The notes under the pieces are model-generated. The model was not told the DNA's origin. It did no database searches and was given only the letters and a program-made list of their open reading frames with translations. 64,000 bases of DNA, taken from the NCBI RefSeq assembly GCF_004216855.1, contig NZ_SGXT01000017.1, positions 62,001 through 126,000 of the forward strand. The letters are read 5' to 3'. Of this stretch, positions 1 through 64,000 are shown in pieces. Source of the stretch: Microcella alkaliphila (lineage in GTDB: Bacteria > Actinomycetota > Actinomycetes > Actinomycetales > Microbacteriaceae). Numbering within the stretch: position 1 is the first letter of the stretch; each line of letters starts with the position of its first letter. A program made the position numbers and the translations under genes.

Positions 1-122
1 CCGACGAGCACGGTGGCGAGTCCGGGCACGACGCCGCGTTCGGCGAGGGCCGCAACGCGCGAACGCAGCTCGGCCTTGATCGTCGCCGCGGTCGCCGACC
101 CGTCGAGGATCTGCGCCGTCAC
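1..122 (-). CDS. folD: FolD N-terminal fragment (methylenetetrahydrofolate dehydrogenase/cyclohydrolase), cut by window edge
   Basis: The first 40 codons of a gene that runs off the left edge. The reading starts with GTG at 122 and gives [19 protein letters not shown], then ends ...[10 protein letters not shown], the usual N-terminus of the bifunctional FolD enzyme that interconverts 5,10-methylene-THF and 10-formyl-THF. It starts only 2 bp after the glyA stop, so the two genes are almost certainly one transcript. GlyA makes methylene-THF, which is FolD's substrate. Only the N-terminal part can be judged. Confidence 0.85.
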
Positions 123-124
123 GC

Positions 125-1402
125 CTACAGCCCCGGGTAGAGCGGGAACGCGCCGGTCAGCTCGGCCACGCGACCGCGCAGCGCCGCCACGTCGGGGTTC
201 GGCATGAGCGCGTGCGCAATCACGTCGGCCACCTCGGTGAACTCCTCGTCGCCGAAGCCGCGCGTTGCGAGGGCGGGGGTGCCGATGCGCACGCCGCTCG
301 TGACCATCGGCGGTCGCGGGTCGAACGGCACCGAGTTGCGGTTCACCGTGATGCCTACCTCGTGCAGAATGTCTTCCGCCTCCTGGCCGTTCAGCGGCGA
401 GGTGCGCAGGTCGACGAGCGCGAGGTGCACGTCGGTGCCGCCGGTCAAGACGTCGACGCCGGCGGCGCGCGCGTCGTCGGCCGTCAGGCGCTCGGCAAGG
501 ATGCTCGCCCCGCGCAGAGTGCGCTCCTGGCGGTCGCGGAATTCGGGCTCTGCCGCGACCTTGAACGCGGTCGCCTTCGCGGCGATCACGTGCATGAGCG
601 GCCCGCCCTGCTGGCCGGGGAACACGGCCGAGTTGAGCTTCTTGAACAGCGACTCGTCGTTGCTCAAGATGATGCCCGAGCGGGGACCGGCGAGGGTCTT
701 GTGCACGGTCGAGCTGACGACGTGCGCGTGGGGCAGCGGGGAGGGGTGCAGCCCCGCTGCGACAAGCCCGGCGAAGTGCGCCATGTCGACCCAAAGCTTC
801 GCGCCGACCTCGTCGGCGATCGCGCGGAAGGCGGCGAAGTCGAGCTGGCGCGGGTAGGCCGACCAGCCGGCAATGATGACGGCGGGCTTCACCTCGTGGG
901 CCTTCGCCCGCACGGTGTCCATGTCGATGAGCATCGTCTCGGGGTCGACGCCGTACGACGTGGCGTTGTAGACCTTGCCCGAGAAGTTCAGCTTCATGCC
1001 GTGGGTCAGGTGACCGCCATGGGCGAGCTCGAGGCCGAGGATCGTGTCGCCCGGCTGCGCGAGCGCGTGCAGAACGGCCGCGCTGGCCGACGCGCCCGAG
1101 TGAGGCTGCACGTTGGCGTACTCGGCGCCGAAGAGAGCCTTCGCCCGCTCGATGGCGAGGTTCTCGGCGATGTCGACGAACTCGCAGCCGCCGTAGTACC
1201 GCTTACCCGGGTACCCCTCGGCGTACTTGTTGGTCAGCACCGAGCCCTGCGCCTCGAGGATGGCGCGCGAGACGAAGTTCTCGCTCGCGATCATCTCGAG
1301 CGTGTGCCGCTGACGGCTGAGTTCCTGGTCGAGCACCGCCGCGATCTCGGGGTCGACGACGCTCAGCGGCTCGTTGAAGGACGTGGGAAGACGGTCAGAC
1401 AC
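125..1402 (-). CDS. glyA: Serine hydroxymethyltransferase
   Basis: PLP enzyme that converts serine plus THF to glycine plus 5,10-methylene-THF in the cytoplasm. The 425-residue length is normal for the family. The Schiff-base lysine is about K235 in [13 protein letters not shown], and the N-terminal [10 protein letters not shown] and [12 protein letters not shown] motifs are intact. The GTG start at 1402 is preceded by a clear AAAGGAG ribosome site. The upstream leader carries a ZTP riboswitch (1455-1530), so the gene should be induced when ZTP signals a shortage of 10-formyl-THF. It is followed at once by folD. Confidence 0.97.
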
Positions 1403-1454
1403 GGGGGCTCCTTTTAGGCTCTCGGGTCGCGGCGCACCGCAACCTCACTGTGTG

Positions 1455-1530
1455 CTCGAGGCCCAGGCGTACGGCCCCTCACCGTGTCGGTCGCTCCCTG
1501 ATGGTGACCCATCCAACGCCAGTCGCGACG
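1455..1530 (-). promoter_or_regulatory. ZTP (pfl) riboswitch upstream of glyA-folD
   Basis: Read on the minus strand, the glyA leader contains the two conserved blocks of the ZTP/pfl aptamer. These are GCGACUGGCG at about 1517-1526 and, downstream, a CACC...GGGAGCGACC block followed by GCCGUACGCCUGGGC ending at 1461. Order and spacing fit the pfl motif, which is known to sit upstream of glyA, folD, purH and other one-carbon/purine genes. The aptamer begins just after the MFS gene stop, and about 50 nt separate it from the glyA start. No U-tract terminator is visible, so control of translation is the likelier mechanism. Confidence 0.85.
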
Positions 1531-1538
1531 CCGTTAGT

Positions 1539-2879
1539 CTATCGTCCCGCGCCGTCGCCGGAGGAGTCGCCCTCGCCGCCGTGGCGGTGATGGTCGGGCA
1601 GCGCGATCGACCCGGTGATGAGCGGCACGGTGCCCTCCCCCGCGATCTCGTCGTCGGTGTCGGGCGGGGTCTGCCCGCGCGCCTGCCGGCCGCGCCGTCG
1701 CACGTCGGCGCCGACGAGCAGCAGCAGCCCGGCGCCGATGATGGCCGCCTGCACGAGCGCCAAACCCGGGGTCGGAAGCACTGTGAACAGGGCGCCACCG
1801 ATGGCCGCCCCACCCCCAATGCCGATGTTGAACGCCGTCGTCAGGAGTGCGGCGCCGACGTCGCGCACGCGCGGCGACGCGGCGTGCAGCAGGCGCGTCT
1901 GCAACAGCGCCGGAATACCCCCGAAGGATGCTCCCCACACCACGAGCAGGACGACGACCGCGGCGGGTACCCCGGCCAGCAACCCCAGCATCGTGACGGC
2001 GACGATGACGACCGCGAGCATCCCGTACAGGGCGCCGCGCGGATACCGCGAGCCGAGCATCCCGGCGAGCACGAGGCCGATCGCGCCCGCGCCGCCGTAG
2101 AGGAACAGGAGTCCGCCGACGGCGCCCTCGGCGAAGCCCACCGAGCCGATGAGGTACGGCGCGATGTACGTGTAGAAGACGTTCTGGCCGCCGACGACGA
2201 CGAGCACGAGGAGGCAGATGAACAGCACGCTCGGAAAGGTCGCGTCGCGGCGGGCCGGAACCGCGATTTCGCCGGTCGCCAGGGGCTGCGCGTGATTCAC
2301 CGCGGGCAAGAACTTGACGACGAGCGCGAGCAGCACGATCACGATGCCCGCGATGACGAGAAACGAGGTGCGCCAGCCCACGGCCGTGCCGAGCGCGGTT
2401 CCGGCGGGAACGCCCATGACGAACGCGGCCGTGCCGCCGCCGCTCGTGATCGCGACGGCGCGCGCGATCTGGTGCTTCGGCACGAGGTAGCCGGCGTAGG
2501 CACCCGCGACGGCCCAGAACAGCCCGTGCGCGAGCCCGCCGAGCACGCGTGCCGCGACGAGCAGGCCGTAGCTCGGGGCGAGGGCGGCGGCGACGTTCGC
2601 GACCGCGAAGACGACCAGCACCACGAGAATCAGGTGCTTGCGCTGGAAGCGTCGGGTTGCCGCCGCCATGGGGGCCGTGGCGACGACCACCGTGCCCGCG
2701 AAGATCGTGACGAGCAGGCCCACCTGCGGTTCGGTGACCTCCAGATCGGCGGCGATCTGCGGCAGAAGCCCCGTCGGCAGGAACTCGCTCGTCACCATCA
2801 CGAAGATGGCGGCGGCGAGCGTGAACAGGCCGACCCAGGGGAAGGGGCGGGTCGCGGCGTCGGAGGAAGACGTGGTCAT
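1539..2879 (-). CDS. MFS transporter (DHA1-type, arabinose-efflux-like)
   Basis: 446-residue integral membrane protein with about 12 hydrophobic segments. It has the MFS N-terminal pattern (FTLAAAIFVMVTSEFLPTGL) and the ATTRRFQRK-type loop 2-3 signature, and resembles AraJ/YdhP-like drug or sugar efflux permeases. Substrate is unknown. The ATG at 2879 is chosen; an overlapping longer frame on the same strand is arginine-rich and not protein-like. The C-terminal 40 residues are hydrophilic. It is divergent from purU and ends just before the glyA riboswitch. Confidence 0.85.
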   Translation of the reverse strand: MTTSSSDAATRPFPWVGLFTLAAAIFVMVTSEFLPTGLLPQIAADLEVTEPQVGLLVTIFAGTVVVATAPMAAATRRFQRKHLILVVLVVFAVANVAAALAPSYGLLVAARVLGGLAHGLFWAVAGAYAGYLVPKHQIARAVAITSGGGTAAFVMGVPAGTALGTAVGWRTSFLVIAGIVIVLLALVVKFLPAVNHAQPLATGEIAVPARRDATFPSVLFICLLVLVVVGGQNVFYTYIAPYLIGSVGFAEGAVGGLLFLYGGAGAIGLVLAGMLGSRYPRGALYGMLAVVIVAVTMLGLLAGVPAAVVVLLVVWGASFGGIPALLQTRLLHAASPRVRDVGAALLTTAFNIGIGGGAAIGGALFTVLPTPGLALVQAAIIGAGLLLLVGADVRRRGRQARGQTPPDTDDEIAGEGTVPLITGSIALPDHHRHGGEGDSSGDGAGR

Positions 2880-2987
2880 GGGCGAGAGGAGCTTTCGCGG
2901 TCGGCACGAGCGGAGCCGACGGACCGGGGCGCGACAAGACGTCGGGCCGACACCACCCTAACGCCCGCGCAAACTAGGCTGAAGCTC

Positions 2988-3845
2988 GTGAGCGACCCCC
3001 TCAACCACTGGATCGTGACCCTCGTCTGCCCCGACATGCCCGGCATCGTGCACGCCGTCACCGGAGCCATCGTCGAGGCCGAGGGCAACATCACCGAGCT
3101 GCAGCAGTTCTCGGGCCTCGAGACCGGCAACTTCTTCCTGCGCCTCCAGACCGAGACGCCCGCCGACCATGACCGACTGCACCACGCCCTTGCCCCCGTC
3201 ATCGAGCGGTACGGCATGGACTGCCGCATCGACCGCGTCGGTCGCCCCCTGCGCACCCTCGTGCTGGTGTCGAAGGCCGCCCACTGCCTCAACGACCTCT
3301 TGTTCCGGCAGCGCAGCGGACAGCTGCCGGTCGAGATTCCCCTCGTGCTCGGCAACCACCCCGACCTCGGCGAACTCGCGTCGTTCTACGGCGTGCCGTT
3401 CGAAGCGCGCCCCGTCACGAACGGTGACGAGAAGGCGGCGATGGAGGCGCGCATCCTGGAAGCGGTCGATGAGCACGACATCGAGCTCGTCGTGCTCGCC
3501 CGCTACATGCAGATTCTCTCGCCCGAATTGTGCGAGCGGCTCGCGGGCAAGGCCATCAACATTCACCACTCGTTCCTGCCCGGTTTCAAGGGCGCGAACC
3601 CCTACCGCCAAGCGCACCAGCGCGGGGTGAAGTTGATCGGCGCGACCGCGCACTTCGTCACGAGCGACCTCGACGAGGGCCCGATCATCGAGCAGAACGT
3701 CGTGCGGGTCGACCACACGCGGTCGGTCGCCGAACTCGTCGCTATCGGTCAGGACGAAGAGAGCCGCACCCTCAGCCAGGCGGTGCGCTGGTTCGCCGAA
3801 GACCGCGTGTTGCTCGACGGACAGCGCACGATCGTCTTCCAATAG
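2988..3845 (+). CDS. purU: Formyltetrahydrofolate deformylase
   Basis: Hydrolyses 10-formyl-THF to formate and THF, balancing the one-carbon pool that glyA and folD feed. 285 residues. An N-terminal ACT domain (about residues 8-80, CPDMPGIVHAVTGAIVEAEG) is followed by a formyltransferase-fold catalytic domain with INIHHSFLPGFKGANPY and GATAHFVTSDLDEGPIIEQ. The GTG start at 2988 gives MSDPLNHW. The much longer open frame upstream is an antisense shadow of the MFS gene. A TAGGCT box 6 bp before the GTG suggests a leaderless transcript. Confidence 0.95.
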   Translation: MSDPLNHWIVTLVCPDMPGIVHAVTGAIVEAEGNITELQQFSGLETGNFFLRLQTETPADHDRLHHALAPVIERYGMDCRIDRVGRPLRTLVLVSKAAHCLNDLLFRQRSGQLPVEIPLVLGNHPDLGELASFYGVPFEARPVTNGDEKAAMEARILEAVDEHDIELVVLARYMQILSPELCERLAGKAINIHHSFLPGFKGANPYRQAHQRGVKLIGATAHFVTSDLDEGPIIEQNVVRVDHTRSVAELVAIGQDEESRTLSQAVRWFAEDRVLLDGQRTIVFQ

Positions 3846-3897
3846 TTCTGGGCAACCTCGCGCGGCAGCGCCGCCGCACCCACCCGAAGGGCACGCG

Positions 3898-5049
3898 ATG
3901 ACCACGACCCTCATCACCGACGTCGACCTCCTGGATGCTCGTGGCCGGCGCCCCGACTCATGGATCCTTCTCGACGGCGACCGCATCGCGGCCGTCGGCG
4001 AGGCGGGCGTCGCCGTACCCGCCGCCGACACCGTGCACGCCCTCGCCGGGCACACGCTCACGCCCGGCTTCATCGACCTGCACGGTCACGGCGGCGGGGG
4101 TGCCGCCTACGACAACGGCGAGGACGAGATTCGCGCAGCCCTCGCCGTGCACCGCGCGCACGGCACGACCCGCTCGGTCATCTCGCTCGTCGCGAACCCG
4201 CTTGAGCAGATCGAAGAGTCGCTGCGTCTCGTGGCCCGGCTCGCTGCGGAGGACCCCACGATTGTCGGTAGCCACCTGGAGGGCCCGTTTCTCGCGATCG
4301 GCCGACGCGGCGCGCACGCGCCGGAATACCTGTCGGAGCCCGACCCCGTCGTGATCGCGCGATTGCTGGATGCGGGCGGGTCGAGCATCCGCCAGGTGAC
4401 CATCGCGCCCGAGCTGCCGGGCGCGATCGCCGCCGTTCGCCAGTTCGTCGCGGCGGGCATCGTGGTCGCCGTCGGGCACACGGAGGCCGACGAGAAGCTC
4501 ACCCGTGAAGCGTTCGACGCCGGCGCGACGCTCGTGACGCACATCTTCAACGCGATGCCGGGCATCCACCACCGCGACCCGGGGCCCATCGTCGCCGGGT
4601 TCGACGACGACCGGGTCACCCTCGAACTGGTGCTCGACGGCGTGCACGTGCACCCGTCGGTGGCGCAGATGACGTTTCGCGCGGCTCCGCACCGGGTCGC
4701 GCTCGTCACCGACGCGATGGCCGCAGCCGGCGGCGACGACGGCTACTACCGGCTCGGCTCGCTCAACGTGACCGTGCAGAACGGGGTGGCGATGCTCAAC
4801 GGCACCCAGACGATCGCGGGGTCGACCCTCACCCAAGACTCGGCGCTCAAGTGCGCGGTCACGACCGCGGGCGTCGACGAGGCGCGCGCCGTCGAAGCGC
4901 TCACCCTCACCCCCGCCTGCGTGCTCGGCCGCGACGACGAGTGGGGCCTGCTCGAGCCCGGCTACGCGGCCGACGTCGTGGCGCTCGACGCCGAGTGGAA
5001 CGTCGAACGAGTGTGGGCGGCAGGCAGTGTGGTCGGAGACGACGCATGA
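3898..5049 (+). CDS. nagA: N-acetylglucosamine-6-phosphate deacetylase
   Basis: Amidohydrolase that removes acetate from GlcNAc-6-P in amino-sugar catabolism and cell-wall recycling. 383 residues, family length. Metal and catalytic motifs visible in order: FIDLHGHGG, HLEGPFL, VGHTEA, THIFNAMPG, DGVHVHP, LVTDAMAAAGG (catalytic Asp) and IAGSTLT. ATG start 53 bp after purU. No nagB or PTS gene is adjacent. Its stop overlaps the first ATG of the broken DUF1349 gene. Confidence 0.95.
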   Translation: MTTTLITDVDLLDARGRRPDSWILLDGDRIAAVGEAGVAVPAADTVHALAGHTLTPGFIDLHGHGGGGAAYDNGEDEIRAALAVHRAHGTTRSVISLVANPLEQIEESLRLVARLAAEDPTIVGSHLEGPFLAIGRRGAHAPEYLSEPDPVVIARLLDAGGSSIRQVTIAPELPGAIAAVRQFVAAGIVVAVGHTEADEKLTREAFDAGATLVTHIFNAMPGIHHRDPGPIVAGFDDDRVTLELVLDGVHVHPSVAQMTFRAAPHRVALVTDAMAAAGGDDGYYRLGSLNVTVQNGVAMLNGTQTIAGSTLTQDSALKCAVTTAGVDEARAVEALTLTPACVLGRDDEWGLLEPGYAADVVALDAEWNVERVWAAGSVVGDDA

Positions 5050-5392
5050 GCGCGGGTGGCGAGCGCCGGCTCGCGTTCGACGACCCCGCCGCAACATGGA
5101 CCCGCACCCCGGTTGAGGTTTCTCATCACGACAACCGCATGACGGTCGAGGCGGCCGATGGGAGGACGCGATGAACGAGATCGTCCGCATCCGTGCATCC
5201 CGGTTCGCCGATGCCATCGTCGTTCGGGCACGTCTCGACAGCGACACCGACTGGCGGCTCGTGCGGATGGCACGATTCCCGCACGCCGACGCCCGTATCG
5301 GCCCGATGGCCTGCGCCCCGTCGCGGCCAGGATTGCGTGCCACGTTCACCGACTGGCGCGTGACAGCGCCCGACGCAGCCCTGCACGACTGA
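5046..5392 (+). pseudogene. Internally deleted DUF1349-family gene
   Basis: Two short frames overlap here. 5046-5174 (42 codons) reads like the N-terminus of DUF1349 proteins (DPAATWTRTPVEV...RMTVEAADG). 5171-5392 (73 codons) reads like their C-terminus (DWRLVRMARFPHADARIG, then GPMACAPSRPGLRATF). DUF1349 proteins are about 190-200 residues, so roughly 80 central residues are missing and the frame changes at the junction near 5160-5175. A single intact protein cannot be made. The ATGA overlaps look like translational coupling but are probably fortuitous. Alternative: a functional short C-terminal protein. Confidence 0.7.
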
Positions 5393-5469
5393 GCGTCTCG
5401 CCCCCGAAGTGGGGGACATCCGCGACCGCGTCTGTGTCGAACGCCTTTCGAGAGAAAGGACGCGCGCGC

Positions 5470-5940
5470 ATGCTCGCACCCCGCACGACCCAACGCCGTG
5501 CGCGCACGGCCGCCATCGTCGGAGCGCTCGGCACCGCCGCGACCATGACGGGATGCGCGCCGCTCGATGCGCTGATCGGCGGGCCCAGCGTCGAACGACT
5601 CGACGGGGCCACCGCGGTCGACCCGGCTGCCGAACCGGCGAGCTATGCCGCCGGCTTGTATGCGGGAAACGGCACCTACACCTCGCCCAACGGTCGCGAG
5701 AACATCGTGGTCTTCGTGACGCTCGCCGACGGGGGCGTCGTCACCGACGTCTCGGTCACTCCAGGGGCCAATAATCCCACCGTCGCGTTCTACCAGGGGG
5801 AGTTCGCCGAGGGCATCGCGGCCGAGGTCATTGGTCGGCACCTCGACGAGCTGGACGTGACGCGGGTCGCCGGCTCGTCACTCACGAGCGGCGGCTTCCG
5901 GGAGGCACTCGAGCAGATTCGCTCGGACGCGCGCCCATAA
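5470..5940 (+). CDS. FMN-binding domain lipoprotein (paralogue 1)
   Basis: 156-residue exported protein. The ATG at 5470 follows an AGAAAGGA ribosome site. A hydrophobic segment leads to a lipobox-like MTGC, then a short linker and an FMN-binding domain of the RnfG/NqrC type (about residues 60-156). Near the C-terminus VAGSSLTSGGF aligns with the SGATLTSNG motif whose Ser/Thr carries covalent FMN, placed there by ApbE. It closely resembles the lipoprotein at 9657. Expected on the outer face of the membrane as a one-electron carrier. It converges with the subtilase gene and ends at a strong hairpin. Confidence 0.85.
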   Translation: MLAPRTTQRRARTAAIVGALGTAATMTGCAPLDALIGGPSVERLDGATAVDPAAEPASYAAGLYAGNGTYTSPNGRENIVVFVTLADGGVVTDVSVTPGANNPTVAFYQGEFAEGIAAEVIGRHLDELDVTRVAGSSLTSGGFREALEQIRSDARP

Positions 5941-5945
5941 AGACA

Positions 5946-5980
5946 GCTGTGGCCGGGGACCCGAATACCCCGGCCACAGC
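5946..5980. terminator. Bidirectional terminator hairpin
   Basis: A perfect 13-bp stem (GCTGTGGCCGGGG with its complement, 5946-5958 and 5968-5980) around a 9-nt loop lies between the convergent FMN lipoprotein and subtilase genes. No U-tract, as is common in high-GC actinobacteria. Confidence 0.8.
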
Positions 5981-6007
5981 GCCTCACGCCCCGTCGGGGC
6001 GGTGTGC

Positions 6008-9000
6008 CTAGATCACCTCATCGGCGCCTTTGGGCTTCTTCGGGCCGGGCGGCTTCTTCGGCCCACCCTTCTGCTTCGGCTCAACGACGACGCCGTCGCT
6101 CGTCTGCGACACCGACTCTCCGGCCGCATCGGTCGCCGTCACGACGACGGTGAGCGTGCGCCCGACGTCGGGCTTCTTGAGCTTCAGTTCCGGACGGGTG
6201 CCGGGCTTGCCCGGCACGGGCTTGCCATCTCGCAGCCACTGGTAGGTGAAGGTCAACTTCTCGCCCTCCCACTCGCCCGTGGTGGCGCTGACCGTCTGCC
6301 CTTCGACCGCCGTGCCCTCGATGACCGGCGGCGCGACGGCGACCGGACCAGTCACCGGAGCCTTTCCCGTGGCGACCGTGAGGATCGTCGACGCGCCCGT
6401 GTCGCCGTACTCGATGATGCCGAGGTACGAAGCCTCGGGCTCGAGACCGCTCCAGGAGGCCTGGAACGTCGTCTCGACGCCCTGCTCGCCCGCAAGGACC
6501 GCCGGGTCGAGCACGAGGTCGCTGCCGCCTGACGTGACCGAGGTGACCGTCAGGTTCCACGAGGCGACGCTCGGCGCAAACCAGACGTCAGCGTAGATCA
6601 GGTAGGTGCCCGGAACCGGGTCCACGAGATCGATGCGCTCGCTGGCTGTGGCCGTCGCCGAGATCCAGCCCGCGACGGGCGTGCCCGCAGCGTTCAGTCG
6701 GTACACGATGAGGTCGAGGTCCGACTCCGGGTCAAGCGCCTCGAGGTCGAAGCGCGTGAACTGTGAGCCCTCCGGCACGGTCACCGTGTAGGCCTCGAAG
6801 TCACCGGTGGCACCCGAACCCGAATTCGCCGACTCGGGGTCGGCCGGGTCGGCGAGCCGCTCGCCAAGCGAGAGACCGGTCGACGCGAGCGCGATGTCGC
6901 CCGTGCCGCCCGGTGTGACCGCGATCTCAACCGAGCCGTCAACACCTTCGCCCTCGGCGTTCGCCGGGGCGATGATCGTCACCGGCTGCACCGCGATCGG
7001 CGAACGAACCGTGGTGTCGCCCGACGTCCACGTCAGCGACCCCGTCGCGTACGTGTCGAGCGTCGCCGTGGTGCGCGTGAAGGTCACCTCGAAGGTTGCC
7101 ATCTCGCCGGCCGCGCCGAAGCTCAGCGTCGAGGGCGACACCTGCACGTCGATCCCCGCAAGGCCCTGAATCGACGACGTGAACTCCCCCGCCTGCGTCG
7201 ACGTGACCGTGCGCGTGACCGTCTTTGATCCCGTCACGGCACCCGCCGCGATCGACGCGAGGTTCAGGTTGCTCGCCGCGATGGGCTCGACCCCGATGTC
7301 GTAGCCGATGCCCTGAATGTACGCGTCCCAGTCAGCCGGACCGTTCAGGTACAGCAGGCCCGGCTCGAAGAACCGGGTGGGGTCGGCGTGACCCGCGCCC
7401 TGAATGAAGGGGTTCGTCACCGCGCTGCCGTCGGCGGCGCGCGTGTCGTAGGCGGTGGTCATGATTGCCGATTTGACCTCCGACGGCGACGCCGTCGGAC
7501 GCTCACCGAGGTACAGCAGGGCCAGGCCCGCGATGTGCGGAGCCGACATTGACGTGCCGCTCAGGAAGCCGTACGTGGGCGTCTCGCCCTCACGGTTCGA
7601 GGTGGCGGCAAGAAGCCCCACACCCGGGGCCGAGATGTCTGGCTTCAGAATGTCGCTGCCGTCCGCGAGCACCGGGCCGCGCGACGAGAAGCCGGCGACC
7701 TGAGGTACCGGGGTGACGACATCGGTCGAGTTGCCGGCCGCGAAGCTGACCGTCGCCCCGTCAGTTGCCGCGTACGCGCGCACCGCGTCGCGATACTGCG
7801 CATCGAGGTGGATGGTGGGTACGGAGTGCGCATCGGCGTCGACCGATCCCGGGGCCACGTTCACGTGCAGCATGCCGGCTCCGCCAACGCGCTGCACCTC
7901 AGCCGACTTCGCGACTCGGTCGTACACGCCGCGGTCGCAGACCACGATCATGTCGGCCTCGACAAGTTCGGGGTCGAGCGAGCCCGGGGCACACAGAGCG
8001 ATGTCCTCCGCACTGGCCGCTGAGGTGTCACCCAACTCGGTCGAGAGCACGAGCGGGCCCTCGAGCGGCTCGGCACCCTCCGACATGTCGACCGTGATCG
8101 ACGCGCCAGCGAAAGCCTCGCCATTGCCGAGAGTCGCCGTCGCCTCGTACGAGGGGATCGTGCTCGCGGCGACGGTCGTGATCCACGGAGCAGCGTTACC
8201 GAGCGTCGAGAATCCCGGACCGGAGTTGCCTGCCGATGCCGACACGAAGACGCCGGCGACGGCCGCACCGTAGAAGGCCTGGTCGATGACTGTCACCGTG
8301 CTCGTCGCGGCACCGCCGCCGATCGAATAGTTGATGACGTCGACACCATCGGCGACCGCGGTGTCGATACCCGCGAGCAGGTCGCTGGTCGCGCATCCAT
8401 CATCGGTGTTCGTGGTGGGGTCGGGTCCGTTCCAGCAGACCTTGTACGACGCGATTTTCGCCGCGGGTGCAACGCCCGAGATCGGCCCGAAGTCGATGCT
8501 GGCAACGTCGGCGTCGACGCGGTGGTTGCCCGCCGCGGTACCCGCGGTGTGCGAGCCGTGGCCGTCGCCGTCACGGGGCGAGAGGAACTCGCCCGGCCCG
8601 GTGTTCTCGTCACCGATGCGGTTCTCACCGAAGCCGTTCACGAAGTAACGGGCACCGATGATCTTCGTGGAGCAATCGTCGACCGTGAACTGCACGCCGG
8701 TCTCGCAGACACCGCTGAACACGCCACCATCAGACTTCTCGAACACGACGCGGTCGCCGTCGCGGTACGGCGCGTTGCCCGGCGTCGTTCCGAGCGGCTC
8801 GCCCGCGAACGACGGATGCTCGGGGGCGATTCCCGTATCGAGCACACCGATCACGACGCCCTCGCCAGCGCTCTCGGCGCCGCCGATCGCCTCCCAGACA
8901 CCGCCGGGGCCGTCCAAGCCGAGGAACTCGGTGCCCGTCTCAGCCTGAATCTGCTGCAACTCGTCCGGGATCAGGGCGACGACGTCGCGGCTGGCGGCGA

Positions 9001-9436
9001 GTTCCGCTGCCTGCTCAACACTGAGCTCGGCCGCGAAACCGTTCACGGTCACGGTGTACGACTCGTCGACGCTCGCGCCCACCTCGGCTGCCACGGCGTT
9101 CTGCCGCTCCCGGAGGTATTCGCGGTAGTCGGCGACCGGCGAGCGCCGAACGTCGAGACGCTCGTTACCGCGCGGGGCCGTGCGTGCGAGTCCGGACACG
9201 CCGCCTTCGTATGTCGCTGCCGCCTCGTCGGCGAGAACAACGATGTAGCGGCCCGGCTCGAAGGTGATGGGCGACTGGACGATGGCGGGCTTTGCGGTCG
9301 GCGCGGTCGGCGTGACGGCGCCGGCGGTGACCGGCCCGGCGATCGCACCGGTGATGACGAGCGCCGCGCCGGCCACGCCGGCGAACACAGATCGAATGAG
9401 GGGTGGTGCCGCGGCGCGGCGTGAGCGTTGATTCAC
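6008..9436 (-). CDS. Secreted S8 (subtilisin-type) serine protease with PA and Ig-like domains
   Basis: 1142 residues. A signal peptide (about 1-42) is followed by an inhibitor-I9-like propeptide (about 60-160). In the catalytic domain the triad is visible as D200 (GVLDTGIAPEHP), H293 (DGHGSHTAGT) and S629 (LSGTSMSAPHIAG), with oxyanion N404 (SAGNSGPG). A PA-type insertion occupies about 435-575, as in plant cucumisin-like subtilases. The C-terminal half has beta-sandwich segments, including a pre-peptidase-C-like stretch and an Ig-like domain near 1030-1110 (FTYQWLRDGKPV). It ends in a Pro/Lys-rich tail without a sorting signal. GTG start at 9436. Probably an extracellular nutritional protease. 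Confidence 0.93.
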   Translation of the reverse strand: MNQRSRRAAAPPLIRSVFAGVAGAALVITGAIAGPVTAGAVTPTAPTAKPAIVQSPITFEPGRYIVVLADEAAATYEGGVSGLARTAPRGNERLDVRRSPVADYREYLRERQNAVAAEVGASVDESYTVTVNGFAAELSVEQAAELAASRDVVALIPDELQQIQAETGTEFLGLDGPGGVWEAIGGAESAGEGVVIGVLDTGIAPEHPSFAGEPLGTTPGNAPYRDGDRVVFEKSDGGVFSGVCETGVQFTVDDCSTKIIGARYFVNGFGENRIGDENTGPGEFLSPRDGDGHGSHTAGTAAGNHRVDADVASIDFGPISGVAPAAKIASYKVCWNGPDPTTNTDDGCATSDLLAGIDTAVADGVDVINYSIGGGAATSTVTVIDQAFYGAAVAGVFVSASAGNSGPGFSTLGNAAPWITTVAASTIPSYEATATLGNGEAFAGASITVDMSEGAEPLEGPLVLSTELGDTSAASAEDIALCAPGSLDPELVEADMIVVCDRGVYDRVAKSAEVQRVGGAGMLHVNVAPGSVDADAHSVPTIHLDAQYRDAVRAYAATDGATVSFAAGNSTDVVTPVPQVAGFSSRGPVLADGSDILKPDISAPGVGLLAATSNREGETPTYGFLSGTSMSAPHIAGLALLYLGERPTASPSEVKSAIMTTAYDTRAADGSAVTNPFIQGAGHADPTRFFEPGLLYLNGPADWDAYIQGIGYDIGVEPIAASNLNLASIAAGAVTGSKTVTRTVTSTQAGEFTSSIQGLAGIDVQVSPSTLSFGAAGEMATFEVTFTRTTATLDTYATGSLTWTSGDTTVRSPIAVQPVTIIAPANAEGEGVDGSVEIAVTPGGTGDIALASTGLSLGERLADPADPESANSGSGATGDFEAYTVTVPEGSQFTRFDLEALDPESDLDLIVYRLNAAGTPVAGWISATATASERIDLVDPVPGTYLIYADVWFAPSVASWNLTVTSVTSGGSDLVLDPAVLAGEQGVETTFQASWSGLEPEASYLGIIEYGDTGASTILTVATGKAPVTGPVAVAPPVIEGTAVEGQTVSATTGEWEGEKLTFTYQWLRDGKPVPGKPGTRPELKLKKPDVGRTLTVVVTATDAAGESVSQTSDGVVVEPKQKGGPKKPPGPKKPKGADEVI

Positions 9437-9656
9437 GAGCGGGGGTGGCCCTTCTGATGCGTGGGGCCGCCGCTGTTCGACTCCCCCGGTTGGATGACCC
9501 TAGGCACCCCGAACAGGGGTAGACCGGAATTTCTACACAGGCACTGCACAGGTGTGAAAAGCAATCCCCGACGGACACCACAGCGAATCCCCATCGAGGT
9601 CAGTGATGCTGGAAGCCCGCCGACCGCCGCCTGTACGCCGAGACCCCGGAGCGCCG

Positions 9657-10148
9657 ATGACCCGCCTCACCCGCCCCGCCGCACTGCCGCTGTACACCGC
9701 AGCCGCCTCGCTCACCCTCGTGGGCGCCCTGGCTGGGTGTGCCAGCGAAATGCCCGCGACACCCGCGCAGCCCGCACCCGACTCAGGATCTACCGGTGCA
9801 GAGCCGACCGAGCCCGGCGCCGACGACGGTGCCGCGCCGATCACGGGCGACTTCGCCGACGGCACCTACACCGCCACCGGTTCGTACATCTCTCCGAACG
9901 GCACCGAGACGATCGACGTCGAGGTCACGCTCACCGACAACGTGATTTCTGCCGTCACCGTGGGGACGAACCCGACGAACCCCACGACGTCGCGTTTCCA
10001 GATGATGTTCTCGGGCGGCATCGAGGCAGAGGTCGTCGGCCAGCGGGTCGACGAGGTCGAGGTCACGCGCGTGGCCGGGTCATCGCTGACCGGTAACGGC
10101 TTCACCGATGCGCTTGAGCAGATCAAGGCGGATGCCCTCAGCAACTGA
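9657..10148 (+). CDS. FMN-binding domain lipoprotein (paralogue 2)
   Basis: 163 residues: signal peptide, lipobox LAGC, a Pro/Ala/Asp-rich linker and an RnfG/NqrC-like FMN-binding domain ending VAGSSLTGNGFTDALEQI. It is a paralogue of 5470-5940, but this copy is directly coupled to apbE, whose ATG lies inside its 3' end. The ATG at 9657 is chosen because a GGAG lies just upstream and the lipobox position fits; a GTG at 9603 would add 18 residues. Likely membrane-anchored electron carrier flavinylated by the next gene product. Confidence 0.88.
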   Translation: MTRLTRPAALPLYTAAASLTLVGALAGCASEMPATPAQPAPDSGSTGAEPTEPGADDGAAPITGDFADGTYTATGSYISPNGTETIDVEVTLTDNVISAVTVGTNPTNPTTSRFQMMFSGGIEAEVVGQRVDEVEVTRVAGSSLTGNGFTDALEQIKADALSN

Positions 10149-11046
10149 TCCGGTCGTCTGGGAGTTCGAGGCGATCGGTGCCCCCTGGCGCCTCGACGTG
10201 CATCCCGGAAGGGAGAGCGCCGGCGGAACGGACGCAGATCGCGTCGCCGTCGACGAGCGCATCGCGCAGTTCGACCGCGACTGGTCGCGATTTCGTGACG
10301 ATTCGCGCATCGCGGCTATCGCGCGCACTCCCGGCCAGCACTCCCTCGCGGCAGACGCGGGGCCCCTCATGCGCCACCTCCGCGAGCTGTACGAAGTGAC
10401 GAACGGTCGCGTGAATCCTCTCGTCGGCCGCAGCCTCGAGCAGCTGGGCTATGACGCCACCTACCGCCTCACACCGGCGGGCGACCCTATCGCGGCGCCC
10501 GCCTGGGATGACGCGATCGCACTCACAAAGGACGGCGGCGATGGGGCGCTTGCACTCGACACGGCCTCCCCCGTCGTGCTCGACGTGGGGGCAGCCGGCA
10601 AGGGGTACCTCGTCGACCTCGTCGCGGAGCTGCTCCTCGAACGGGGGGCGGCCGGAGCGGTCGTTGACGGCAGCGGTGATCTGCGCGCGGCGGGTGAGGC
10701 GAGCATCCGTGTCGGGCTTGAGAACCCGGCCAATTCCGAGCTCGTGGTCGGCGTCGTCGAGCTCGCGGCCGGGCGCGCCCTCGCCGCGTCAGCGCCGAAT
10801 CGGCGCGCGTGGGGGCCAGGCCTTCACCACCTCGTCGACGCGATGACGGGCCGGCCCCTCGCACTCGACGTCATCGCGACGTGGGCCGTCGCCGACTCCG
10901 CGCTCGTCGCCGACGGGGCGGCCACCGCGCTGTTCCTCGGCGAGCCCACCGAAATCGCTGAGCGGCTCGGCGTCGAATACGTACGGATGCACGCTGACGG
11001 CCGCCTCGAGGCGAGCCCCGGCTGGGAGGGAGAGCTGTTCCGATGA
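10132..11046 (+). CDS. apbE: ApbE family FAD:protein FMN transferase
   Basis: 304 residues. Attaches FMN from FAD covalently to Ser/Thr of FMN-binding proteins. Family motifs: VVLDVGAAGKGYLVD, VDGSGDLRAAG, GLHHLVDAMTG and the Mg-binding AVADSALVADGAAT stretch. No signal peptide is evident. The ATG at 10132 overlaps the lipoprotein gene by 17 bp and has AAGG upstream. Its stop overlaps the next ATG (ATGA), so lipoprotein, ApbE and reductase should be co-translated. Its substrate is very probably the adjacent lipoprotein and perhaps paralogue 1. Confidence 0.92.
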   Translation: MPSATDPVVWEFEAIGAPWRLDVHPGRESAGGTDADRVAVDERIAQFDRDWSRFRDDSRIAAIARTPGQHSLAADAGPLMRHLRELYEVTNGRVNPLVGRSLEQLGYDATYRLTPAGDPIAAPAWDDAIALTKDGGDGALALDTASPVVLDVGAAGKGYLVDLVAELLLERGAAGAVVDGSGDLRAAGEASIRVGLENPANSELVVGVVELAAGRALAASAPNRRAWGPGLHHLVDAMTGRPLALDVIATWAVADSALVADGAATALFLGEPTEIAERLGVEYVRMHADGRLEASPGWEGELFR

Positions 11047-12500
11047 GAGCGACGATCGACCGCGTCACCGGTCAGGTCAGCATGTACCGACTGACCACGA
11101 TCGCACTCTCCGCCGTGCTCGCCGTCGGACTGCTCCTGGGCTCCCTCGGCGTGATCGGAGTCAACCCCTACGGACTGCTCGCGACGCTCGCCGTCGTGGT
11201 CGTGGCCACGCTCGGCGCGAACGAGGCGGCGGCGCGGCTCGCGCGTGTCGTTCCGCATCGCGAGTCGAGCGTCATTACCGCCCTCATCATCGCGTGTCTG
11301 GTGCCGCCCACCGTCGCCACCCTCGACCTCGTGGGGGCGGCGGTCGCGGGCATCGTCGCGGCATTGTCGAAGTACCTGATCGTCTGGCGTGGCCGGCACA
11401 TTCTGAATCCGGCGGCGACCGGGGTGCTCGTCGCGGGACTGCTGCAGCTGACGGTTGGCATCTGGTGGATCGCGACGCCAGCGATGCTGCCCGTTGTTGC
11501 CCTCGGCGCCCTGCTGCTGCTCGACCGCACCCGCCGCCTCGACATCGGCCTCATTCTCATCGTCGTGACGGTCGCCATCATCGGCACGCGTATCGCAGGC
11601 ACCGGCCCGAGCGCGCTCGACGCCTACGGATCGGTGCTCTTGCTGTTCCCCGTGGTCTTCCTCGCCGGCTACATGCTCAGTGAGCCGCTCACCCTGCCGC
11701 CTCGGCGCTGGCAGCAGTGGTTGGTGGCCGTCGTGACCGCGCTGCTGTTCTCGATTCCTTTTCAGTTCGGGCCGCTGTACACCTCGCCCGAACTCGCGCT
11801 CGTCGCGGCCAACATCGTGGGCTTCGCCGTGTCCCGCCGCGGCGGGTTCTCGCTACGGCTCACGGGGTCGCGCGCGCTATCAGACAGCGCGACCGAGTTC
11901 ACGTTCGCCCCGTCTCGCCCCGTGCCCTTTGAGCCGGGTCAGTACCTCGAATTGCACCTCCCTCACCGCGCCGACCGGCGCGGCACCCGGCGCATCTTCT
12001 CGATCGCCTCGGCCCCCGAGCACGACCAGATCTCGCTCGGGATGCGGACGCCCACCGACGGCTCATCGTTCAAACGCGTCCTCCGCGAACTCGACGAGGG
12101 CGCGACCGTGCAGGCCACGCAAATCTCGGGCGACTTCCTCCTGCCGCGCGACCCCGCAACACCGGTGGTCATGGTCGCCGGCGGCATCGGCGTGACCCCT
12201 TTCGCCAGTCAGCTCGCCTCGGCAGCCGCGCGCGGCGAGAGCCGCGACGTGCACGTCGTCTACGTGCCGTCGCACCCCGGCGAGGTGCTCTACCGCGACG
12301 TGCTCGAGAGCGCGGGGGCGACCGTCACCGTCCTCGACGACACCCCCGTGACGGCGGATGCTCTCCTCACCGCCGTGCCCGATCTCGCCTCCCGGCGCGC
12401 GTACGTCTCGGGAGCACCGTCGCTCGTCGCCGACGCCGCGACGGCGCTCCGGCGCGCGGGGGCGCGCCGGGTGCGCACGGACTACTTCGCCGGGTACTGA
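11043..12500 (+). CDS. RnfD/NqrB-like membrane domain fused to ferredoxin-NADP reductase-type oxidoreductase
   Basis: 485 residues in two parts. Residues about 15-265 hold around eight to ten membrane segments with the RnfD/NqrB-like HILNPAATG motif. Residues about 270-485 are a flavodoxin-reductase-type FAD/NAD(P) module with EPGQYLELHLP, RRIFSIASAP, VMVAGGIGVTPFAS and a C-terminal YVSGAPSLV. Inferred job: take electrons from NAD(P)H inside, pass them through the membrane domain and reduce the flavinylated lipoproteins outside. No SGAT-type covalent FMN site was found in the membrane half. Coupled to apbE by ATGA. Confidence 0.85.
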   Translation: MRATIDRVTGQVSMYRLTTIALSAVLAVGLLLGSLGVIGVNPYGLLATLAVVVVATLGANEAAARLARVVPHRESSVITALIIACLVPPTVATLDLVGAAVAGIVAALSKYLIVWRGRHILNPAATGVLVAGLLQLTVGIWWIATPAMLPVVALGALLLLDRTRRLDIGLILIVVTVAIIGTRIAGTGPSALDAYGSVLLLFPVVFLAGYMLSEPLTLPPRRWQQWLVAVVTALLFSIPFQFGPLYTSPELALVAANIVGFAVSRRGGFSLRLTGSRALSDSATEFTFAPSRPVPFEPGQYLELHLPHRADRRGTRRIFSIASAPEHDQISLGMRTPTDGSSFKRVLRELDEGATVQATQISGDFLLPRDPATPVVMVAGGIGVTPFASQLASAAARGESRDVHVVYVPSHPGEVLYRDVLESAGATVTVLDDTPVTADALLTAVPDLASRRAYVSGAPSLVADAATALRRAGARRVRTDYFAGY

Positions 12501-12570
12501 CGCAACCCGGGAGCGTGGGATTCCCGGGCGACGAGCACCGTGCATCCAGAATTTCGCCGTGCGCGAATCG

Positions 12571-12597
12571 CTAGCACTCTCGACAGTCGAGTGCTAA
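12571..12597. promoter_or_regulatory. CIRCE operator (HrcA) upstream of hsp20
   Basis: CTAGCACTC-N9-GAGTGCTAA matches the CIRCE consensus TTAGCACTC-N9-GAGTGCTAA with one mismatch in the outermost left position. It lies 84 bp before the hsp20 ATG. HrcA repressor is the established binder. Confidence 0.9.
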
Positions 12598-12607
12598 ATT
12601 ATCGGTG

Positions 12608-12628
12608 GTTGAGTCACTCCGACTCAAC
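12608..12628. promoter_or_regulatory. HAIR operator (HspR) upstream of hsp20
   Basis: GTTGAGT-N7-ACTCAAC matches the HspR-associated inverted repeat CTTGAGT-N7-ACTCAAG, with only the outermost pair changed and still complementary. It sits 11 bp after the CIRCE element, so hsp20 appears to be under both HrcA and HspR. Confidence 0.75.
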
Positions 12629-12680
12629 TTCACCACTACCCGCCACACCGGCGGGCGACGTGACCGAAAGGAGCCACATC

Positions 12681-13103
12681 ATGACCATGTTCTTCGACCC
12701 GTTCCGTGAGCTCGACCGCGTCGCCGGCACGCTGCTCGACCGCCGCGAAAGCCCCCGGCTCATGCCCATGGACGTCTACCGCGACGGCGACCACTACGTG
12801 CTGACCGCCGACCTGCCGGGCGTCGACCCGGGCAGCGTTGACGTTGACGTCGACGGCCAGCTGCTCACCATCCGCGCCGAGCGCACCCCGCGTTCGCAGG
12901 AGGGCGTGCAGTGGCTGACCCGCGAGCGTCCGGCCGGCGCCTACCTGCGCCAGCTGACCCTCGGTAAGGACATCGACACCGAGAGCATCAGCGCCCACTA
13001 CGAGAACGGTGTGCTGAGTGTGATGATCCCCGTGCTCGAGAAGGCGAAGCCGCGCAAGATCGCGGTCGAGACCACCGGCACGCGGGCAGAAGTCACCGCG
13101 TAA
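12681..13103 (+). CDS. Hsp20/alpha-crystallin small heat shock protein
   Basis: 140-residue ATP-independent holdase chaperone. The alpha-crystallin domain spans about residues 30-125 (MDVYRDGDHYVLTADLPGVD, ENGVLSVMIPV, the latter containing the conserved GVL motif). The ATG at 12681 has an AAAGGAG site 8 bp upstream; a longer in-frame extension upstream covers the operator region and is rejected. Transcription should be heat-induced through the CIRCE and HAIR elements. It converges with the P-type ATPase, with an 11-bp overlap of the 3' ends. Confidence 0.95.
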   Translation: MTMFFDPFRELDRVAGTLLDRRESPRLMPMDVYRDGDHYVLTADLPGVDPGSVDVDVDGQLLTIRAERTPRSQEGVQWLTRERPAGAYLRQLTLGKDIDTESISAHYENGVLSVMIPVLEKAKPRKIAVETTGTRAEVTA

Positions 13104-14997
13104 GCTGCGGCACACGCCGCGACGGACGGGCCGGTACCCCACGGGTGCCGGCCCGTACTGCACGCAGGGCCGCGAGAATCGCGACGAGGTCGACGACCTC
13201 TTGCAGGAGCGCTCCGACAACAGCCGGCAGCAGGCCGACCGACGCGATGAGCATCAGGCCGACCGAGATGATGATGCCGAGCCAGATGCTTTGCAGGGCG
13301 ATGCGCACCGTCTGGTGTCCGATGGTGATCGCCTCGACGACGCGGGAGACGTCGTCGACGAGCACGACAGCATCCGCGCTTTCGCCGGCCGCGGTGGCGC
13401 CGCGCGCGCCCATCGCGATGCCGACATCGGCCACCGCGAGCACGGGAGCGTCATTCACGCCGTCGCCGACCATCACGACGGGGCGCGGCTCGGCCTCGCG
13501 CACGATGCGCACCTTGTCGGCCGGCAGGCACTCGGCGTGCACCTCGTCGATGCCGAGCGCGTCGGCGATGGGGCGGGCGGTGGCCTCGACGTCTCCGGTC
13601 ACCATGAGTACGCGGGTGACGCCGAGCGGGCCGAGCGCGGCGACGGTCTCGGCCGACTCGTCACGCACGCGATCACGCAGGACGATCGTGCCGGCGAAGA
13701 GCCCATCGACCGCCGCGTAGACGGCTGCCTCGCCGCTCGGCAGCTCGGGGCGGATGATCGGGGCCGCGTCCTCAGCGATCGCCTCCGCCACGAACGCCGG
13801 CTTTCCGACGACGAGCGCGCGCCCGTCGAGCGTCGCGGCAACGCCGTGGGTCGCGACCTCGCGGGCGTCGGTCGAATCGCTGAGCGCGAGACCGCGTCGC
13901 TCGGCGGCTTGCTGCAGTGCTGCGGCCAGCACGTGCGACGAGTAGCGTTCGGCGCTGCCCACCAGTCGCAGCAGCTCGTCGGCGCTGAGGTTTGCCGTGC
14001 CCTCGCCCGCGGCCGGGCGCACGTCAACCACCTCGGGGTGGCCCTTCGTGAGCGTGCCCGTCTTGTCGAAGGCGACCGTGCGGGCGCGTGACAGTTTCTC
14101 GAGCGTGCCCGCGTTCTTCACGACGACGCCGTTGCGGGCGGCGCTCGACATGCCGCCCATGAACGCGACGGGCGCGGCGATGAGCAGCGGGCACGGGGTC
14201 GCGACGACGAGCACCTCGGCGAACCGGACGGGGTCGCCGCTGACCGCCCAGGCGATGCCGGCAATGGCAAGACTTAGCAGGGTGAATGGCACGGCGTAGC
14301 GATCGGCAAGGCGCACGAGCGGGGCCTTCGACTCCGACGCCTCCCGCACGAGTTCGACGATGCGCTGATACTGGCTGTCGGCGGCGAGCGCCGATGCGAT
14401 GATCTCCACCGCGGCCGGGCCGTTGACCGAGCCGCTCGCGACCTCGTCGCCGCTCTCCTTGTCGACGGGCAGGCTCTCGCCGGTGAGGGATGACTCGTCG
14501 AAGGCTCCCTCGAGCGAGTCGAGCCGAGCATCCACGGGCACGATCTCTGCCGGGCGCACGAGCAGTCGGTCGCCTACCGCGACCGCGTCGACGGGAATGT
14601 CGACGATCGCGCCGTCGGGGCCGATACGGTGCGCGCGCTGCGGAACCCGGTCGAGCAGGGCGCTCAGCTCGCGGCGGGCTCGGTTCTCGGCGTAGTCCTC
14701 GAGCGCCTCACCGCCGGCGAGCATGAACACGATGATCAGGCTCGCCCAGTACTCGCCGACGAGCAGCGTCGCTGTGATCGCCATGACGGCGAGCAGGTCA
14801 AGCCCGAACTGCCCGCTGAGCAGCCTGCGCACCATCGACACGCCCTCTTTGAGGGCGACGGCCGCGGCAAACACCGACACCAGGATGCGCGCGGCCAGTT
14901 CCAGCTCGATCGCCAGCAGCACGAGACCCACCGCGCCGACTGCCAGCGCGGCAGCGACGAGCGGGTAATGGCGGAGAGCTGCGACGGCACGCGTCAT
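13093..14997 (-). CDS. Heavy-metal translocating P1B-type ATPase
   Basis: 634 residues. Phosphorylation site DKTGTLTKG, actuator TGES, hinge GDGVNDAP and a transmembrane TPC motif (VVATPCPLLIAAP) in place of the CPC of Cu/Zn/Cd pumps. No N-terminal CxxC metal-binding domain. The TPC motif makes the metal uncertain; Cu is unlikely. Membrane segments precede the actuator domain (about 1-110), flank the TPC motif and close the protein. ATG at 14997. No metalloregulator gene is adjacent. The terminator hairpin of hsp20 lies inside its 3' end. Confidence 0.9.
   Translation of the reverse strand: MTRAVAALRHYPLVAAALAVGAVGLVLLAIELELAARILVSVFAAAVALKEGVSMVRRLLSGQFGLDLLAVMAITATLLVGEYWASLIIVFMLAGGEALEDYAENRARRELSALLDRVPQRAHRIGPDGAIVDIPVDAVAVGDRLLVRPAEIVPVDARLDSLEGAFDESSLTGESLPVDKESGDEVASGSVNGPAAVEIIASALAADSQYQRIVELVREASESKAPLVRLADRYAVPFTLLSLAIAGIAWAVSGDPVRFAEVLVVATPCPLLIAAPVAFMGGMSSAARNGVVVKNAGTLEKLSRARTVAFDKTGTLTKGHPEVVDVRPAAGEGTANLSADELLRLVGSAERYSSHVLAAALQQAAERRGLALSDSTDAREVATHGVAATLDGRALVVGKPAFVAEAIAEDAAPIIRPELPSGEAAVYAAVDGLFAGTIVLRDRVRDESAETVAALGPLGVTRVLMVTGDVEATARPIADALGIDEVHAECLPADKVRIVREAEPRPVVMVGDGVNDAPVLAVADVGIAMGARGATAAGESADAVVLVDDVSRVVEAITIGHQTVRIALQSIWLGIIISVGLMLIASVGLLPAVVGALLQEVVDLVAILAALRAVRAGTRGVPARPSRRVPQLTR
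13126..13156. terminator. Terminator hairpin after hsp20
   Basis: 14-bp stem with one G-U wobble (13126-13139 with 13143-13156) and a 3-nt loop, 22 bp after the hsp20 stop. It is within the antisense coding end of the ATPase gene. Confidence 0.7.
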
Positions 14998-15085
14998 GCC
15001 TCAGGTTTACTCGGAGGGCGCGGTTATTGCCAGGAAGGGCAGGCTTGCCTCAGGATGCGTGAACGCGCAACAAGCCGTTAACGAC

Positions 15086-15115
15086 GGATGCCCGTGGTTC
15101 GCACCACGGGCATCC
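15086..15115. terminator. Terminator hairpin after icd
   Basis: Perfect 13-bp stem GGATGCCCGTGGT and its complement with a TCGC tetraloop, 34 bp past the icd stop on the minus strand. The stem contains the GGATGC word that recurs through the window. Confidence 0.8.
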
Positions 15116-15148
15116 AGCGTTCGCGACTTTTCGCGACGTGACGAGCGC

Positions 15149-16366
15149 TTACGCGCCGAGTCGCGCTTTCAGGTTCTCGTCGAGGGCTGCGAGGAAGTCC
15201 TCGGTGGTCAGCCACTCCTGGTCGGGGCTGACGAGCAGCGCCAGGTCCTTCGTCATCTTGCCGCTCTCGACGGTCTTGATGACGACGTCTTCGAGGGTCT
15301 CAGCGAACTCGATGAGCGCCGCGTTGTCGTCGAGCTTGCCGCGGTGCATGAGACCACGGGTCCACGCGAAGATCGACGCGATCGGGTTCGTCGAGGTGGG
15401 CTTGCCCTGCTGGTGCTGGCGGTAGTGACGCGTCACCGTGCCGTGCGCCGCCTCGGCCTCGACGATCTTCCCGTCGGGGGTCGTAAGCACACTCGTCATG
15501 AGGCCGAGCGAGCCGAAGCCCTGAGCGACCGTGTCGGACTGCACGTCGCCGTCGTAGTTCTTGCAGGCCCAGACGTAGCCACCCTCCCACTTCATGGCAC
15601 TGGCGACCATGTCGTCGATGAGGCGGTGCTCGTAGGTGATGCCGGCGGCCTCGAACGTGTCTTTGAACTCGGTCTCGTAGATCTCTTGGAAGAGGTCCTT
15701 GAAGCGGCCGTCGTAGGCCTTCAGGATCGTGTTCTTCGTCGACAGGTAAACCGGGTAGCCGCGCGACAGGCCATAGTTCAGCGAGGCGCGGGCGAAGTCG
15801 ATGATCGACGCGTCGAGGTTGTACTGCACCTGCGCAATGCCGTCACCTGGGGCCTGGTAGACCTCGAACTTCTGCGGCTCGCCGCCGTCCTTCGGGGTGA
15901 ACTCGACGGTGAGCGTGCCCTCGCCCTTGAACAGGAAGTCGGTGGCGCGGTACTGGTCGCCGAAGGCGTGACGGCCGATGATGATCGGCTTGTTCCAGGC
16001 GGGCACGAGGCGCGGGATGTTCGAGATGATGATCGGCTCGCGGAAGATCACGCCACCGAGGATGTTGCGGATCGTGCCGTTGGGGCTGCGCCACATCTTC
16101 TTCAGGCCGAACTCTTCGACGCGTGCCTCGTCGGGCGTGATCGTCGCGCACTTGACGCCGACACCGTGCTTCTGGATGGCGTGGGCGGCGTCGATCGTGA
16201 CCTGGTCGTCGGTCTCGTCGCGGTGCTGAATGCCGAGGTCGTAGTACTCGAGCGTGACGTCGAGGTAGGGGTGAATCAGGCGGTCCTTGATGAACTGCCA
16301 AATGATGCGGGTCATCTCATCGCCGTCGAGTTCGACGACGGTGCCTTCGACCTTGATCTTCTCCAT
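15149..16366 (-). CDS. icd: NADP-dependent isocitrate dehydrogenase (dimeric, type II)
   Basis: TCA-cycle enzyme oxidising isocitrate to 2-oxoglutarate. The 405-residue length and motifs ([53 protein letters not shown]) match the eukaryote-like homodimeric subfamily rather than the monomeric IDH common in Corynebacterium. The ATG at 16366 has AAAGG upstream; a longer frame to 16417 has no support. The promoter region carries a palindrome almost identical to one before sucC. A strong terminator follows. Confidence 0.96.
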
Positions 16367-16496
16367 GCGGGGCCTTTCGGTTGGGTCTGTCGCACGTCGG
16401 TGGGGCGCCCGCGGCAAAGGATGCGCGGCAGGCGCGGCCGCAGGGCGGCCAAGGGCGCGGATGCGCGCCGCAGGTCAGCCTACCGCCTCGGCCGAA

Positions 16497-16516
16497 TTGT
16501 CTCGACATCGAGATAA
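16497..16516. promoter_or_regulatory. Palindromic operator upstream of icd, shared with sucC
   Basis: TCTCGA-CA-TCGAGA at 16500-16513, within TTGTCTCGACATCGAGATAA. It sits about 130 bp before the icd start, immediately upstream of a presumed TAGGCT -10 box (minus strand, 16482-16477), so it would overlap the -35. Seventeen bases are identical to the element at 33629-33647. Inferred shared regulator; MarR-family proteins such as Streptomyces TamR are reported to control TCA genes. Confidence 0.65.
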
Positions 16517-16558
16517 CTCTTCGCGCGGCATTCACGCCCGTCCTCTACCCTGGGGGCC

Positions 16559-17011
16559 ATGGGTGACTTGCGCGTAGAAGAGTTGTCGGCGAAAACCATC
16601 GTGGCCGCGAACGGCCTCACTCTGCGCCCGGGCCAGGAACAGTACGTCACGCCCGTCTCGTACTCGGCGAACGACGCCTATCTGAACCCCACCACGACGT
16701 GGGCCCGGGTCGTGCTCGACGGCGAGGAAGTCGTCGGCTTCGTGCGCGGCAACTTCGACCCTGACAACCCGCGCGAAGAGTTCCGCTCGTGCGTGTGGCG
16801 CATCAACGTCGACGCCGGAGCGCAGGGCCGCGGCGTCGGCCGCTTCGCCGTCCGGCAGCTCGCGGAGGAGGCCCGCTCGCGTGGCTTCGAGACGTTGCAC
16901 GTCATCTGGGAGACCGGCGACGACGGCCCCGGCGAGTTCTTCCGCCGCATCGGCTTCGTCGAGGTCGGCGAGACCGAGTACGGAGAGGTCATCGGAAAGC
17001 TGGCCATCTGA
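16559..17011 (+). CDS. GNAT family N-acetyltransferase
   Basis: 150 residues. Acetyl-CoA binding motif A is visible as RINVDAGAQGRGVGRFAVRQL (about 78-98), with a following FFRRIGFVEVG typical of diamine acetyltransferases such as SpeG/PaiA. The substrate is not determinable here; spermidine or spermine is a guess from the GRGVGRFA and FF(R)RIGF pattern. ATG at 16559 with a TACCCT box a few bases upstream, consistent with a leaderless mRNA. Divergent from icd; its stop overlaps the next gene. Confidence 0.85.
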   Translation: MGDLRVEELSAKTIVAANGLTLRPGQEQYVTPVSYSANDAYLNPTTTWARVVLDGEEVVGFVRGNFDPDNPREEFRSCVWRINVDAGAQGRGVGRFAVRQLAEEARSRGFETLHVIWETGDDGPGEFFRRIGFVEVGETEYGEVIGKLAI

Positions 17012-17343
17012 GCGACGAACTCGACTTCGCGGGCGCCGTACTCGCCGTCGTCGAGTTGATCCCGCCGGGGCGCGTCATGACCTATGGCGACGTGGCCGCG
17101 ACGCTCGGCTCGCGCGGCGCGCGCGCCGTCGGCCGGGTCATGGCCGAGTCGGGCGGCATGGTCGCGTGGTGGCGCGTCATTCGTTCGGACGGCCGGCCTC
17201 CGGCCGGGCACGAAACGGATGCCGTGGCCCACTACCGCGCGGAAGGCACGCCCCTGCGCGCCGACGTCGCGCACTCCGGCGCCGACCCGATGAGCGTGCG
17301 TGTGGATCTCGCTCGCGCCCGGTGGGAGCCTGACCTAGACTGA
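17008..17343 (+). CDS. MGMT-family alkyltransferase-like protein (ATL)
   Basis: 111 residues with the Ada/MGMT DNA-binding fold: AVVELIPPGRVMTYGDVAATLG then RAVGRVMAES. The catalytic PCHRV is replaced by AWWRVI, so it is not a methyltransferase. ATL proteins bind O6-alkylguanine and hand the lesion to nucleotide excision repair. No ATG or GTG is available near the N-terminus of the family homology. CTG at 17008 overlaps the acetyltransferase stop (CTGA) and gives LSDELDFAGAVL, so a CTG start is proposed. Start certainty is low; family call is high. Confidence 0.85.
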   Translation: MSDELDFAGAVLAVVELIPPGRVMTYGDVAATLGSRGARAVGRVMAESGGMVAWWRVIRSDGRPPAGHETDAVAHYRAEGTPLRADVAHSGADPMSVRVDLARARWEPDLD

Positions 17344-17346
17344 CGG

Positions 17347-17364
17347 GGTGCAAGCGCTTGCACC
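17347..17364. promoter_or_regulatory. LacI-family operator overlapping the amylase start codon
   Basis: GGTGCAAGCGCTTGCACC is a perfect 18-bp palindrome with the CG-centred core typical of LacI/GalR-family operators (MalR-like). The GTG start at 17348 is inside it. A TAGACT -10 box at 17336-17341 places the transcription start on or beside the palindrome, so a bound repressor would block initiation directly. No LacI gene is in the window. Confidence 0.75.
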
Positions 17365-18814
17365 ACGCGCCGGCCGCATCGTTGCCGCCGGCATCGCCGC
17401 CACCGTCACCGCCGGCCTCCTCGCCGGATGCACGCCCGCCACCACCGCGCCGGAGCCGGCGGGAAGCCGCGATGCGGGCATCCTGCTGTTCCAGTGGACG
17501 TGGAACGCCATCGCCGATGAGTGCGAATTCTTGGGCGACTCCGGCATCGACTGGGTGCTGACGAGCCCGCCCCAAGAACACGTCGTGCGCGACGAGTGGT
17601 GGGTGCACTACCAACCCGTCAGCTATCAGATCGAGTCACGCCTCGGCACCCGCGACGAGTTCGCCGCGATGGTGTCAACCTGCGCCGAGCACGACGTCGA
17701 CATCGTCGCCGACGCCGTCGTCAACCACATGACCGGCCTCGGCACGCCCGGCGTCGGGTGGGCCGGCAGCGAGTTCGAGCACTTCCGCTACCCGGGCATC
17801 TGGGAACCGGACGACTTCCACCAGTGCACCGAATCCCCCACCGGCGAAATCATCGACTACCGCGACGCCGACGAGGTGCGCAACTGCCGACTCGTGAACC
17901 TCGCCGACCTCGCTACCGGCACCGAACGCGTGCGCGAGGGGCTCCGCAGCTACCTCGCCGACCTGCTGAGTCTCGGCGTGAGCGGGTTCCGCATCGACGC
18001 GGCCAAGCACATGCCGCCCGAGGACATCGCCGCGATCATCCGCGACCTGCCCGAGGGGGTGCGCGTGTATCAGGAGGTGATCCGGGCATCCAGCGAACCG
18101 ATTCAGCCCGAGGAGTACCTCGACAACGGGCCGTCGTGGGAGTTCCTCTACGCGCGCACAGTGAAGAGCATGGTCGACTCGGGGTCGCTCAACCCGCGCG
18201 TCGTGTTCGGGCCCGAGGGCGGCTCGGTGCCGAGCGAACTCGCCATCTCGTTCGTCGACAACCACGACACGGAGCGCAACGGCGAGACCCTGTCATACAA
18301 GGACGGCGACGCCTACCTGCTGGGGCTTGCATTTATGCTCGCCCACCCGTACGGAACGCCCCAGCTCTCGAGCGGCTACGCCTTCGAGGGGCGGGATGCT
18401 GCTCCGCCGCTGCAGGGTGACGGTCGCGTCGCCGACGCCTCCTGCGCCGACGCGGCCGACGCTCCGCAGCCGCGGTACGAGCCCGGCGAGTGGGTGTGCC
18501 CGCAGCGCTGGACCGGGGTGACGGGGATGCTCGCGTTCCGCTCGGCCGTCGGGGATGCGCCGCTCACCGACGACGTGCGCTTCGACGGCGAGCTACGGGC
18601 GCTCTCGGGCTTCGGCCGCGGCGAGTACGGGTACATCGCGTTCAACGGCGGCCCGCTCGACCTCACCGCGACGTTCGAGACCTCGCTGCGGGCCGGCACC
18701 TATACCGACGTGGTGTCGGGTGAGGCGGTCGAGGTCGACGAGTCGGGAGCCTTCACGGCGGCGGTGCCGGGCCGCGGCTTCGTGGCCCTGCACGTCGGCG
18801 CCGTCGAGCGCTAG
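17348..18814 (+). CDS. Lipoprotein alpha-amylase family glycoside hydrolase (GH13)
   Basis: 488 residues. Signal sequence with lipobox LLAGC (about residues 22-26), then a GH13 barrel. Conserved regions: I about DIVADAVVNHM, II GFRIDAAKHM (nucleophile Asp), III VYQEVI (general acid Glu) and IV FVDNHDTERN (transition-state Asp). A beta-sandwich C domain follows (about 400-488). Likely a surface-anchored starch or maltodextrin hydrolase. GTG start with a leaderless-type promoter and a LacI-type operator suggest control by maltodextrin availability. No sugar ABC transporter adjoins. Confidence 0.93.
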   Translation: MQALAPRAGRIVAAGIAATVTAGLLAGCTPATTAPEPAGSRDAGILLFQWTWNAIADECEFLGDSGIDWVLTSPPQEHVVRDEWWVHYQPVSYQIESRLGTRDEFAAMVSTCAEHDVDIVADAVVNHMTGLGTPGVGWAGSEFEHFRYPGIWEPDDFHQCTESPTGEIIDYRDADEVRNCRLVNLADLATGTERVREGLRSYLADLLSLGVSGFRIDAAKHMPPEDIAAIIRDLPEGVRVYQEVIRASSEPIQPEEYLDNGPSWEFLYARTVKSMVDSGSLNPRVVFGPEGGSVPSELAISFVDNHDTERNGETLSYKDGDAYLLGLAFMLAHPYGTPQLSSGYAFEGRDAAPPLQGDGRVADASCADAADAPQPRYEPGEWVCPQRWTGVTGMLAFRSAVGDAPLTDDVRFDGELRALSGFGRGEYGYIAFNGGPLDLTATFETSLRAGTYTDVVSGEAVEVDESGAFTAAVPGRGFVALHVGAVER

Positions 18815-18822
18815 CCGCCGAC

Positions 18823-20631
18823 CTACACGAGCGACTCGCGCCAGGCGGCGTGCAGCTGCGCGAACTTGCCCGCCCCGGCGATGAGCTCGGCGGGGCTGCC
18901 GTCTTCGATGATGCGGCCGTGCTCCATGACGAGTACCCGGTCGGCGATCGCCACGGTCGACAGTCGGTGCGCGATGATCACCGCCGTGCGGTCGGCGAGC
19001 AGGGTCTGCAGCGCCTCCTGCACGAGGCGCTCGCTCGGAATGTCGAGCGAGGCCGTCGCCTCGTCCAGGATGAGCACCGTCGGGTCGGCGAGGAACGCGC
19101 GCGCGAACGAGATCAGCTGCCGCTGCCCCGCCGAGACACGCCCGCCGCGCTTGTTCACGTCGGTGTCGTAGCCGTTCGGCAGCGACGTGATGAACTCGTG
19201 CGCTCCGACGGCGCGCGCGGCCGCCTCGACCTCCTCGCGCGTGGCGTCGGGCTTGCCGAGGGCGATGTTGTCCGCCACGGTTCCCGAAAAGAGGTACGCC
19301 TCCTGCGTGACCATGACGATCGCGCGCCGCAGGTCTTTCGGGTGCAGCTTCCGCAGGTCGACACCGTCGAGCGTCACCCGACCCTCGCTCGGGTCGTAGA
19401 AGCGCGCGATGAGCTTCGCGAGGGTCGACTTTCCGGCTCCGGTCGTGCCGACGAGCGCGATGGTCTGCCCGGCGGGAATGTCGAGATCGAAGTCGGGCAG
19501 CACGACCGTCTCGTCGTTGTACGCGAAGCGCACGCTCTCGAACCTCACGTGGCCCTTCGCCTGCCACAGGTCGATCGGGGTCGTGGGGTCGGGCACCGAG
19601 GGTGACTCCTCGAGCACGCCCGAAATCTTTTCGAGCGCGGCGGCGGCCGACTGGTACGAGTTGTAGAACATCGCCATCTCTTCGGCGGGGCCGAAGAAGT
19701 TGCGCACGTACAGCAGCACCGCGATGAGCACGCCGATTTGCAGCGACCCGTCGACGACCCGGAATGCACCCCACAGCAGTGCCCCGGCGACCGCGACGTT
19801 GCCAATCAGCACGAGCCCCGGGTCGAAGATGCCGAACAGGCGGATCACGCGCGCGTTGGCGTCGCGGTAGCTCTCGACGTGGTCGCCGAACTCGCGCGCA
19901 TTGCGCGGTTCCTTTCGGAACGCCTTCACGGCACGGATGCCCGTCATCGTCTCGACGAAGTGCACAATCAGGCGGGCGGATGCGACGCGCGTCAGGCGGA
20001 ACATCTTCTGCGAGCGCACCTGGAACCAGCGCGTCAGCATGAGCAGCGGGATGAGGGCGGCGGCCAGCACGAGCCCGCTGGGGGCGTCGAGCAGGATCAG
20101 CGCGCCCGCCGTGAAACCCATGTAGAGCAGGCCAGACACGAGCTGGTTGATGCCCGAGTCGAGCAGCTCACGGATCGAGTCAAGGTCGCTCGTCTGCCGC
20201 GAGATGATGCGGCCCGACGTGTACGACTCGTGGAACTCGAGACTCAGGTTCTGCGTGTGCAGGAACACCCGCTTGCGCAGGTCGATGAGGATCGCCTGGC
20301 TGATGCGCGCGCTCATCACCTGGTACCAGGCGATCGTCGCGGCGCCGACGAGGGCGGCGAAAACGAAGCCTCCGACAATGAGGGCGATGGGCATCCAATC
20401 GCCGTTGTCGGCGACGGCGGGAAGGCCGCGGTCGATGCCGAGCGCGATGAGCGCCGGGCCGGCCACCTGAAGGGCGGTCGAGAAGACCACGACGACCATC
20501 GCGACAATGATGCGGCCGCGCACGGGGCGCAAGAGTGATCCGAGCAGGCGCAGCGAGCGGCGGCGAATCTGACGCGACTCGTCCTTCGTGTAGTTGTCGC
20601 GCTCTTCTCCGGCGACTCCAACGACGCTCAT
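18823..20631 (-). CDS. ABC exporter half-transporter, catalytically canonical subunit
   Basis: 602 residues: six membrane segments (about 40-310) then an ATPase domain with Walker [10 protein letters not shown] at about 395-403 and Walker B ending [11 protein letters not shown] (catalytic Glu present). The signature motif is altered to VSAGQRQ. Its ATG overlaps the stop of the upstream transporter gene (ATGA), so the two form a heterodimer of the TM287/288 or BmrCD kind. Substrate unknown; multidrug or lipid export is typical. Converges with the amylase gene with 8 bp between stops. Confidence 0.9.
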
Positions 20632-22577
20632 CGCTTCACCTCCCCGTCTCGTTCGAATCCGTCTTTGTCGATGACGCGGCTCTCCCGGGCAGTGGCCTCC
20701 TGCACGCGCGAGGCCTCTTCCGCGAGACGCAGGTCGCGCGCCTCACGCTCGGCCTGCGCGAGCTCCTCGTCTTCGAGCGACGAAATGACGTAGCGGTAGT
20801 GCTCGTTGCGGGCGAGCAACTCGCTGTGGGTGCCGACATCGGTGATGCGGCCCTCCTCGAGAAGCGCGACGCGGTCGGCCATCTGCACAGTCGACGGACG
20901 GTGCGCGACGATGAGGCCGGTCGTCGTCGCAAGCACGCGGCGCAGGGCCGCCTCGACGAGGGCCTCGGTGTCGACGTCGAGCGCGCTGAGCGGGTCGTCG
21001 AGCACGAGCACCTCCGGCTTCGCGGCGACGGCGCGCGCGAGCGCGAGCCGCTGGCGCTGGCCACCCGACAGGCTCATGCCTTCCTCACCCACGACCGTGT
21101 CGGCGCCGTCGGGCAGGTCGTAGACGAACCCGGCCTGCGCGATATCGAGGGCCTCGGCGAGCACGCGGTCGGCCTCGGCCACGACGGCGGGGTCATCGCT
21201 CGCGAACTCGGGGCGGCCGAGCAGCACGTTGTCGCGCACGCTCGACGAGAACAGCGTGGCGTCTTCGAACGCCATCGCGATGCGCCGCCGCAACTCTTCG
21301 CGGGTGAGGTCGCGGATGTCGACGCCGTCCAGCAGGATGCGCCCACCGGTCACGTCGTACAGCCGCGTCGTCAGCGCCGTCAGCGTCGTCTTGCCGCTTC
21401 CGGTGATGCCGACGAGCGCCATGGTTTCGCCGGGCTCGAGCTCGAGGTCGATGCCGTCGAGCTGGTCGCGCTGGTCGCCGGGCGCGTCTTGGTAGCGGAA
21501 CCGCGCATCCTCGAAGACGAGGCGGCCGGCCGGCCGCTCGACAGTCGCCGGATGCTCGGGGTCGGTGATCGTGTTCACCTCATCCATGACGTCGAAGAAG
21601 CGGTCGACGGCACTGCGGGTGTCGAACGTCATGGCGAGCAGGAAGCCGATCGACTCGATGGGGAAGCGCAGCACCGTTGCGGTGGCGAAGTACGCGAGCA
21701 GCTGGCCGACGGTGAGTTGGTCGGCGGCCGCGAGCGCGACGCCGCCGAGCAGCGACAGCGCGAATGCCGCGTCGGGAATAAGCACGAGCCAGAACCAGAT
21801 TCCCGCGATCGCTTTTGCCTTGCGGATCTCGAGCGTGCGTAGCATTTCGGCCTGGTCGGCGAACTTGAGCAGTGAGTGCCTGCCGCGGCCGAACGCCTTG
21901 AGCACGCGGATGCCGTGCACGCTCTCTTCGACGGCGGTCGCCAGGTCGCCCTGCTGGTCTTGCACGCGACGGGCGATGACCGAGTACTTCTTCTCGAACA
22001 CGTAGCCGTATACCCAGATCGGAATGGACGTGACGAAGAAGAGCAGGCCGAGCCACACGCTCCAGTTCAGCAGCACGACGATGCCGATGAGGATGGTGAT
22101 GATGTTGACGATCAGGAGGACGAGGCCGAACGAGATCCACCGGCGGATGAGGTTCAGGTCGCTTACGGCACGCGACAGCAGCTGGCCCGACTGCCACCGG
22201 TCGTGGAAGGCGACGGGCAGGTCTTGCAGCTTCGCGTAGAGGCCGTTGCGCATGCGCGCCTCGATGTGCGTGCCGGGGGTCAGCACGAGCCAGCGGCGCA
22301 GCATGATCATCGCGGCTTCGACGACGCCGAGCACGAGAACGAGGGCGACGGCTGGCCAGATGCCGACCGGGTTGCCGTCGGTGAGTGGCCCGTCGACGAG
22401 GCCCTGCAACACGATGGGGATGAGCAGGCTGACGACGCCGGCCGCGAGGGCCGCGATCATGCCGCCGATGATCCACGGCACCGCCGGCTTCGCGTACGGG
22501 TAGATCCGCGCGATGGCGCGGAACGTGCTCAGTTCGCTCTTGCGGGGCGCGGCGGCGGATGTTTCAGCGGTCGACAC
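20628..22577 (-). CDS. ABC exporter half-transporter, degenerate-site subunit
   Basis: 649 residues: membrane domain (about 40-320), then an ATPase domain with Walker [10 protein letters not shown], a canonical LSGGQRQ signature and Walker [12 protein letters not shown]. The Asp replaces the catalytic Glu. One degenerate and one consensus ATP site is the hallmark of heterodimeric exporters, matching its partner at 18823-20631. The C-terminus has a charged, Glu/Arg-rich coiled tail of about 60 residues. GTG start at 22577. The upstream 190 bp contain a TAGTCT box but no clear operator. Confidence 0.9.
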
Positions 22578-22769
22578 GACGGTGTTCCTCGTGGTTCGGC
22601 GCGGCGCGCTCGTGGCGCAACGCGGTGGTGGACTTCGTGCCGCCGACGCGCCTCCGGGGGTACCGGGCCGCGGGCAGCCTTGCAGACTATCGCCTCAACT
22701 TCGTGGGCGCCAGCCACAATTCCCGACGCGCCGAAACAGGCTGAGAACCGGTGACCGGGATGCGCGGAC

Positions 22770-24362
<1,593 letters not shown>

Positions 24363-24373
24363 GGGGCTCCTTC

Positions 24374-24970
24374 TTAGGCGGATGAACGAGGGCTGGAGAG
24401 GTCGATGGTGCCGTCGGCGACGCCGCGCACGACGTCAGCGAGCAAGCGCCGCTCGACGGGCTTGATACGGTCGTGCAGGGTCGCCTCGTCGTCGCCGGGC
24501 AGCACGGGCACACGTTCTTGAGCGAGGACGGTGCCCGTGTCGACGCCCGTGTCGACGACGATCACGCTCGCGCCCGTCTCGGTGACGCCGGCGGCGAGCG
24601 CGTCGCGCACGCCGTGCGCTCCGGGGAACTCGGGGAGGTACGCCGGGTGCGTGTTGATCAGGCGGGGCGCGAAGGCCGCGACGGCCCGCGGCGGCAGCAG
24701 ACGCATGAGCCCCGACAGCACGACGAGGTCGGGCTCGTGCTGCGCGACGGCGGCGATGAGCGCATCGCCCCAGCTGTCACGATCGGGATGCTCGGCGAAC
24801 GGAACGACGAACGCCGGAATTCCGCGACGGCGAGCGTAATCGAGCCCGCCCGCCTCGCGGTCGGCACCGACGGCCACCACCTCGGCCGGAAAGTCGGGAG
24901 CGTCGCACTCGTCAAGCAGCGCGGCGAGGTTCGACCCGCCACCCGAGATCAGAACGACGACCCGCAGCAC
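24374..24970 (-). CDS. purN: Phosphoribosylglycinamide formyltransferase
   Basis: 198 residues; transfers formyl from 10-formyl-THF to GAR in purine synthesis. Motifs: [15 protein letters not shown] at the N-terminus, [21 protein letters not shown] (catalytic Asn-His) and [13 protein letters not shown] (catalytic Asp). The GTG at 24970 with AAGG just upstream gives [12 protein letters not shown]; the longer frame is antisense-like sequence of DUF6350. Sits between DUF6350 (10 bp gap) and purH as in many actinobacteria. Confidence 0.95.
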
Positions 24971-24980
24971 GCCCTTAACG

Positions 24981-26207
24981 CTAGCGGCTGGCGGTGAGCC
25001 GTTCGGCCACCACCTGCTTCGCTCCCCCGGCGAGCAGGCCGAGCGGGATCGCGATGGCGGCGATGACGAGCATCCAGAGGCCGACCTCCACGGGGTCGGG
25101 GCCGACGACGGCGAGACGGCCGGGGCCGGCGGCCCCCGACGCGAGGAAGGCGAGCGCGGCCATGACGGCGCCCGCGACGACGCCAGCGAGCACTCCCGCG
25201 AGCGTCGCCCACCCCTCGGGGCGGCGGTCGGGTCCGAGCACATCGAGCAGGCGCTCGCGCAGCATGACGCCCGCGACGAACGATGCGATGACGGGGACGA
25301 GCAGCACCAGGAACCCGGGGGCGACGTCGGGCGCGGGCAGCGCGCCGAGCACCGGGATCGCGGGCACCGGCCCGAGGCTCACACCGAGCGGGCTGACCGA
25401 TGAGCCGACGCCCAGCGCGAAGCCGGGGCCGATAAGGTAACTGGTCGTCCAGATCACGATGCTCGGCAGCAAGGCGAGCTGGGCGAGGGTGAGGGCGATG
25501 CCTCCGAGCACGCCCGACTGCACACCCTGGTAGAGGGCGATCACGTCGGTGAAGCCGACGAACAGCGCGATCGCCGTCACGAGGGCGCCCGCGGCGACGA
25601 CCGTTGCGACGCTCGCGACACCGGCGCGCACGACGACGTCGGCGACACCGCGAACGGCAGCCGGGATGCGCGCCCACAGTTCCCGAAGGCGCAAACGCAC
25701 CGGGTTGGTCGCCCCGATCGAGCCGATGGCGAGCCCCAGCCCGTAGACGAGGCCGGGGAACAGCGTCGCCTGCACCGGGTCGGGGGTGGCCCCCGGGTTC
25801 GCGACGAGCCACTGGATGAGGGCCGAGAGCCCCACCACCCCGGTCACCGCCACCACTTCGCCGATGATCCGGTGGGGGTGCTCGCGCAGACGACGTCCGA
25901 GCCGCACGCCCAAGAGGGCGGTGATCAGCAGAAACCCGGTAAGCGCGAGGGTGATGGTGAACGGGTCGCCGGCGCCGTCGATCTGCAGCAGCGCGACCGT
26001 TTCGGCATCGAGCCGAATGGTGACGGCGACGCCGTGGCCGAGCATCCAGATGATGGCGCCGGCCTTCCAGAGGTCGATGAGGTCGACCTGGAACTCAAAC
26101 TGCACGGCCCACATGACGGTGAGCACGGTGAGCGGCACGCCCGCGCCGGCGGCGACGACGAGCAGCGCCTCGAGGGCGGAGAAGAAGGCGGTCGCGCGGC
26201 GGGTCAT
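24981..26207 (-). CDS. DUF6350 family integral membrane protein
   Basis: 408 residues with about nine to ten hydrophobic helices spread along the whole chain and few charged loops. It begins [20 protein letters not shown]. Family of unknown function, characteristically located directly upstream of purN in actinobacteria, as here. No catalytic motif is visible. ATG at 26207; the next gene upstream (dhaM) ends 30 bp away, so it may be read from the dha operon or from its own promoter. Confidence 0.85.
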
Positions 26208-26237
26208 GTCGCCCGCGAGCCTACGGGCGCGCGGGCC

Positions 26238-28697
26238 CTACCCGAGGGCGGCGCGCGCCGCGGCCTTCGCCTCGGCCGGGTCAGCGGCGCTGACGGCGGC
26301 CTCGGCCGCGCGGCGGCAGGCGACAAGCTCGACGTCACCCAGCCGGGCACCCACCCGCGTGATGGCGCGGGCCGCCATCGAGAGGCTCGTCACGCCGAGA
26401 CCGACAAGCACACACGCCAGGTCGGGGTCGGCCGCCGCCTCGCCGCACACGCCGACGGGCGTGCCGGAGGTGTCGCGGCTGGCCTCGCCGATCATGCCGA
26501 TGAGGCGCAAGAGCGCGGGCTGCCACGGGTTCGCCAGATCGGCGAGGTCGCCGGACTGTCGGTCGGCGGCCATCGTGTACTGGGCGAGGTCGTTCGTGCC
26601 GAGGCTGACGAAGTCGACCTCGCGCATGACCTCGACGGCGGTGAGCCCCGCGGCGGGGGTTTCGATCATCACGCCGACGGTGGCGAGGCCGGCACCGCGG
26701 GCGAGCGTCACGAAGTCGCGGGCCTCGGCAGCCGTCGCCACCATGGGCGCCATGACCCATACATCGGCGGTCGCACCCTCCGCGGCGCGCGCAATCGCCT
26801 GCACCTGCCGCTCGAGCACGTCGGGGTGTCGCCGAGCGGTTCGCAGGCCCCGCACACCGAGAGCAGGGTTCGGCTCGTCGTCGTTCGTGAGAAACGGCAG
26901 TGGCTTGTCGCTTCCGGCGTCGAGGGTGCGCACGACGACCCGCTGACCGGCGAAGCCGTCGAACACCTCCCGGTAGGCCCCCACCTGCTCGTCGATGCTC
27001 GGCTCGGTGTCGCGGTCGAGGAAGCAGAACTCGGTGCGGAACAGCCCGACTCCTTCGGCGCCGCGCTCGACGGCGCGCGCCACGTCGCGAGGCGCGCCGA
27101 CGTTCGCGCCGAGCAGCACCCGGTGGCCGTCGCGCGTCTGGCCGGGGCCCTCGAACGGCGGCAGTGTGATCACACCGGTCGCCGTCGCCTGCGCCGCCGG
27201 GTCGGGCCGCACGACGACCTCACCCGTGTCGCCGTCGACGAGCAGTAGGTCGCCGTCGGCGATGCTCGTCGCCTCGGGGTAGCCGACCACGGCGGGCAAG
27301 CCCAGTTCGCGGGCAATGATGGCCGTGTGCGAGGTCGGGCCACCCTGCTCGGTGATGAGCGCGAGGCACACGGCCGGGTCGAGCGCGACCGTGTCGGCGG
27401 GCGCCAAGTCGTCGGCCACCAGGATGAACGGCTCGCGCCGGTCGGGAACCCCCGGCGGCTCCTCCCCGCGAAGCTCGGCGATGAGCCGGTTGCGCACATC
27501 GAGCAGGTCGGTCGCGCGCTCGGCGATCAGCCCGCCCGCCGCGCGATACTGCTCGGCGAGCTCGGCGGAAACCTGCCATGCCGCGCGGGTGGGGGTGAGC
27601 CCGCCGTCGCGAATGAGCGCCTCGACGCCTCCGACGAGCGTCGGGTCGGTCGCCATGTCGGCGGTCGCCTCGAGAACGGTGCGCCGCTGACCGGTCACGC
27701 TCGCGGCACGCTCGCGGTACCGCTCGGCCACGCGGATGCTCGCCTCGCGCAGCAGAGACACGGCACCGTCGCGCGCGTCCTCTGGCACCCGATCGCTGGC
27801 GGACGGCTCGCGGACCGTGCGGCGCAGCACGACGGCGGGGCCGACGACGCGGCCGGAGCTCACCCCGATCGGACCGGTGGGGGTGGGGTCAACGCGCGCC
27901 GGCGCCGGTGCGGCGGCGCCGGTGGGCGCTTGCCCCTCGGCGGGCTCCTCGCCGAAGCCCTCGTCGATGAGCGCGCGAACGTGCTCGACGGCCTCGGCCG
28001 CCTGCGGTCCGGTCGCCCTGATGAGCACCACCGTGCCCGGTCCCGCCGCCAACGTGGCGATGCCGATGGGGCTCGCCGCCGAGACGGGTGGGCGCTGAGC
28101 GTGGTCGTCGCGCAGCAGCGTCACCTCGGCGTCGAAGCTCGCGACCGCCCCGGCGATGACCGCGGCGGGGCGGGCGTGAAGGCCCGCAACGTTGCGCACG
28201 GTCGCGGTGGCCGACGACGCATCGGAGGGTGCAGGGGGTTCGTCGGCCGCCGACGCCGCGCCCGCAGCATCCTGATCGGGCGTCGGCGACTGCAGGTGGT
28301 CGGTTTTGGGGCGCAAGGCCCCTGTTGCTTCCTCCGCGACCTCGGCAAGCGAGGCTCCCCCCGCCGCGCGAACGACGGCGGCGAGGAGGCCCTCGACGAA
28401 GGGCGCGGCGACGAGCCGGGTGCGTTCGGCGAGGTTAGGGTCGACGAACTCGAGCGCGAGCTCCGCGCTCATGACGGCCGAGCCGAGATCCATGATCACG
28501 GCGACGCCGTCGCCCGAGTCGGCTTCGGCGATCGCCTCCGCAATGCGGGCAGCGTCGGTGCCGATCTCGCCGTCTGCCGTGCCCGCCGCAGCGATGACGG
28601 CCGGGGCGCCCGTCGCCGTCATCTCGAGGGCGAGGGCGATCGCCGCCTCCGCGAGGGCCGGACTGTGCGAAACGGCGACGACACCGACGGAGGTCAT
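26238..28697 (-). CDS. dhaM: DhaM-HPr-Enzyme I fusion (phosphoryl donor for dihydroxyacetone kinase)
   Basis: 819 residues in three modules. Residues 1-130 are the DhaM EIIA-like domain with the active His in VVAVSHSPALAE. About 165-250 is an HPr domain with active His in GLHARPAAV. About 280-815 is full-length PTS Enzyme I: swivelling-domain active His in GGPTSHTAIIARELGLP, PEP-binding barrel with NPALGVRG, and the GVCGEAA catalytic Cys. One protein can therefore carry phosphate from PEP to DhaL-ADP. Alanine/Pro linkers join the modules. Its ATG overlaps the dhaL stop. Confidence 0.93.
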   Translation of the reverse strand: MTSVGVVAVSHSPALAEAAIALALEMTATGAPAVIAAAGTADGEIGTDAARIAEAIAEADSGDGVAVIMDLGSAVMSAELALEFVDPNLAERTRLVAAPFVEGLLAAVVRAAGGASLAEVAEEATGALRPKTDHLQSPTPDQDAAGAASAADEPPAPSDASSATATVRNVAGLHARPAAVIAGAVASFDAEVTLLRDDHAQRPPVSAASPIGIATLAAGPGTVVLIRATGPQAAEAVEHVRALIDEGFGEEPAEGQAPTGAAAPAPARVDPTPTGPIGVSSGRVVGPAVVLRRTVREPSASDRVPEDARDGAVSLLREASIRVAERYRERAASVTGQRRTVLEATADMATDPTLVGGVEALIRDGGLTPTRAAWQVSAELAEQYRAAGGLIAERATDLLDVRNRLIAELRGEEPPGVPDRREPFILVADDLAPADTVALDPAVCLALITEQGGPTSHTAIIARELGLPAVVGYPEATSIADGDLLLVDGDTGEVVVRPDPAAQATATGVITLPPFEGPGQTRDGHRVLLGANVGAPRDVARAVERGAEGVGLFRTEFCFLDRDTEPSIDEQVGAYREVFDGFAGQRVVVRTLDAGSDKPLPFLTNDDEPNPALGVRGLRTARRHPDVLERQVQAIARAAEGATADVWVMAPMVATAAEARDFVTLARGAGLATVGVMIETPAAGLTAVEVMREVDFVSLGTNDLAQYTMAADRQSGDLADLANPWQPALLRLIGMIGEASRDTSGTPVGVCGEAAADPDLACVLVGLGVTSLSMAARAITRVGARLGDVELVACRRAAEAAVSAADPAEAKAAARAALG

Positions 28698-29332
28698 GCG
28701 GCGATGACCTCCGCGAGGGCGTCGAACAGCATGGCCGTCGAGGTGGCGCCCGGGTCGAGGTGACCGGCGCTGCGGTCGCCGAGGTAGCTCGCGCGGCCCT
28801 TGCGCGCCACGAGCGGCTCGGTCGCGTCACGGCCGGCGGCCGCCGCGTCGCGTGCGGCCGCAACGGCGTCCGCGAGCGAGGCACCGGATGCGAGAGCAGA
28901 GTCGAGTGCATCGATGGCGGGCGCCATCGCGTCGAACATGGTCTTGTCGTTCGCCTCGGCCTTGCCGCGGGCGACGACCCCCTCCAGCCCGGCCCGGAGT
29001 GCGGCGGCCAACGCGGGGCCATCGCACTCCGAGACCGAACCGGCGGTCATACCGAACCGGAGGAAGAACGTGCCGTACAGCGGCCCGCTTGCACCACCCA
29101 CCGACGTGACAAGCGTCATGCCGACGGTCTTGAACAGCTCGTCGGCCGTGCTGGGCGCCGCTGCGCCCACCTTGTCCATCACGGCGGCCATACCTCGGGC
29201 CATGTTCGACCCGTGATCGGCGTCCCCGATCGCGGAATCCAACTCGGTGAGATAGGCCTTGTTCTCGGTGACGCGGGTGCGGAACGCATCCAGCCACGCG
29301 GTGAATCCGTCGATGCTGATGGTGGTGCTCAT
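28694..29332 (-). CDS. dhaL: Dihydroxyacetone kinase subunit DhaL (ADP-binding)
   Basis: 212 residues; holds the ADP cofactor that DhaM re-phosphorylates and passes phosphate to dihydroxyacetone on DhaK. The Mg-ADP motif IGDADHGSN is at about 35-43, with SVGGASGPLYGTFF and GRASYLGDRSAGHLDPGA further on. Family length is normal. ATG at 29332; 41 bp after dhaK, overlapping dhaM by 4 bp. Confidence 0.95.
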   Translation of the reverse strand: MSTTISIDGFTAWLDAFRTRVTENKAYLTELDSAIGDADHGSNMARGMAAVMDKVGAAAPSTADELFKTVGMTLVTSVGGASGPLYGTFFLRFGMTAGSVSECDGPALAAALRAGLEGVVARGKAEANDKTMFDAMAPAIDALDSALASGASLADAVAAARDAAAAGRDATEPLVARKGRASYLGDRSAGHLDPGATSTAMLFDALAEVIAA

Positions 29333-29373
29333 GGTGTCCTCCGGTCCGGATCAGTGGTGAATTGCGCGGCGGC

Positions 29374-30372
29374 TCAGCGACCCCAGCGCAGGCCCGGCGT
29401 CTCGACGGGCGCGTCCCAGAGCGAGACGATCTCGTCATCGGCGCGCAGAACGGTCACCGAGCATCCCGCCATGTCGAGCGACGTGATGTAGTTACCCACC
29501 AGGTTGCGGGCGATCGTGATGCCGTGCTTCTCGAGGATGCGAGCGACCTCGCCATACATGAGGTACAACTCGATCAGCGGCGTGCCGCCCATGCCGTTGA
29601 GCATGACGATGGTGGGCGCGCCACCAAAGTCGAGGTCGGCCAGGATCGGCTCAACCAGCTGCTCGGCGACGTGCGACGCGTCGGCCAGTGGCACGCGCTG
29701 GCGCCCCGGCTCACCGTGAATGCCGATGCCGATCTCCATCTGGTCGTCGGGCAGGTCGAACGTCGGCTTGCCGGCTGCGGGGACGGTGCAGCTGGTCAGG
29801 GCCATACCCATCGAGCGGCCGTCGCCGTTCACCTTTTCAGCGAGCGCGACGACCTCGTCGAGGCTGCGACCCTGCTCGGCGGCCGCTCCGACGATCTTTT
29901 CGAGCAGCACCGTGAGGCCGACGCCGCGCCGACCCGCCGTGTACAGCGAGTCTTGGACGGCGACGTCGTCGTTAACGACGACCGTCTTCACGTCGACGCT
30001 CGCCTCCATCGCGGCGAGCTCGGCGGCCATCTCGAAGTTCATGACGTCGCCGGTGTAGTTCTTCACGATGTGCAGCACGCCGGCTCCGCGGTCGACCTCT
30101 TTCGTGGCGGCCTGCATCTGGTCGGGCGTCGGCGAGGTGAACACCTCCCCGGCGCACGCGGCGTCAAGCATGCCGAAGCCGACGAAGCCGCCGTGCAGCG
30201 GCTCGTGACCGGAGCCGCCACCGCTGACGAGCGCGACGGTGCCGTGCTCCTTCGGGGTGGCGCGGTAGATCACGCGATTCTCATGGTCGACGCGCTGATC
30301 GGGATGCGCGGCCTCGATGCCGCGCAGCGCGTCCGCCAGAACCGACTCGGGGGAGTTGATGAGTTTCTTCAT
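29374..30372 (-). CDS. dhaK: Dihydroxyacetone kinase subunit DhaK (substrate-binding)
   Basis: 332 residues; binds dihydroxyacetone covalently through a His (within [12 protein letters not shown], about residue 218) and receives phosphate from DhaL. Other conserved parts: [20 protein letters not shown] and [14 protein letters not shown]. First gene of dhaK-dhaL-dhaM. ATG at 30372. A 19-bp palindrome at 30510-30528 lies in the divergent region with the IclR gene and is the probable control site. Confidence 0.96.
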
Positions 30373-30509
30373 TGAACCTATCCATCCTTCTTCGCGAGGG
30401 TCTCGGTGAGACCAGTGTTGTCGGGTTGCTCAGGAACCGCTAGAGCACGTCCGCCACCGGGATGGTCGAGGCACCGGCGCCTCATGTCTCGGCGGTATTT
30501 CTGGAACGG

Positions 30510-30528
30510 TATTCGACAATGTCGAATA
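30510..30528. promoter_or_regulatory. Palindromic operator between dhaK and the IclR regulator
   Basis: TATTCGAC-AAT-GTCGAATA, a perfect 8-3-8 inverted repeat, AT-rich in a GC-rich context, 137 bp before dhaK and 77-89 bp before the regulator. It is well suited to an IclR-family dimer that represses both directions. Confidence 0.7.
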
Positions 30529-30617
30529 TGCTCTGAGAGTTCGCGTGCTGTCAAGGGCCCGTTGGCCCGTCGTCGTGCGGACGCGCTCGCCGATCCGACC
30601 GCATAATGGGCGAGGTG

Positions 30618-31400
30618 ACCGAAGGGGTTCGCGTGATTCAAGCAATCGACCGCGCGGCGAGGATTCTCGCCTCGCTGCAGGGCGCCCGCCACCTCGGCAT
30701 CACCGAACTCGCCGGCATCCTCGAACTGCCGCCGTCGACCGTGCATGGCATCGTCAAGTCGCTGCAGGCGCATGGCCTCGTCGCCAAAGAGCCCGGCAGC
30801 CAGCGCTACATGCTCGGCCCCGCCCTGCTGAAGCTCTCGAACGTGTACCTCGACACGCTGGATGTGCGCGCCCGCGCCATGCGCTGGACGCGCGAGTTGG
30901 CGCGCCGCACGGGCCTCTCGACACGGCTGGGGGCCGAGCTGTTCGACGAGGTCATCATCATTCACCACAACCGTCGCCCCGACGGCAGCCAGCAGATGCT
31001 GGAGACCGGCATCACGATCCCCGCGCACGCGTCGGCGCTCGGCAAGGTGCTGCTCGCGTACCACCCGAGCGCCGCCGACGACCTGCTCGCGAAGCCGCTG
31101 CGCAGCCTCACGGGTGACACCGTCACCGACCCCGCGACGCTGCGCCTGCAGCTCGCCGGCGTCGCGGAGCGGGCCCTCGCCATGGAGGAAGACGAGGCGG
31201 TGCTCGGCGAATCATCCGTTGCCGTGCCCGTCGCCGATCGCAGCGGTGCCGTCATCGCCGCGGTGTCGGTCGTGATGCCCTCGAGCGAGTGGCCGCCGGA
31301 GGCCGGCGTCCTCAACGACCTGCGCGAAACCGCGCGCAACATCTCGCGCGAGCTCGGCTACACCGAGTGGCCACCGAAGGTGATGCCGCGCGACGACTGA
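30618..31400 (+). CDS. IclR family transcriptional regulator (probable dha/glycerol regulator)
   Basis: About 260 residues. N-terminal winged helix (AARILASLQGARHLGITELAG, STVHGIVKSLQAHGLV) and C-terminal IclR effector domain (PAHASALGKVLLAY, VAVPVADRSGAVIAAVSVV). Closest in style to GylR-like glycerol regulators. The GTG at 30618 is preferred (MTEGVRVIQAIDRA); an ATG at 30606 would add four residues. Divergent from dhaK with a perfect palindrome between them, so it most likely regulates the dihydroxyacetone kinase operon and itself. Confidence 0.9.
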   Translation, partial: TEGVRVIQAIDRAARILASLQGARHLGITELAGILELPPSTVHGIVKSLQAHGLVAKEPGSQRYMLGPALLKLSNVYLDTLDVRARAMRWTRELARRTGLSTRLGAELFDEVIIIHHNRRPDGSQQMLETGITIPAHASALGKVLLAYHPSAADDLLAKPLRSLTGDTVTDPATLRLQLAGVAERALAMEEDEAVLGESSVAVPVADRSGAVIAAVSVVMPSSEWPPEAGVLNDLRETARNISRELGYTEWPPKVMPRDD

Positions 31401-31428
31401 CGCGCGATCTGGTGACCCCGCGCACGCC

Positions 31429-31464
31429 GACGGCCCCGGCGCGCTGCGCGCAGCCGGGGCCGTC
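31429..31464. terminator. Bidirectional terminator between IclR gene and sucD
   Basis: Perfect 12-bp stem GACGGCCCCGGC with its complement (31429-31440, 31453-31464) and a 12-nt GC-rich loop, between the convergent regulator and sucD genes. Confidence 0.8.
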
Positions 31465-31481
31465 GAATTCGGGATGCTGGT

Positions 31482-32384
31482 CTACAGCCCCTGAATGATC
31501 TCGCGCATGAGGGCGGCCGTCTCGCTCGGCGTCTTGCCGACCTTGACGCCGGCGGCCTCGAGGGCCTCCTTCTTCGCCTGGGCAGTGCCCGCCGAGCCGG
31601 AGACGATGGCGCCGGCGTGGCCCATCGTCTTGCCCTCGGGGGCGGTGAAGCCGGCGACGTAGCCGACGACCGGCTTCGTCACGTTCGCCGTGATGAAGTC
31701 GGCGGCACGCTCCTCGGCGTCGCCCCCGATCTCGCCGATCATGACGATCGCCTTCGTCTCGGGGTCAGCCTCGAACGCGGCGAGCGCGTCGATGTGCGTG
31801 GTGCCGATGATGGGGTCACCGCCGATGCCGATGGCGGTCGAGAAGCCGATGTCGCGCAGCTCGTACATCATCTGGTAGGTCAGGGTGCCCGACTTTGACA
31901 CGAGGCCGATCGGGCCCTTGCCGGTGATCGTCGCCGGAGTGATGCCGACGAGCGACTCGCCCGGCGTGATGATGCCGGGGCAGTTCGGTCCGATAATGCG
32001 GGTCGTGTTGCCGTGCGCCTTGGCGGTGGCCCACAGGTCAGCCGAGTCTTGCACCGGGATGCCCTCGGTGATGATCACGAGCAGCGGAATCTTCGCCTCG
32101 ATCGCCTCGATCGCGGCGTCTTTCGCGAACGCCGGGGGCACGAACGCGATCGACACGTCGGCGCCGGTGGCCTCCATCGCCTCGGCGACGGAGCCGAACA
32201 CAGGCAGCTCGACGGAACTGCCGTCCTTCGCCGTGTGAGCGACGGTGGTGCCGGCCTTGCGGGCGTTGACACCGCCGACGACCTGGGTTCCGGCCTTCAG
32301 CATGAGGGCCGTGTGCTTGGTGCCTTCGCCGCCGGTGATGCCCTGGACGATGACCTTCGAATCCTTGTTGAGGAAGATCGACAT
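31482..32384 (-). CDS. sucD: Succinyl-CoA synthetase subunit alpha
   Basis: 300 residues. CoA-binding Rossmann domain at the N-terminus ([15 protein letters not shown]) and ligase domain. The phospho-histidine is in [18 protein letters not shown]. Works with SucC to convert succinyl-CoA to succinate with NTP formation in the TCA cycle. ATG at 32384, 17 bp after the sucC stop: one operon. A strong terminator follows. Confidence 0.97.
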
Positions 32385-32401
32385 ATCTCTTCTCTCCGTC
32401 C

Positions 32402-33565
32402 TTACTTCGCAGCCAGCTCGGCGGCCTTATCGGCCCCCTCGTCCATGGAGCTCGCGATCGTCACGAGCGGGTGGTTGGCGTCCCCGAGGATACGACGACC
32501 CTCGTCGACGTTGTTGCCGTCGAGGCGCACAACGAGCGGCTTCGTCGCCGTGTCGCCGAGAATTTCGAGGGCCTTCACGATGCCGTTGGCGACCGCGTCA
32601 CACGCGGTGATGCCGCCGAAGACGTTCACGAACACGCTCTTGACCTGCGGGTCGCCGAGGATCACGTCGAGACCGGCGGCCATGACCTCGGCCGAGGCGC
32701 CACCACCGATGTCGAGGAAGTTGGCAGGCTTCACGCCGCCGTGGTTCTCTCCGGCGTAGGCGACGACGTCGAGCGTCGACATGACGAGGCCCGCACCGTT
32801 GCCGATAACGCCGACCTCCCCGTCGAGCTTCACGTAGTTGAGGTCGTGCTCCTTCGCCTTCGCCTCGAGCGGGTCACTCGCGGCCGCGTCTTCAAGCTCG
32901 GCGTGGTGCGGCTGACGGAACGCCGCGTTCTCATCCAGCGTCACCTTGCCGTCGAGGGCAATGATGTCGCCGCCGCCGGTGAGCACGAGCGGGTTCACCT
33001 CGACGAGGGTCGTGTCTTCCTTGTCGAACACCTCGTAGAGGGTGACAAAGACGGGGGCAACCTTCTCGATCAACTCGTCGGGGAAGTTCGCCGCGCGCGC
33101 GATCTCGCGGGCCTTCTCGAGGTCGATACCGGCGATCGGGTCAATCTCAATACGGGCAAGCGCCTCGGGGCGCTCCTCCGCGAGCTGCTCGATCTCCATG
33201 CCGCCCTCGTAGCTGCAGAGCGCGAGGTACGAGCGGTTGGCGCGGTCGAGCAGCACCGAGAAGTAGAACTCCTCGGCGATGTCGGCACCGGCGGCAACCA
33301 TGACGCGGTGGACGGTGTGGCCCTTGATGTCGAGGCCGAGGATGGCCTCGCCCGCGGCTTCCGCGTCGTCGGGGGTCTTCGCGACCTTGACGCCGCCGGC
33401 CTTGCCGCGACCTCCGGTCTTGACCTGGGCCTTGACGACGGTCACGCCGCCGAGCTTCTCAGCAGCGGCGCGCACCTCCGCCGGGGTGTCGGCGACGATG
33501 CCGGGCAGCACGGGAACTCCGTGCTTCTCGAACATGTCGCGCGCTTGATACTCGAAAAGATCCAC
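32402..33565 (-). CDS. sucC: Succinyl-CoA synthetase subunit beta
   Basis: 387 residues. ATP-grasp domain ([27 protein letters not shown]) and C-terminal CoA-ligase domain ([25 protein letters not shown]). GTG start at 33565, preceded by a purine-rich GATGAAAAAAGC stretch rather than a classic GGAGG. The promoter region holds the TCTCGA-TG-TCGAGA palindrome also found before icd, so both TCA steps are probably co-regulated. Confidence 0.97.
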
Positions 33566-33628
33566 GCTTTTTTCATCCCATCCGCGTGCGAGTGACAGGG
33601 GTCAGCGGCCGTCAACCATGCCCCGAGG

Positions 33629-33647
33629 TTTCTCGATGTCGAGACAA
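33629..33647. promoter_or_regulatory. Palindromic operator upstream of sucC, shared with icd
   Basis: TCTCGATGTCGAGA (33631-33644), 6-2-6 inverted repeat flanked by TT and CAAA, 64 bp before the sucC start. The 17-base string TTGTCTCGACATCGAGA (read on the coding strand) is identical to the icd element. Confidence 0.65.
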
Positions 33648-33705
33648 ATCGGCCTCTGCAAGGGTACTCCTGTTCGCGGAGGGAATTGTCCGCGGGACCA
33701 TTCAT

Positions 33706-33730
33706 CGGGATGCTCGCCGCGAGCATCCCG
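33706..33730. terminator. Terminator hairpin after the partner-switching operon
   Basis: Perfect 11-bp stem CGGGATGCTCG with its complement and a 3-nt loop, 3 bp past the stop of the kinase gene at 33734 (minus strand). Confidence 0.75.
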
Positions 33731-33733
33731 ACA

Positions 33734-34156
33734 TTAGGCGCCTGTCGTGCGCGTCCGGCGCAGCCGCCAGATGTTGTGCCCGTCTTCTTGCGAGTAGGCG
33801 ACCTCGTCGACCAGCGCCGAGATCAGGGCGAGGCCGCGACCGGACTCGGCCTCAAGCTCAGGCATTTCGGCACCGACGAGCCGGATCTCTCCCGGCTCAC
33901 CGGTGTCGCGCACCACCATGTCGATCGCGTCGTCGCTCACGACGACCGTGAACTCGCACGTCAAGCCGGACCCGTCGCTATCGGCGTGTTGCATGACGTT
34001 CGCGGCCAGCTCGATGAGCGCCGTTTCGATGCTGATGCGGTCGACGTCCGACACCGAGTCGACGTCGGGCCAGAGCTCCACGAGAAAGTCATGCACTGTG
34101 TTCACATCGCCCGGCGGCGTCGTCAGCCGCACCGTTCGCCGCAACGGCTCAGGCAT
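33734..34156 (-). CDS. RsbW-like ATP-binding protein (anti-sigma/serine kinase fold)
   Basis: 140 residues, HATPase_c fold. N box ELAANVMQHA, G1 box RDTGEPGE, G2 box SGRGLALI. In partner-switching systems such kinases phosphorylate a STAS protein or hold a sigma factor. The ATG at 34156 overlaps the stop of the upstream STAS gene (ATGCCTGA), giving tight coupling; ATG at 34168 is an alternative. Paralogous to the N-terminal domain of the 34572-36188 protein. No sigma factor gene is near, so its final target is unknown. Confidence 0.85.
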   Translation of the reverse strand: MPEPLRRTVRLTTPPGDVNTVHDFLVELWPDVDSVSDVDRISIETALIELAANVMQHADSDGSGLTCEFTVVVSDDAIDMVVRDTGEPGEIRLVGAEMPELEAESGRGLALISALVDEVAYSQEDGHNIWRLRRTRTTGA

Positions 34157-34484
34157 CACCGTACGCATTCTCGACGGTGTCGTATGGGGTGAGCACCCGC
34201 TCAAGGTTGGTCAGCGACAGCACGAGCTTCACCTGGTCGTTCGCGCCGGCGATGCGCAGGTCTCCCCCTGCCTGACGGGTCGTCTTCAACCCACTGATCA
34301 ACGCGCCGAGGCCGGACGAGTCGATGAACTCGACACCCGAGAGATCGACGGCGACCCTCGAGCGCCCACTGTCCACGATGGAGGAAACCGCCTCACGGAC
34401 CGCGGGAGCGGCAACCATGTTCAGGCGGCCCTCCGGCTTCAGAACGACGACGCCTCCCGGCCCGTCGACCATGTCAATCTTCAC
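34149..34484 (-). CDS. STAS-domain anti-sigma factor antagonist (copy 2)
   Basis: 111 residues, single STAS domain. The phosphorylatable serine lies in VEFIDSSGLGALISGL, as in RsbV/SpoIIAA. It immediately precedes the RsbW-like kinase, its expected partner. Highly similar to the STAS protein at 36181-36516, so the STAS-kinase pair is duplicated. Separated from the phosphatase gene by 87 bp. Confidence 0.92.
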   Translation of the reverse strand: MKIDMVDGPGGVVVLKPEGRLNMVAAPAVREAVSSIVDSGRSRVAVDLSGVEFIDSSGLGALISGLKTTRQAGGDLRIAGANDQVKLVLSLTNLERVLTPYDTVENAYGDA

Positions 34485-34571
34485 GCAACAGTCCCTTCCG
34501 ACTCCTCGTCTGCACGGTACCCGCGGTACCGCACCGCGTGCACGAGGACACTCATGCGAGCGGCAGGTGCG

Positions 34572-36188
34572 TCAGCCGTCACGGCGCACCACCACCACCG
34601 TCACATCGTCGGGGGCCACCCCCCGGGCGCGAGCGCGCACCGCATCGGTCACCTCGGCCGAGGTCGATGCGAGCAACGCCAACGCCCCGATCTTGTCGAG
34701 GGCGTCGAGCGTGCCGTCGTACAGGTCGAGCAACCCATCGCTCGCGGTCACCAGAACGTCACCCGGGTTGAGGATGACGGAGTGCGACTGCCACTCGGTC
34801 TCGAGGTCGACGCCGAGCGGCGGTGTGTGCGACCGCAGTCGCTCGATGGCGCCATCCCGTCGAGCGACAACGGTGAGCCCGTGACCGGCGTCGACGTAGG
34901 TGAACTCGCCCGAGTCCATGTCGAGACGGCCGTGCAGGAGCGTCACGAACAGGCCGGTCGTGTCGAGGTCGGCGTTGAGGGATGCTGCGGCCAGGTCGAC
35001 CGCGCCGGCTACGTCTCCGAATCGCGCGGCTGACCGCAGCACCGCCCGAACCGTCGCGGCGATGATTGCCGAGCCGATGCCCTTGCCCATGGTGTCGGCG
35101 AGCGTGATGGCGGCACCCTCGCCGACGGGGTACCAGTCGTAGAAGTCGCCCCCGACAGCACGCGCGGGAAGGCACATTCCCGCGATGTCCCAGTCCGGCA
35201 TGCTGATGAGCGACTGAGGGAGGAGACCCTGTTGCACCTCGGCGGCACGACTCAGCTCGTGACTCGCGGTGAGTTCCTGCTGCACCCAGTCGGCAAGGTC
35301 ACGCAGCATTTCTTTCTCACGCTCGCTGAACTGGCGCGGCTTTCCGTCGTACACGCACAGCGCCCCAATGCGCTCACCCCCGGGCGCTTGCAGGGGGTGG
35401 CCCGCGTAGAACTCGACTTCGCCGGGCACCCCGCGGTCAGCTAACAGCGGATCCGCGAGCAGATCCTGAACCACGAACGTTCGGTCATCTTCGATGGTGA
35501 CGGCACACACAGCCTTGTCGCGCGGCACCACCTCGTCGCCATACCCCGCCGTCGACTTCGACCACTGCCGATCGCCGTCGATGAGGTTGATTTTCGCCCC
35601 ACCGACACCGAACAACTGCTTGGCGAGCCGCGTCACGCGGTCGAAGCGGTCCTCGGGGGGCGAGTCGAGGATCCCCATCTCCTCGAGGGCCCGCTGGCGC
35701 GCCATCTCGTCGATGATGCCGCTGATCGATACCGAGGGAAGGTGTCGTGGCGGCGCATCCGGCTGCCGAACCTGCTCGCGTTCGCGCACCAGCGTCCAGT
35801 GGTTGAAGCCGTCGACGCGGCGGTGCTCGACGGTGTCGACGAGAGCCTTCATGAGTGCGATGCCGCGGCCCGACTCGGCGAGCTCGTCGGCGGCGGGCAT
35901 CGATCGCCCCTCAATGTCGACCTCGCCGACCTCACCCGAGTCGCTCAGCGTCGCCTCGATGCGATCCGGAAAGGCGATCACCGTCAGCGTTGCGGTGATC
36001 GGCTTGCCGCGGTTGGCGTGCTGGATGACGTTCGCCGCCAATTCGATGATGGCGGTGTCGAGCGACATGCGGTCGCGCGCGCTCACGTCGGGCACGCTCG
36101 GCCACAGCGCGTCAAGCAGATCGTGCACGGTGTCGACGGTGTCGGGCGGGGCCGTCAATCGCACCGTGCGAGTGACCATGTCACTCAT
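34572..36188 (-). CDS. RsbW-like kinase fused to GAF sensor and SpoIIE-type PP2C phosphatase
   Basis: 538 residues. Residues 1-135: HATPase kinase domain (ELAANVIQHA, SDSGEVGE, SGRGIALM). About 160-310: GAF domain (AVCAVTIEDDRTFVVQDLL, GALCVYDGKPRQFSEREKEM). About 320-538: PP2C SpoIIE phosphatase (PARAVGGDFYDWYPVGEG, LADTMGKGIGSAI, VDAGHG, ASDGLLDLYDG, PDDVTVVVV). One polypeptide thus carries both opposing activities toward STAS proteins, with a sensor between. The ATG at 36188 overlaps the STAS stop by 8 bp. Confidence 0.9.
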   Translation of the reverse strand: MSDMVTRTVRLTAPPDTVDTVHDLLDALWPSVPDVSARDRMSLDTAIIELAANVIQHANRGKPITATLTVIAFPDRIEATLSDSGEVGEVDIEGRSMPAADELAESGRGIALMKALVDTVEHRRVDGFNHWTLVREREQVRQPDAPPRHLPSVSISGIIDEMARQRALEEMGILDSPPEDRFDRVTRLAKQLFGVGGAKINLIDGDRQWSKSTAGYGDEVVPRDKAVCAVTIEDDRTFVVQDLLADPLLADRGVPGEVEFYAGHPLQAPGGERIGALCVYDGKPRQFSEREKEMLRDLADWVQQELTASHELSRAAEVQQGLLPQSLISMPDWDIAGMCLPARAVGGDFYDWYPVGEGAAITLADTMGKGIGSAIIAATVRAVLRSAARFGDVAGAVDLAAASLNADLDTTGLFVTLLHGRLDMDSGEFTYVDAGHGLTVVARRDGAIERLRSHTPPLGVDLETEWQSHSVILNPGDVLVTASDGLLDLYDGTLDALDKIGALALLASTSAEVTDAVRARARGVAPDDVTVVVVRRDG

Positions 36189-36516
36189 GCGGGTAGGCAC
36201 TCTCCACGCTGTCGAACGACTTCAGCACCGACCCCATGTTCGTGAGGTCGAGAACGAGTTCAACCTGCTCGGTCGGGCGCACCAGCCGCACGTCGCCGCC
36301 CGCCTCGCGCGCTGTCTTGAGCCCCGCGATCAGCGCACCGAGTCCTGACGAGTCGAGAAAGACGACGCCGGAGAGGTCGACAGCGACCCGGCCCCGATTG
36401 TCATCGACCGCGGTCTGGATCGCATCGCGCACGCGGGCCGCCGTCACCATGTTGAGTCGGCCCGATACGCCGAGCTCGGTGATGCCGTTGCTGTGGGTGG
36501 TGACGCTGATGTCCAT
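36181..36516 (-). CDS. STAS-domain anti-sigma factor antagonist (copy 1)
   Basis: 111 residues; VDLSGVVFLDSSGLGALIAGL holds the conserved phosphorylated Ser. First gene of the partner-switching cluster and translationally coupled to the kinase-GAF-phosphatase. ATG at 36516 with a GGGGAAA stretch upstream. The whole cluster may be one transcript ending at the hairpin 33706-33730. Confidence 0.92.
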   Translation of the reverse strand: MDISVTTHSNGITELGVSGRLNMVTAARVRDAIQTAVDDNRGRVAVDLSGVVFLDSSGLGALIAGLKTAREAGGDVRLVRPTEQVELVLDLTNMGSVLKSFDSVESAYPHE

Positions 36517-36596
36517 GACGTTTCCCCTTCTGTCCCCCGGTCACCCCATTCTGTCGGGAAGTGACGGCGTCGGGGGAGAACCGCCCAGAACTGGGG

Positions 36597-36620
36597 GTTC
36601 GAGGCGAACCAGCCTCGAAC
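36597..36620. terminator. Terminator hairpin after pcrA
   Basis: Perfect 9-bp stem GTTCGAGGC with its complement and a 6-nt loop, 22 bp beyond the pcrA stop. A second 8-bp hairpin (36635-36654) overlaps the stop codon itself. Confidence 0.6.
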
Positions 36621-36642
36621 AGACAAGGGGGCTCGTGAAGCT

Positions 36643-39030
36643 CTACAGCTTCACGATCGGAGCAATCTTGATGAGGAGCCGCTTGCGCCCCGCAGAGTCG
36701 AACTGCACTTCGGCGATCGACTTCGCCCCGTTCTGCGTGACGCCCGTCACGCGTCCCTCGCCGAAATCGTCGTGCCGGATGCGGTCGCCGACCTCCAGCG
36801 TCAGGTCACCGTTGTCGCGCACTGTGTTCGTGACTCGGTTGGCCCACTCGGTCTTCGGCTTGCCCGGGGGCAGCGACGATCCGTACGAGAAGGAGGGTTT
36901 CGACGAGCCGAGCTGGCGCTGGCCGGAGCCTGAGCGCATCCCCATGCCGGGGGAATCGCGCCAGTCGATCAGCTCAGCGGGAATCTCTTGCAGGTAGCGG
37001 CTGGGGGCCGCCACCTGGGTGTCGCCGAAGGTGGAGCGGGTCATCGCGAGGCTCAGGTGCAGCTTCTTGCGCGCGCGAGTGATGCCGACGTAGAACAGGC
37101 GCCGCTCTTCGGCGGGGCCTCCGGGCTCGGAGGCGCTCATCTGGTGCGGGAGGAGGTTCTCTTCGACACCGGTGATGAACACCGCGTCGTACTCGAGACC
37201 CTTCGCCGTGTGCAGGGTCATGAGCGAGACGGTGCCGGACGAATCGTCCAAGTCGTCGGCCGCCGCGACGAGCGCCACCTCCGTGAGGAAGTCGACGAGG
37301 CGCCCCTCGGGGTTGTTCTTCTGAAATTCGCGCGTGACGGCGACGAGCTCTTCGACGTTCTCGGCGCGGGCCTCGTCTTGCGGGTCGCGGCTCGCCCGCA
37401 ACAGCTCGAGGTACTTGGTTTTCTCGAGAATGCTCGTGACGATGTCGGGGACGAGCGCGGTGTCGATCGTCGCGCTCGCCTCATCGAGGATGCGCGCCAG
37501 CTCGAGCATCGCGCCGGTCACCTTCGGCCCAAGGCCGAGCGCCGCCGCGTCGCTGAGCGCGTCGCGCAACGTGCCACCCAGTTCATCGGCGTGCATCGCC
37601 AGTGCCGTCTCGGTCGCCGGCCCGATTCCCCGCTTCGGCGTGTTCAGGATGCGCCGCACCGCGAGCGCGTCGGCCGGGTTGGCGACCGCGATCAGGTACG
37701 CCATCACGTCTTTGATCTCGGCGCGCTCGTAGAACTTGGTGCCGCCGAGCACACGGTAGGGAATCGCCGAGCGGATCAGGATCTCTTCGAGCGCTCGAGT
37801 CTGCGCGTTCGTGCGGTAGAACACGGCCATCTGGTTGTACGGCATGCCGCCGTCGTGCAGGGCCGTGATTTCGTCGGCGACGAACTGCGCCTCATCGTGC
37901 TGGCTGTAGCCGGTGAACCCGGTGATCTTGTCGCCCGCGCCGACCGCGGTGAAGAGGTTCTTCGCGATGCGGTCGAAGTTGTTCGCGATGACGGCGTTGG
38001 CCGCGTCGAGGATCGTCTGCGTCGAGCGGTAGTTCTGCTCAAGCAGGATCACTTCGGCGCCCGGGAAGTCGCGCTCGAACTCGACGATGTTGCGGATGTC
38101 GGCGCCGCGGAAGGCGTAGATCGACTGGTCGGAGTCGCCGACCACCGTGAGCGCGGCGGGCGGGATCGCGCCCGATGCATCGGTCTCGATGCGGGTGTCG
38201 GCGGGCACGTGCTCAGGTCTCACGCCGCGGGTGAGCTCGCGAATCAGCGCGTACTGGGCGTGGTTCGTGTCTTGGTACTCGTCGACGAGGATGTGCCGGA
38301 ACCGGCGCTGGTACAGCGCCGCGACCTGCGGGAAGGCGCGGAACAGGTAGACCGTCTGGCCGATGAGGTCGTCGAAGTCGAGGGCGTTCGCTCGAGCGAG
38401 CTCGGCGGTGTAGCGCCGAAAGATCTCGAGGAACATGACCTCGGTCGGGTCGTTCTGGTTGTACTGCCGTGCGTAGGCGTCGGCGTCGATCAGCTCGTTC
38501 TTGAGCCGCGAGATCTTGCCGGCGACGGCGGGCACCGTGAGCCCCAGGGTGTCGGCCTGCAGCTCTTTCACAATGCGCTTGATGAGCGCGCGCGAGTCGG
38601 CCGAGTCGTAAATCGTGAACGCCTGCGTCATGCCGAACTGCTGGGCCTCGCGGCGCAGGATGCGCACGCACGCCGAGTGGAACGTCGAGATCCACATGCC
38701 CTGCGCGGCCTCGCGACCGATCAGGTGCCCCACCCGCTCGCGCATCTCGGCGGCCGCCTTGTTGGTGAACGTGATGGCCAAAATCTGGCTGGGCCAGAGC
38801 TCGCGGTCGCGCAAGAGCCGGGCGATGCGCCGCGTCAACACGCTCGTCTTGCCCGAGCCGGCACCCGCGACGATCAAGAGTGCGTCGGCCCTCGACTGCA
38901 CGGCAGCGAGCTGACGCTCGTTGAGCCCGGCCAGCAACGGATCAGTCGCCGGATCGCTGGCGGACGGGGCGGCGGGCCCCGCCTGCCAGGGGTCGGGCAC
39001 GGTATCGGCGTCGGGAGGAAGCAGCGTCAT
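36643..39030 (-). CDS. pcrA: UvrD/PcrA-type SF1A DNA helicase
   Basis: 795 residues; ATP-dependent 3'-5' helicase in excision repair and replication restart. Motifs: Walker A IVAGAGSGKTS, Ia ITFTNKAAAEM, II VDEYQDTNHAQ, III VVGDSDQSIYAFRGAD, IV EQNYRSTQTIL, V MTLHTAKGLEYD, VI YVGITRARKKL. A Tudor-like C-terminal domain (DRIRHDDFGEGRVTGV) binds RNA polymerase in PcrA proteins. ATG at 39030; the upstream region shares space with repeat copy E1 and the divergent nuclease-like gene. Confidence 0.97.
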   Translation of the reverse strand: MTLLPPDADTVPDPWQAGPAAPSASDPATDPLLAGLNERQLAAVQSRADALLIVAGAGSGKTSVLTRRIARLLRDRELWPSQILAITFTNKAAAEMRERVGHLIGREAAQGMWISTFHSACVRILRREAQQFGMTQAFTIYDSADSRALIKRIVKELQADTLGLTVPAVAGKISRLKNELIDADAYARQYNQNDPTEVMFLEIFRRYTAELARANALDFDDLIGQTVYLFRAFPQVAALYQRRFRHILVDEYQDTNHAQYALIRELTRGVRPEHVPADTRIETDASGAIPPAALTVVGDSDQSIYAFRGADIRNIVEFERDFPGAEVILLEQNYRSTQTILDAANAVIANNFDRIAKNLFTAVGAGDKITGFTGYSQHDEAQFVADEITALHDGGMPYNQMAVFYRTNAQTRALEEILIRSAIPYRVLGGTKFYERAEIKDVMAYLIAVANPADALAVRRILNTPKRGIGPATETALAMHADELGGTLRDALSDAAALGLGPKVTGAMLELARILDEASATIDTALVPDIVTSILEKTKYLELLRASRDPQDEARAENVEELVAVTREFQKNNPEGRLVDFLTEVALVAAADDLDDSSGTVSLMTLHTAKGLEYDAVFITGVEENLLPHQMSASEPGGPAEERRLFYVGITRARKKLHLSLAMTRSTFGDTQVAAPSRYLQEIPAELIDWRDSPGMGMRSGSGQRQLGSSKPSFSYGSSLPPGKPKTEWANRVTNTVRDNGDLTLEVGDRIRHDDFGEGRVTGVTQNGAKSIAEVQFDSAGRKRLLIKIAPIVKL

Positions 39031-39097
39031 GACCGCCTCAGTCTAGGTCGCTGCACCGACACCGTTTCGGCCGCGCGAGAGCCCCCGCTTCTCGGTT

Positions 39098-39171
39098 TTC
39101 AAGGAGTCCCGCGCTCGGCTCGCGGCGTGTCGGGCCTGACACGCCAGCGGAGACTCGCCGAACTCCTTGAA
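39098..39171. repeat. 74-bp palindromic repeat, copy E1
   Basis: Begins TTCAAGGAG and ends CTCCTTGAA (10-bp perfect arms), with an internal hairpin GGCGTGTC/GACACGCC starting at offset 26. Copy E2 (40220-40293) has the same length, ends and internal offsets. It lies 110 bp upstream of the nuclease-like gene, in the pcrA divergent region, where a terminator would make little sense. Confidence 0.8.
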
Positions 39172-39281
39172 TCGGGTCGAGCGGGCGTCGCCACTCCTCC
39201 ACTGCGGCGGTTCCGGATGCGGGGTGCCGGGTTCGTGGCCGCCCACGCCCGCCGGCCCGCCACCGGTCGCACAGTTCCGCG

Positions 39282-40208
39282 ATGAGCACTTCGTATCCCT
39301 CGCCCCTCACCCCCGGCCGAACGATCGGGCGCCTCTACGATGAAGTCGAGCGCCTCGGCGGCGCCATTCGAACGCGCGAACTGCACGCGCTGGGCTGGAG
39401 CCGCGCCGGCATCTCGCACCTCCTTGCGCGGCGACAGCTGATCCGGGCTCGGTCCGGGTGGTTCGTTCGACCCGGCACGGCACGCGCCGTCATCCACGCG
39501 GTGCGCGTCGGCGGCCAGTTATCCGGCGCGCACGCACTCGCCGCCCACGGCATCTGGTGTCTCCGAGACGCCACACTCCACGTCCGGGTGCCGCTGAACG
39601 CGTGCCAAATGAGAACGGCGACGAATCCGCGATTGCGGCTGTCACAGCATCCGGATGCTCGTATCGCAGTGCACTGGACGGGCGTCCGCGCGCCGGAGGT
39701 TGGCCCCCGCCCCGTCGTCGCTCCCCTGCTCGACGCCCTGCACGACTACGCGAAAGTCGCACCCCGCGACATGCTGCTCGCCACGGTGGGGGATGTGATC
39801 CACCAGCACCTGGCGGACCGCGCAGCCCTGCTCTCCCGTTTCGGCATCTCGGAGTGGGAGGGAGTTGACGGCGTGTGCGAGTCGGGCACGGAGACGCTCT
39901 TCTTCGTGCGGATGTTGCGCATGGGTTTGCACCCGTGGCGACAAGTCGCCTATCCCGGCATTGGCCGCGTCGACTTCCAGTTCGGTTCACACCTTGTCGT
40001 GGAGGTCGATGGGGCCACCTTTCACGACACCGCCGCTCAGTTCGCGCGCGATCGAGCCAAGGATGCGCTGCTTGCTCAGCGCGGCGTCCGAGTTCTTCGC
40101 TTCAGTCACGACCAGGTGGTCACTGAGTGGAGCAACGTCGCCGAGACGATGCGCGCCGTGACCGCGGTGGCCGCACCCCTCGGCTCGACCCGCTTCGACA
40201 CCCCGTGA
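39282..40208 (+). CDS. AbiEi-like wHTH protein with DUF559/Vsr-type nuclease domain
   Basis: 308 residues. N-terminal half (about 20-110) resembles the AbiEi antitoxin winged helix (IRTRELHALGWSRAGISHLL). C-terminal part (about 200-300) resembles DUF559/Vsr-like restriction-endonuclease folds: ESGTETLFFVRML, then IGRVDFQFGSHLVVEVDG, then FARDRAKDALLAQRGVRVL. That gives the E...D...E-x-D pattern of PD-(D/E)XK enzymes. Such solitary genes are common in actinobacteria and have no known role; there is no adjacent AbiEii toxin. It is bracketed by two copies of a 74-bp palindrome. ATG at 39282. Confidence 0.8.
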   Translation: MSTSYPSPLTPGRTIGRLYDEVERLGGAIRTRELHALGWSRAGISHLLARRQLIRARSGWFVRPGTARAVIHAVRVGGQLSGAHALAAHGIWCLRDATLHVRVPLNACQMRTATNPRLRLSQHPDARIAVHWTGVRAPEVGPRPVVAPLLDALHDYAKVAPRDMLLATVGDVIHQHLADRAALLSRFGISEWEGVDGVCESGTETLFFVRMLRMGLHPWRQVAYPGIGRVDFQFGSHLVVEVDGATFHDTAAQFARDRAKDALLAQRGVRVLRFSHDQVVTEWSNVAETMRAVTAVAAPLGSTRFDTP

Positions 40209-40219
40209 CGCCAAACGTT

Positions 40220-40293
40220 TTCAAGGAGCCAGGCCGGTGGCTGTCGGCGTGTCGACGCCGACACACCGAGCCCGCAACCCCGAGCTCCTTGAA
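40220..40293. repeat. 74-bp palindromic repeat, copy E2
   Basis: Direct-orientation relative of E1: TTCAAGGAG...CTCCTTGAA ends (12-bp arms counting flanks, 40218-40229 and 40284-40295), with GGCGTGTCG at offset 26 and GACAC at offset 40, as in E1. Lies 11 bp after the nuclease-like gene and before the convergent phosphodiesterase stop, so it may also terminate both transcripts. Confidence 0.8.
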
Positions 40294-40306
40294 AAGTGTT
40301 GCCGGG

Positions 40307-41287
40307 CTAGGGACGGAGCGCCTCGCGCGGGAGGTCGGGGTGGTCGGCGAACACCCCGTCGACGCCGGTGGCCGCGACCTCGGCAAACCACGCGTGCCAG
40401 TCGCCGTGGGCCGCGGATGACGCGCCCAGGCGATGCCGCTCGGGCAGGAAGCGGTTCTCGGGGCGCAGGGTCCACGCGTAGACGTCCAGTCCGCGGGCGT
40501 GCGCTCGGGTGACCAGGTCGCGCGACAGGGCGGACGTTTCGACGCTCAGCCCGTGCATCCCGGATTCGGCGAGCGCGTCGAGTCCCGCGTTCGTGCGCTG
40601 CGATTCCCAGCTCGGCGCCGCCCGCCCGCGCGCCGCGACGAGATCGGCGGCCGTGCCGCGCCGCTCGTGCAGGTAGACGAACCGCGCCCGCAGTTCGCGG
40701 CGCCGCAACTCGTCGAGCACGCCCTGCTCGAAGGACTCGACGATGAGCGGCGCCGTTCCCCCGCGTGCGCGCCAGCGGATCACCTCGCGCTCGACCAGCC
40801 GCGCCATGTCGATGCCGACCGAGGCGAAGTACGTCGCGTGCTTGATTTCGAGCACGACGGCGACCGGTCGAGGCGCCGCGTCGAGGATCCGTAGCACGTC
40901 CTCCAGCCGCAGCACGGGGTAGCGGCCGTCGAACCGCGTCGATGCGGGGCGCACGCGCGGCAGCCGCTCGCGGGCGGTCAGCGTCGACAGCTCGGCCCAC
41001 GTGAAGTCTTCCGTGAACCAGCCGGTGAGCTTGTGCCCGTCGACGACGCGCGTCGTGCGGCGGTCGGCGAACTCGGGACGGTCTGCGACGTCAGTGGTGC
41101 CGCCGATCTCGTTCTCGTGGCGCACCACGAGCACTCCGTCGCGGGTCGGCACCACGTCGGGCTCCACCGCGTCCGCGCCGAGGGCGATCGCCAGCTCGTA
41201 CGCGGCGGCGGTGTGCTCGGGGCGGTACCCGCTCGCTCCGCGGTGCGCAATCACCATCGGATGCTCGGGGCGCGTTTCGACAGCCAC
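40307..41287 (-). CDS. Glycerophosphodiester phosphodiesterase
   Basis: 326 residues; hydrolyses glycerophosphodiesters to glycerol-3-phosphate and an alcohol. GDPD barrel motifs: MVIAHRGASGYRPEHT with catalytic His and Arg-Glu, GADAVEPDVVPTRDGVLVVRHE (metal ligands and second His), VVLEIKHATYF and the closing TGVDGVFADHPDL. No signal peptide, so cytoplasmic. GTG at 41287 follows GGTGAGG; the longer frame is an antisense shadow of the next gene. Divergent from the small DUF4190 gene. Confidence 0.93.
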   Translation of the reverse strand: MAVETRPEHPMVIAHRGASGYRPEHTAAAYELAIALGADAVEPDVVPTRDGVLVVRHENEIGGTTDVADRPEFADRRTTRVVDGHKLTGWFTEDFTWAELSTLTARERLPRVRPASTRFDGRYPVLRLEDVLRILDAAPRPVAVVLEIKHATYFASVGIDMARLVEREVIRWRARGGTAPLIVESFEQGVLDELRRRELRARFVYLHERRGTAADLVAARGRAAPSWESQRTNAGLDALAESGMHGLSVETSALSRDLVTRAHARGLDVYAWTLRPENRFLPERHRLGASSAAHGDWHAWFAEVAATGVDGVFADHPDLPREALRP

Positions 41288-41318
41288 CTCACCGAGCGTA
41301 CGCGGTAGCCTCGCGGGC

Positions 41319-41585
41319 ATGAGCGACCCGACGCCCGCGGATCTCCGCCCGCGCCGCCGCACCAACGCGCTCGCGGTCGTCGCGTTCATCCTGGCCCTCC
41401 TCGTCAGCCCGTTCGCCGCCCTCTTCGGCCACATCGCCGCCGGCCAGATCCACCGCTCGGGCGGCGCCGAGCGCGGCGCCCCGCTCGCCTGGACTGCCGT
41501 CGGGCTCGGCTACCTCTGGCTCGCCGGCTGGATCTTCGCCGGAGCCCTCGTCTACCAGGCCTTCACCGCCCCGTTCCCGTCGTGA
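41319..41585 (+). CDS. Small DUF4190-type membrane protein
   Basis: 88 residues with two hydrophobic segments (about 18-42 and 58-82) separated by GHIAAGQIHRSGGAERGAPLA, the typical DUF4190 pattern. Function unknown. ATG at 41319 with a TAGCCT box about 9 bp upstream, suggesting a leaderless mRNA. A second DUF4190-type protein is encoded at 60758-61183. Confidence 0.8.
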   Translation: MSDPTPADLRPRRRTNALAVVAFILALLVSPFAALFGHIAAGQIHRSGGAERGAPLAWTAVGLGYLWLAGWIFAGALVYQAFTAPFPS

Positions 41586-41601
41586 CCGAGGCACCGAAGC
41601 C

Positions 41602-42099
41602 GTGAGCGCCGACCACCTGCCCCTGCGCTGGGGAACTCACCGCGAGCGCGTCGCGATCGGCCTCACCCTCATCGCCGGGGGGCTCGTGCACCTGCAGGCG
41701 GCGAGCACGACGAACCTGTGGCCGCTCGCCGTCGGCTCGGCCGCGCACGCCCTCGGCTGGTTCCTGCTGCCCGCGCGCGCCTGGCGTCGACTGCTGCCGG
41801 TCGCCCCGAGCCTTGGCACCGTCTGGCTGCTGCTCACCGGCCCGCAAGCGCTCTGGACCCTCGCCGTGCCGTACCTCGGTTGGCTGCTCGCCCGCCACCG
41901 CCCCTGGATCTCCCTCATCACCCTCGGTCCGGTGCTACTCGCCGGCGTCGTCGCCGCCGTCGCCTTCCGCGAGTACCCCGGCATGCTGGCCGCCCTCGCG
42001 CTCGGCGCGGTCGTCACCGTCGGATGCTCGTGGTGGGCGGCCGCGCTCGATCGCGCGCCGTCTGCGCGGTCGCGCCCCGCGCATCCAGCCGCTGCATAG
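41602..42099 (+). CDS. Hypothetical multi-pass membrane protein
   Basis: 165 residues, about five hydrophobic helices (ERVAIGLTLIAGGLVHL..., SLGTVWLLLTGPQALWTLAVPYLG, ALALGAVVTVGCSWWA). No recognised domain. GTG start at 41602, 16 bp after the DUF4190 stop, so it is likely in the same transcript. Ends with a short basic, Ala/Pro-rich tail. Confidence 0.65.
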   Translation: MSADHLPLRWGTHRERVAIGLTLIAGGLVHLQAASTTNLWPLAVGSAAHALGWFLLPARAWRRLLPVAPSLGTVWLLLTGPQALWTLAVPYLGWLLARHRPWISLITLGPVLLAGVVAAVAFREYPGMLAALALGAVVTVGCSWWAAALDRAPSARSRPAHPAAA

Positions 42100-42191
42100 C
42101 CGCCACCAGGCGAATCGGGGCCGCACCTCCCTAGAATGGTGATGCCGACCGGCGACAACTCCGACTGGCCGACACCCCTGAAAGAGGACCC

Positions 42192-43004
42192 ATGGCTTCG
42201 ATGTCGAACCCCGCGTTCAACTCCCCCGCCTTCCAGCTGAACCAGACCTCGGCGATTGCGAACCGCGTGACGCCCGCGCCGAGCGCCGAGCAGCTCAACG
42301 AGCTCTACGGCCGCCCCTCGGCGACGCCCGCCGACACCGACCGGATGACCTACGAGGACACCATCCAGAAGGCCGTGGGCGCCTTCGCGATCCTCGCCGT
42401 GGGTGCCGCCATCGGCTGGTTCCTGCCGTTCCTCGCGATCCCCGCCGCGATCGCCGGGTTCGTGCTCGCGCTCGTCAACATCTTCAAGAAGAAGACCGTG
42501 CCGGGGCTCGTGCTGGCCTACGCGGCCGTGCAGGGCGTGTTCGTGGGTGGCATCTCGGCGATCTTCGAGCAGATGTACGCGGGTATCGCCGTGCAGGCGC
42601 TCATCGGTACCGGCGCTGTCTTCGTGACGACGCTGCTGCTGTTCCGCAGCGGCAAGATTCGTGCATCGAAGCGGGCCACCAAGGTGTTCCTCATTGCGAT
42701 GGTCGGCTACGCGCTGTTCTCGCTCATCAACCTGGGACTGATCCTGTTCGGCGCGACTGACCAGCCCTTCGGCCTGCGCACCACCGAGGTCTTCGGCGTC
42801 CCGCTCGGCCTGATTCTCGGCGTCCTCGTCGTGCTGCTCGCCGCCTACTCGCTCGTGCTCGACTTCGACGCCGTCAAGCGTGGCGTCGAGAACGGCGCCC
42901 CGCGTCAGTTCGCCTGGCGCGCGGTGTTCGGCATCGTGCTCACCGTCGTCTGGCTGTACATCGAGATCCTCCGCATCCTCGCCATCCTCCGCGGAGGCGA
43001 GTAG
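42192..43004 (+). CDS. Bax inhibitor-1/YccA family membrane protein
   Basis: 270 residues. A hydrophilic N-terminus of about 60 residues (NPAFNSPAFQLNQ...) and seven hydrophobic helices, with the family's QGVFVGGISAIFEQ and final FDAVKRGVENGAPRQFAWRA near the C-terminal helices. TMBIM-like proteins are proposed Ca2+/H+ channels or stress-related factors; the bacterial role is unsettled. ATG at 42192 with an AAAGAGGA site. Converges with the TPR gene at a hairpin. Confidence 0.92.
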   Translation: MASMSNPAFNSPAFQLNQTSAIANRVTPAPSAEQLNELYGRPSATPADTDRMTYEDTIQKAVGAFAILAVGAAIGWFLPFLAIPAAIAGFVLALVNIFKKKTVPGLVLAYAAVQGVFVGGISAIFEQMYAGIAVQALIGTGAVFVTTLLLFRSGKIRASKRATKVFLIAMVGYALFSLINLGLILFGATDQPFGLRTTEVFGVPLGLILGVLVVLLAAYSLVLDFDAVKRGVENGAPRQFAWRAVFGIVLTVVWLYIEILRILAILRGGE

Positions 43005-43008
43005 TTAC

Positions 43009-43047
43009 GACGGCCTCGAGCGCGACTCAGTCGAGCTCGAGGTCGTC
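43009..43047. terminator. Bidirectional terminator hairpin
   Basis: 13-bp stem with one wobble (43009-43021 with 43035-43047) and a 13-nt loop, between the Bax-inhibitor and TPR genes; it overlaps the last codons of the TPR gene. Confidence 0.6.
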
Positions 43048-43524
43048 AACGTACGACGCGACCGCGCGACCGTACTCCGGAAGCCGCGGGGCAAGCGCTG
43101 ACAGCGCGAGCCTCGCGGCTTCCCCCTTTCTGCCGAGGTCGATGAGGCACAGCGCGGCGAAGGCGGACGCCTGGGCACCCACCTCGTCGTCCTCGACGAA
43201 CGGCTCCAGCAGGGCGAACGCCTCCTCGGCCCGGCCGAGATTGCGCAGGGAGGACGCGAGTTGGATCACGGCACGCTCGCCGTCGGGCGACGGGAGGCCG
43301 GCCGCGAGGGCTGCCTCGTAGAGGGGAACAGCATCCGCCTCGTATCCGAGCGCGTCGCGCAGCGACGCCCGTTCGAACAGGATGCGCGCCACCGGCAGAC
43401 CGTCGACGATCGCGAGCAGGCGCGCGTCGGCCTCCGAAAGTTTCACGTCGTCGTCGAGCTCGTCCCAGAAATGGGCGAGCTCACGGTCGACATCGACCGC
43501 GTCGACGGAATCGACGTCAGCCAC
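43027..43524 (-). CDS. Tetratricopeptide-repeat protein
   Basis: 165 residues, acidic. About residues 50-150 form helical TPR-type repeats (DALGYEADAVPLYEAALAAG, RAVIQLASSLRNLGRAEEAF, AFAALCLIDLGRKGEAARLA), the TPR_5 style common in actinobacteria. No enzymatic motif; a protein-interaction scaffold is the only safe inference. ATG at 43524, 3 bp after the guaA stop, so probably co-transcribed with guaA. Confidence 0.85.
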   Translation of the reverse strand: MADVDSVDAVDVDRELAHFWDELDDDVKLSEADARLLAIVDGLPVARILFERASLRDALGYEADAVPLYEAALAAGLPSPDGERAVIQLASSLRNLGRAEEAFALLEPFVEDDEVGAQASAFAALCLIDLGRKGEAARLALSALAPRLPEYGRAVASYVDDLELD

Positions 43525-43527
43525 GAA

Positions 43528-45105
43528 CTACTCCCATTCAATAGTCCCCGGGGGCTTCGACGTGACGTCGAGCACGACCCGGTTCACACCCTCGACCTCG
43601 TTCGTGATGCGGTTCGAGATGCGGGCGAGCACGTCGTAGGGCAGGCGCGTCCAGTCGGCGGTCATCGCGTCTTCGCTCGACACCGGGCGCAGCACGATCG
43701 GGTGCCCGTAGGTGCGACCGTCGCCCTGCACGCCCACCGAGCGCACGTCGGCGAGCAGCACGACCGGGCACTGCCAGATGGCCGCATCGAGGCCGGCCGC
43801 CGTCAACTCGTGGCGCACGATCGCGTCGGCTTGCCGCAGCAGCTCGAGCCGCTCCTCCGTCACCTCGCCGATGATGCGGATGCCGAGGCCCGGCCCCGGG
43901 AACGGCTGGCGCGCCACAATCGGCTCGGGCAACCCCAGCTCGCGGCCGATCGCGCGCACCTCGTCCTTGAACAGGGTGCGCAGCGGCTCGACCAGCTCAA
44001 ACTCGAGGTCGTCAGGGAGACCCCCGACGTTGTGGTGGCTCTTGATGTTCGCCGTGCCGGTGCCGCCGCCGGACTCGACGACGTCGGGGTAGAGCGTGCC
44101 CTGCACGAGGAACTTCACGGCCTCGCCCTCGCCCTGCGCCTCGAGCACGAGCGCCTCGGCGGCGTTCTCGAACGTGCGGATGAACTCGCGGCCGATGATC
44201 TTGCGCTTCGTTTCTGGGTCGGTGACGCCCGACAGCGCATCCAGGAACTGCTGACGAGCATCCACCGTCACCAGGCGGATGCCCGTGGCGGCCACGTAGT
44301 CTTCCTCGACCTGGCGGCGCTCATCGGCCCGCAACAGCCCGTGATCGACGAAGACGCAGACGAGTTGGTCGCCGACCGCCTCGTGCACGATCGCCGCCGC
44401 GACCGCGCTGTCGACGCCGCCGGACAGCCCGCAGATGACCCGCGCATCCCCGACCTGCTCGCGAATGCGCTCGACCTGCTCGGCGATGACGCTGCCGCTG
44501 TTCCAGTCCGGCGCGATGCCAGCGGCGCGGTGCAGAAAGTTCTCGAGCACGCGCTGGCCGAACTCGGAGTGCTTCACCTCGGGGTGCCACTGCACGCCGT
44601 ACAGCTTCTTCTCGTCGCTCGCGAACGCGGCGACCGGAGTGTCGTCGGTGCTGGCCAGCACGTCGAAACCCTCGGGGGCCTTGGCGACAGAGTCTCCGTG
44701 GCTCATCCAGGTGATCTGGATCTCGGGCTGGTCGGTCAGGAGGCTGCCGCCGTCGCCGACGATGCGGGCGGTGGTGGCGCCGTACTCGCGACGGCCCGTC
44801 TTCGCGACCTCACCGCCGAGCTGCTTCGCCATCACCTGGAAGCCGTAGCAAATGCCCATGACCGGCACGCCAAGTTGCAGAATCGCCGGGTCGAGGTCGG
44901 GCGAGCCCGGCTCGTAGACGCTCGACGGGCCGCCGCTCAAGACAATCGCGGCCGGGTTCTTCGCCGCCACCTCGTCGGCCGAGATGGTGTGCGGCACGAT
45001 CTCGGAGTACACGTTCGCCTCGCGCACCCGTCGCGCGATCAGTTGCGCATACTGGGCGCCGAAGTCGACGACGAGAACCGGGCGGTGATCGGTGCCGGCG
45101 CTCAC
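43528..45105 (-). CDS. guaA: GMP synthase (glutamine-hydrolysing)
   Basis: 525 residues; XMP plus glutamine plus ATP to GMP. Glutaminase domain with nucleophile GICYGFQ and [11 protein letters not shown] pyrophosphatase PP-loop [14 protein letters not shown]-terminal dimerisation domain closing KPPGTIEWE. The GTG at 45105 overlaps the DUF3817 stop (GTGA). Product of the GuaB reaction encoded 4 kb away is its substrate. Confidence 0.97.
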
Positions 45106-45551
45106 GCGGACGCGCCCTCGGTCGCGGGGCGCGCACGCTGCTCGGCTTCGAGCGACGCGATCAGCGCCTCGACCTCGCGGGGCACCTGGCGCTCGAAGAA
45201 GAACGACAGAAGGGGCACGATGCCGCCCATCGCGATCCACAAGAACTTCCAGAACGGCCAGCGCAGAAGGCGCCACAGCAGGAAGTCGCAGGCGAGGTAC
45301 AGCACGTAGAGCCAGCCGTGCACGGCCAGCAGGAAGATCGACAGGTTGAAGCCCGTCAGCTCGCCCACCGGGGTGAGGGCGAGAAAACCGCTCTCGCCGT
45401 TCAGCTCGATGTCGCTGCCGAGGCCGTAGCGGGTGATCATCATGACCACGAGGCCGAGCAGGAAGGTGCCCGTCAGCACGGAAGAGACCTTGTACACGGC
45501 AAGGGTGCGACGGATCGCGGGGATGTCCTTGGGGCTGGGGCCGATCGCCAT
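45102..45551 (-). CDS. DUF3817 family membrane protein
   Basis: 149 residues with three hydrophobic helices ([59 protein letters not shown]) and the conserved VHGWLY...DFLLWR motif of DUF3817. Commonly next to guaA in actinobacteria. Role unknown. ATG at 45551. Coupled to guaA by GTGA. Confidence 0.87.
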
Positions 45552-45556
45552 GGCTC

Positions 45557-46366
45557 TCAGTTTAGGGCGGCGGGCTGAGGCTCCGGTGCGCGGGCGGGGT
45601 CGCGGGTGGGCTCATCGTTGCGTGCCCCCTCCGCCGCGTCCTCCTCTACGGCGAGCTGCTTCTCGTACTCGTCGCGTAGCAGGCGCCACCAGAGGTAGAT
45701 GGCGAAGCCGCCGAACAGCACCCACTCGATCGCGTAGAACACGTTCAAGAGGTTCAGCTGACCCTCGATGACGGGCGGCGGCGCCGGAATCGTCGCGAAA
45801 CCCTCGGGCGCCTCGCTCAGCACGAGGTAGCCCAAATAGATCGGGCCGGGTTCGGGCCACACGTTGACAAGGTCGGCGACGGCAATGGCCGTACGCTCGC
45901 CCGCCTCGAAGTTCGACGTCTGCGGCGCCTCACTCGGCACGTAGCGGCCGGTGAGCGTCGCCGCGCCCTGGTCCAGGTTCGGGATGCTCGCCCCCTCGGG
46001 CAGGACCCCCACCGCGACGGCGAGGCTGGCCCCGTCGGCCGTCCTGAGGTGGCGCACCACCCAGTCGCCGTCCCGCGTGCCGTTCACCTCGGTGAGCGTC
46101 TGGCGGCCCGTCATCACGAGCTCATCCCCCTCGACCCACGAGCCGTCCACCGTGACGATGCGGCCGCTCGCGTCGGAGGTCATCACCTGCTGCGGCTCGG
46201 CGAGGTCGACGAGCGGCGTCGGGGTTTCCGTGTCGCGCTCGACCACGATGGCCTCCTCGGCGGCGCGCTCCAGCTGCCACTGGCCCATCGCGGCGAAGAC
46301 GCCGGCGACGGTGAGCGCCAGGATGAGCAGGGCGATCCACTTCGGACGGCGCGCGAGTTTCCACAC
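45557..46366 (-). CDS. SURF1 family cytochrome oxidase assembly protein
   Basis: 269 residues. Two membrane segments (about 11-29 and 222-240) enclose an extracytoplasmic loop, the SURF1/Shy1 topology. Motifs: [12 protein letters not shown] after the first helix and [21 protein letters not shown] at the second. Aids heme a insertion or assembly of cytochrome c oxidase. GTG start at 46366. Five bp before the DUF3817 gene, so SURF1-DUF3817-guaA-TPR probably form one transcript. Confidence 0.9.
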
Positions 46367-46442
46367 GGCTTACATTCTGCCGGGTACGACTGTGGCGGGG
46401 CTGAGCCGGAAGCCGTGAGCCCCCTCGCGGGCGCCTGCCGCG

Positions 46443-47561
46443 CTAGCGCGAGTGGTACGGCGCGACGACGACCTCGACGCGCTGGAACTCCTTCAGGTCG
46501 GAGTACCCCGTTGTCGCCAACGAGCGACGCAGCGCGCCCATGAGATTCACCTGGCCGTCAGCGTGTCGCGACGGGCCGAACATGAGCTGCTCGAGCGGCG
46601 CGAGCTGGTCAACCGCGACACGGTTGCCGCGGGGAAGCTCGGAGTGGTGCGCCTCGGCGCCCCAGTGCCACCCTCGACCGGGTGCGTCGGTCGCCTTCGC
46701 GAGTGCGGAACCGAGCATGACCGCATCCGCCCCCATGGCGACCGCCTTGACGATGTCGCCGCTCGTGCCGAGGCCGCCGTCGGCGATGACGTGCACGTAG
46801 CGGCCGCCCGACTCGTCCATGTAGTCGCGGCGGGCGGCGGCGACGTCACTCACGGCCGTGGCCATCGGGGCGTGGATGCCGAGGCTCAGGCGCGTGGTGC
46901 TTGCCGCCCCGCCGCCGAAGCCGACCAGCACACCCGCGGCGCCCGTGCGCATGAGGTGCAGCGCCGCGGTATAGGTGGCGGCGCCGCCGACGATGACGGG
47001 CACGTCGAGCTCGTAGATGAACTTCTTGAGGTTCAGGGGCTCGCGGTCGCGGGCGACGTGCTCGGCGCTCACCGTCGTGCCGCGAATCACGAACAGGTCG
47101 ACGCCGGCGTCGACGACGTCTTGGAAATGTTCCTGGGTGCGCTGCGGGCTGAGTGCGCCGGCGACCGGCACCCCCGCCTCGCGAATCTCGGCGAGGCGCT
47201 GGCGAATGAGCTCCGGCTTGATCGGCTCGGCGTAGATGCGCTGCATCTCGGCGGTCGCCGCGGCCGGGTCAAGCTGACGGATGCGTTCGAGCTCGGCGTC
47301 GGCATCCTCGTAGCGGGTCCAGAGGCCTTCGAGGTCGAGAACGCCGAGACCGCCGAGGCGTCCCATGGCAATGGCCGTCGCGGGGCTGACCACCGAGTCC
47401 ATGGGGGCGGCGATCACCGGGGTGTCGAAGGTGAAGGCATCGATCGTCCACGTCAACGACACGACCTCGGGGTCGCGCGTGCGGCGGCTCGGCACCACCG
47501 CAATGTCGTCGAAGGAGTACGCCCTGCGCGCCCGCTTGGCCCGACCGATCTCGATTTCCAT
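46443..47561 (-). CDS. guaB3: GuaB3 family IMP dehydrogenase-related protein
   Basis: 372 residues. IMPDH/GMPR TIM barrel without CBS domains: YSFDDIAVVPSRRTRDPE, PVIAAPMDSVVSP, VHVIADGGLGTSGDIVKA. In the active-site loop the sequence is VGFGGGAASTTR where true IMPDH has [12 protein letters not shown], so the catalytic Cys is Ser. Function in actinobacteria is unsettled; cyanobacterial GuaB3 is reported as a GMP reductase. The ATG at 47561 is chosen over the adjacent GTG. A TAGGCT box lies 10 bp upstream and a 22-bp tandem repeat occupies the expected -35 region. Confidence 0.9.
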   Translation of the reverse strand: MEIEIGRAKRARRAYSFDDIAVVPSRRTRDPEVVSLTWTIDAFTFDTPVIAAPMDSVVSPATAIAMGRLGGLGVLDLEGLWTRYEDADAELERIRQLDPAAATAEMQRIYAEPIKPELIRQRLAEIREAGVPVAGALSPQRTQEHFQDVVDAGVDLFVIRGTTVSAEHVARDREPLNLKKFIYELDVPVIVGGAATYTAALHLMRTGAAGVLVGFGGGAASTTRLSLGIHAPMATAVSDVAAARRDYMDESGGRYVHVIADGGLGTSGDIVKAVAMGADAVMLGSALAKATDAPGRGWHWGAEAHHSELPRGNRVAVDQLAPLEQLMFGPSRHADGQVNLMGALRRSLATTGYSDLKEFQRVEVVVAPYHSR

Positions 47562-47579
47562 CACCCGGCAAGCCTATCG

Positions 47580-47656
47580 GGCGGGGTGCAGGCTGGCGGG
47601 GGGCGGGGTGCAGGCTGGCGGGGGGCGGGGTGCAGGCTGGCGGGGGGCGGGGTGCA
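47580..47656. repeat. 22-bp tandem repeat, about 3.5 copies
   Basis: The unit GGCGGGGTGCAGGCTGGCG plus GGG is repeated at 47580-47601, 47602-47623 and 47624-47645, followed by a half copy to 47656. No divergence between copies. It starts 19 bp upstream of the guaB3 ATG, in the promoter region. The rest of the 290-bp gap to 47854 is GC-rich sequence with the palindrome at 47793-47830 and no convincing gene. Confidence 0.95.
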
Positions 47657-47792
47657 CGCGGCATCGAGCCCTCGCGCCAGCCCCCGCCGCACCGCACTGC
47701 GCTCACTGCCGCCCCGCCCCGCGGCCGCTGCCGCCCTTCCCCACGCTCGCTTCCGCCCTGCCCACGGTCCTGCGCCGCGACCCCGCGCGTTT

Positions 47793-47830
47793 GGTGCGGT
47801 ACTGCACGTTCGAACGTGCAGTGTTGCACC
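47793..47830. repeat. 38-bp palindromic element, copy P1
   Basis: GGTGC, 11 nt, TTCGAA, 11 nt, GCACC. The inner 22 bp (47801-47822) are a perfect palindrome. Copy P2 (48931-48968) has identical ends, centre and spacing but different, still-complementary stems. Lies 24 bp past the stop of the nuclease-like gene at 47855. Confidence 0.8.
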
Positions 47831-47854
47831 GGAGGGACCGTGTGCCCGAGAGAC

Positions 47855-48820
47855 CTACGCCCGCGGCACCCCGTGCTCAGCGAGAAGTGACGCGAAGCGC
47901 TGTGGAGTCCATAGATCATCCCAGATCCAGCGCGCGACTCCCTCCCCCTCACGCCGAAGTGCATCCTCCCGGAGCTTCTCTTCCACCACGACCTGCTCTG
48001 GCGTTCGACCCCGACGAAACTCCGCTGCGCGGTATTTGGCGATGCCGTCGTACTCGCCCACGATGCGCTGACGCGACCACCGAAAGTCCGTCACCGCGCG
48101 TCGACCGGTATCGAGGCGAAACTCGTACTGCAGCTCAGGGATCACGAAGCCGAGTTCGAACATGCGGACCCGACTGAGCGACTCCCCCGCGGACGCGGCT
48201 CGGCCATCGGCGAAGCTCAGCACATGCGCGAGCCGGCGAGCGCCGCGGACAAGCTCCAGTTCGGCCGCGCGCTCGTGAATCAGCGGCGCGGGCACCCGCG
48301 GGCTGTGACCCTCGCGACCGGGGCCAGACGCCCAGTCCATGGCGACAACGCCCTCCGCAAAGGTTGTGCGGCTCGTGAGCTCGACGAGAGTGCGGGCGAG
48401 ATCTGTGACCAGCACACCGTCGACGCTGACGATATGGGCCTCCGGGGCCCTCGTGCCGCGATAGTGGAGGCTGCCCGACACTCGCCCGGCCTCCGGCGCG
48501 CCTGCGAGCACGTCGACGCGTCTCGCACTGCGAAGAAGAGGGATTCCCCAGATGGCGGCGGCGGCCGCATGGCAGAGAACTGCATCCGGACGAGCTCGAG
48601 CAACCGCGAGGCACCTGAGCCGATAGCGCTCCCAGGGTCGCGCTTCAGCCCAGACCGAACTCGCGATGTAGGCACCACGCTCGACACGAACGAGGTCACC
48701 GCGCGCAACTGCGCGCGCAAGGGTTGAACGCTCGCCGTGCAAGCGCGAGACATCCCGGGCGAGCACGAAGCCATCTGGCCCAATGGGTAAGTCGTCGAGG
48801 GGGGTGACCATGGGCGGCAT
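47855..48820 (-). CDS. AbiEi-like wHTH protein with Vsr-type nuclease-like C-terminus
   Basis: 321 residues from the ATG at 48820 (ATG 48811 equally possible). N-terminal wHTH as in AbiEi-family proteins (LARDVSRLHGERSTLARAVA, then LVRVERGAYI). A middle region follows with HAAAAAIWGIPLL. The C-terminus (about 225-321) has ESLSRVRMFELGF, TDFRWSRQRIVGEYDG and EEKLREDALRREG, fitting a PD-(D/E)XK/Vsr-like E...D...E...K pattern. Solitary, no toxin partner. Distantly similar in design to 39282-40208 and, like it, bracketed by a matched pair of palindromes. The frame stays open upstream to 48967 through palindrome P2, which is probably not translated. Confidence 0.75.
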   Translation of the reverse strand: MPPMVTPLDDLPIGPDGFVLARDVSRLHGERSTLARAVARGDLVRVERGAYIASSVWAEARPWERYRLRCLAVARARPDAVLCHAAAAAIWGIPLLRSARRVDVLAGAPEAGRVSGSLHYRGTRAPEAHIVSVDGVLVTDLARTLVELTSRTTFAEGVVAMDWASGPGREGHSPRVPAPLIHERAAELELVRGARRLAHVLSFADGRAASAGESLSRVRMFELGFVIPELQYEFRLDTGRRAVTDFRWSRQRIVGEYDGIAKYRAAEFRRGRTPEQVVVEEKLREDALRREGEGVARWIWDDLWTPQRFASLLAEHGVPRA

Positions 48821-48885
48821 TGTGCGCGCGCCCCACCGGCGGAGTGCGGGGTGCGCGTGACCTGCAGAACCAGCGTGGCTACACC

Positions 48886-48919
48886 GACACGGGGAGGAGT
48901 CAGGACTCCTCCCCGTGTC
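48886..48919. repeat. 34-bp near-perfect inverted repeat
   Basis: 16-bp perfect arms starting GACACGGGGAGGAGTC (48886-48901, 48904-48919) with only AG between. It is immediately beside palindrome P2, giving two consecutive strong hairpins between guaB and the nuclease-like gene. Could act as the guaB terminator. Confidence 0.75.
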
Positions 48920-48930
48920 ACCCGCTGTTC

Positions 48931-48968
48931 GGTGCAAACCCGCGCGTTCGAATGCGCGGGTTTGCACC
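48931..48968. repeat. 38-bp palindromic element, copy P2
   Basis: GGTGC, 11 nt, TTCGAA, 11 nt, GCACC. Arms extend to 19 bp (48927-48945 and 48954-48972). Same framework as P1 with compensating changes in both arms. 110 bp upstream of the nuclease-like gene and 74 bp beyond the guaB stop. Confidence 0.8.
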
Positions 48969-49045
48969 GAACTCGCGGTATTGACTCGCGACCCGCGCGC
49001 GGGGGCGGCGGTGCGGCGCCGAACGCGCGGCGCGGGGCGCGGGCG

Positions 49046-50551
<1,506 letters not shown>

Positions 50552-50782
50552 TCACTGACTCCTCTGTAAACGCGGGAACGGAGCCGGATGCGACGCTGGA
50601 ATCCGGTGTTCCATCTTAAGCGGGTTGGGGCGGAACGTATTCCGTGCCCATAATGACTACGCGGATTCGCATTTCGTCGCGAAACACGGCGGCAACGTGC
50701 GGGTCCTATCGTCAATGCTGACGGACCGGGCCGCCTGGCCCGCGGGGCTGCGCGCCTCGACCCGAAACGACCTGGAGGTTTC

Positions 50783-52111
50783 GTGGCACACGCTGCAACC
50801 ACACCGACGAGCAGGCGCTGGCCTCGGCTCGTCGCGACCCTGCTGGCGCTGCTGTTCAGCGCGGTGGCGCTCATGTCAGCCGCGCCGGCTCACGCCGCAT
50901 CGCAAGTGGGGATCGACGAGAACGACTACCGAGTGAGCGGCATCGTCCGCCTCGACGGCGACCCCCTCGAGGGCATTCGCATCACCGTCGAGGGCCCCGG
51001 CCAGTCGGCCGAGGCGATCACGAACGCCGAAGGCCGCTGGGCCATCGGCGTTCCCGAGCGCGACACCTACGTCGTCACCCTCGACGAGTCGACCCTGCCC
51101 GAGGGCATCGCGGTCGTCGACGAGACGGGCGAAGATGAGACACCCAATTCGCGCGAGGCGACCGTCGGCCCGAGTGGCAGCGTCGTCGCGAACTTCTTCA
51201 TCGGCGAAGGCGAGCGGGCCACGACGAACGTGGGTGGCCAGATTCTCGACCGCCTCTTCCTCGGCCTCAACTTCGGCCTGCTGCTGGCACTGGTCGCGAT
51301 CGGTCTCTCGCTGGTGTTCGGTACAACCGGCCTCAGCAATTTCGCGCATGCCGAGTTGGTCGCGTTCGGCGCGATCATGCTGCTGGTTCTTTCGGTGTTC
51401 CTCGAGCTGCCGCTGCCGCTCGCGATCCTGATCGCACTGCTGCTCAGCATGGCCATGGGGTGGGCGAACGACGCAGCGCTATGGAAGCCGCTGCGGCGCC
51501 GCGGAGTCGGACTGATCCCCATGATGATCGTCTCGATCGGCCTGTCGTTGGCTGGTCGCTACCTGTACCAGTTCTTCATCGGCGGCGAGACGCGGCAGTT
51601 GCCCTACGCAACGACGACGGCGCTCAATACTGGCTTCTACGGCTTGAGTGTGATCGACATTGCGTCCATGGCCATTGCAATCATCGTTCTGCTGGCCGTC
51701 GCGTTCTTCCTCCTGCGCACGCGCCTCGGAAAGGCGACGCGCGCCGTCAGCGACAATCCGGCTCTGGCCGCCGCATCCGGCATCGACGTCGACCGTGTGA
51801 TCCGCATTGTCTGGGTCATGGCCGGTGGCCTCGCAGGCCTCGGTGGCATCCTCTGGGCCTACTTCCGACCGGGTGTGAGCTGGGACATGGGCTTCCAGAT
51901 CCTGCTCCTCACCTTCGCCGCGGTCGTGCTCGGCGGACTCGGTACCGCGTTTGGTGCCCTCATCGGGTCGATCATCGTCGGCCTGTTCGTCGAGATGTCG
52001 ACCCTCGTGATCGCTGCAGACATGAAGTACGTCGGTGCCTTGGTGGTCTTGATCGTCGTGCTACTGGTGCGACCTCAGGGAATCCTGGGCCGCAAGGAAC
52101 GGATCGGCTAA
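50783..52111 (+). CDS. livH: LivH-type branched-chain amino acid ABC permease with extracellular Ig-like N-terminal domain
   Basis: 442 residues, about 140 longer than ordinary LivH. Residues 1-38 are a signal peptide ending AHA-AS. About 45-130 is a carboxypeptidase-regulatory/SpaA-like beta-sandwich (YRVSGIVRLDGDPLEGIRIT, TNAEGRWAIGVPERDTYVVTL). From about 150 comes the LivH membrane core (LFLGLNFGLLLALVAIGLS, FGTTGLSNFAHAELVAFGAI, RAVSDNPALAAASGIDVDRV). GTG at 50783 after TGGAGG. First gene of livH-M-G-F. Ligand could be branched-chain amino acids, urea or another amide. Confidence 0.92.
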   Translation: MAHAATTPTSRRWPRLVATLLALLFSAVALMSAAPAHAASQVGIDENDYRVSGIVRLDGDPLEGIRITVEGPGQSAEAITNAEGRWAIGVPERDTYVVTLDESTLPEGIAVVDETGEDETPNSREATVGPSGSVVANFFIGEGERATTNVGGQILDRLFLGLNFGLLLALVAIGLSLVFGTTGLSNFAHAELVAFGAIMLLVLSVFLELPLPLAILIALLLSMAMGWANDAALWKPLRRRGVGLIPMMIVSIGLSLAGRYLYQFFIGGETRQLPYATTTALNTGFYGLSVIDIASMAIAIIVLLAVAFFLLRTRLGKATRAVSDNPALAAASGIDVDRVIRIVWVMAGGLAGLGGILWAYFRPGVSWDMGFQILLLTFAAVVLGGLGTAFGALIGSIIVGLFVEMSTLVIAADMKYVGALVVLIVVLLVRPQGILGRKERIG

Positions 52112-52114
52112 GAC

Positions 52115-53098
52115 ATGATCGACTGGATTCAACTTCTCGGTAACTCCGCTCAGCAGATCCTGAGCCCCGTCACGGCGGCGTACGCGCTCGCCGCTCTCGG
52201 CCTCGCCATCCACTTCGGATACACCGGCCTGCTGAACTTCGGGCAGGCGGGCTTCATGGCCCTTGGCGCCTATGGCTACGGCATCTCGACGCTCACGTTT
52301 GGTTTCCCCTGGTGGGCGGCCCTGCTCGTGGGTGTGGGCGTGTCGATCATCTTCGCCTTGATCTTGGGTGTGCCCACGCTGCGACTGCGCGCTGACTACC
52401 TGGCAATCGTGACGATTGCGGCGGCCGAGATCGCGCGATTGTTCTTCACGACAAACACTTTCGTTCAGTACACGGGCTCGGCCAACGGCCTGCAGGGGTA
52501 CAAGGGCAGCTTCGAAGAGGTGAACCCGATCCCGCCCGGACGCTACGGCTTTGGCCCCTTCACCTACAACGAATACGACTGGTGGGTTCGCATCTTCGGG
52601 TGGGGCCTCGTGATCATTGCCGCTCTCATCACGTGGCGCCTGATGAAGTCGCCCTGGGGCCGCGTCATCAAGGGAATCCGAGAAGACGAGGATGCCGTAC
52701 GCGCCCTTGGCAAGAACGTTTACTTCTACAAGATGCAGGCTCTCGTTCTCGGTGGCGTCTTCGGGTCGCTCGCCGGCATGGTGTTCGTCCTCCCCCGCGC
52801 GATTGTTCCGTCGAACTTCCAGCCCACGCTGACGTTCTTCATCTACGCAATTCTGCTGCTCGGGGGCGCCGCCACGGTGCTCGGCCCGATCGTCGGCGCG
52901 ATCGTGTTCTGGGTGGCGCTGAGCTTCTTCTCCGGGTTCGTTGCCCGCGCAGTCGAGGTCGGCTGGCTGCCCTTCATGTCAACGGTTCAGGCCGGCCAGT
53001 TGCAGTTCATCCTCGTCGGCATCGTGATCATGCTCTTGGTGATATTCAGGCCACAGGGCATGTTCGGAAACAAAAAGGAGCTGGCCTTTGTCAAGTAA
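52115..53098 (+). CDS. livM: LivM-type branched-chain amino acid ABC permease
   Basis: 327 residues, about eight to ten membrane helices. Typical LivM features: GYTGLLNFGQAGFMALGAYGYG, a transporter EAA-like loop around GRVIKGIREDEDAVRALGKNV, and RPQGMFG at the C-terminus. ATG 3 bp after livH. Forms the membrane channel with LivH. Overlaps livG by 11 bp. Confidence 0.95.
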   Translation: MIDWIQLLGNSAQQILSPVTAAYALAALGLAIHFGYTGLLNFGQAGFMALGAYGYGISTLTFGFPWWAALLVGVGVSIIFALILGVPTLRLRADYLAIVTIAAAEIARLFFTTNTFVQYTGSANGLQGYKGSFEEVNPIPPGRYGFGPFTYNEYDWWVRIFGWGLVIIAALITWRLMKSPWGRVIKGIREDEDAVRALGKNVYFYKMQALVLGGVFGSLAGMVFVLPRAIVPSNFQPTLTFFIYAILLLGGAATVLGPIVGAIVFWVALSFFSGFVARAVEVGWLPFMSTVQAGQLQFILVGIVIMLLVIFRPQGMFGNKKELAFVK

Positions 53099-54020
53099 CG
53101 ACGCCGTGCCCTCGAGCACGCCCACCAAAACCTCCGGCCTGCACATCGGCGAACCCGCTCCCGGGGTGAAGAAAGTCGATCCGATCATCGTCGCCGACCA
53201 CATCAAGCGCTCGTTCGGCGGCCTCACCGCCGTTGACGTTGAGCACCTGGAGATCCCGCGCGGCGCGATCACGGCGCTGATCGGGCCAAACGGTGCGGGC
53301 AAGACGACGCTGTTCAACCTGCTGACCGGCTTCGACAAACCCGACACGGGTGAGTGGACCTTCGACGGCAACAGCATCGCCGGGGTGCCCGCCTTCAAGG
53401 TGGCCCGTCGCGGTCAGGTGCGAACCTTCCAGCTCACGAAGGCCCTCGGCCTGCTCACCGTTCTCGACAACATGAAGTTGGGCGCGAAGGGTCAGAGCGG
53501 CGAGAGCCTGACGAAAGCGATCTTCCCGTGGTTCTGGCGCAAGGAAGAGGAGGAAATCGAAGCGCGCGCGCTCGACCTGCTCGCCCGCTTCAAGCTGGAT
53601 GCCAAGAAGGACGACTACGCCGCGAGTCTCTCGGGCGGACAGCGCAAGCTGCTCGAGATGGCCCGCGCCCTGATGAGCGAGCCCACGCTGGTCATGCTCG
53701 ACGAGCCCATGGCCGGGGTGAACCCTGCGCTGACGCAGTCGCTGCTCGACCACATCTTGAACCTCAAGACCGAGGGCATGACCGTGCTCTTCGTCGAGCA
53801 CGACATGCACATGGTGCGCCACATCGCCGACTGGGTTGTGGTCATGGCCGAGGGCAAGGTCGTGGCGGAGGGTGACCCACACGAAGTTATGAAGAACCCC
53901 GCCGTGATCGACGCCTACCTCGGCTCGCACCACGACGAAGACCTGGGCGAGCTCGACCCGAGCATCACCGAAGCAGTGAAGGAGCTGGCGGATGACGACG
54001 CCGACGAAATCAAGCACTGA
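53088..54020 (+). CDS. livG: LivG-type ABC ATPase
   Basis: 310 residues. Walker A GPNGAGKTT, signature LSGGQRKLLEMARALM, Walker B LVMLDEPMAGV, and switch His in VLFVEHDMHMV. An N-terminal extension of about 30 residues and an acidic C-terminal tail are unusual decorations. A TTG start at 53088 is indicated by AAGGAG 8 bp upstream and gives MSSNDAVPSS, so a rare start codon with a strong ribosome site. Energises LivHM together with LivF. Confidence 0.94.
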   Translation: MSSNDAVPSSTPTKTSGLHIGEPAPGVKKVDPIIVADHIKRSFGGLTAVDVEHLEIPRGAITALIGPNGAGKTTLFNLLTGFDKPDTGEWTFDGNSIAGVPAFKVARRGQVRTFQLTKALGLLTVLDNMKLGAKGQSGESLTKAIFPWFWRKEEEEIEARALDLLARFKLDAKKDDYAASLSGGQRKLLEMARALMSEPTLVMLDEPMAGVNPALTQSLLDHILNLKTEGMTVLFVEHDMHMVRHIADWVVVMAEGKVVAEGDPHEVMKNPAVIDAYLGSHHDEDLGELDPSITEAVKELADDDADEIKH

Positions 54021-54768
54021 GGCCGGCGGCGCGGTCGTCGACGACCGCAAGGTCGTCGTCCACGTCGACAACATCACAGCGGGCTACCTTCCCGGTATCA
54101 ACATCCTCACCGACTGCTCTCTGACCGCACGCGACGGCGAGTTGATCGGCATCATCGGGCCGAACGGCGCCGGCAAGTCGACGCTCTTGAAGTCGATCTT
54201 CGGTCTCGTGAAGGTGCGCTCGGGGTCGATCTCGCTCTACGGCGACGACATCACGAACCTCAAGTCGAACAAGCTCGTGGCAAAGGGTGTCGGCTTCGTG
54301 CCACAGACGAACAACGTCTTTCCGACGCTGACGATCGAAGAGAACCTTCAAATGGGTATTTTCTTGCGCCCGAAGGACTTCTCGCACCGGCTCGAATTCG
54401 TGGTCAACATCTTCCCTGAGCTCGGCAAGCGTCTGCAGCAGCGGGCCGGATCGCTCTCGGGCGGCGAGCGACAGATGGTCGCCATGAGCCGCGCGCTCAT
54501 GATGAGCCCCGAGGTGATCCTGCTCGACGAGCCGAGCGCGGGCCTCTCGCCGGTGCGTCAAGATGAGGCGTTCCTGCGCGTGAAGGAGATCAATAAGGCC
54601 GGCGTGACAACCATCATGGTCGAGCAGAACGCGCGCCGCTGCTTGCAGATCTGCGACCGCGGCTACGTGCTGGACCAGGGCAAGGACGCGTACGAGGGCA
54701 CCGGCCGTGAGCTACTCAACGACCCGAAGGTCATCGGGCTGTACCTCGGCACCCTCGGGCAGGAATAG
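53992..54768 (+). CDS. livF: LivF-type ABC ATPase
   Basis: 258 residues. Walker A GPNGAGKST, signature LSGGERQMVAMSRALM, Walker B VILLDEPSAGLSP, switch His replaced by Q in MVEQNARRC as is normal for LivF. ATG at 53992 lies 29 bp inside livG, so translation is coupled. Last gene of the operon before the hairpin at 54975. Confidence 0.94.
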   Translation: MTTPTKSSTEAGGAVVDDRKVVVHVDNITAGYLPGINILTDCSLTARDGELIGIIGPNGAGKSTLLKSIFGLVKVRSGSISLYGDDITNLKSNKLVAKGVGFVPQTNNVFPTLTIEENLQMGIFLRPKDFSHRLEFVVNIFPELGKRLQQRAGSLSGGERQMVAMSRALMMSPEVILLDEPSAGLSPVRQDEAFLRVKEINKAGVTTIMVEQNARRCLQICDRGYVLDQGKDAYEGTGRELLNDPKVIGLYLGTLGQE

Positions 54769-54974
54769 CGCCGCAGAAGGCCGCACAGAGCCGCAGACGG
54801 GGCGGGCCCCACCGTGCGGGGCACCGCTCGGCATGCATTGCGGGCGGTGGAGCGAGGGCGCGGGCGGGCACGCGCATGGGTCCACCCGGCCGGCTGGGCG
54901 GCCGGCGGCGAGGTAGGCCGGGCGGCATGCCCACGCGTGCCTCACGACCGGTCCCGAGAAGCGGGAAAGGAAAG

Positions 54975-55002
54975 GGGCCCCGGGAGCGAACTCCCGGGGC
55001 CC
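54975..55002. terminator. Bidirectional terminator between livF and the binding-protein gene
   Basis: Perfect 12-bp stem GGGCCCCGGGAG with its complement and a CGAA tetraloop. The 200 bp between livF and this hairpin are GC-rich with no gene or motif that I can support. Confidence 0.85.
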
Positions 55003-55035
55003 TCGTTCAGTCGATCAGACCGAGTGACGAGTCAC

Positions 55036-56307
55036 TTAGTTGATGCGGCTGTAGGTGTTGTCGGCGTTGTACTGGTAAATGCCGATGGTCGCCTCAGTCG
55101 GGTCACCGTTCTCATCGAAGGTGATCGGGCCGGAGGGGCCGTCGTAGTCGATCGCTCCGCCACCGGCGAGGATCTCAGCACACTCGGCGAACGAGAAGCA
55201 CTTCTCGCCGTCACCCGAGCCACCCGAAACAGCCTGCAGTTCGCCGGCCATCGCGCTCGCGTCGGTCGAGCCCGCGGCGAGGGCAGCGAGCGCCAGCAGC
55301 ACGACGGCGTCGTACGACTCAGCGGCGTAGCTGAACTCGGTGAGGGCCGGGTCAACCTCGAGCAGGCGGTCCTGGAAGTCGCCGAGGGTCTCAATGTCGA
55401 GGCCGGGCAGCGTGCCCTTGGCGCCCTCGATCAGACCGTCTTCGAACTGGCCAGAGTAGTCGGCGAGGTTACCGTCGACCAGGTAGAGCTGCTCGCCCGA
55501 GAAGCCCGCGTTGACGAGGGCCGGCAGGGCGAAGGTCGCCTGGTCGAAGGTGATGACCGCAACGGCCTCAGGAGCCGCGGCCGACAGCGCCGAGACCTGA
55601 GCGTCGACGCTGGCGTCACCCTCGTTGAAGAGTTCCTCCGAGACGACGGTTCCACCGGCGGCCTCGAACGTGTCTCGCAATGCGGCTGCGAGGCCTGTGC
55701 CGTATGCATCGTTGAGCACGAGCATGCCAAGTGACTGCGCTCCATCGGCCGCAATTTCAGTACCGAGCACCTCACCCTGCAGCAGGTCGCTGGGGGCGGT
55801 ACGCCAGTAGAGGCCGTTGTCGTTGTAGTCAGTGAACGCCGGCGAGGTGTTCGCGGGCGAGAACTGAATCACGCCAGCACCGGTGATCTGGTCGATGATG
55901 GTCAGCGACACGGCGGACGACGCCGCGCCAATGATGGCCGACACGTCCTGCGAGAGCAGGTCGGTGACCGACACGGTCGCGATGTCGGTGGTGGTGTCAC
56001 CCGAGTCACGGAAGATCGCCTCGACGGTGATGCCCGCGTTCGCCGCGTTGACTTCCTGGACGGCGAGAGCAACGCCGGCTTCTTCGGGCGGGCCGAGGAA
56101 GGCGAGAGCGCCCGACTGCGGCAGGACCGTTCCGACGCGCAGGGTCAGGTCTTCACCCGGGGTGGTGGGGGTCGAGTTGTCAGCTGGCTCGGGTGCTTCC
56201 GACTCTGCCGCGCAACCAGCCAGCACAAGCGCGCTGACGGCGAGGAGGCCGGCGCCTCCGAGGGCAGTGCGGAACCGCGAGCGGGAGGCCGTGATGAATA
56301 CGCCCAT
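55036..56307 (-). CDS. livK: ABC transporter substrate-binding lipoprotein (branched-chain amino acid type)
   Basis: 423 residues. Signal with lipobox VLAGC (about residue 31), then a type I periplasmic-binding fold (VGTVLPQSGALAFLGPPEEAGVALAV, IGAASSAVSLTIIDQ, VLNDAYGTG, DAVVLLALA). Convergent with livHMGF and almost surely its main receptor. The promoter region contains GTTAC/GTAAC/GAAAC boxes resembling GlnR sites (56404-56439). The leader has a strong hairpin at 56333-56364. ATG at 56307 with GGAGC upstream. Confidence 0.93.
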   Translation of the reverse strand: MGVFITASRSRFRTALGGAGLLAVSALVLAGCAAESEAPEPADNSTPTTPGEDLTLRVGTVLPQSGALAFLGPPEEAGVALAVQEVNAANAGITVEAIFRDSGDTTTDIATVSVTDLLSQDVSAIIGAASSAVSLTIIDQITGAGVIQFSPANTSPAFTDYNDNGLYWRTAPSDLLQGEVLGTEIAADGAQSLGMLVLNDAYGTGLAAALRDTFEAAGGTVVSEELFNEGDASVDAQVSALSAAAPEAVAVITFDQATFALPALVNAGFSGEQLYLVDGNLADYSGQFEDGLIEGAKGTLPGLDIETLGDFQDRLLEVDPALTEFSYAAESYDAVVLLALAALAAGSTDASAMAGELQAVSGGSGDGEKCFSFAECAEILAGGGAIDYDGPSGPITFDENGDPTEATIGIYQYNADNTYSRIN

Positions 56308-56332
56308 GGTGCTCCTTGGGTTTCGTGTGTTC

Positions 56333-56364
56333 AGGACACAGCAATGGATTCATTGCCGTGTCCT
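56333..56364 (-). promoter_or_regulatory. Stable leader hairpin before livK
   Basis: 13 paired bases with one A-C mismatch (56333-56346 with 56351-56364) and a GATT loop, 26 bp before the start codon. It may stabilise the abundant binding-protein mRNA or act as an attenuator. Confidence 0.5.
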
Positions 56365-56403
56365 CAACGTACGGGGCGAATCGACGTCACACAATACGTA
56401 CGG

Positions 56404-56439
56404 GTTACATCCCTGTAACGGCCAGAAACGTTACGTAAC
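56404..56439. promoter_or_regulatory. Candidate GlnR nitrogen-regulator boxes upstream of livK
   Basis: GTTAC-N6-GTAAC-N5-GAAAC followed directly by GTTAC and GTAAC. The actinobacterial GlnR site is built of GTNAC and GAAAC half-sites separated by about 6 nt. The cluster is 97 bp before livK and conspicuously AT-rich for this genome. Confidence 0.5.
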
Positions 56440-56537
56440 GCGGGATGCACGCACGGTTTCCGCGCGGAACGCCCGGTTCACGCGACGAATTCCGCATGTG
56501 CATCCCTTCGCGGTTGAGCGGTTCCGGATGCGCGTGA

Positions 56538-57836
56538 TCAGTTCGTGAGGAGGTTCCCGTCGCGCACCGGTCGATTCTCATCGGTGTACACGGCCAGGCC
56601 GAAGGCCGCCTCGTCGAGATCACCGTCGACGCGCATCCCGAGCGGGCCCGAGAGCCCTTCGTAGTTGAGCCCCGCGTCGGGCTCGTCGATGAGGAATTGC
56701 AGGCACTCGCCGTAGCTGGTGCACGGCGCCCCCTCACGCGCCACCTGCGGGAGGCCGGCGATGATGGATGCTCCCCCGTCGTCGCCGATCACGGTCGCCG
56801 CGAGGGCGGCCAACAGTACGGCATCGTAGGCCTCCGGAGCCCAGCGGAACCCGCCGAGGAACGGGTCGGCGAAGCGCAGGCGTTCGACGAACTCGTCGTC
56901 GGCGTCGGCGCCGAGGAGCGCGCCTCGCGCGCCCTCGAGCGCGCCCGCGTCGAGCGACCCCGAGTAGTCGGCCGCGGCCGCGGAGGCGAGCCAGAGGCTC
57001 GCCGGGCTGAGGCCGGCGTCGAGGAGGTCTGCGAGCATCCCGGCGGTGACGTCGGCGAGCGCGACGCTCGTCGCGACGATGACGGCGTCAGCGTCGGCGA
57101 CGGTGCTGGCCGCGCTGGTATCCGATGCCGTGACGGTGACGACGGTGGACGAGGCGGCGTCGCTCGCTGCGGCGGCGTCCGCCACGCCGTCGGCGATCGC
57201 CTCCCCGTAAGCGTCATCGGATGCGATGACGGCAATGCTCGACGCCCCGTCGGCCACGACGGCCTGGCCGATCGTGAGGCCTTGCAGGTAGTCGGTGGCA
57301 ACGACGCGGGCGAAGAACCCCTCGTCGGCACCCGCGAGCTCGCCCGTCGCACCCGTCGAGATGAGGGCGACGCCGGCCTCGGCGGCGAGCGGCAGCGCCT
57401 GCTCGACGAGGGCGTCGCCGAACGGACCAATAACGACGTCGACGCCGCGCTCGACGAGGTCGGCGAAGGCCGCCTCGAGCTGGTCGCCCGGCTCGCCGCC
57501 CGAGTTGCGGTGGAAGACGGTCACGGGCTCGTCGAGCACGCCGCCGTTGTCGTTGAGTTCACGCACGGCGACCTCGACGGCGGCGATCTGCGCGGCCGCG
57601 AGGCCCGCGGTGTCGCCGTCGGTCGGCAGCAACGTGCCGATCACCAGGCGGCCGTCGCCGCTCGGCGCGACCTCGCGGAAGGGGGTCGGCGACGGGGCGG
57701 GCTCGGTCGGCACCGGCATGGGCTCGTCGGTCGTGCACCCGGTTAGCACGAGGGCGGCCGCCGCGAGCGCGGCGGGCAGCGCGAGTCGCGCAGCGCGGTG
57801 GGGGTGCGAGCGGCGAACGTCAGCGGTGCAGCGCAT
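56538..57836 (-). CDS. Second ABC substrate-binding lipoprotein (receptor family ligand-binding)
   Basis: 432 residues. Lipobox LTGC (about residue 34), Pro-rich linker, then a periplasmic-binding type I fold (VIGTLLPTDGDTAGLAAAQI, VIGPFGDALVEQALPLAAEAG, IASDDAYGEAIADG). It is strongly enriched in Ala and Asp and lacks tight similarity to the LivK encoded next to it, although both end in a similar CxSYGECLQFL or CFSFAECAEIL disulphide-like segment. May serve the same LivHMGF permease with a different ligand. ATG at 57836. Confidence 0.85.
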   Translation of the reverse strand: MRCTADVRRSHPHRAARLALPAALAAAALVLTGCTTDEPMPVPTEPAPSPTPFREVAPSGDGRLVIGTLLPTDGDTAGLAAAQIAAVEVAVRELNDNGGVLDEPVTVFHRNSGGEPGDQLEAAFADLVERGVDVVIGPFGDALVEQALPLAAEAGVALISTGATGELAGADEGFFARVVATDYLQGLTIGQAVVADGASSIAVIASDDAYGEAIADGVADAAAASDAASSTVVTVTASDTSAASTVADADAVIVATSVALADVTAGMLADLLDAGLSPASLWLASAAAADYSGSLDAGALEGARGALLGADADDEFVERLRFADPFLGGFRWAPEAYDAVLLAALAATVIGDDGGASIIAGLPQVAREGAPCTSYGECLQFLIDEPDAGLNYEGLSGPLGMRVDGDLDEAAFGLAVYTDENRPVRDGNLLTN

Positions 57837-57931
57837 CAGGGTCCTTCCCGGAAAGTCTCTAGCGCCGGAAGACTACCCGCCCGCGGGCGTCATCGGGGCG
57901 AGCCGTGCGGGCGTCACGCTTCGTACATCGT

Positions 57932-58882
57932 TCACACCGTTTGCACCGGGCCCGTCAACGGCGCGGGGTCGGCGGCCGCGCCGCGCAGGGCCCGCCGCCG
58001 CTGGCGGACGGCGTCGGCGGTCAGCACCATGAGGGCGACCCAGACGAGAGCGAAGCCGACCCAGCGCTCGAGCGGCATCGGTTCGAGCATGACGAACACG
58101 CCGAACAGGAACTGCAGGATCGGCGCGAAGTACTGGAAGAACCCCAGAACCGTCAGCGGCAGGCGTCTGGCGGCGGCCGCGAACAAGAGGAGGGGCACCG
58201 CGGTCACCACTCCCGCGAGTCCCAACAGCACGCCGTGGCCGAGACCCTCACGCCCCATCGTGAGCCCGTCGAAGAACAGGGCGACGACGATAAGTTCGGC
58301 GACCGCGAGGGGCACGAGCCACGCCGACTCGAGGGTGAGGCCCGCGACCGCCGTGACCTGCCTGCCCATGCGGTTTTTGACGAAGCCGTAGAAGCCGAAC
58401 GAGAAGGCGAGCACCAGCGCGATCCAGGGCAGCCGGCCGTAGCCGACGGTCAAGACGATGACGGCGACGACGCTGATGCTGACCGCGACCCACTGCACGG
58501 GCCGCAGGCGCTCACGGAGGAAGATGACGCCGAGCGCGATCGACACGAGCGGGTTGATGAAGTAGCCGAGGGCCGCCTCGACGATGAACCCGTTGAGGGA
58601 CCCGTACAGGTACACGTGCCAGTTGACGCCGATCAGGACCGCGGTCACGGCGCTCAGCCCGAGCAGGCGACGATCACGGACGATCCCGGCAAGCAGGGCC
58701 AGGGTGCGTGTCGCGGTCAGCAGGATCAGACAGAAGACAAGCGCGAGCAGGATTCGCCAGGCCACAATCTCGATCGCCCCGGAGGGTTGCAGCGCGATGA
58801 AGTAGACCGGCAGAAGGCCCCAGAGCCCGTACGCACCGACGGCGAAAGCAAACCCCCGGCTCTTCTCGCGCTGGTCGCTCAC
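57932..58882 (-). CDS. rarD: RarD-type EamA family permease
   Basis: 316 residues, ten hydrophobic helices in two EamA repeats. RarD landmarks: YGLWGLLPVYFIAL, VNWHVYLYGSLNGFIVEAALGYFINPL, FFQYFAPILQFLFGVFV. The family is annotated as drug/metabolite (chloramphenicol-sensitive) transporters; true substrate is unknown. ATG at 58882. Downstream of groES but separated by a terminator, so independently transcribed. Confidence 0.92.
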   Translation of the reverse strand: MSDQREKSRGFAFAVGAYGLWGLLPVYFIALQPSGAIEIVAWRILLALVFCLILLTATRTLALLAGIVRDRRLLGLSAVTAVLIGVNWHVYLYGSLNGFIVEAALGYFINPLVSIALGVIFLRERLRPVQWVAVSISVVAVIVLTVGYGRLPWIALVLAFSFGFYGFVKNRMGRQVTAVAGLTLESAWLVPLAVAELIVVALFFDGLTMGREGLGHGVLLGLAGVVTAVPLLLFAAAARRLPLTVLGFFQYFAPILQFLFGVFVMLEPMPLERWVGFALVWVALMVLTADAVRQRRRALRGAAADPAPLTGPVQTV

Positions 58883-58908
58883 ATCGTCACTCTAGGCGAG
58901 GAAACGAA

Positions 58909-58937
58909 AGGCCCCCGACCGCGAGGGTCGGGGGCCT
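58909..58937. terminator. Terminator hairpin after groES
   Basis: Perfect 12-bp stem AGGCCCCCGACC with its complement and a 5-nt loop, 24 bp past the groES stop. It isolates groES from rarD. Confidence 0.85.
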
Positions 58938-58961
58938 GATTCGTGGATGCGCGGGGTGCGC

Positions 58962-59258
58962 TTAGCGGACGACGACCGCCAGCACGTCGCGAGCCGACAG
59001 CACGAGGAACTCCTCGCCGCCGTACTTGACCTCGGTGCCGCCGTACTTCGAGTACAGCACGCGGTCGCCGACGGCGACGTCGAGCGGGACGCGGTTGCCG
59101 TTGTCGTCAATGCGGCCGGGACCGACGGCGACGACCTCGCCCTCCTGGGGCTTTTCCTTCGCAGTGTCGGGGATCACGAGACCCGACGCGGTGGTCTGCT
59201 CTGCCTCGACCTGCTGGATGACGATGCGATCTTCGAGCGGCTTGATGGAGACCGACAC
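58962..59258 (-). CDS. groES: Co-chaperonin GroES
   Basis: 98 residues. [18 protein letters not shown] at the N-terminus, the mobile-loop region [17 protein letters not shown], and [20 protein letters not shown]. Caps GroEL. The GTG at 59258 has AGAGG upstream; a longer frame crosses the CIRCE region and is rejected. No groEL follows: groES is monocistronic here, so GroEL is encoded elsewhere. A CIRCE element at 59344-59370 controls it. Confidence 0.97.
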
Positions 59259-59343
59259 GGTTGACCTCTTCTTTCTTACGACGATGAGGGAAGTAATTGG
59301 CACACTCGATGGTCGAGTGCCAGAGATAACTGTATCGAAGGCG

Positions 59344-59370
59344 TTAGCACTCATGCAATCCGAGTGCCAG
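59344..59370. promoter_or_regulatory. CIRCE operator upstream of groES
   Basis: TTAGCACTC-N9-GAGTGCCAG: left half perfect, right half with two changes. A second, poorer GGCACACTC/GAGTGCC arrangement lies at about 59300-59322. The site is shared with the divergent methyltransferase gene, which starts 29 bp beyond it. Confidence 0.85.
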
Positions 59371-59398
59371 CCGGCGGCGAACTGGCAGGATCGCTCGT

Positions 59399-60577
59399 AT
59401 GGATGCGGCCGACTTGCGCGAGCTATTCACCTCGGAGGCGCTGCGCCTGCTCGACACGCTTCCCGAGTCCGACTCCCCCGCTGACGCCGTCGCACTCGTC
59501 TCTGCTCTCCGGAAGGAGGGACACTCGGCCGCGCGCGTCGCCGCCGTGCTCACCCAGTACCGACTTCGCCGAAAGGCTCGTGCCAAGTTCGGCCCCTTCG
59601 CCGACCGCATGCTGTTCACCGAAGCGGGGCTCGAGCAGGCCTCGCGCCTGCGGGTCGCCGCCCAGCACGCGGGCCGTTTCGCGCGCGCCGGTCTCACCCG
59701 GGTCGCCGATCTCGGCTGCGGTGTCGGCGGCGATGCCCTCGCGCTCTCCTCGCTCGACCTCGCCGTCACGGCGGTCGAGCGCGACTCCGTCACCGCCGCC
59801 GTCGCCGGCTACAACCTCGCGCCGTTTCCGAACGCGTCCGTCGTGAATGCCGACATCGCCGATATCGACCTCGCCGACGTCGACGCGCTCTGGCTCGACC
59901 CGGCCCGCCGCTCGGGTGCTCGCAAGTTCAGCCGTCCCGATGACTGGTCGCCGTCACTCGAGGTCGCACTCGACCTGTCGCGGCGACTGCCCACCGGCAT
60001 CAAGCTCGCCCCCGCAATGGACCGCGGCCTCATTCCCGACGGCCACGAAGCGCAGTGGGTGAGCGACGGCGGTGACGTCGTCGAGGTCGTGCTCTGGTCG
60101 GGGGCGCTCGCCCGCGATGGTATCCGCCGGGCGGCCCTCGTGCTCGCCGGCGACGGCAGTGCCCACGAGCTCACGGCGGCGGCGGACAGCGCCGACGAAA
60201 AGATGGGCTCCCTCGGCGAGTACCTGTACGAGCCCGACGGGGCCGTCATTCGGGCGCGGCTTATCGGAGACCTGGCGCGGTCTCTGGATGCTCGCCCCGT
60301 GCATCCGACAATCGCCTACCTGTCGAGCGATCACCTCATGCCCACGCCGTTCGCCGCCGCCTTCCGCGTGCGCGAAACGTGGCCCCTAAAGAAGGCCGTA
60401 ATCGCGCGCGGCCTCGCCGAGCGGGGCATCGGCACGGTCGAGATCAAGAAACGCGGGGTCGACATCGACCCGGCCGAGTTCCGGAAGGCGCTGAAGCCGA
60501 AGGGGGACGCGTCAGCGACGCTGATCCTCACCCGGGTCGGAGCCGAGCGGGTCGCCCTGCTCGTCGACCGCGTCTGA
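59399..60577 (+). CDS. Class I SAM-dependent methyltransferase (THUMP-like domain type)
   Basis: 392 residues. SAM motif [17 protein letters not shown] at about 101-116, then [14 protein letters not shown], and the [12 protein letters not shown] motif about 55 residues on. The C-terminal portion ([39 protein letters not shown]) matches the THUMP-like domain appended to this actinobacterial family. RNA is the likely substrate, unproven. ATG at 59399, divergent from groES; the CIRCE element lies in its promoter region. Confidence 0.87.
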
Positions 60578-60751
60578 CCGCGCCCCCGACGCGCCGGGCG
60601 GAGGCACGACCTCGCGGATCGAGCGACCCTTCACGAGGCGATAGACCACCCGCACGACGATCGTCGCCACGATGACGAGGATCGCGCCAAGGAAGATCCA
60701 CTGCCCGACGGTTGCGAACGACACCGCCAGGCCCGGTGCTGCGGCGACCAT
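60512..60751 (-). CDS. Small hypothetical single-pass membrane protein
   Basis: 79 residues: one hydrophobic helix (about 10-34, FATVGQWIFLGAILVIVATIVV) followed by a basic patch and a disordered acidic tail. Its 3' end overlaps the convergent methyltransferase gene by 66 bp. It starts 6 bp after the next gene's stop, supporting co-transcription. No recognised family. Confidence 0.6.
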   Translation of the reverse strand: MVAAAPGLAVSFATVGQWIFLGAILVIVATIVVRVVYRLVKGRSIREVVPPPGASGARSDAVDEQGDPLGSDPGEDQRR

Positions 60752-60757
60752 CGCGGG

Positions 60758-61183
60758 CTAGAAGCTGCCGGCGGTTCCGAGCGCGCCGAGGCCGATGAAG
60801 AAGAACAGCACCGGAATCAGCAGCAGGAGGCCGATCAGAATCGACAGGGCGAGCCCGACGTAGCTCGTGATCAGACCGCCGAGTGCGAGGCCGCGAGCGT
60901 GCGGTTCACGCTTCAGCGCCATGTGCCCCGTGACGACACCCGCGACCGCCGGCAGCAGACCGAGACCGAAGAAGAACGACAACACGACACCGGAAATGCC
61001 GGTGACGAGCGACACGATCGAGAGCGTCTGCTTGGGGGCCGCGGGAGCACCACCATAAGCGGGACCCGCTGCGGGCGCTGCGGGCGGCGGTGCGTAGGGG
61101 TTGCCAGCAGCAGGCTCGGGCGTGACGTCGGCAGCAGGCTCGACGGGTTCGTCGGGGCTGGCGGGGGGCGTGGTGGTCGCCAT
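60758..61183 (-). CDS. DUF4190-domain membrane protein
   Basis: 141 residues. A Pro/Ala-rich disordered N-terminus (about 1-50, including NPYAPPPAAPAAGPAYGG) precedes a DUF4190 module with helices at about 56-82 and 100-138 around TGHMALKREPHARGLALGG. Function unknown; such Pro-rich tails may contact the cell wall or cytoplasmic partners. ATG at 61183 with AAGGAGCGACC upstream. Confidence 0.85.
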   Translation of the reverse strand: MATTTPPASPDEPVEPAADVTPEPAAGNPYAPPPAAPAAGPAYGGAPAAPKQTLSIVSLVTGISGVVLSFFFGLGLLPAVAGVVTGHMALKREPHARGLALGGLITSYVGLALSILIGLLLLIPVLFFFIGLGALGTAGSF

Positions 61184-61276
61184 GGTCGCTCCTTCAGTCG
61201 TGGGGCGGGAATGCTCGCGCGCATCCCGCTCTTCGACCGTACCGAGTGTGACGGCGGCGCGCGACCCCGCGAACCC

Positions 61277-62332
61277 TCAGGCTTGGACGACGGTAACGGG
61301 CAACGTCGAATCGGCGGCAACGTCGAGCGACGACGGCTCATGCCCGGCCATGATGCGCTGTGCGGCGATGGCCGCGATCATCGCCCCGTTGTCGGTGCAC
61401 AACGACAGCGGCGGGATGCGCAGGGCAACCCCCGCGGCCTCCGCCCGCTCGGCGGCCAACTCACGCACGCGGGCATTCGCCACCACTCCCCCACCGAGCA
61501 GCAGGCGGGGCACACCGAGATCACGGCACGCCGCGATCGCCTTGGCGGTGAGCACGTCGGCGACCGCCTCACGGAAGGAGGCCGCAATGTCGGCGACGGG
61601 TACGTCGAGGCCGTCGTCGCGCATCCGTTCGACGTGGCGGGCAACGGCAGTCTTGAGCCCTGAGAACGAGAAGTCGTAGCGGTGCTTCTCAAGGTCTTTG
61701 GGCAGCGTGAGGCCGCGCGGAAAGCGCACTGCACGGGGGTCGCCCGTCGCCGCCGCCCGGTCGATGTGCGGCCCGCCCGGGTAGGGCAGGCCGAGCAGAC
61801 GCGCCACCTTGTCGAAGGCCTCGCCCGCCGCGTCGTCGATGGTCTCGCCCAGCAGTTCGACGTCATGCGTGAGGCTGCGAACGTGCAGCAGGCTCGTGTG
61901 CCCGCCCGAGACGAGGAGCGCGATGGTGGGAAGCTCGAGCTCGCCCTCGTCGTCGCGCAGAAGGTCGGCGCCGACGTGCCCAACCAGGTGGTTGACGGCG
62001 TAGAAGGGTTTCTCGAGCGCGACGGCGAGCGCTTTGGCGGCCCCCACACCGACCATCAGGGCACCTGCGAGCCCCGGCCCGCTCGTCACGGCGATCGCGT
62101 CGACGTCGGCGAGCGCGACTCCCGCCGTCTCGAGCGCCTGCTCGATCGTCGGCGTGAGCGCTTCGAGGTGTGCGCGGGCCGCAACCTCGGGGACGACACC
62201 GCCGAAGCGGGCATGCTCGTCCATCGAGCTGGCGATCGTGTTGGCGAGCAGCTCGGTGCCGCGCACGATGCCGACTCCGGTCTCGTCGCAGCTCGTCTCG
62301 ATTCCGAGGACGAGCGGGTTGTCCGTGTTCAC
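61277..62332 (-). CDS. tsaD: tRNA N6-threonylcarbamoyladenosine transferase TsaD
   Basis: 351 residues; transfers the threonylcarbamoyl group to A37 of ANN-decoding tRNAs. Motifs: [15 protein letters not shown], the metal-binding HLVGH (about residue 118), [21 protein letters not shown] and [12 protein letters not shown] start at 62332 overlaps the rimI stop by 4 bp. Last gene of tsaE-tsaB-rimI-tsaD. Confidence 0.97.
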
Positions 62333-62811
62333 GCGACCCCCTCAACCGGTGCGATGTTCGCCCGCATGACCACGGCATCCACGTCGTCGGGCTGGTAGTA
62401 GCGGGGCCGCACGCCGATCTCGACGAAGCCGTGCCGCTCGTACAGGGCCCGGGCGCCCGGGTTGTCGGCCCGCACCTCGAGGAATACCTCGCGGGCGCCG
62501 CGACCGCGCGCCGCGGCGAGCAGCTGCTCGACGAGCAGGGTGCCGATACCGAGTCGTCGGTGGGTGCCGTCGACCGCGATCGTCTGAATGTCGGCCTGCT
62601 CGGCGCCGCTCGGCGCGCTCAGGCCGGCGTAGCCGACGAGCTCGTCATCGGAGTGCACCACGAGGTAGAGGGTGTGCGGCGAGGCGAGCTCGGCGAGCAT
62701 GGCGTAGCGGCTCCACGCGTCGCCGGGGAAGGTCGCGGTCTCAAGCGCCATGATCGCGTCGAGGTCGCTCACCTCGGCGTCGCGCAGCCGGATGCTCGGG
62801 GCACCGGTCAC
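62329..62811 (-). CDS. rimI: Ribosomal protein bS18 N-terminal alanine acetyltransferase RimI-like
   Basis: 160-residue GNAT protein. [23 protein letters not shown] is acetyl-CoA motif [25 protein letters not shown] is motif B and is characteristic of RimI. Lies between tsaB and tsaD, the classic location, with 4-bp overlaps on both sides. Its substrate may be bS18 or other N-termini. Confidence 0.92.
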
Positions 62812-63443
62812 GACGTCACCCTCTTCGGCCCCGTGGGCATCGTCACGTCGGGGGCGCGCAGGTAGAGCGGCTGCGGGTCGGGGAACGTCGCGCCCGCGGC
62901 GAGCCGTGCCGCCGCGACGTGCGCGAGCGCGGTCGCCGGAATCTCGGTCACCTCGTAGAGCACGACGCCCTCATCGGGCGCGAAGCCGAGCCGCGGTTCG
63001 AGACGCGCCGAGCGTACGACGCTCGGCACCGGCAGGGAGGCCGCGTACTCGGTGACGGCGACTTCGCGACGGCGGGCGTCAGTGACGACGCAGAAGCGGC
63101 CGGCCGCGACGCCGCCCTCGATGAGGTCGAGCGCGACGGCATCGTGGCTGGGCACCGGCAGCAGCGGCACCCCCCGAGCGATGGCCACGGCGCGGGCGGC
63201 GGCGATGCCGACGCGCAGGCCCGTGAACGGGCCGGGACCGATGCCGGTGACGACGCCGGTCAGCGGATCGGCGTTACCGCCGGCCGCCTCCGCGTCGGCG
63301 CCGGCAAGCACCTCCGCGAGGAACGGCCCGATCACTTCCGCGTGCCGACGCGTGTCCGCCGTCGAGCGCTCGGCAAGGACGCGGCCATTTCCGGCCACGG
63401 CGGCGACGGCCGTGCCGGCAGACGTGTCGATGGCGAGCAGCAC
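62808..63443 (-). CDS. tsaB: tRNA threonylcarbamoyladenosine biosynthesis protein TsaB
   Basis: 211 residues; ASKHA fold partner of TsaD without its metal site. MLLAIDTSAGTAVAAV at the N-terminus, TGIGPGPFTGLRVGIAAARA and HDAVALDLI. Needed for t6A synthesis as a TsaB-TsaD-TsaE complex. ATG at 63443, 9 bp after tsaE. Confidence 0.95.
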   Translation of the reverse strand: MLLAIDTSAGTAVAAVAGNGRVLAERSTADTRRHAEVIGPFLAEVLAGADAEAAGGNADPLTGVVTGIGPGPFTGLRVGIAAARAVAIARGVPLLPVPSHDAVALDLIEGGVAAGRFCVVTDARRREVAVTEYAASLPVPSVVRSARLEPRLGFAPDEGVVLYEVTEIPATALAHVAAARLAAGATFPDPQPLYLRAPDVTMPTGPKRVTS

Positions 63444-63452
63444 GAGTAGAGC

Positions 63453-63986
63453 CTAGGCAATCGCGCTGAGCAGCTCGGCGCCGCGGGGGCCGACCGCGCG
63501 AAAACGCACGATGCGCGGTTCGGCGAGCACAGCATCCGGATCAATGTCCTCGTCGGATGCTCGGGGCGCCTCCCCGACGCCCGCCCCGCCGCCGACGGGC
63601 CGCTCGATGACCAGCTCGAGCCACTCGTCGCAAATGGCGTCGACGAGGCCGGCACCCCACTCGATGACCGTGATGGACGCGGCCAGGTCGAGGTCGAGGT
63701 CGTCAAGTTCGGCGGCGTCGGAGAGTCGGTAGGCGTCGACGTGCACGAGGGGCGCGCTCGCCTCGCGAGGGTGGGTGCGGGCGAGCACGAAGGTGGGGCT
63801 GGTGACCGCGCCGCGCACACCGAGTGCCTCGCCGAGGCCGCGCGTGAAGGTGGTCTTGCCCGCCCCGAGCTCGCCGGTGAGCACGAGCACGTCGCCCGCA
63901 CGCAACTGGGCCGCGACGCGGGAACCGAACGCGTGCATGGCCTCGGGGTCGGCGATGGTCAGGGCTGCGGGGTGCGGTGAGCCCAT
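63453..63986 (-). CDS. tsaE: tRNA threonylcarbamoyladenosine biosynthesis ATPase TsaE
   Basis: 177 residues. Walker A TGELGAGKTTFTRGLGEALG, TSPTFVLAR, the HVDAYRL motif and VIEWGAG with the Walker-B-like Glu. An insertion of about 30 residues near the C-terminus (GGGAGVGEAPRASDEDIDPD) makes it slightly longer than typical. ATG at 63986; the remaining 14 bp of the window upstream carry no assignable feature. Confidence 0.95.
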   Translation of the reverse strand: MGSPHPAALTIADPEAMHAFGSRVAAQLRAGDVLVLTGELGAGKTTFTRGLGEALGVRGAVTSPTFVLARTHPREASAPLVHVDAYRLSDAAELDDLDLDLAASITVIEWGAGLVDAICDEWLELVIERPVGGGAGVGEAPRASDEDIDPDAVLAEPRIVRFRAVGPRGAELLSAIA

Positions 63987-64000
63987 CGCTGCGGGCGCGC

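Follow-up and report, generated by a model that had tools for sequence, protein, structure and literature searches.

The region of interest in the 64,000-nt window analyzed here (the whole stretch of DNA considered, from the 2.69-Mb genome of Microcella alkaliphila, G000) lies between two minus-strand genes, guaB (49046–50548), encoding IMP dehydrogenase, and guaB3 (46443–47564), encoding a protein of the GuaB3 family. Between them, read in the same direction, is gene 1 (47855–48808, minus strand), the sole gene within a pair of 38-bp palindromes. A GTG start was chosen for gene 1, and a longer frame is possible. The palindrome P1 (47793–47830) lies 24 bp past the gene 1 stop codon. Its partner, P2 (48931–48968), is embedded in a 46-bp palindrome (48927–48972) upstream of gene 1 and 73 bp past the stop codon of guaB. 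A perfect 16-bp inverted repeat (48886–48919), shorter in the closest relative (G002), stands between P2 and gene 1.

In a scan of the window, P1 and P2 are both exact matches to GGTGC-N11-TTCGAA-N11-GCACC, as the initial annotation had described them. When up to three mismatches are allowed, the window contains four matches as compared to 0.49 expected, a number reached by none of 100 shuffled sequences. The N11 stems are self-complementary at 8 of 11 positions in P1 and at 10 of 11 in P2. The annotation also held that the stems differ completely and are free to vary, which does not stand: the TTCGAA copies in Microcella are variants of one consensus, approximately GGTGCAACACCGCRCG-TTCGAA-CGYGCGGTGTTGCACC. 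Its description of the stems as covarying fits loosely within Microcella, where several copies have mismatched, mosaic arms, and better across genera, the copies in Arthrobacter, Antribacter, and Cellulomonas (among the matches listed in the scan presented below) keeping the shell and carrying other stems.

Gene 1 is predicted from profiles, a motif, and hhalign to encode an AbiEi winged helix followed by a PD-(D/E)XK-type (DUF559-like) domain. The winged helix is matched by the PADLOC AbiEi model (E = 1.8e-9) and, just under the Pfam cut-off of 25, by AbiEi_4 (E = 6.8e-5, 23.3 bits), the only Pfam match to gene 1. The putative active site is D241..E252xD254G..K258. In 71 aligned homologues, the D..ExDG motif has its first D in all 71, its E in 66, and its second D in 68; the final position of the motif, as aligned, is occupied by K in 18 homologues and by H in another 18. 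Such conservation fits PD-(D/E)XK nucleases, and on that basis a nuclease is predicted. A structure model, made with four sequences, has a mean pLDDT of 60 (73–86 in the winged-helix-like front), and its best Foldseek neighbors, an AbiEi antitoxin (E = 0.05) and the domain of the homing endonuclease I-Bth0305I (E = 0.2), provide a likeness of fold that is suggestive only. A sequence search of PDB with gene 1 gave no useful match. AbiEi_4 matches occur in all 26 Microcella genomes, with several paralogues in each. Outside chromosomes, a search for gene 1 found 4 of 72,556 plasmid records, and of the six stretches of viral contigs that matched its peptide pattern, none encodes a relative.

The claim that gene 1 is the second AbiEi/nuclease-like gene in the window to be bracketed by palindromes, each with a different pair, proved correct. 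Gene 2 (39282–40208, plus strand) lies in the uvrD-glpQ locus, between genes for a UvrD/PcrA helicase and a GDPD, and encodes an AbiEi winged helix and a DUF559 nuclease domain (E = 9.4e-8); its profile matches are DUF559, MTES_1575, and AbiEi_4. It also gives a weak match to the PADLOC "homing endonuclease" model (E = 7e-4) and, in a PDB search, 3hrl at E = 0.17. Homology between the families of the two genes extends from end to end (hhalign 99.6%, 18 versus 48 sequences, five rows left out). Gene 2 stands between two copies of a nested palindrome, TTTTCAAGGAG..GGCGTGTC..GACACGCC..CTCCTTGAA, at a distance of 1122 bp: E1 (39096–39171), upstream in a divergent gap, and E2 (40218–40295), 9 bp past the stop codon. 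With exact 9-bp arms required, their own genome has no copies beyond E1 and E2, and the 25 other Microcella genomes have none. No AbiEii nucleotidyltransferase toxin gene is found beside either gene, the neighbors being guaB/guaB3 and UvrD/PcrA/GDPD, and the Pfam matches of the two genes include neither a Y1/HUH tyrosine transposase domain nor a transposase domain of any kind. Gene 2 found one of 50,697 phage records, covering 30% of the query.

The similarity of flanks was assessed over many genes by a pair test, in which the upstream flank is compared with the downstream flank and a score of 16.5 is taken as the threshold. The test was passed by 22 of 33 full-length Microcella AbiEi-nuclease genes, as compared to 8 of 176 control genes (p = 2e-15), with the controls taken from Microcella only and the flank windows of the two sets not identical (beginning 60 nt inside the predicted frame for controls and at the profile match for AbiEi genes). 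Four of the eight passing controls are IS3/IS481 transposases, so the test detects the ends of known elements. The controls initially numbered 177, from which the guaB-locus gene of G008 was removed. The 33 genes derive from 118 AbiEi_4 rows listed, of which 60 loci were fetched, favoring larger contigs and mostly better E-values; of the remaining rows, 7 are guaB-locus genes fetched separately and 51 were left out. Set aside from the 60 were 23 loci in which the span from match to stop codon fell outside 740–1020 nt (one scored at least 16.5) and four more that read as DeoR-type regulators (one scored 16.5). Family-wide, with one locus per genus, 17 of 30 loci pass, 13 of them at 20 or above; the 30 include the genome of gene 1 (negative), and two of the passes, L310 and L315, have doubtful frames. 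A few of the 22 Microcella passes (L307 and L252) owe their scores to GC-rich stretches. Outside the family, repeats on both sides of the gene were found at two of three Tsukamurella loci and at the one Collinsella locus (scores 72.5, 55.5, and 45.5), and the Collinsella locus has two palindromes on each side. The threshold is missed by 11 of the 33 Microcella loci and 13 of the 30 family-wide loci. The pair P1/P2 is itself at the threshold (16.5) and scores 13.0 with an earlier start codon for gene 1. These counts, together with two Arthrobacter genomes described below, bear out the hint in the initial annotation of a general gene-palindrome system.

Two other comparisons were made of the same kind of flanks. 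A palindromic arm of at least eight exact bases is shared by both flanks of 17 of 69 genes (one of which, L160, resembles a chance GC-rich match), as compared to 3 of 259 controls, and those three are dsbA genes lying between copies of the element of a neighboring abi gene. Eleven of 80 genes had been excluded from this count (wrong frame, short, DeoR, or duplicate), including L315, with an 8-base shared arm. In 34 of 71 cases, no downstream flank among all 71 matches the upstream flank of a gene better than the one belonging to that gene. The palindromes at Microcella AbiEi genes are mostly nested, some 36–107 bp, with outer arms, a spacer, and sometimes an inner GGCGTGTC. A palindrome score of at least 13 was misleading as the sole test, since most elements are nested with long spacers, and the pair test was used instead. 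Protein distance and flank similarity are correlated (0 of 1000 permutations), a measure that was dropped because syntenic flanks share neighboring coding sequence.

The locus of gene 1 allows the sites to be followed along a single lineage. The guaB-guaB3 interval was fetched in 18 genomes and contains the gene in 13. The proteins of these 13 genomes group into a single clade (support 99/91), and the gene therefore looks like a vertical resident. Eight pass the pair test (G000 16.5, G002 21.5, G004 20.5, G007 22, G009 17, G010 18, G019 24, and G022 22). The genes of G006, G008, and G020 score 11.5–14.5, with related nested palindromes seen by eye; by eye also, G012 has one nested palindrome and G025 none. 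The type of palindrome goes by subclade: TTCGAA in G000 and G002, TGCGACACCTCGCAC in G006, G008, G012, and G020, CCGTGCG-like in G007, G019, and G010, and GTTCCGGAAC-like in G009 and G022. Both flanks change together in this lineage, a concerted change of sites and gene, and the palindromes are gene-specific, changing along with the gene inside one lineage.

A comparison of orthologous loci, which the initial annotation had called for, shows that each gene is present in some genomes and absent from others. At guaB-guaB3, the intervals without the gene are 43–53 bp in G005, G011, and G003 and about 1.1 kb in G001 and G023. The uvrD-glpQ gap is free of any gene in G002 (about 31 bp) and in G010 (47 bp), and gene 2 would therefore have been gained or lost together with both of its elements. 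Among the 16 other genomes where this locus could be located, three (G005, G011, and G006) have homologues of gene 2 there, at 38–53% identity. The contrast between an occupied site in G000 and empty ones in G002 and G010 could be the mark of a conventional transposon of the IS type, bounded by terminal inverted repeats, and the AbiEi genes do resemble IS3/IS481 elements in their pair scores and in having matching repeats at both ends. However, the DDE transposase of those elements is absent, genes 1 and 2 having no transposase domain, each end here is itself a self-contained palindrome, the lineages are vertical at fixed loci, and a comparison of the uvrD-glpQ junctions of G000, G002, and G010, where the only sharply defined empty site lies, reveals no clear target-site duplication. 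A transposon of this sort is extremely improbable.

Palindromes of the P1/P2 type are also found away from such genes. The genome of gene 1 carries four exact copies and a fifth that has a single mismatch (two mismatches bring in four further places, unrelated by eye), and all five are downstream of a gene stop, at distances of 24 to about 143 bp. Two of the five touch an AbiEi gene. The other three are beside unrelated genes, as named by reading the sequence: one copy is flanked by a gabD-like gene and a permease gene, another by a small gene and a TetR gene, and the third by bglA and an HhH-GPD gene. The initial annotation had counted it against its own reading should the pattern be common at the 3' ends of genes with no link to this gene family, and the three copies downstream of unrelated genes go halfway in that direction. 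No GTAG or CGTC tag is present at one end of the copies, examined by eye with 45-bp flanks. Another palindrome of the guaB-locus subclades, the TGCGACACC type, also occurs scattered at the ends of genes, in 6 of 26 genomes.

The positions of P1, P2, the other three copies, and the TGCGACACC copies, all downstream of genes, would suit transcription terminators or 3'-end mRNA hairpins that are repeated by chance. This explanation is very improbable in view of the lack of T-tracts (no terminator-like site, defined as hairpin plus T-tract, in 46400–50600), the lack of any Rfam match at gathering score in 38900–50600, and the position of E1, which precedes gene 2 in a divergent gap. Nor does termination need matching pairs specific to a gene or the 11-bp phasing described below.

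The literal pattern GGTGC-N11-TTCGAA-N11-GCACC has a narrow distribution. It is present in 3 of 26 Microcella genomes, and identical palindromes occur in records of Microcella putealis CV2. Of 299 genomes of the family (6 of them Microcella), it is found in one, that of gene 1. A scan for it across 84,980 species genomes listed at least 118 stretches. Among the matches listed, all 26 that have at least 8 of 11 self-complementary stem positions (some counted twice, from overlapping loci) belong to Microcella, Arthrobacter, Antribacter, or Cellulomonas. The literal pattern was rejected as a system-wide signature on account of its frequency in Microcella and in the family and the few Micrococcales among the matches listed.

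When the 118 listed stretches were searched with 70 proteins of the AbiEi family at an E-value of 1e-4, only two proved to hold a homologue, both from Arthrobacter (Soil782 and A. subterraneus). In both, the literal palindrome adjoins the AbiEi homologue, and a second copy, with one end mismatch, lies on the opposite side of the gene. The palindromes of one locus, L095 (at 342 and 1322), extend to palindromes of 70 and 68 bp, and those of the other, L105 (at 5148 and 6269), have less perfect stems, with no palindrome listed at score 10. The four stretches align by eye. The C-terminus of the L095 protein diverges at the position of the downstream palindrome and may be truncated there. Between the Arthrobacter proteins and their closest relatives in Microcella, identity is about 30%, and gene 1 is not in the best 14 hits. 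The shell, the TTCGAA centre, and the gene are thus found together in another bacterial family.

The listed stretches from Antribacter and Cellulomonas have the palindrome, and no AbiEi homologue was found in them. G010 has three TTCGAA palindromes, yet its own guaB-locus gene is flanked by another pair. The TTCGAA copies of G010, Antribacter, and Cellulomonas, having no matching neighbor gene, fall outside the explanation proposed below, as do the AbiEi loci that lack a pair.

The best-sampled family of sites is that of an abi gene adjoining a glyS-like gene, whose sites have CAAYTCAGGA arms. The paired pattern is present in 24 of 26 Microcella genomes at 4–20 copies each, and a reversed control pattern in none. 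An ortholog of the abi gene (at least 50% identity) is found in 23 genomes, all of which have the sites. G018 and G019 have neither sites nor ortholog, only paralogues of 33–34% identity, and G021, a 71%-complete assembly, has four sites and no gene. The co-occurrence of sites and ortholog has a p-value of 0.009, uncorrected for kinship. The lineage of the gene at glyS looks vertical, not mobile. In the genomes whose sites were listed in full (G000–G007), 59 of 73 sites, counted manually, are within 75 kb of the gene.

The spacing of the arms is regular. The 62 exact arm pairs in 380 kb near the gene have outer lengths of 76–77, 87–89, 98, 109, 120, 130–133, 144, 154, 178, and 187 bp (those over 100 bp may join arms of neighboring sites), with a best period of 11.1 bp, and the 16 distinct lengths observed are better phased than every one of 5000 random sets of equal size. 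DNA looping in living bacteria has a period near 11 bp. Whole-turn phasing would suggest that recognition of the arms takes place on a single face of the double helix, and the spacing at multiples of about 11 bp argues for duplex-DNA sites rather than RNA hairpins. A reading of RNA or single-stranded DNA hairpins is disfavored, since hairpins need no helical phasing, and with it the idea of a recognized fold put forward in the initial annotation. An inner GGCGTGTCG is present in 30 of the 62 elements (about three of them counted twice through overlapping loci), at offsets of 31–32 or 47–48 only, as compared to 0.15 expected by shuffling.

Clustering around the gene and helical phasing would both be in keeping with sites that organize the chromosome, with the protein and its sites marking a chromosomal region. 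ParB/parS and MatP/matS mark regions in this way. I regard this as quite improbable for the system as a whole: there are only a few sites of the P1/P2 and TGCGACACC types, scattered genome-wide, gene 2 has only two sites, and there are several paralogues per genome.

By position, 20 of the CAAYTCAGGA sites fall between codirectional genes, 15 between convergent genes, and 4 between divergent genes, and another 8 are in predicted frames. Divergent gaps thus account for 4 of 39 sites, as compared to 29 of 127 gaps overall, a difference that is not significant (p = 0.11). These figures bear on a regulatory role, for which there is precedent. AbiEi of S. agalactiae binds two inverted 11-bp arms with N27 between them in its own promoter and represses it (PMC3985639), and for Rv2827c the target comprises two sets of inverted repeats (PMC7319586). 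The winged helix is for that reason the likely reader of the palindromes. The genes considered here resemble these type IV antitoxins in having an N-terminal winged helix of the same family (below the cut-off) and spaced inverted arms; they differ in that gene 1 has no AbiEii partner, has a C-terminus with a nuclease domain, and has a copy of the site past the gene as well.

The palindromes might then be regulatory only, AbiEi-type operators upstream and further operators or insulators elsewhere, with a nuclease domain that is dead or an unrelated effector and with nothing moving. Besides the autoregulation through spaced arms just cited, helical phasing suits duplex binding and looping, and at both guaB and glyS the gene appears to have descended vertically. 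Purely regulatory sites would nonetheless leave unexplained the copy right past the stop codon of many genes, the joint presence or absence of gene and site, and the conserved nuclease motif, and few CAAYTCAGGA sites are in promoter-like divergent gaps, albeit not significantly few. I consider this account unlikely.

The pairing of gene with flanking palindromes is solid. With it go gene specificity, recurrence across genera, a conserved nuclease motif, and extra dispersed copies of some sites, and, in the one family with CAAYTCAGGA arms, clustering around the gene and helical phasing of both arms. The mechanism I would propose, with a confidence a little above even, is a nuclease that recognizes its own sites and spreads or re-writes them. 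The winged helix would bind the two inverted arms as duplex DNA, and each protein would have its own site sequence, site and protein co-evolving. The nuclease would cut at or between the arms, and repair would copy the site, or the cassette of site, gene, and site, elsewhere. The upstream copy would probably serve also as an autoregulatory operator, by analogy with AbiEi antitoxins. It is somewhat probable, then, that P1, gene 1, and P2 are one case of a widespread actinobacterial two-domain gene between two copies of its candidate cognate site. Counted against this explanation are the guaB and glyS lineages, which look vertical rather than mobile, the lack of a clear target-site duplication at uvrD-glpQ, the loci that fall below the pair-test threshold, the copies of P1/P2 away from any AbiEi gene, and the weakness of the structural matches.

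In its manner of working, the proposed nuclease would resemble a REPtron, the combination of RAYT and REP, or a homing endonuclease, the enzyme itself being unrelated. REPINs are found near particular RAYT genes, tying groups of genes to groups of palindromes, and on either side of RAYT genes there are GTAG repeats or long terminal repeats (PMC3116915 and PMC3733652); the GTAG/CGTC tags of REPs are described in the latter. The likeness consists of a nuclease-type gene between palindromes, dispersed extragenic copies, and palindrome groups specific to a gene. Flanking palindromes with related dispersed copies are found here as well, except in the case of gene 2, whose element has no further copies. 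In contrast to REPtrons, there is no HUH/Y1 transposase and no GTAG tag but an AbiEi winged helix and PD-(D/E)XK domain instead, the 11-bp phasing suggests recognition of duplex rather than single-stranded DNA, and the dispersed copies number at most about 20. I-Bth0305I, a homing endonuclease of the DUF559/Vsr-like (EDxHD) type, shares the catalytic motif and a weak match of fold (Foldseek probability 0.94 at the E-value given above). Unlike its kind, the genes here were not seen in an intron, intein, or phage, and copies of the site flank the gene rather than being disrupted. A search of the open literature, with most subscription papers outside its scope, found no paper on paired palindromes around DUF559/AbiEi genes.

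The observations point to an unrecognized system, nucleases co-evolving with, and maybe spreading, their own recognition sites. Genes annotated as DUF559 or "AbiEi-family antitoxin" recur unexplained in Microcella genomes. If each nuclease gene reads its own family of palindromes, then orphan genes and unexplained intergenic repeats explain each other, and the gene-specific pairs amount to dozens of natural protein-site combinations through which the recognition code is directly testable.

More broadly, and tentatively, for I give it less than an even chance, the AbiEi-winged-helix/PD-(D/E)XK proteins may be self-propagating systems found throughout the phylum, a counterpart of RAYT/REPIN in which resident, vertically inherited genes re-write families of sites. 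Each would read its own duplex palindrome, with arms at whole turns and sometimes a shared inner GGCGTGTCG at a fixed offset, and cut it, and repair would copy the site, at times the cassette, into nearby gene ends.

Palindromes of the kind that bracket the AbiEi-nuclease gene between guaB and guaB3 (gene 1) also occur away from such genes. Among the matches listed, near-perfect GGTGC..TTCGAA..GCACC palindromes are found in four stretches of Antribacter gilvus (L053, L080, L120 and L125) and in one from a Cellulomonas MAG (L019), with 10-11 of the 11 stem positions paired, and no AbiEi homologue was detected at an E-value of 1e-4 within these 8-kb stretches.

Other repeats lie close to gene 1 in the window. 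At 48886-48919, between palindrome P2 and the gene, there is a perfect inverted repeat of 16 bp (GACACGGGGAGGAGTC) whose loop measures 2 bp, and its counterpart in G002, the closest relative of the genome considered here (G000), is shorter. By eye, a unit of about 24 bp of the GGCGGGGTGCAGGCTGGCGGGG type is present in three to four tandem copies at 47583-47660, between guaB3 and palindrome P1. The guaB-guaB3 gap is 1.1 kb in the Microcella genomes G001 and G023. In several Microcella species (stretches L198, L205 and L207) the abi gene in this interval is followed by an extra gene on the opposite strand, which by my own reading is oxidoreductase-like.

The abi gene beside the glyS-like gene keeps the order glyS-like - abi - dsbA in L275, L276, L283 and L298. 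This locus contains three copies of a palindrome, and the middle copy overlaps the abi reading frame at its 3' end. CAAYTCAGGA sites, the repeat family tied to this gene, number eight in G000 (C1:34226-116155) and nine in G002 (C1:1642219-1718965), spread in each case over about 80 kb around it. In a Collinsella aerofaciens stretch (L415), each flank of the gene at 1327-2403 carries two tandem TGTCTCRATCTGTAACA palindromes, whose arms are near-identical.
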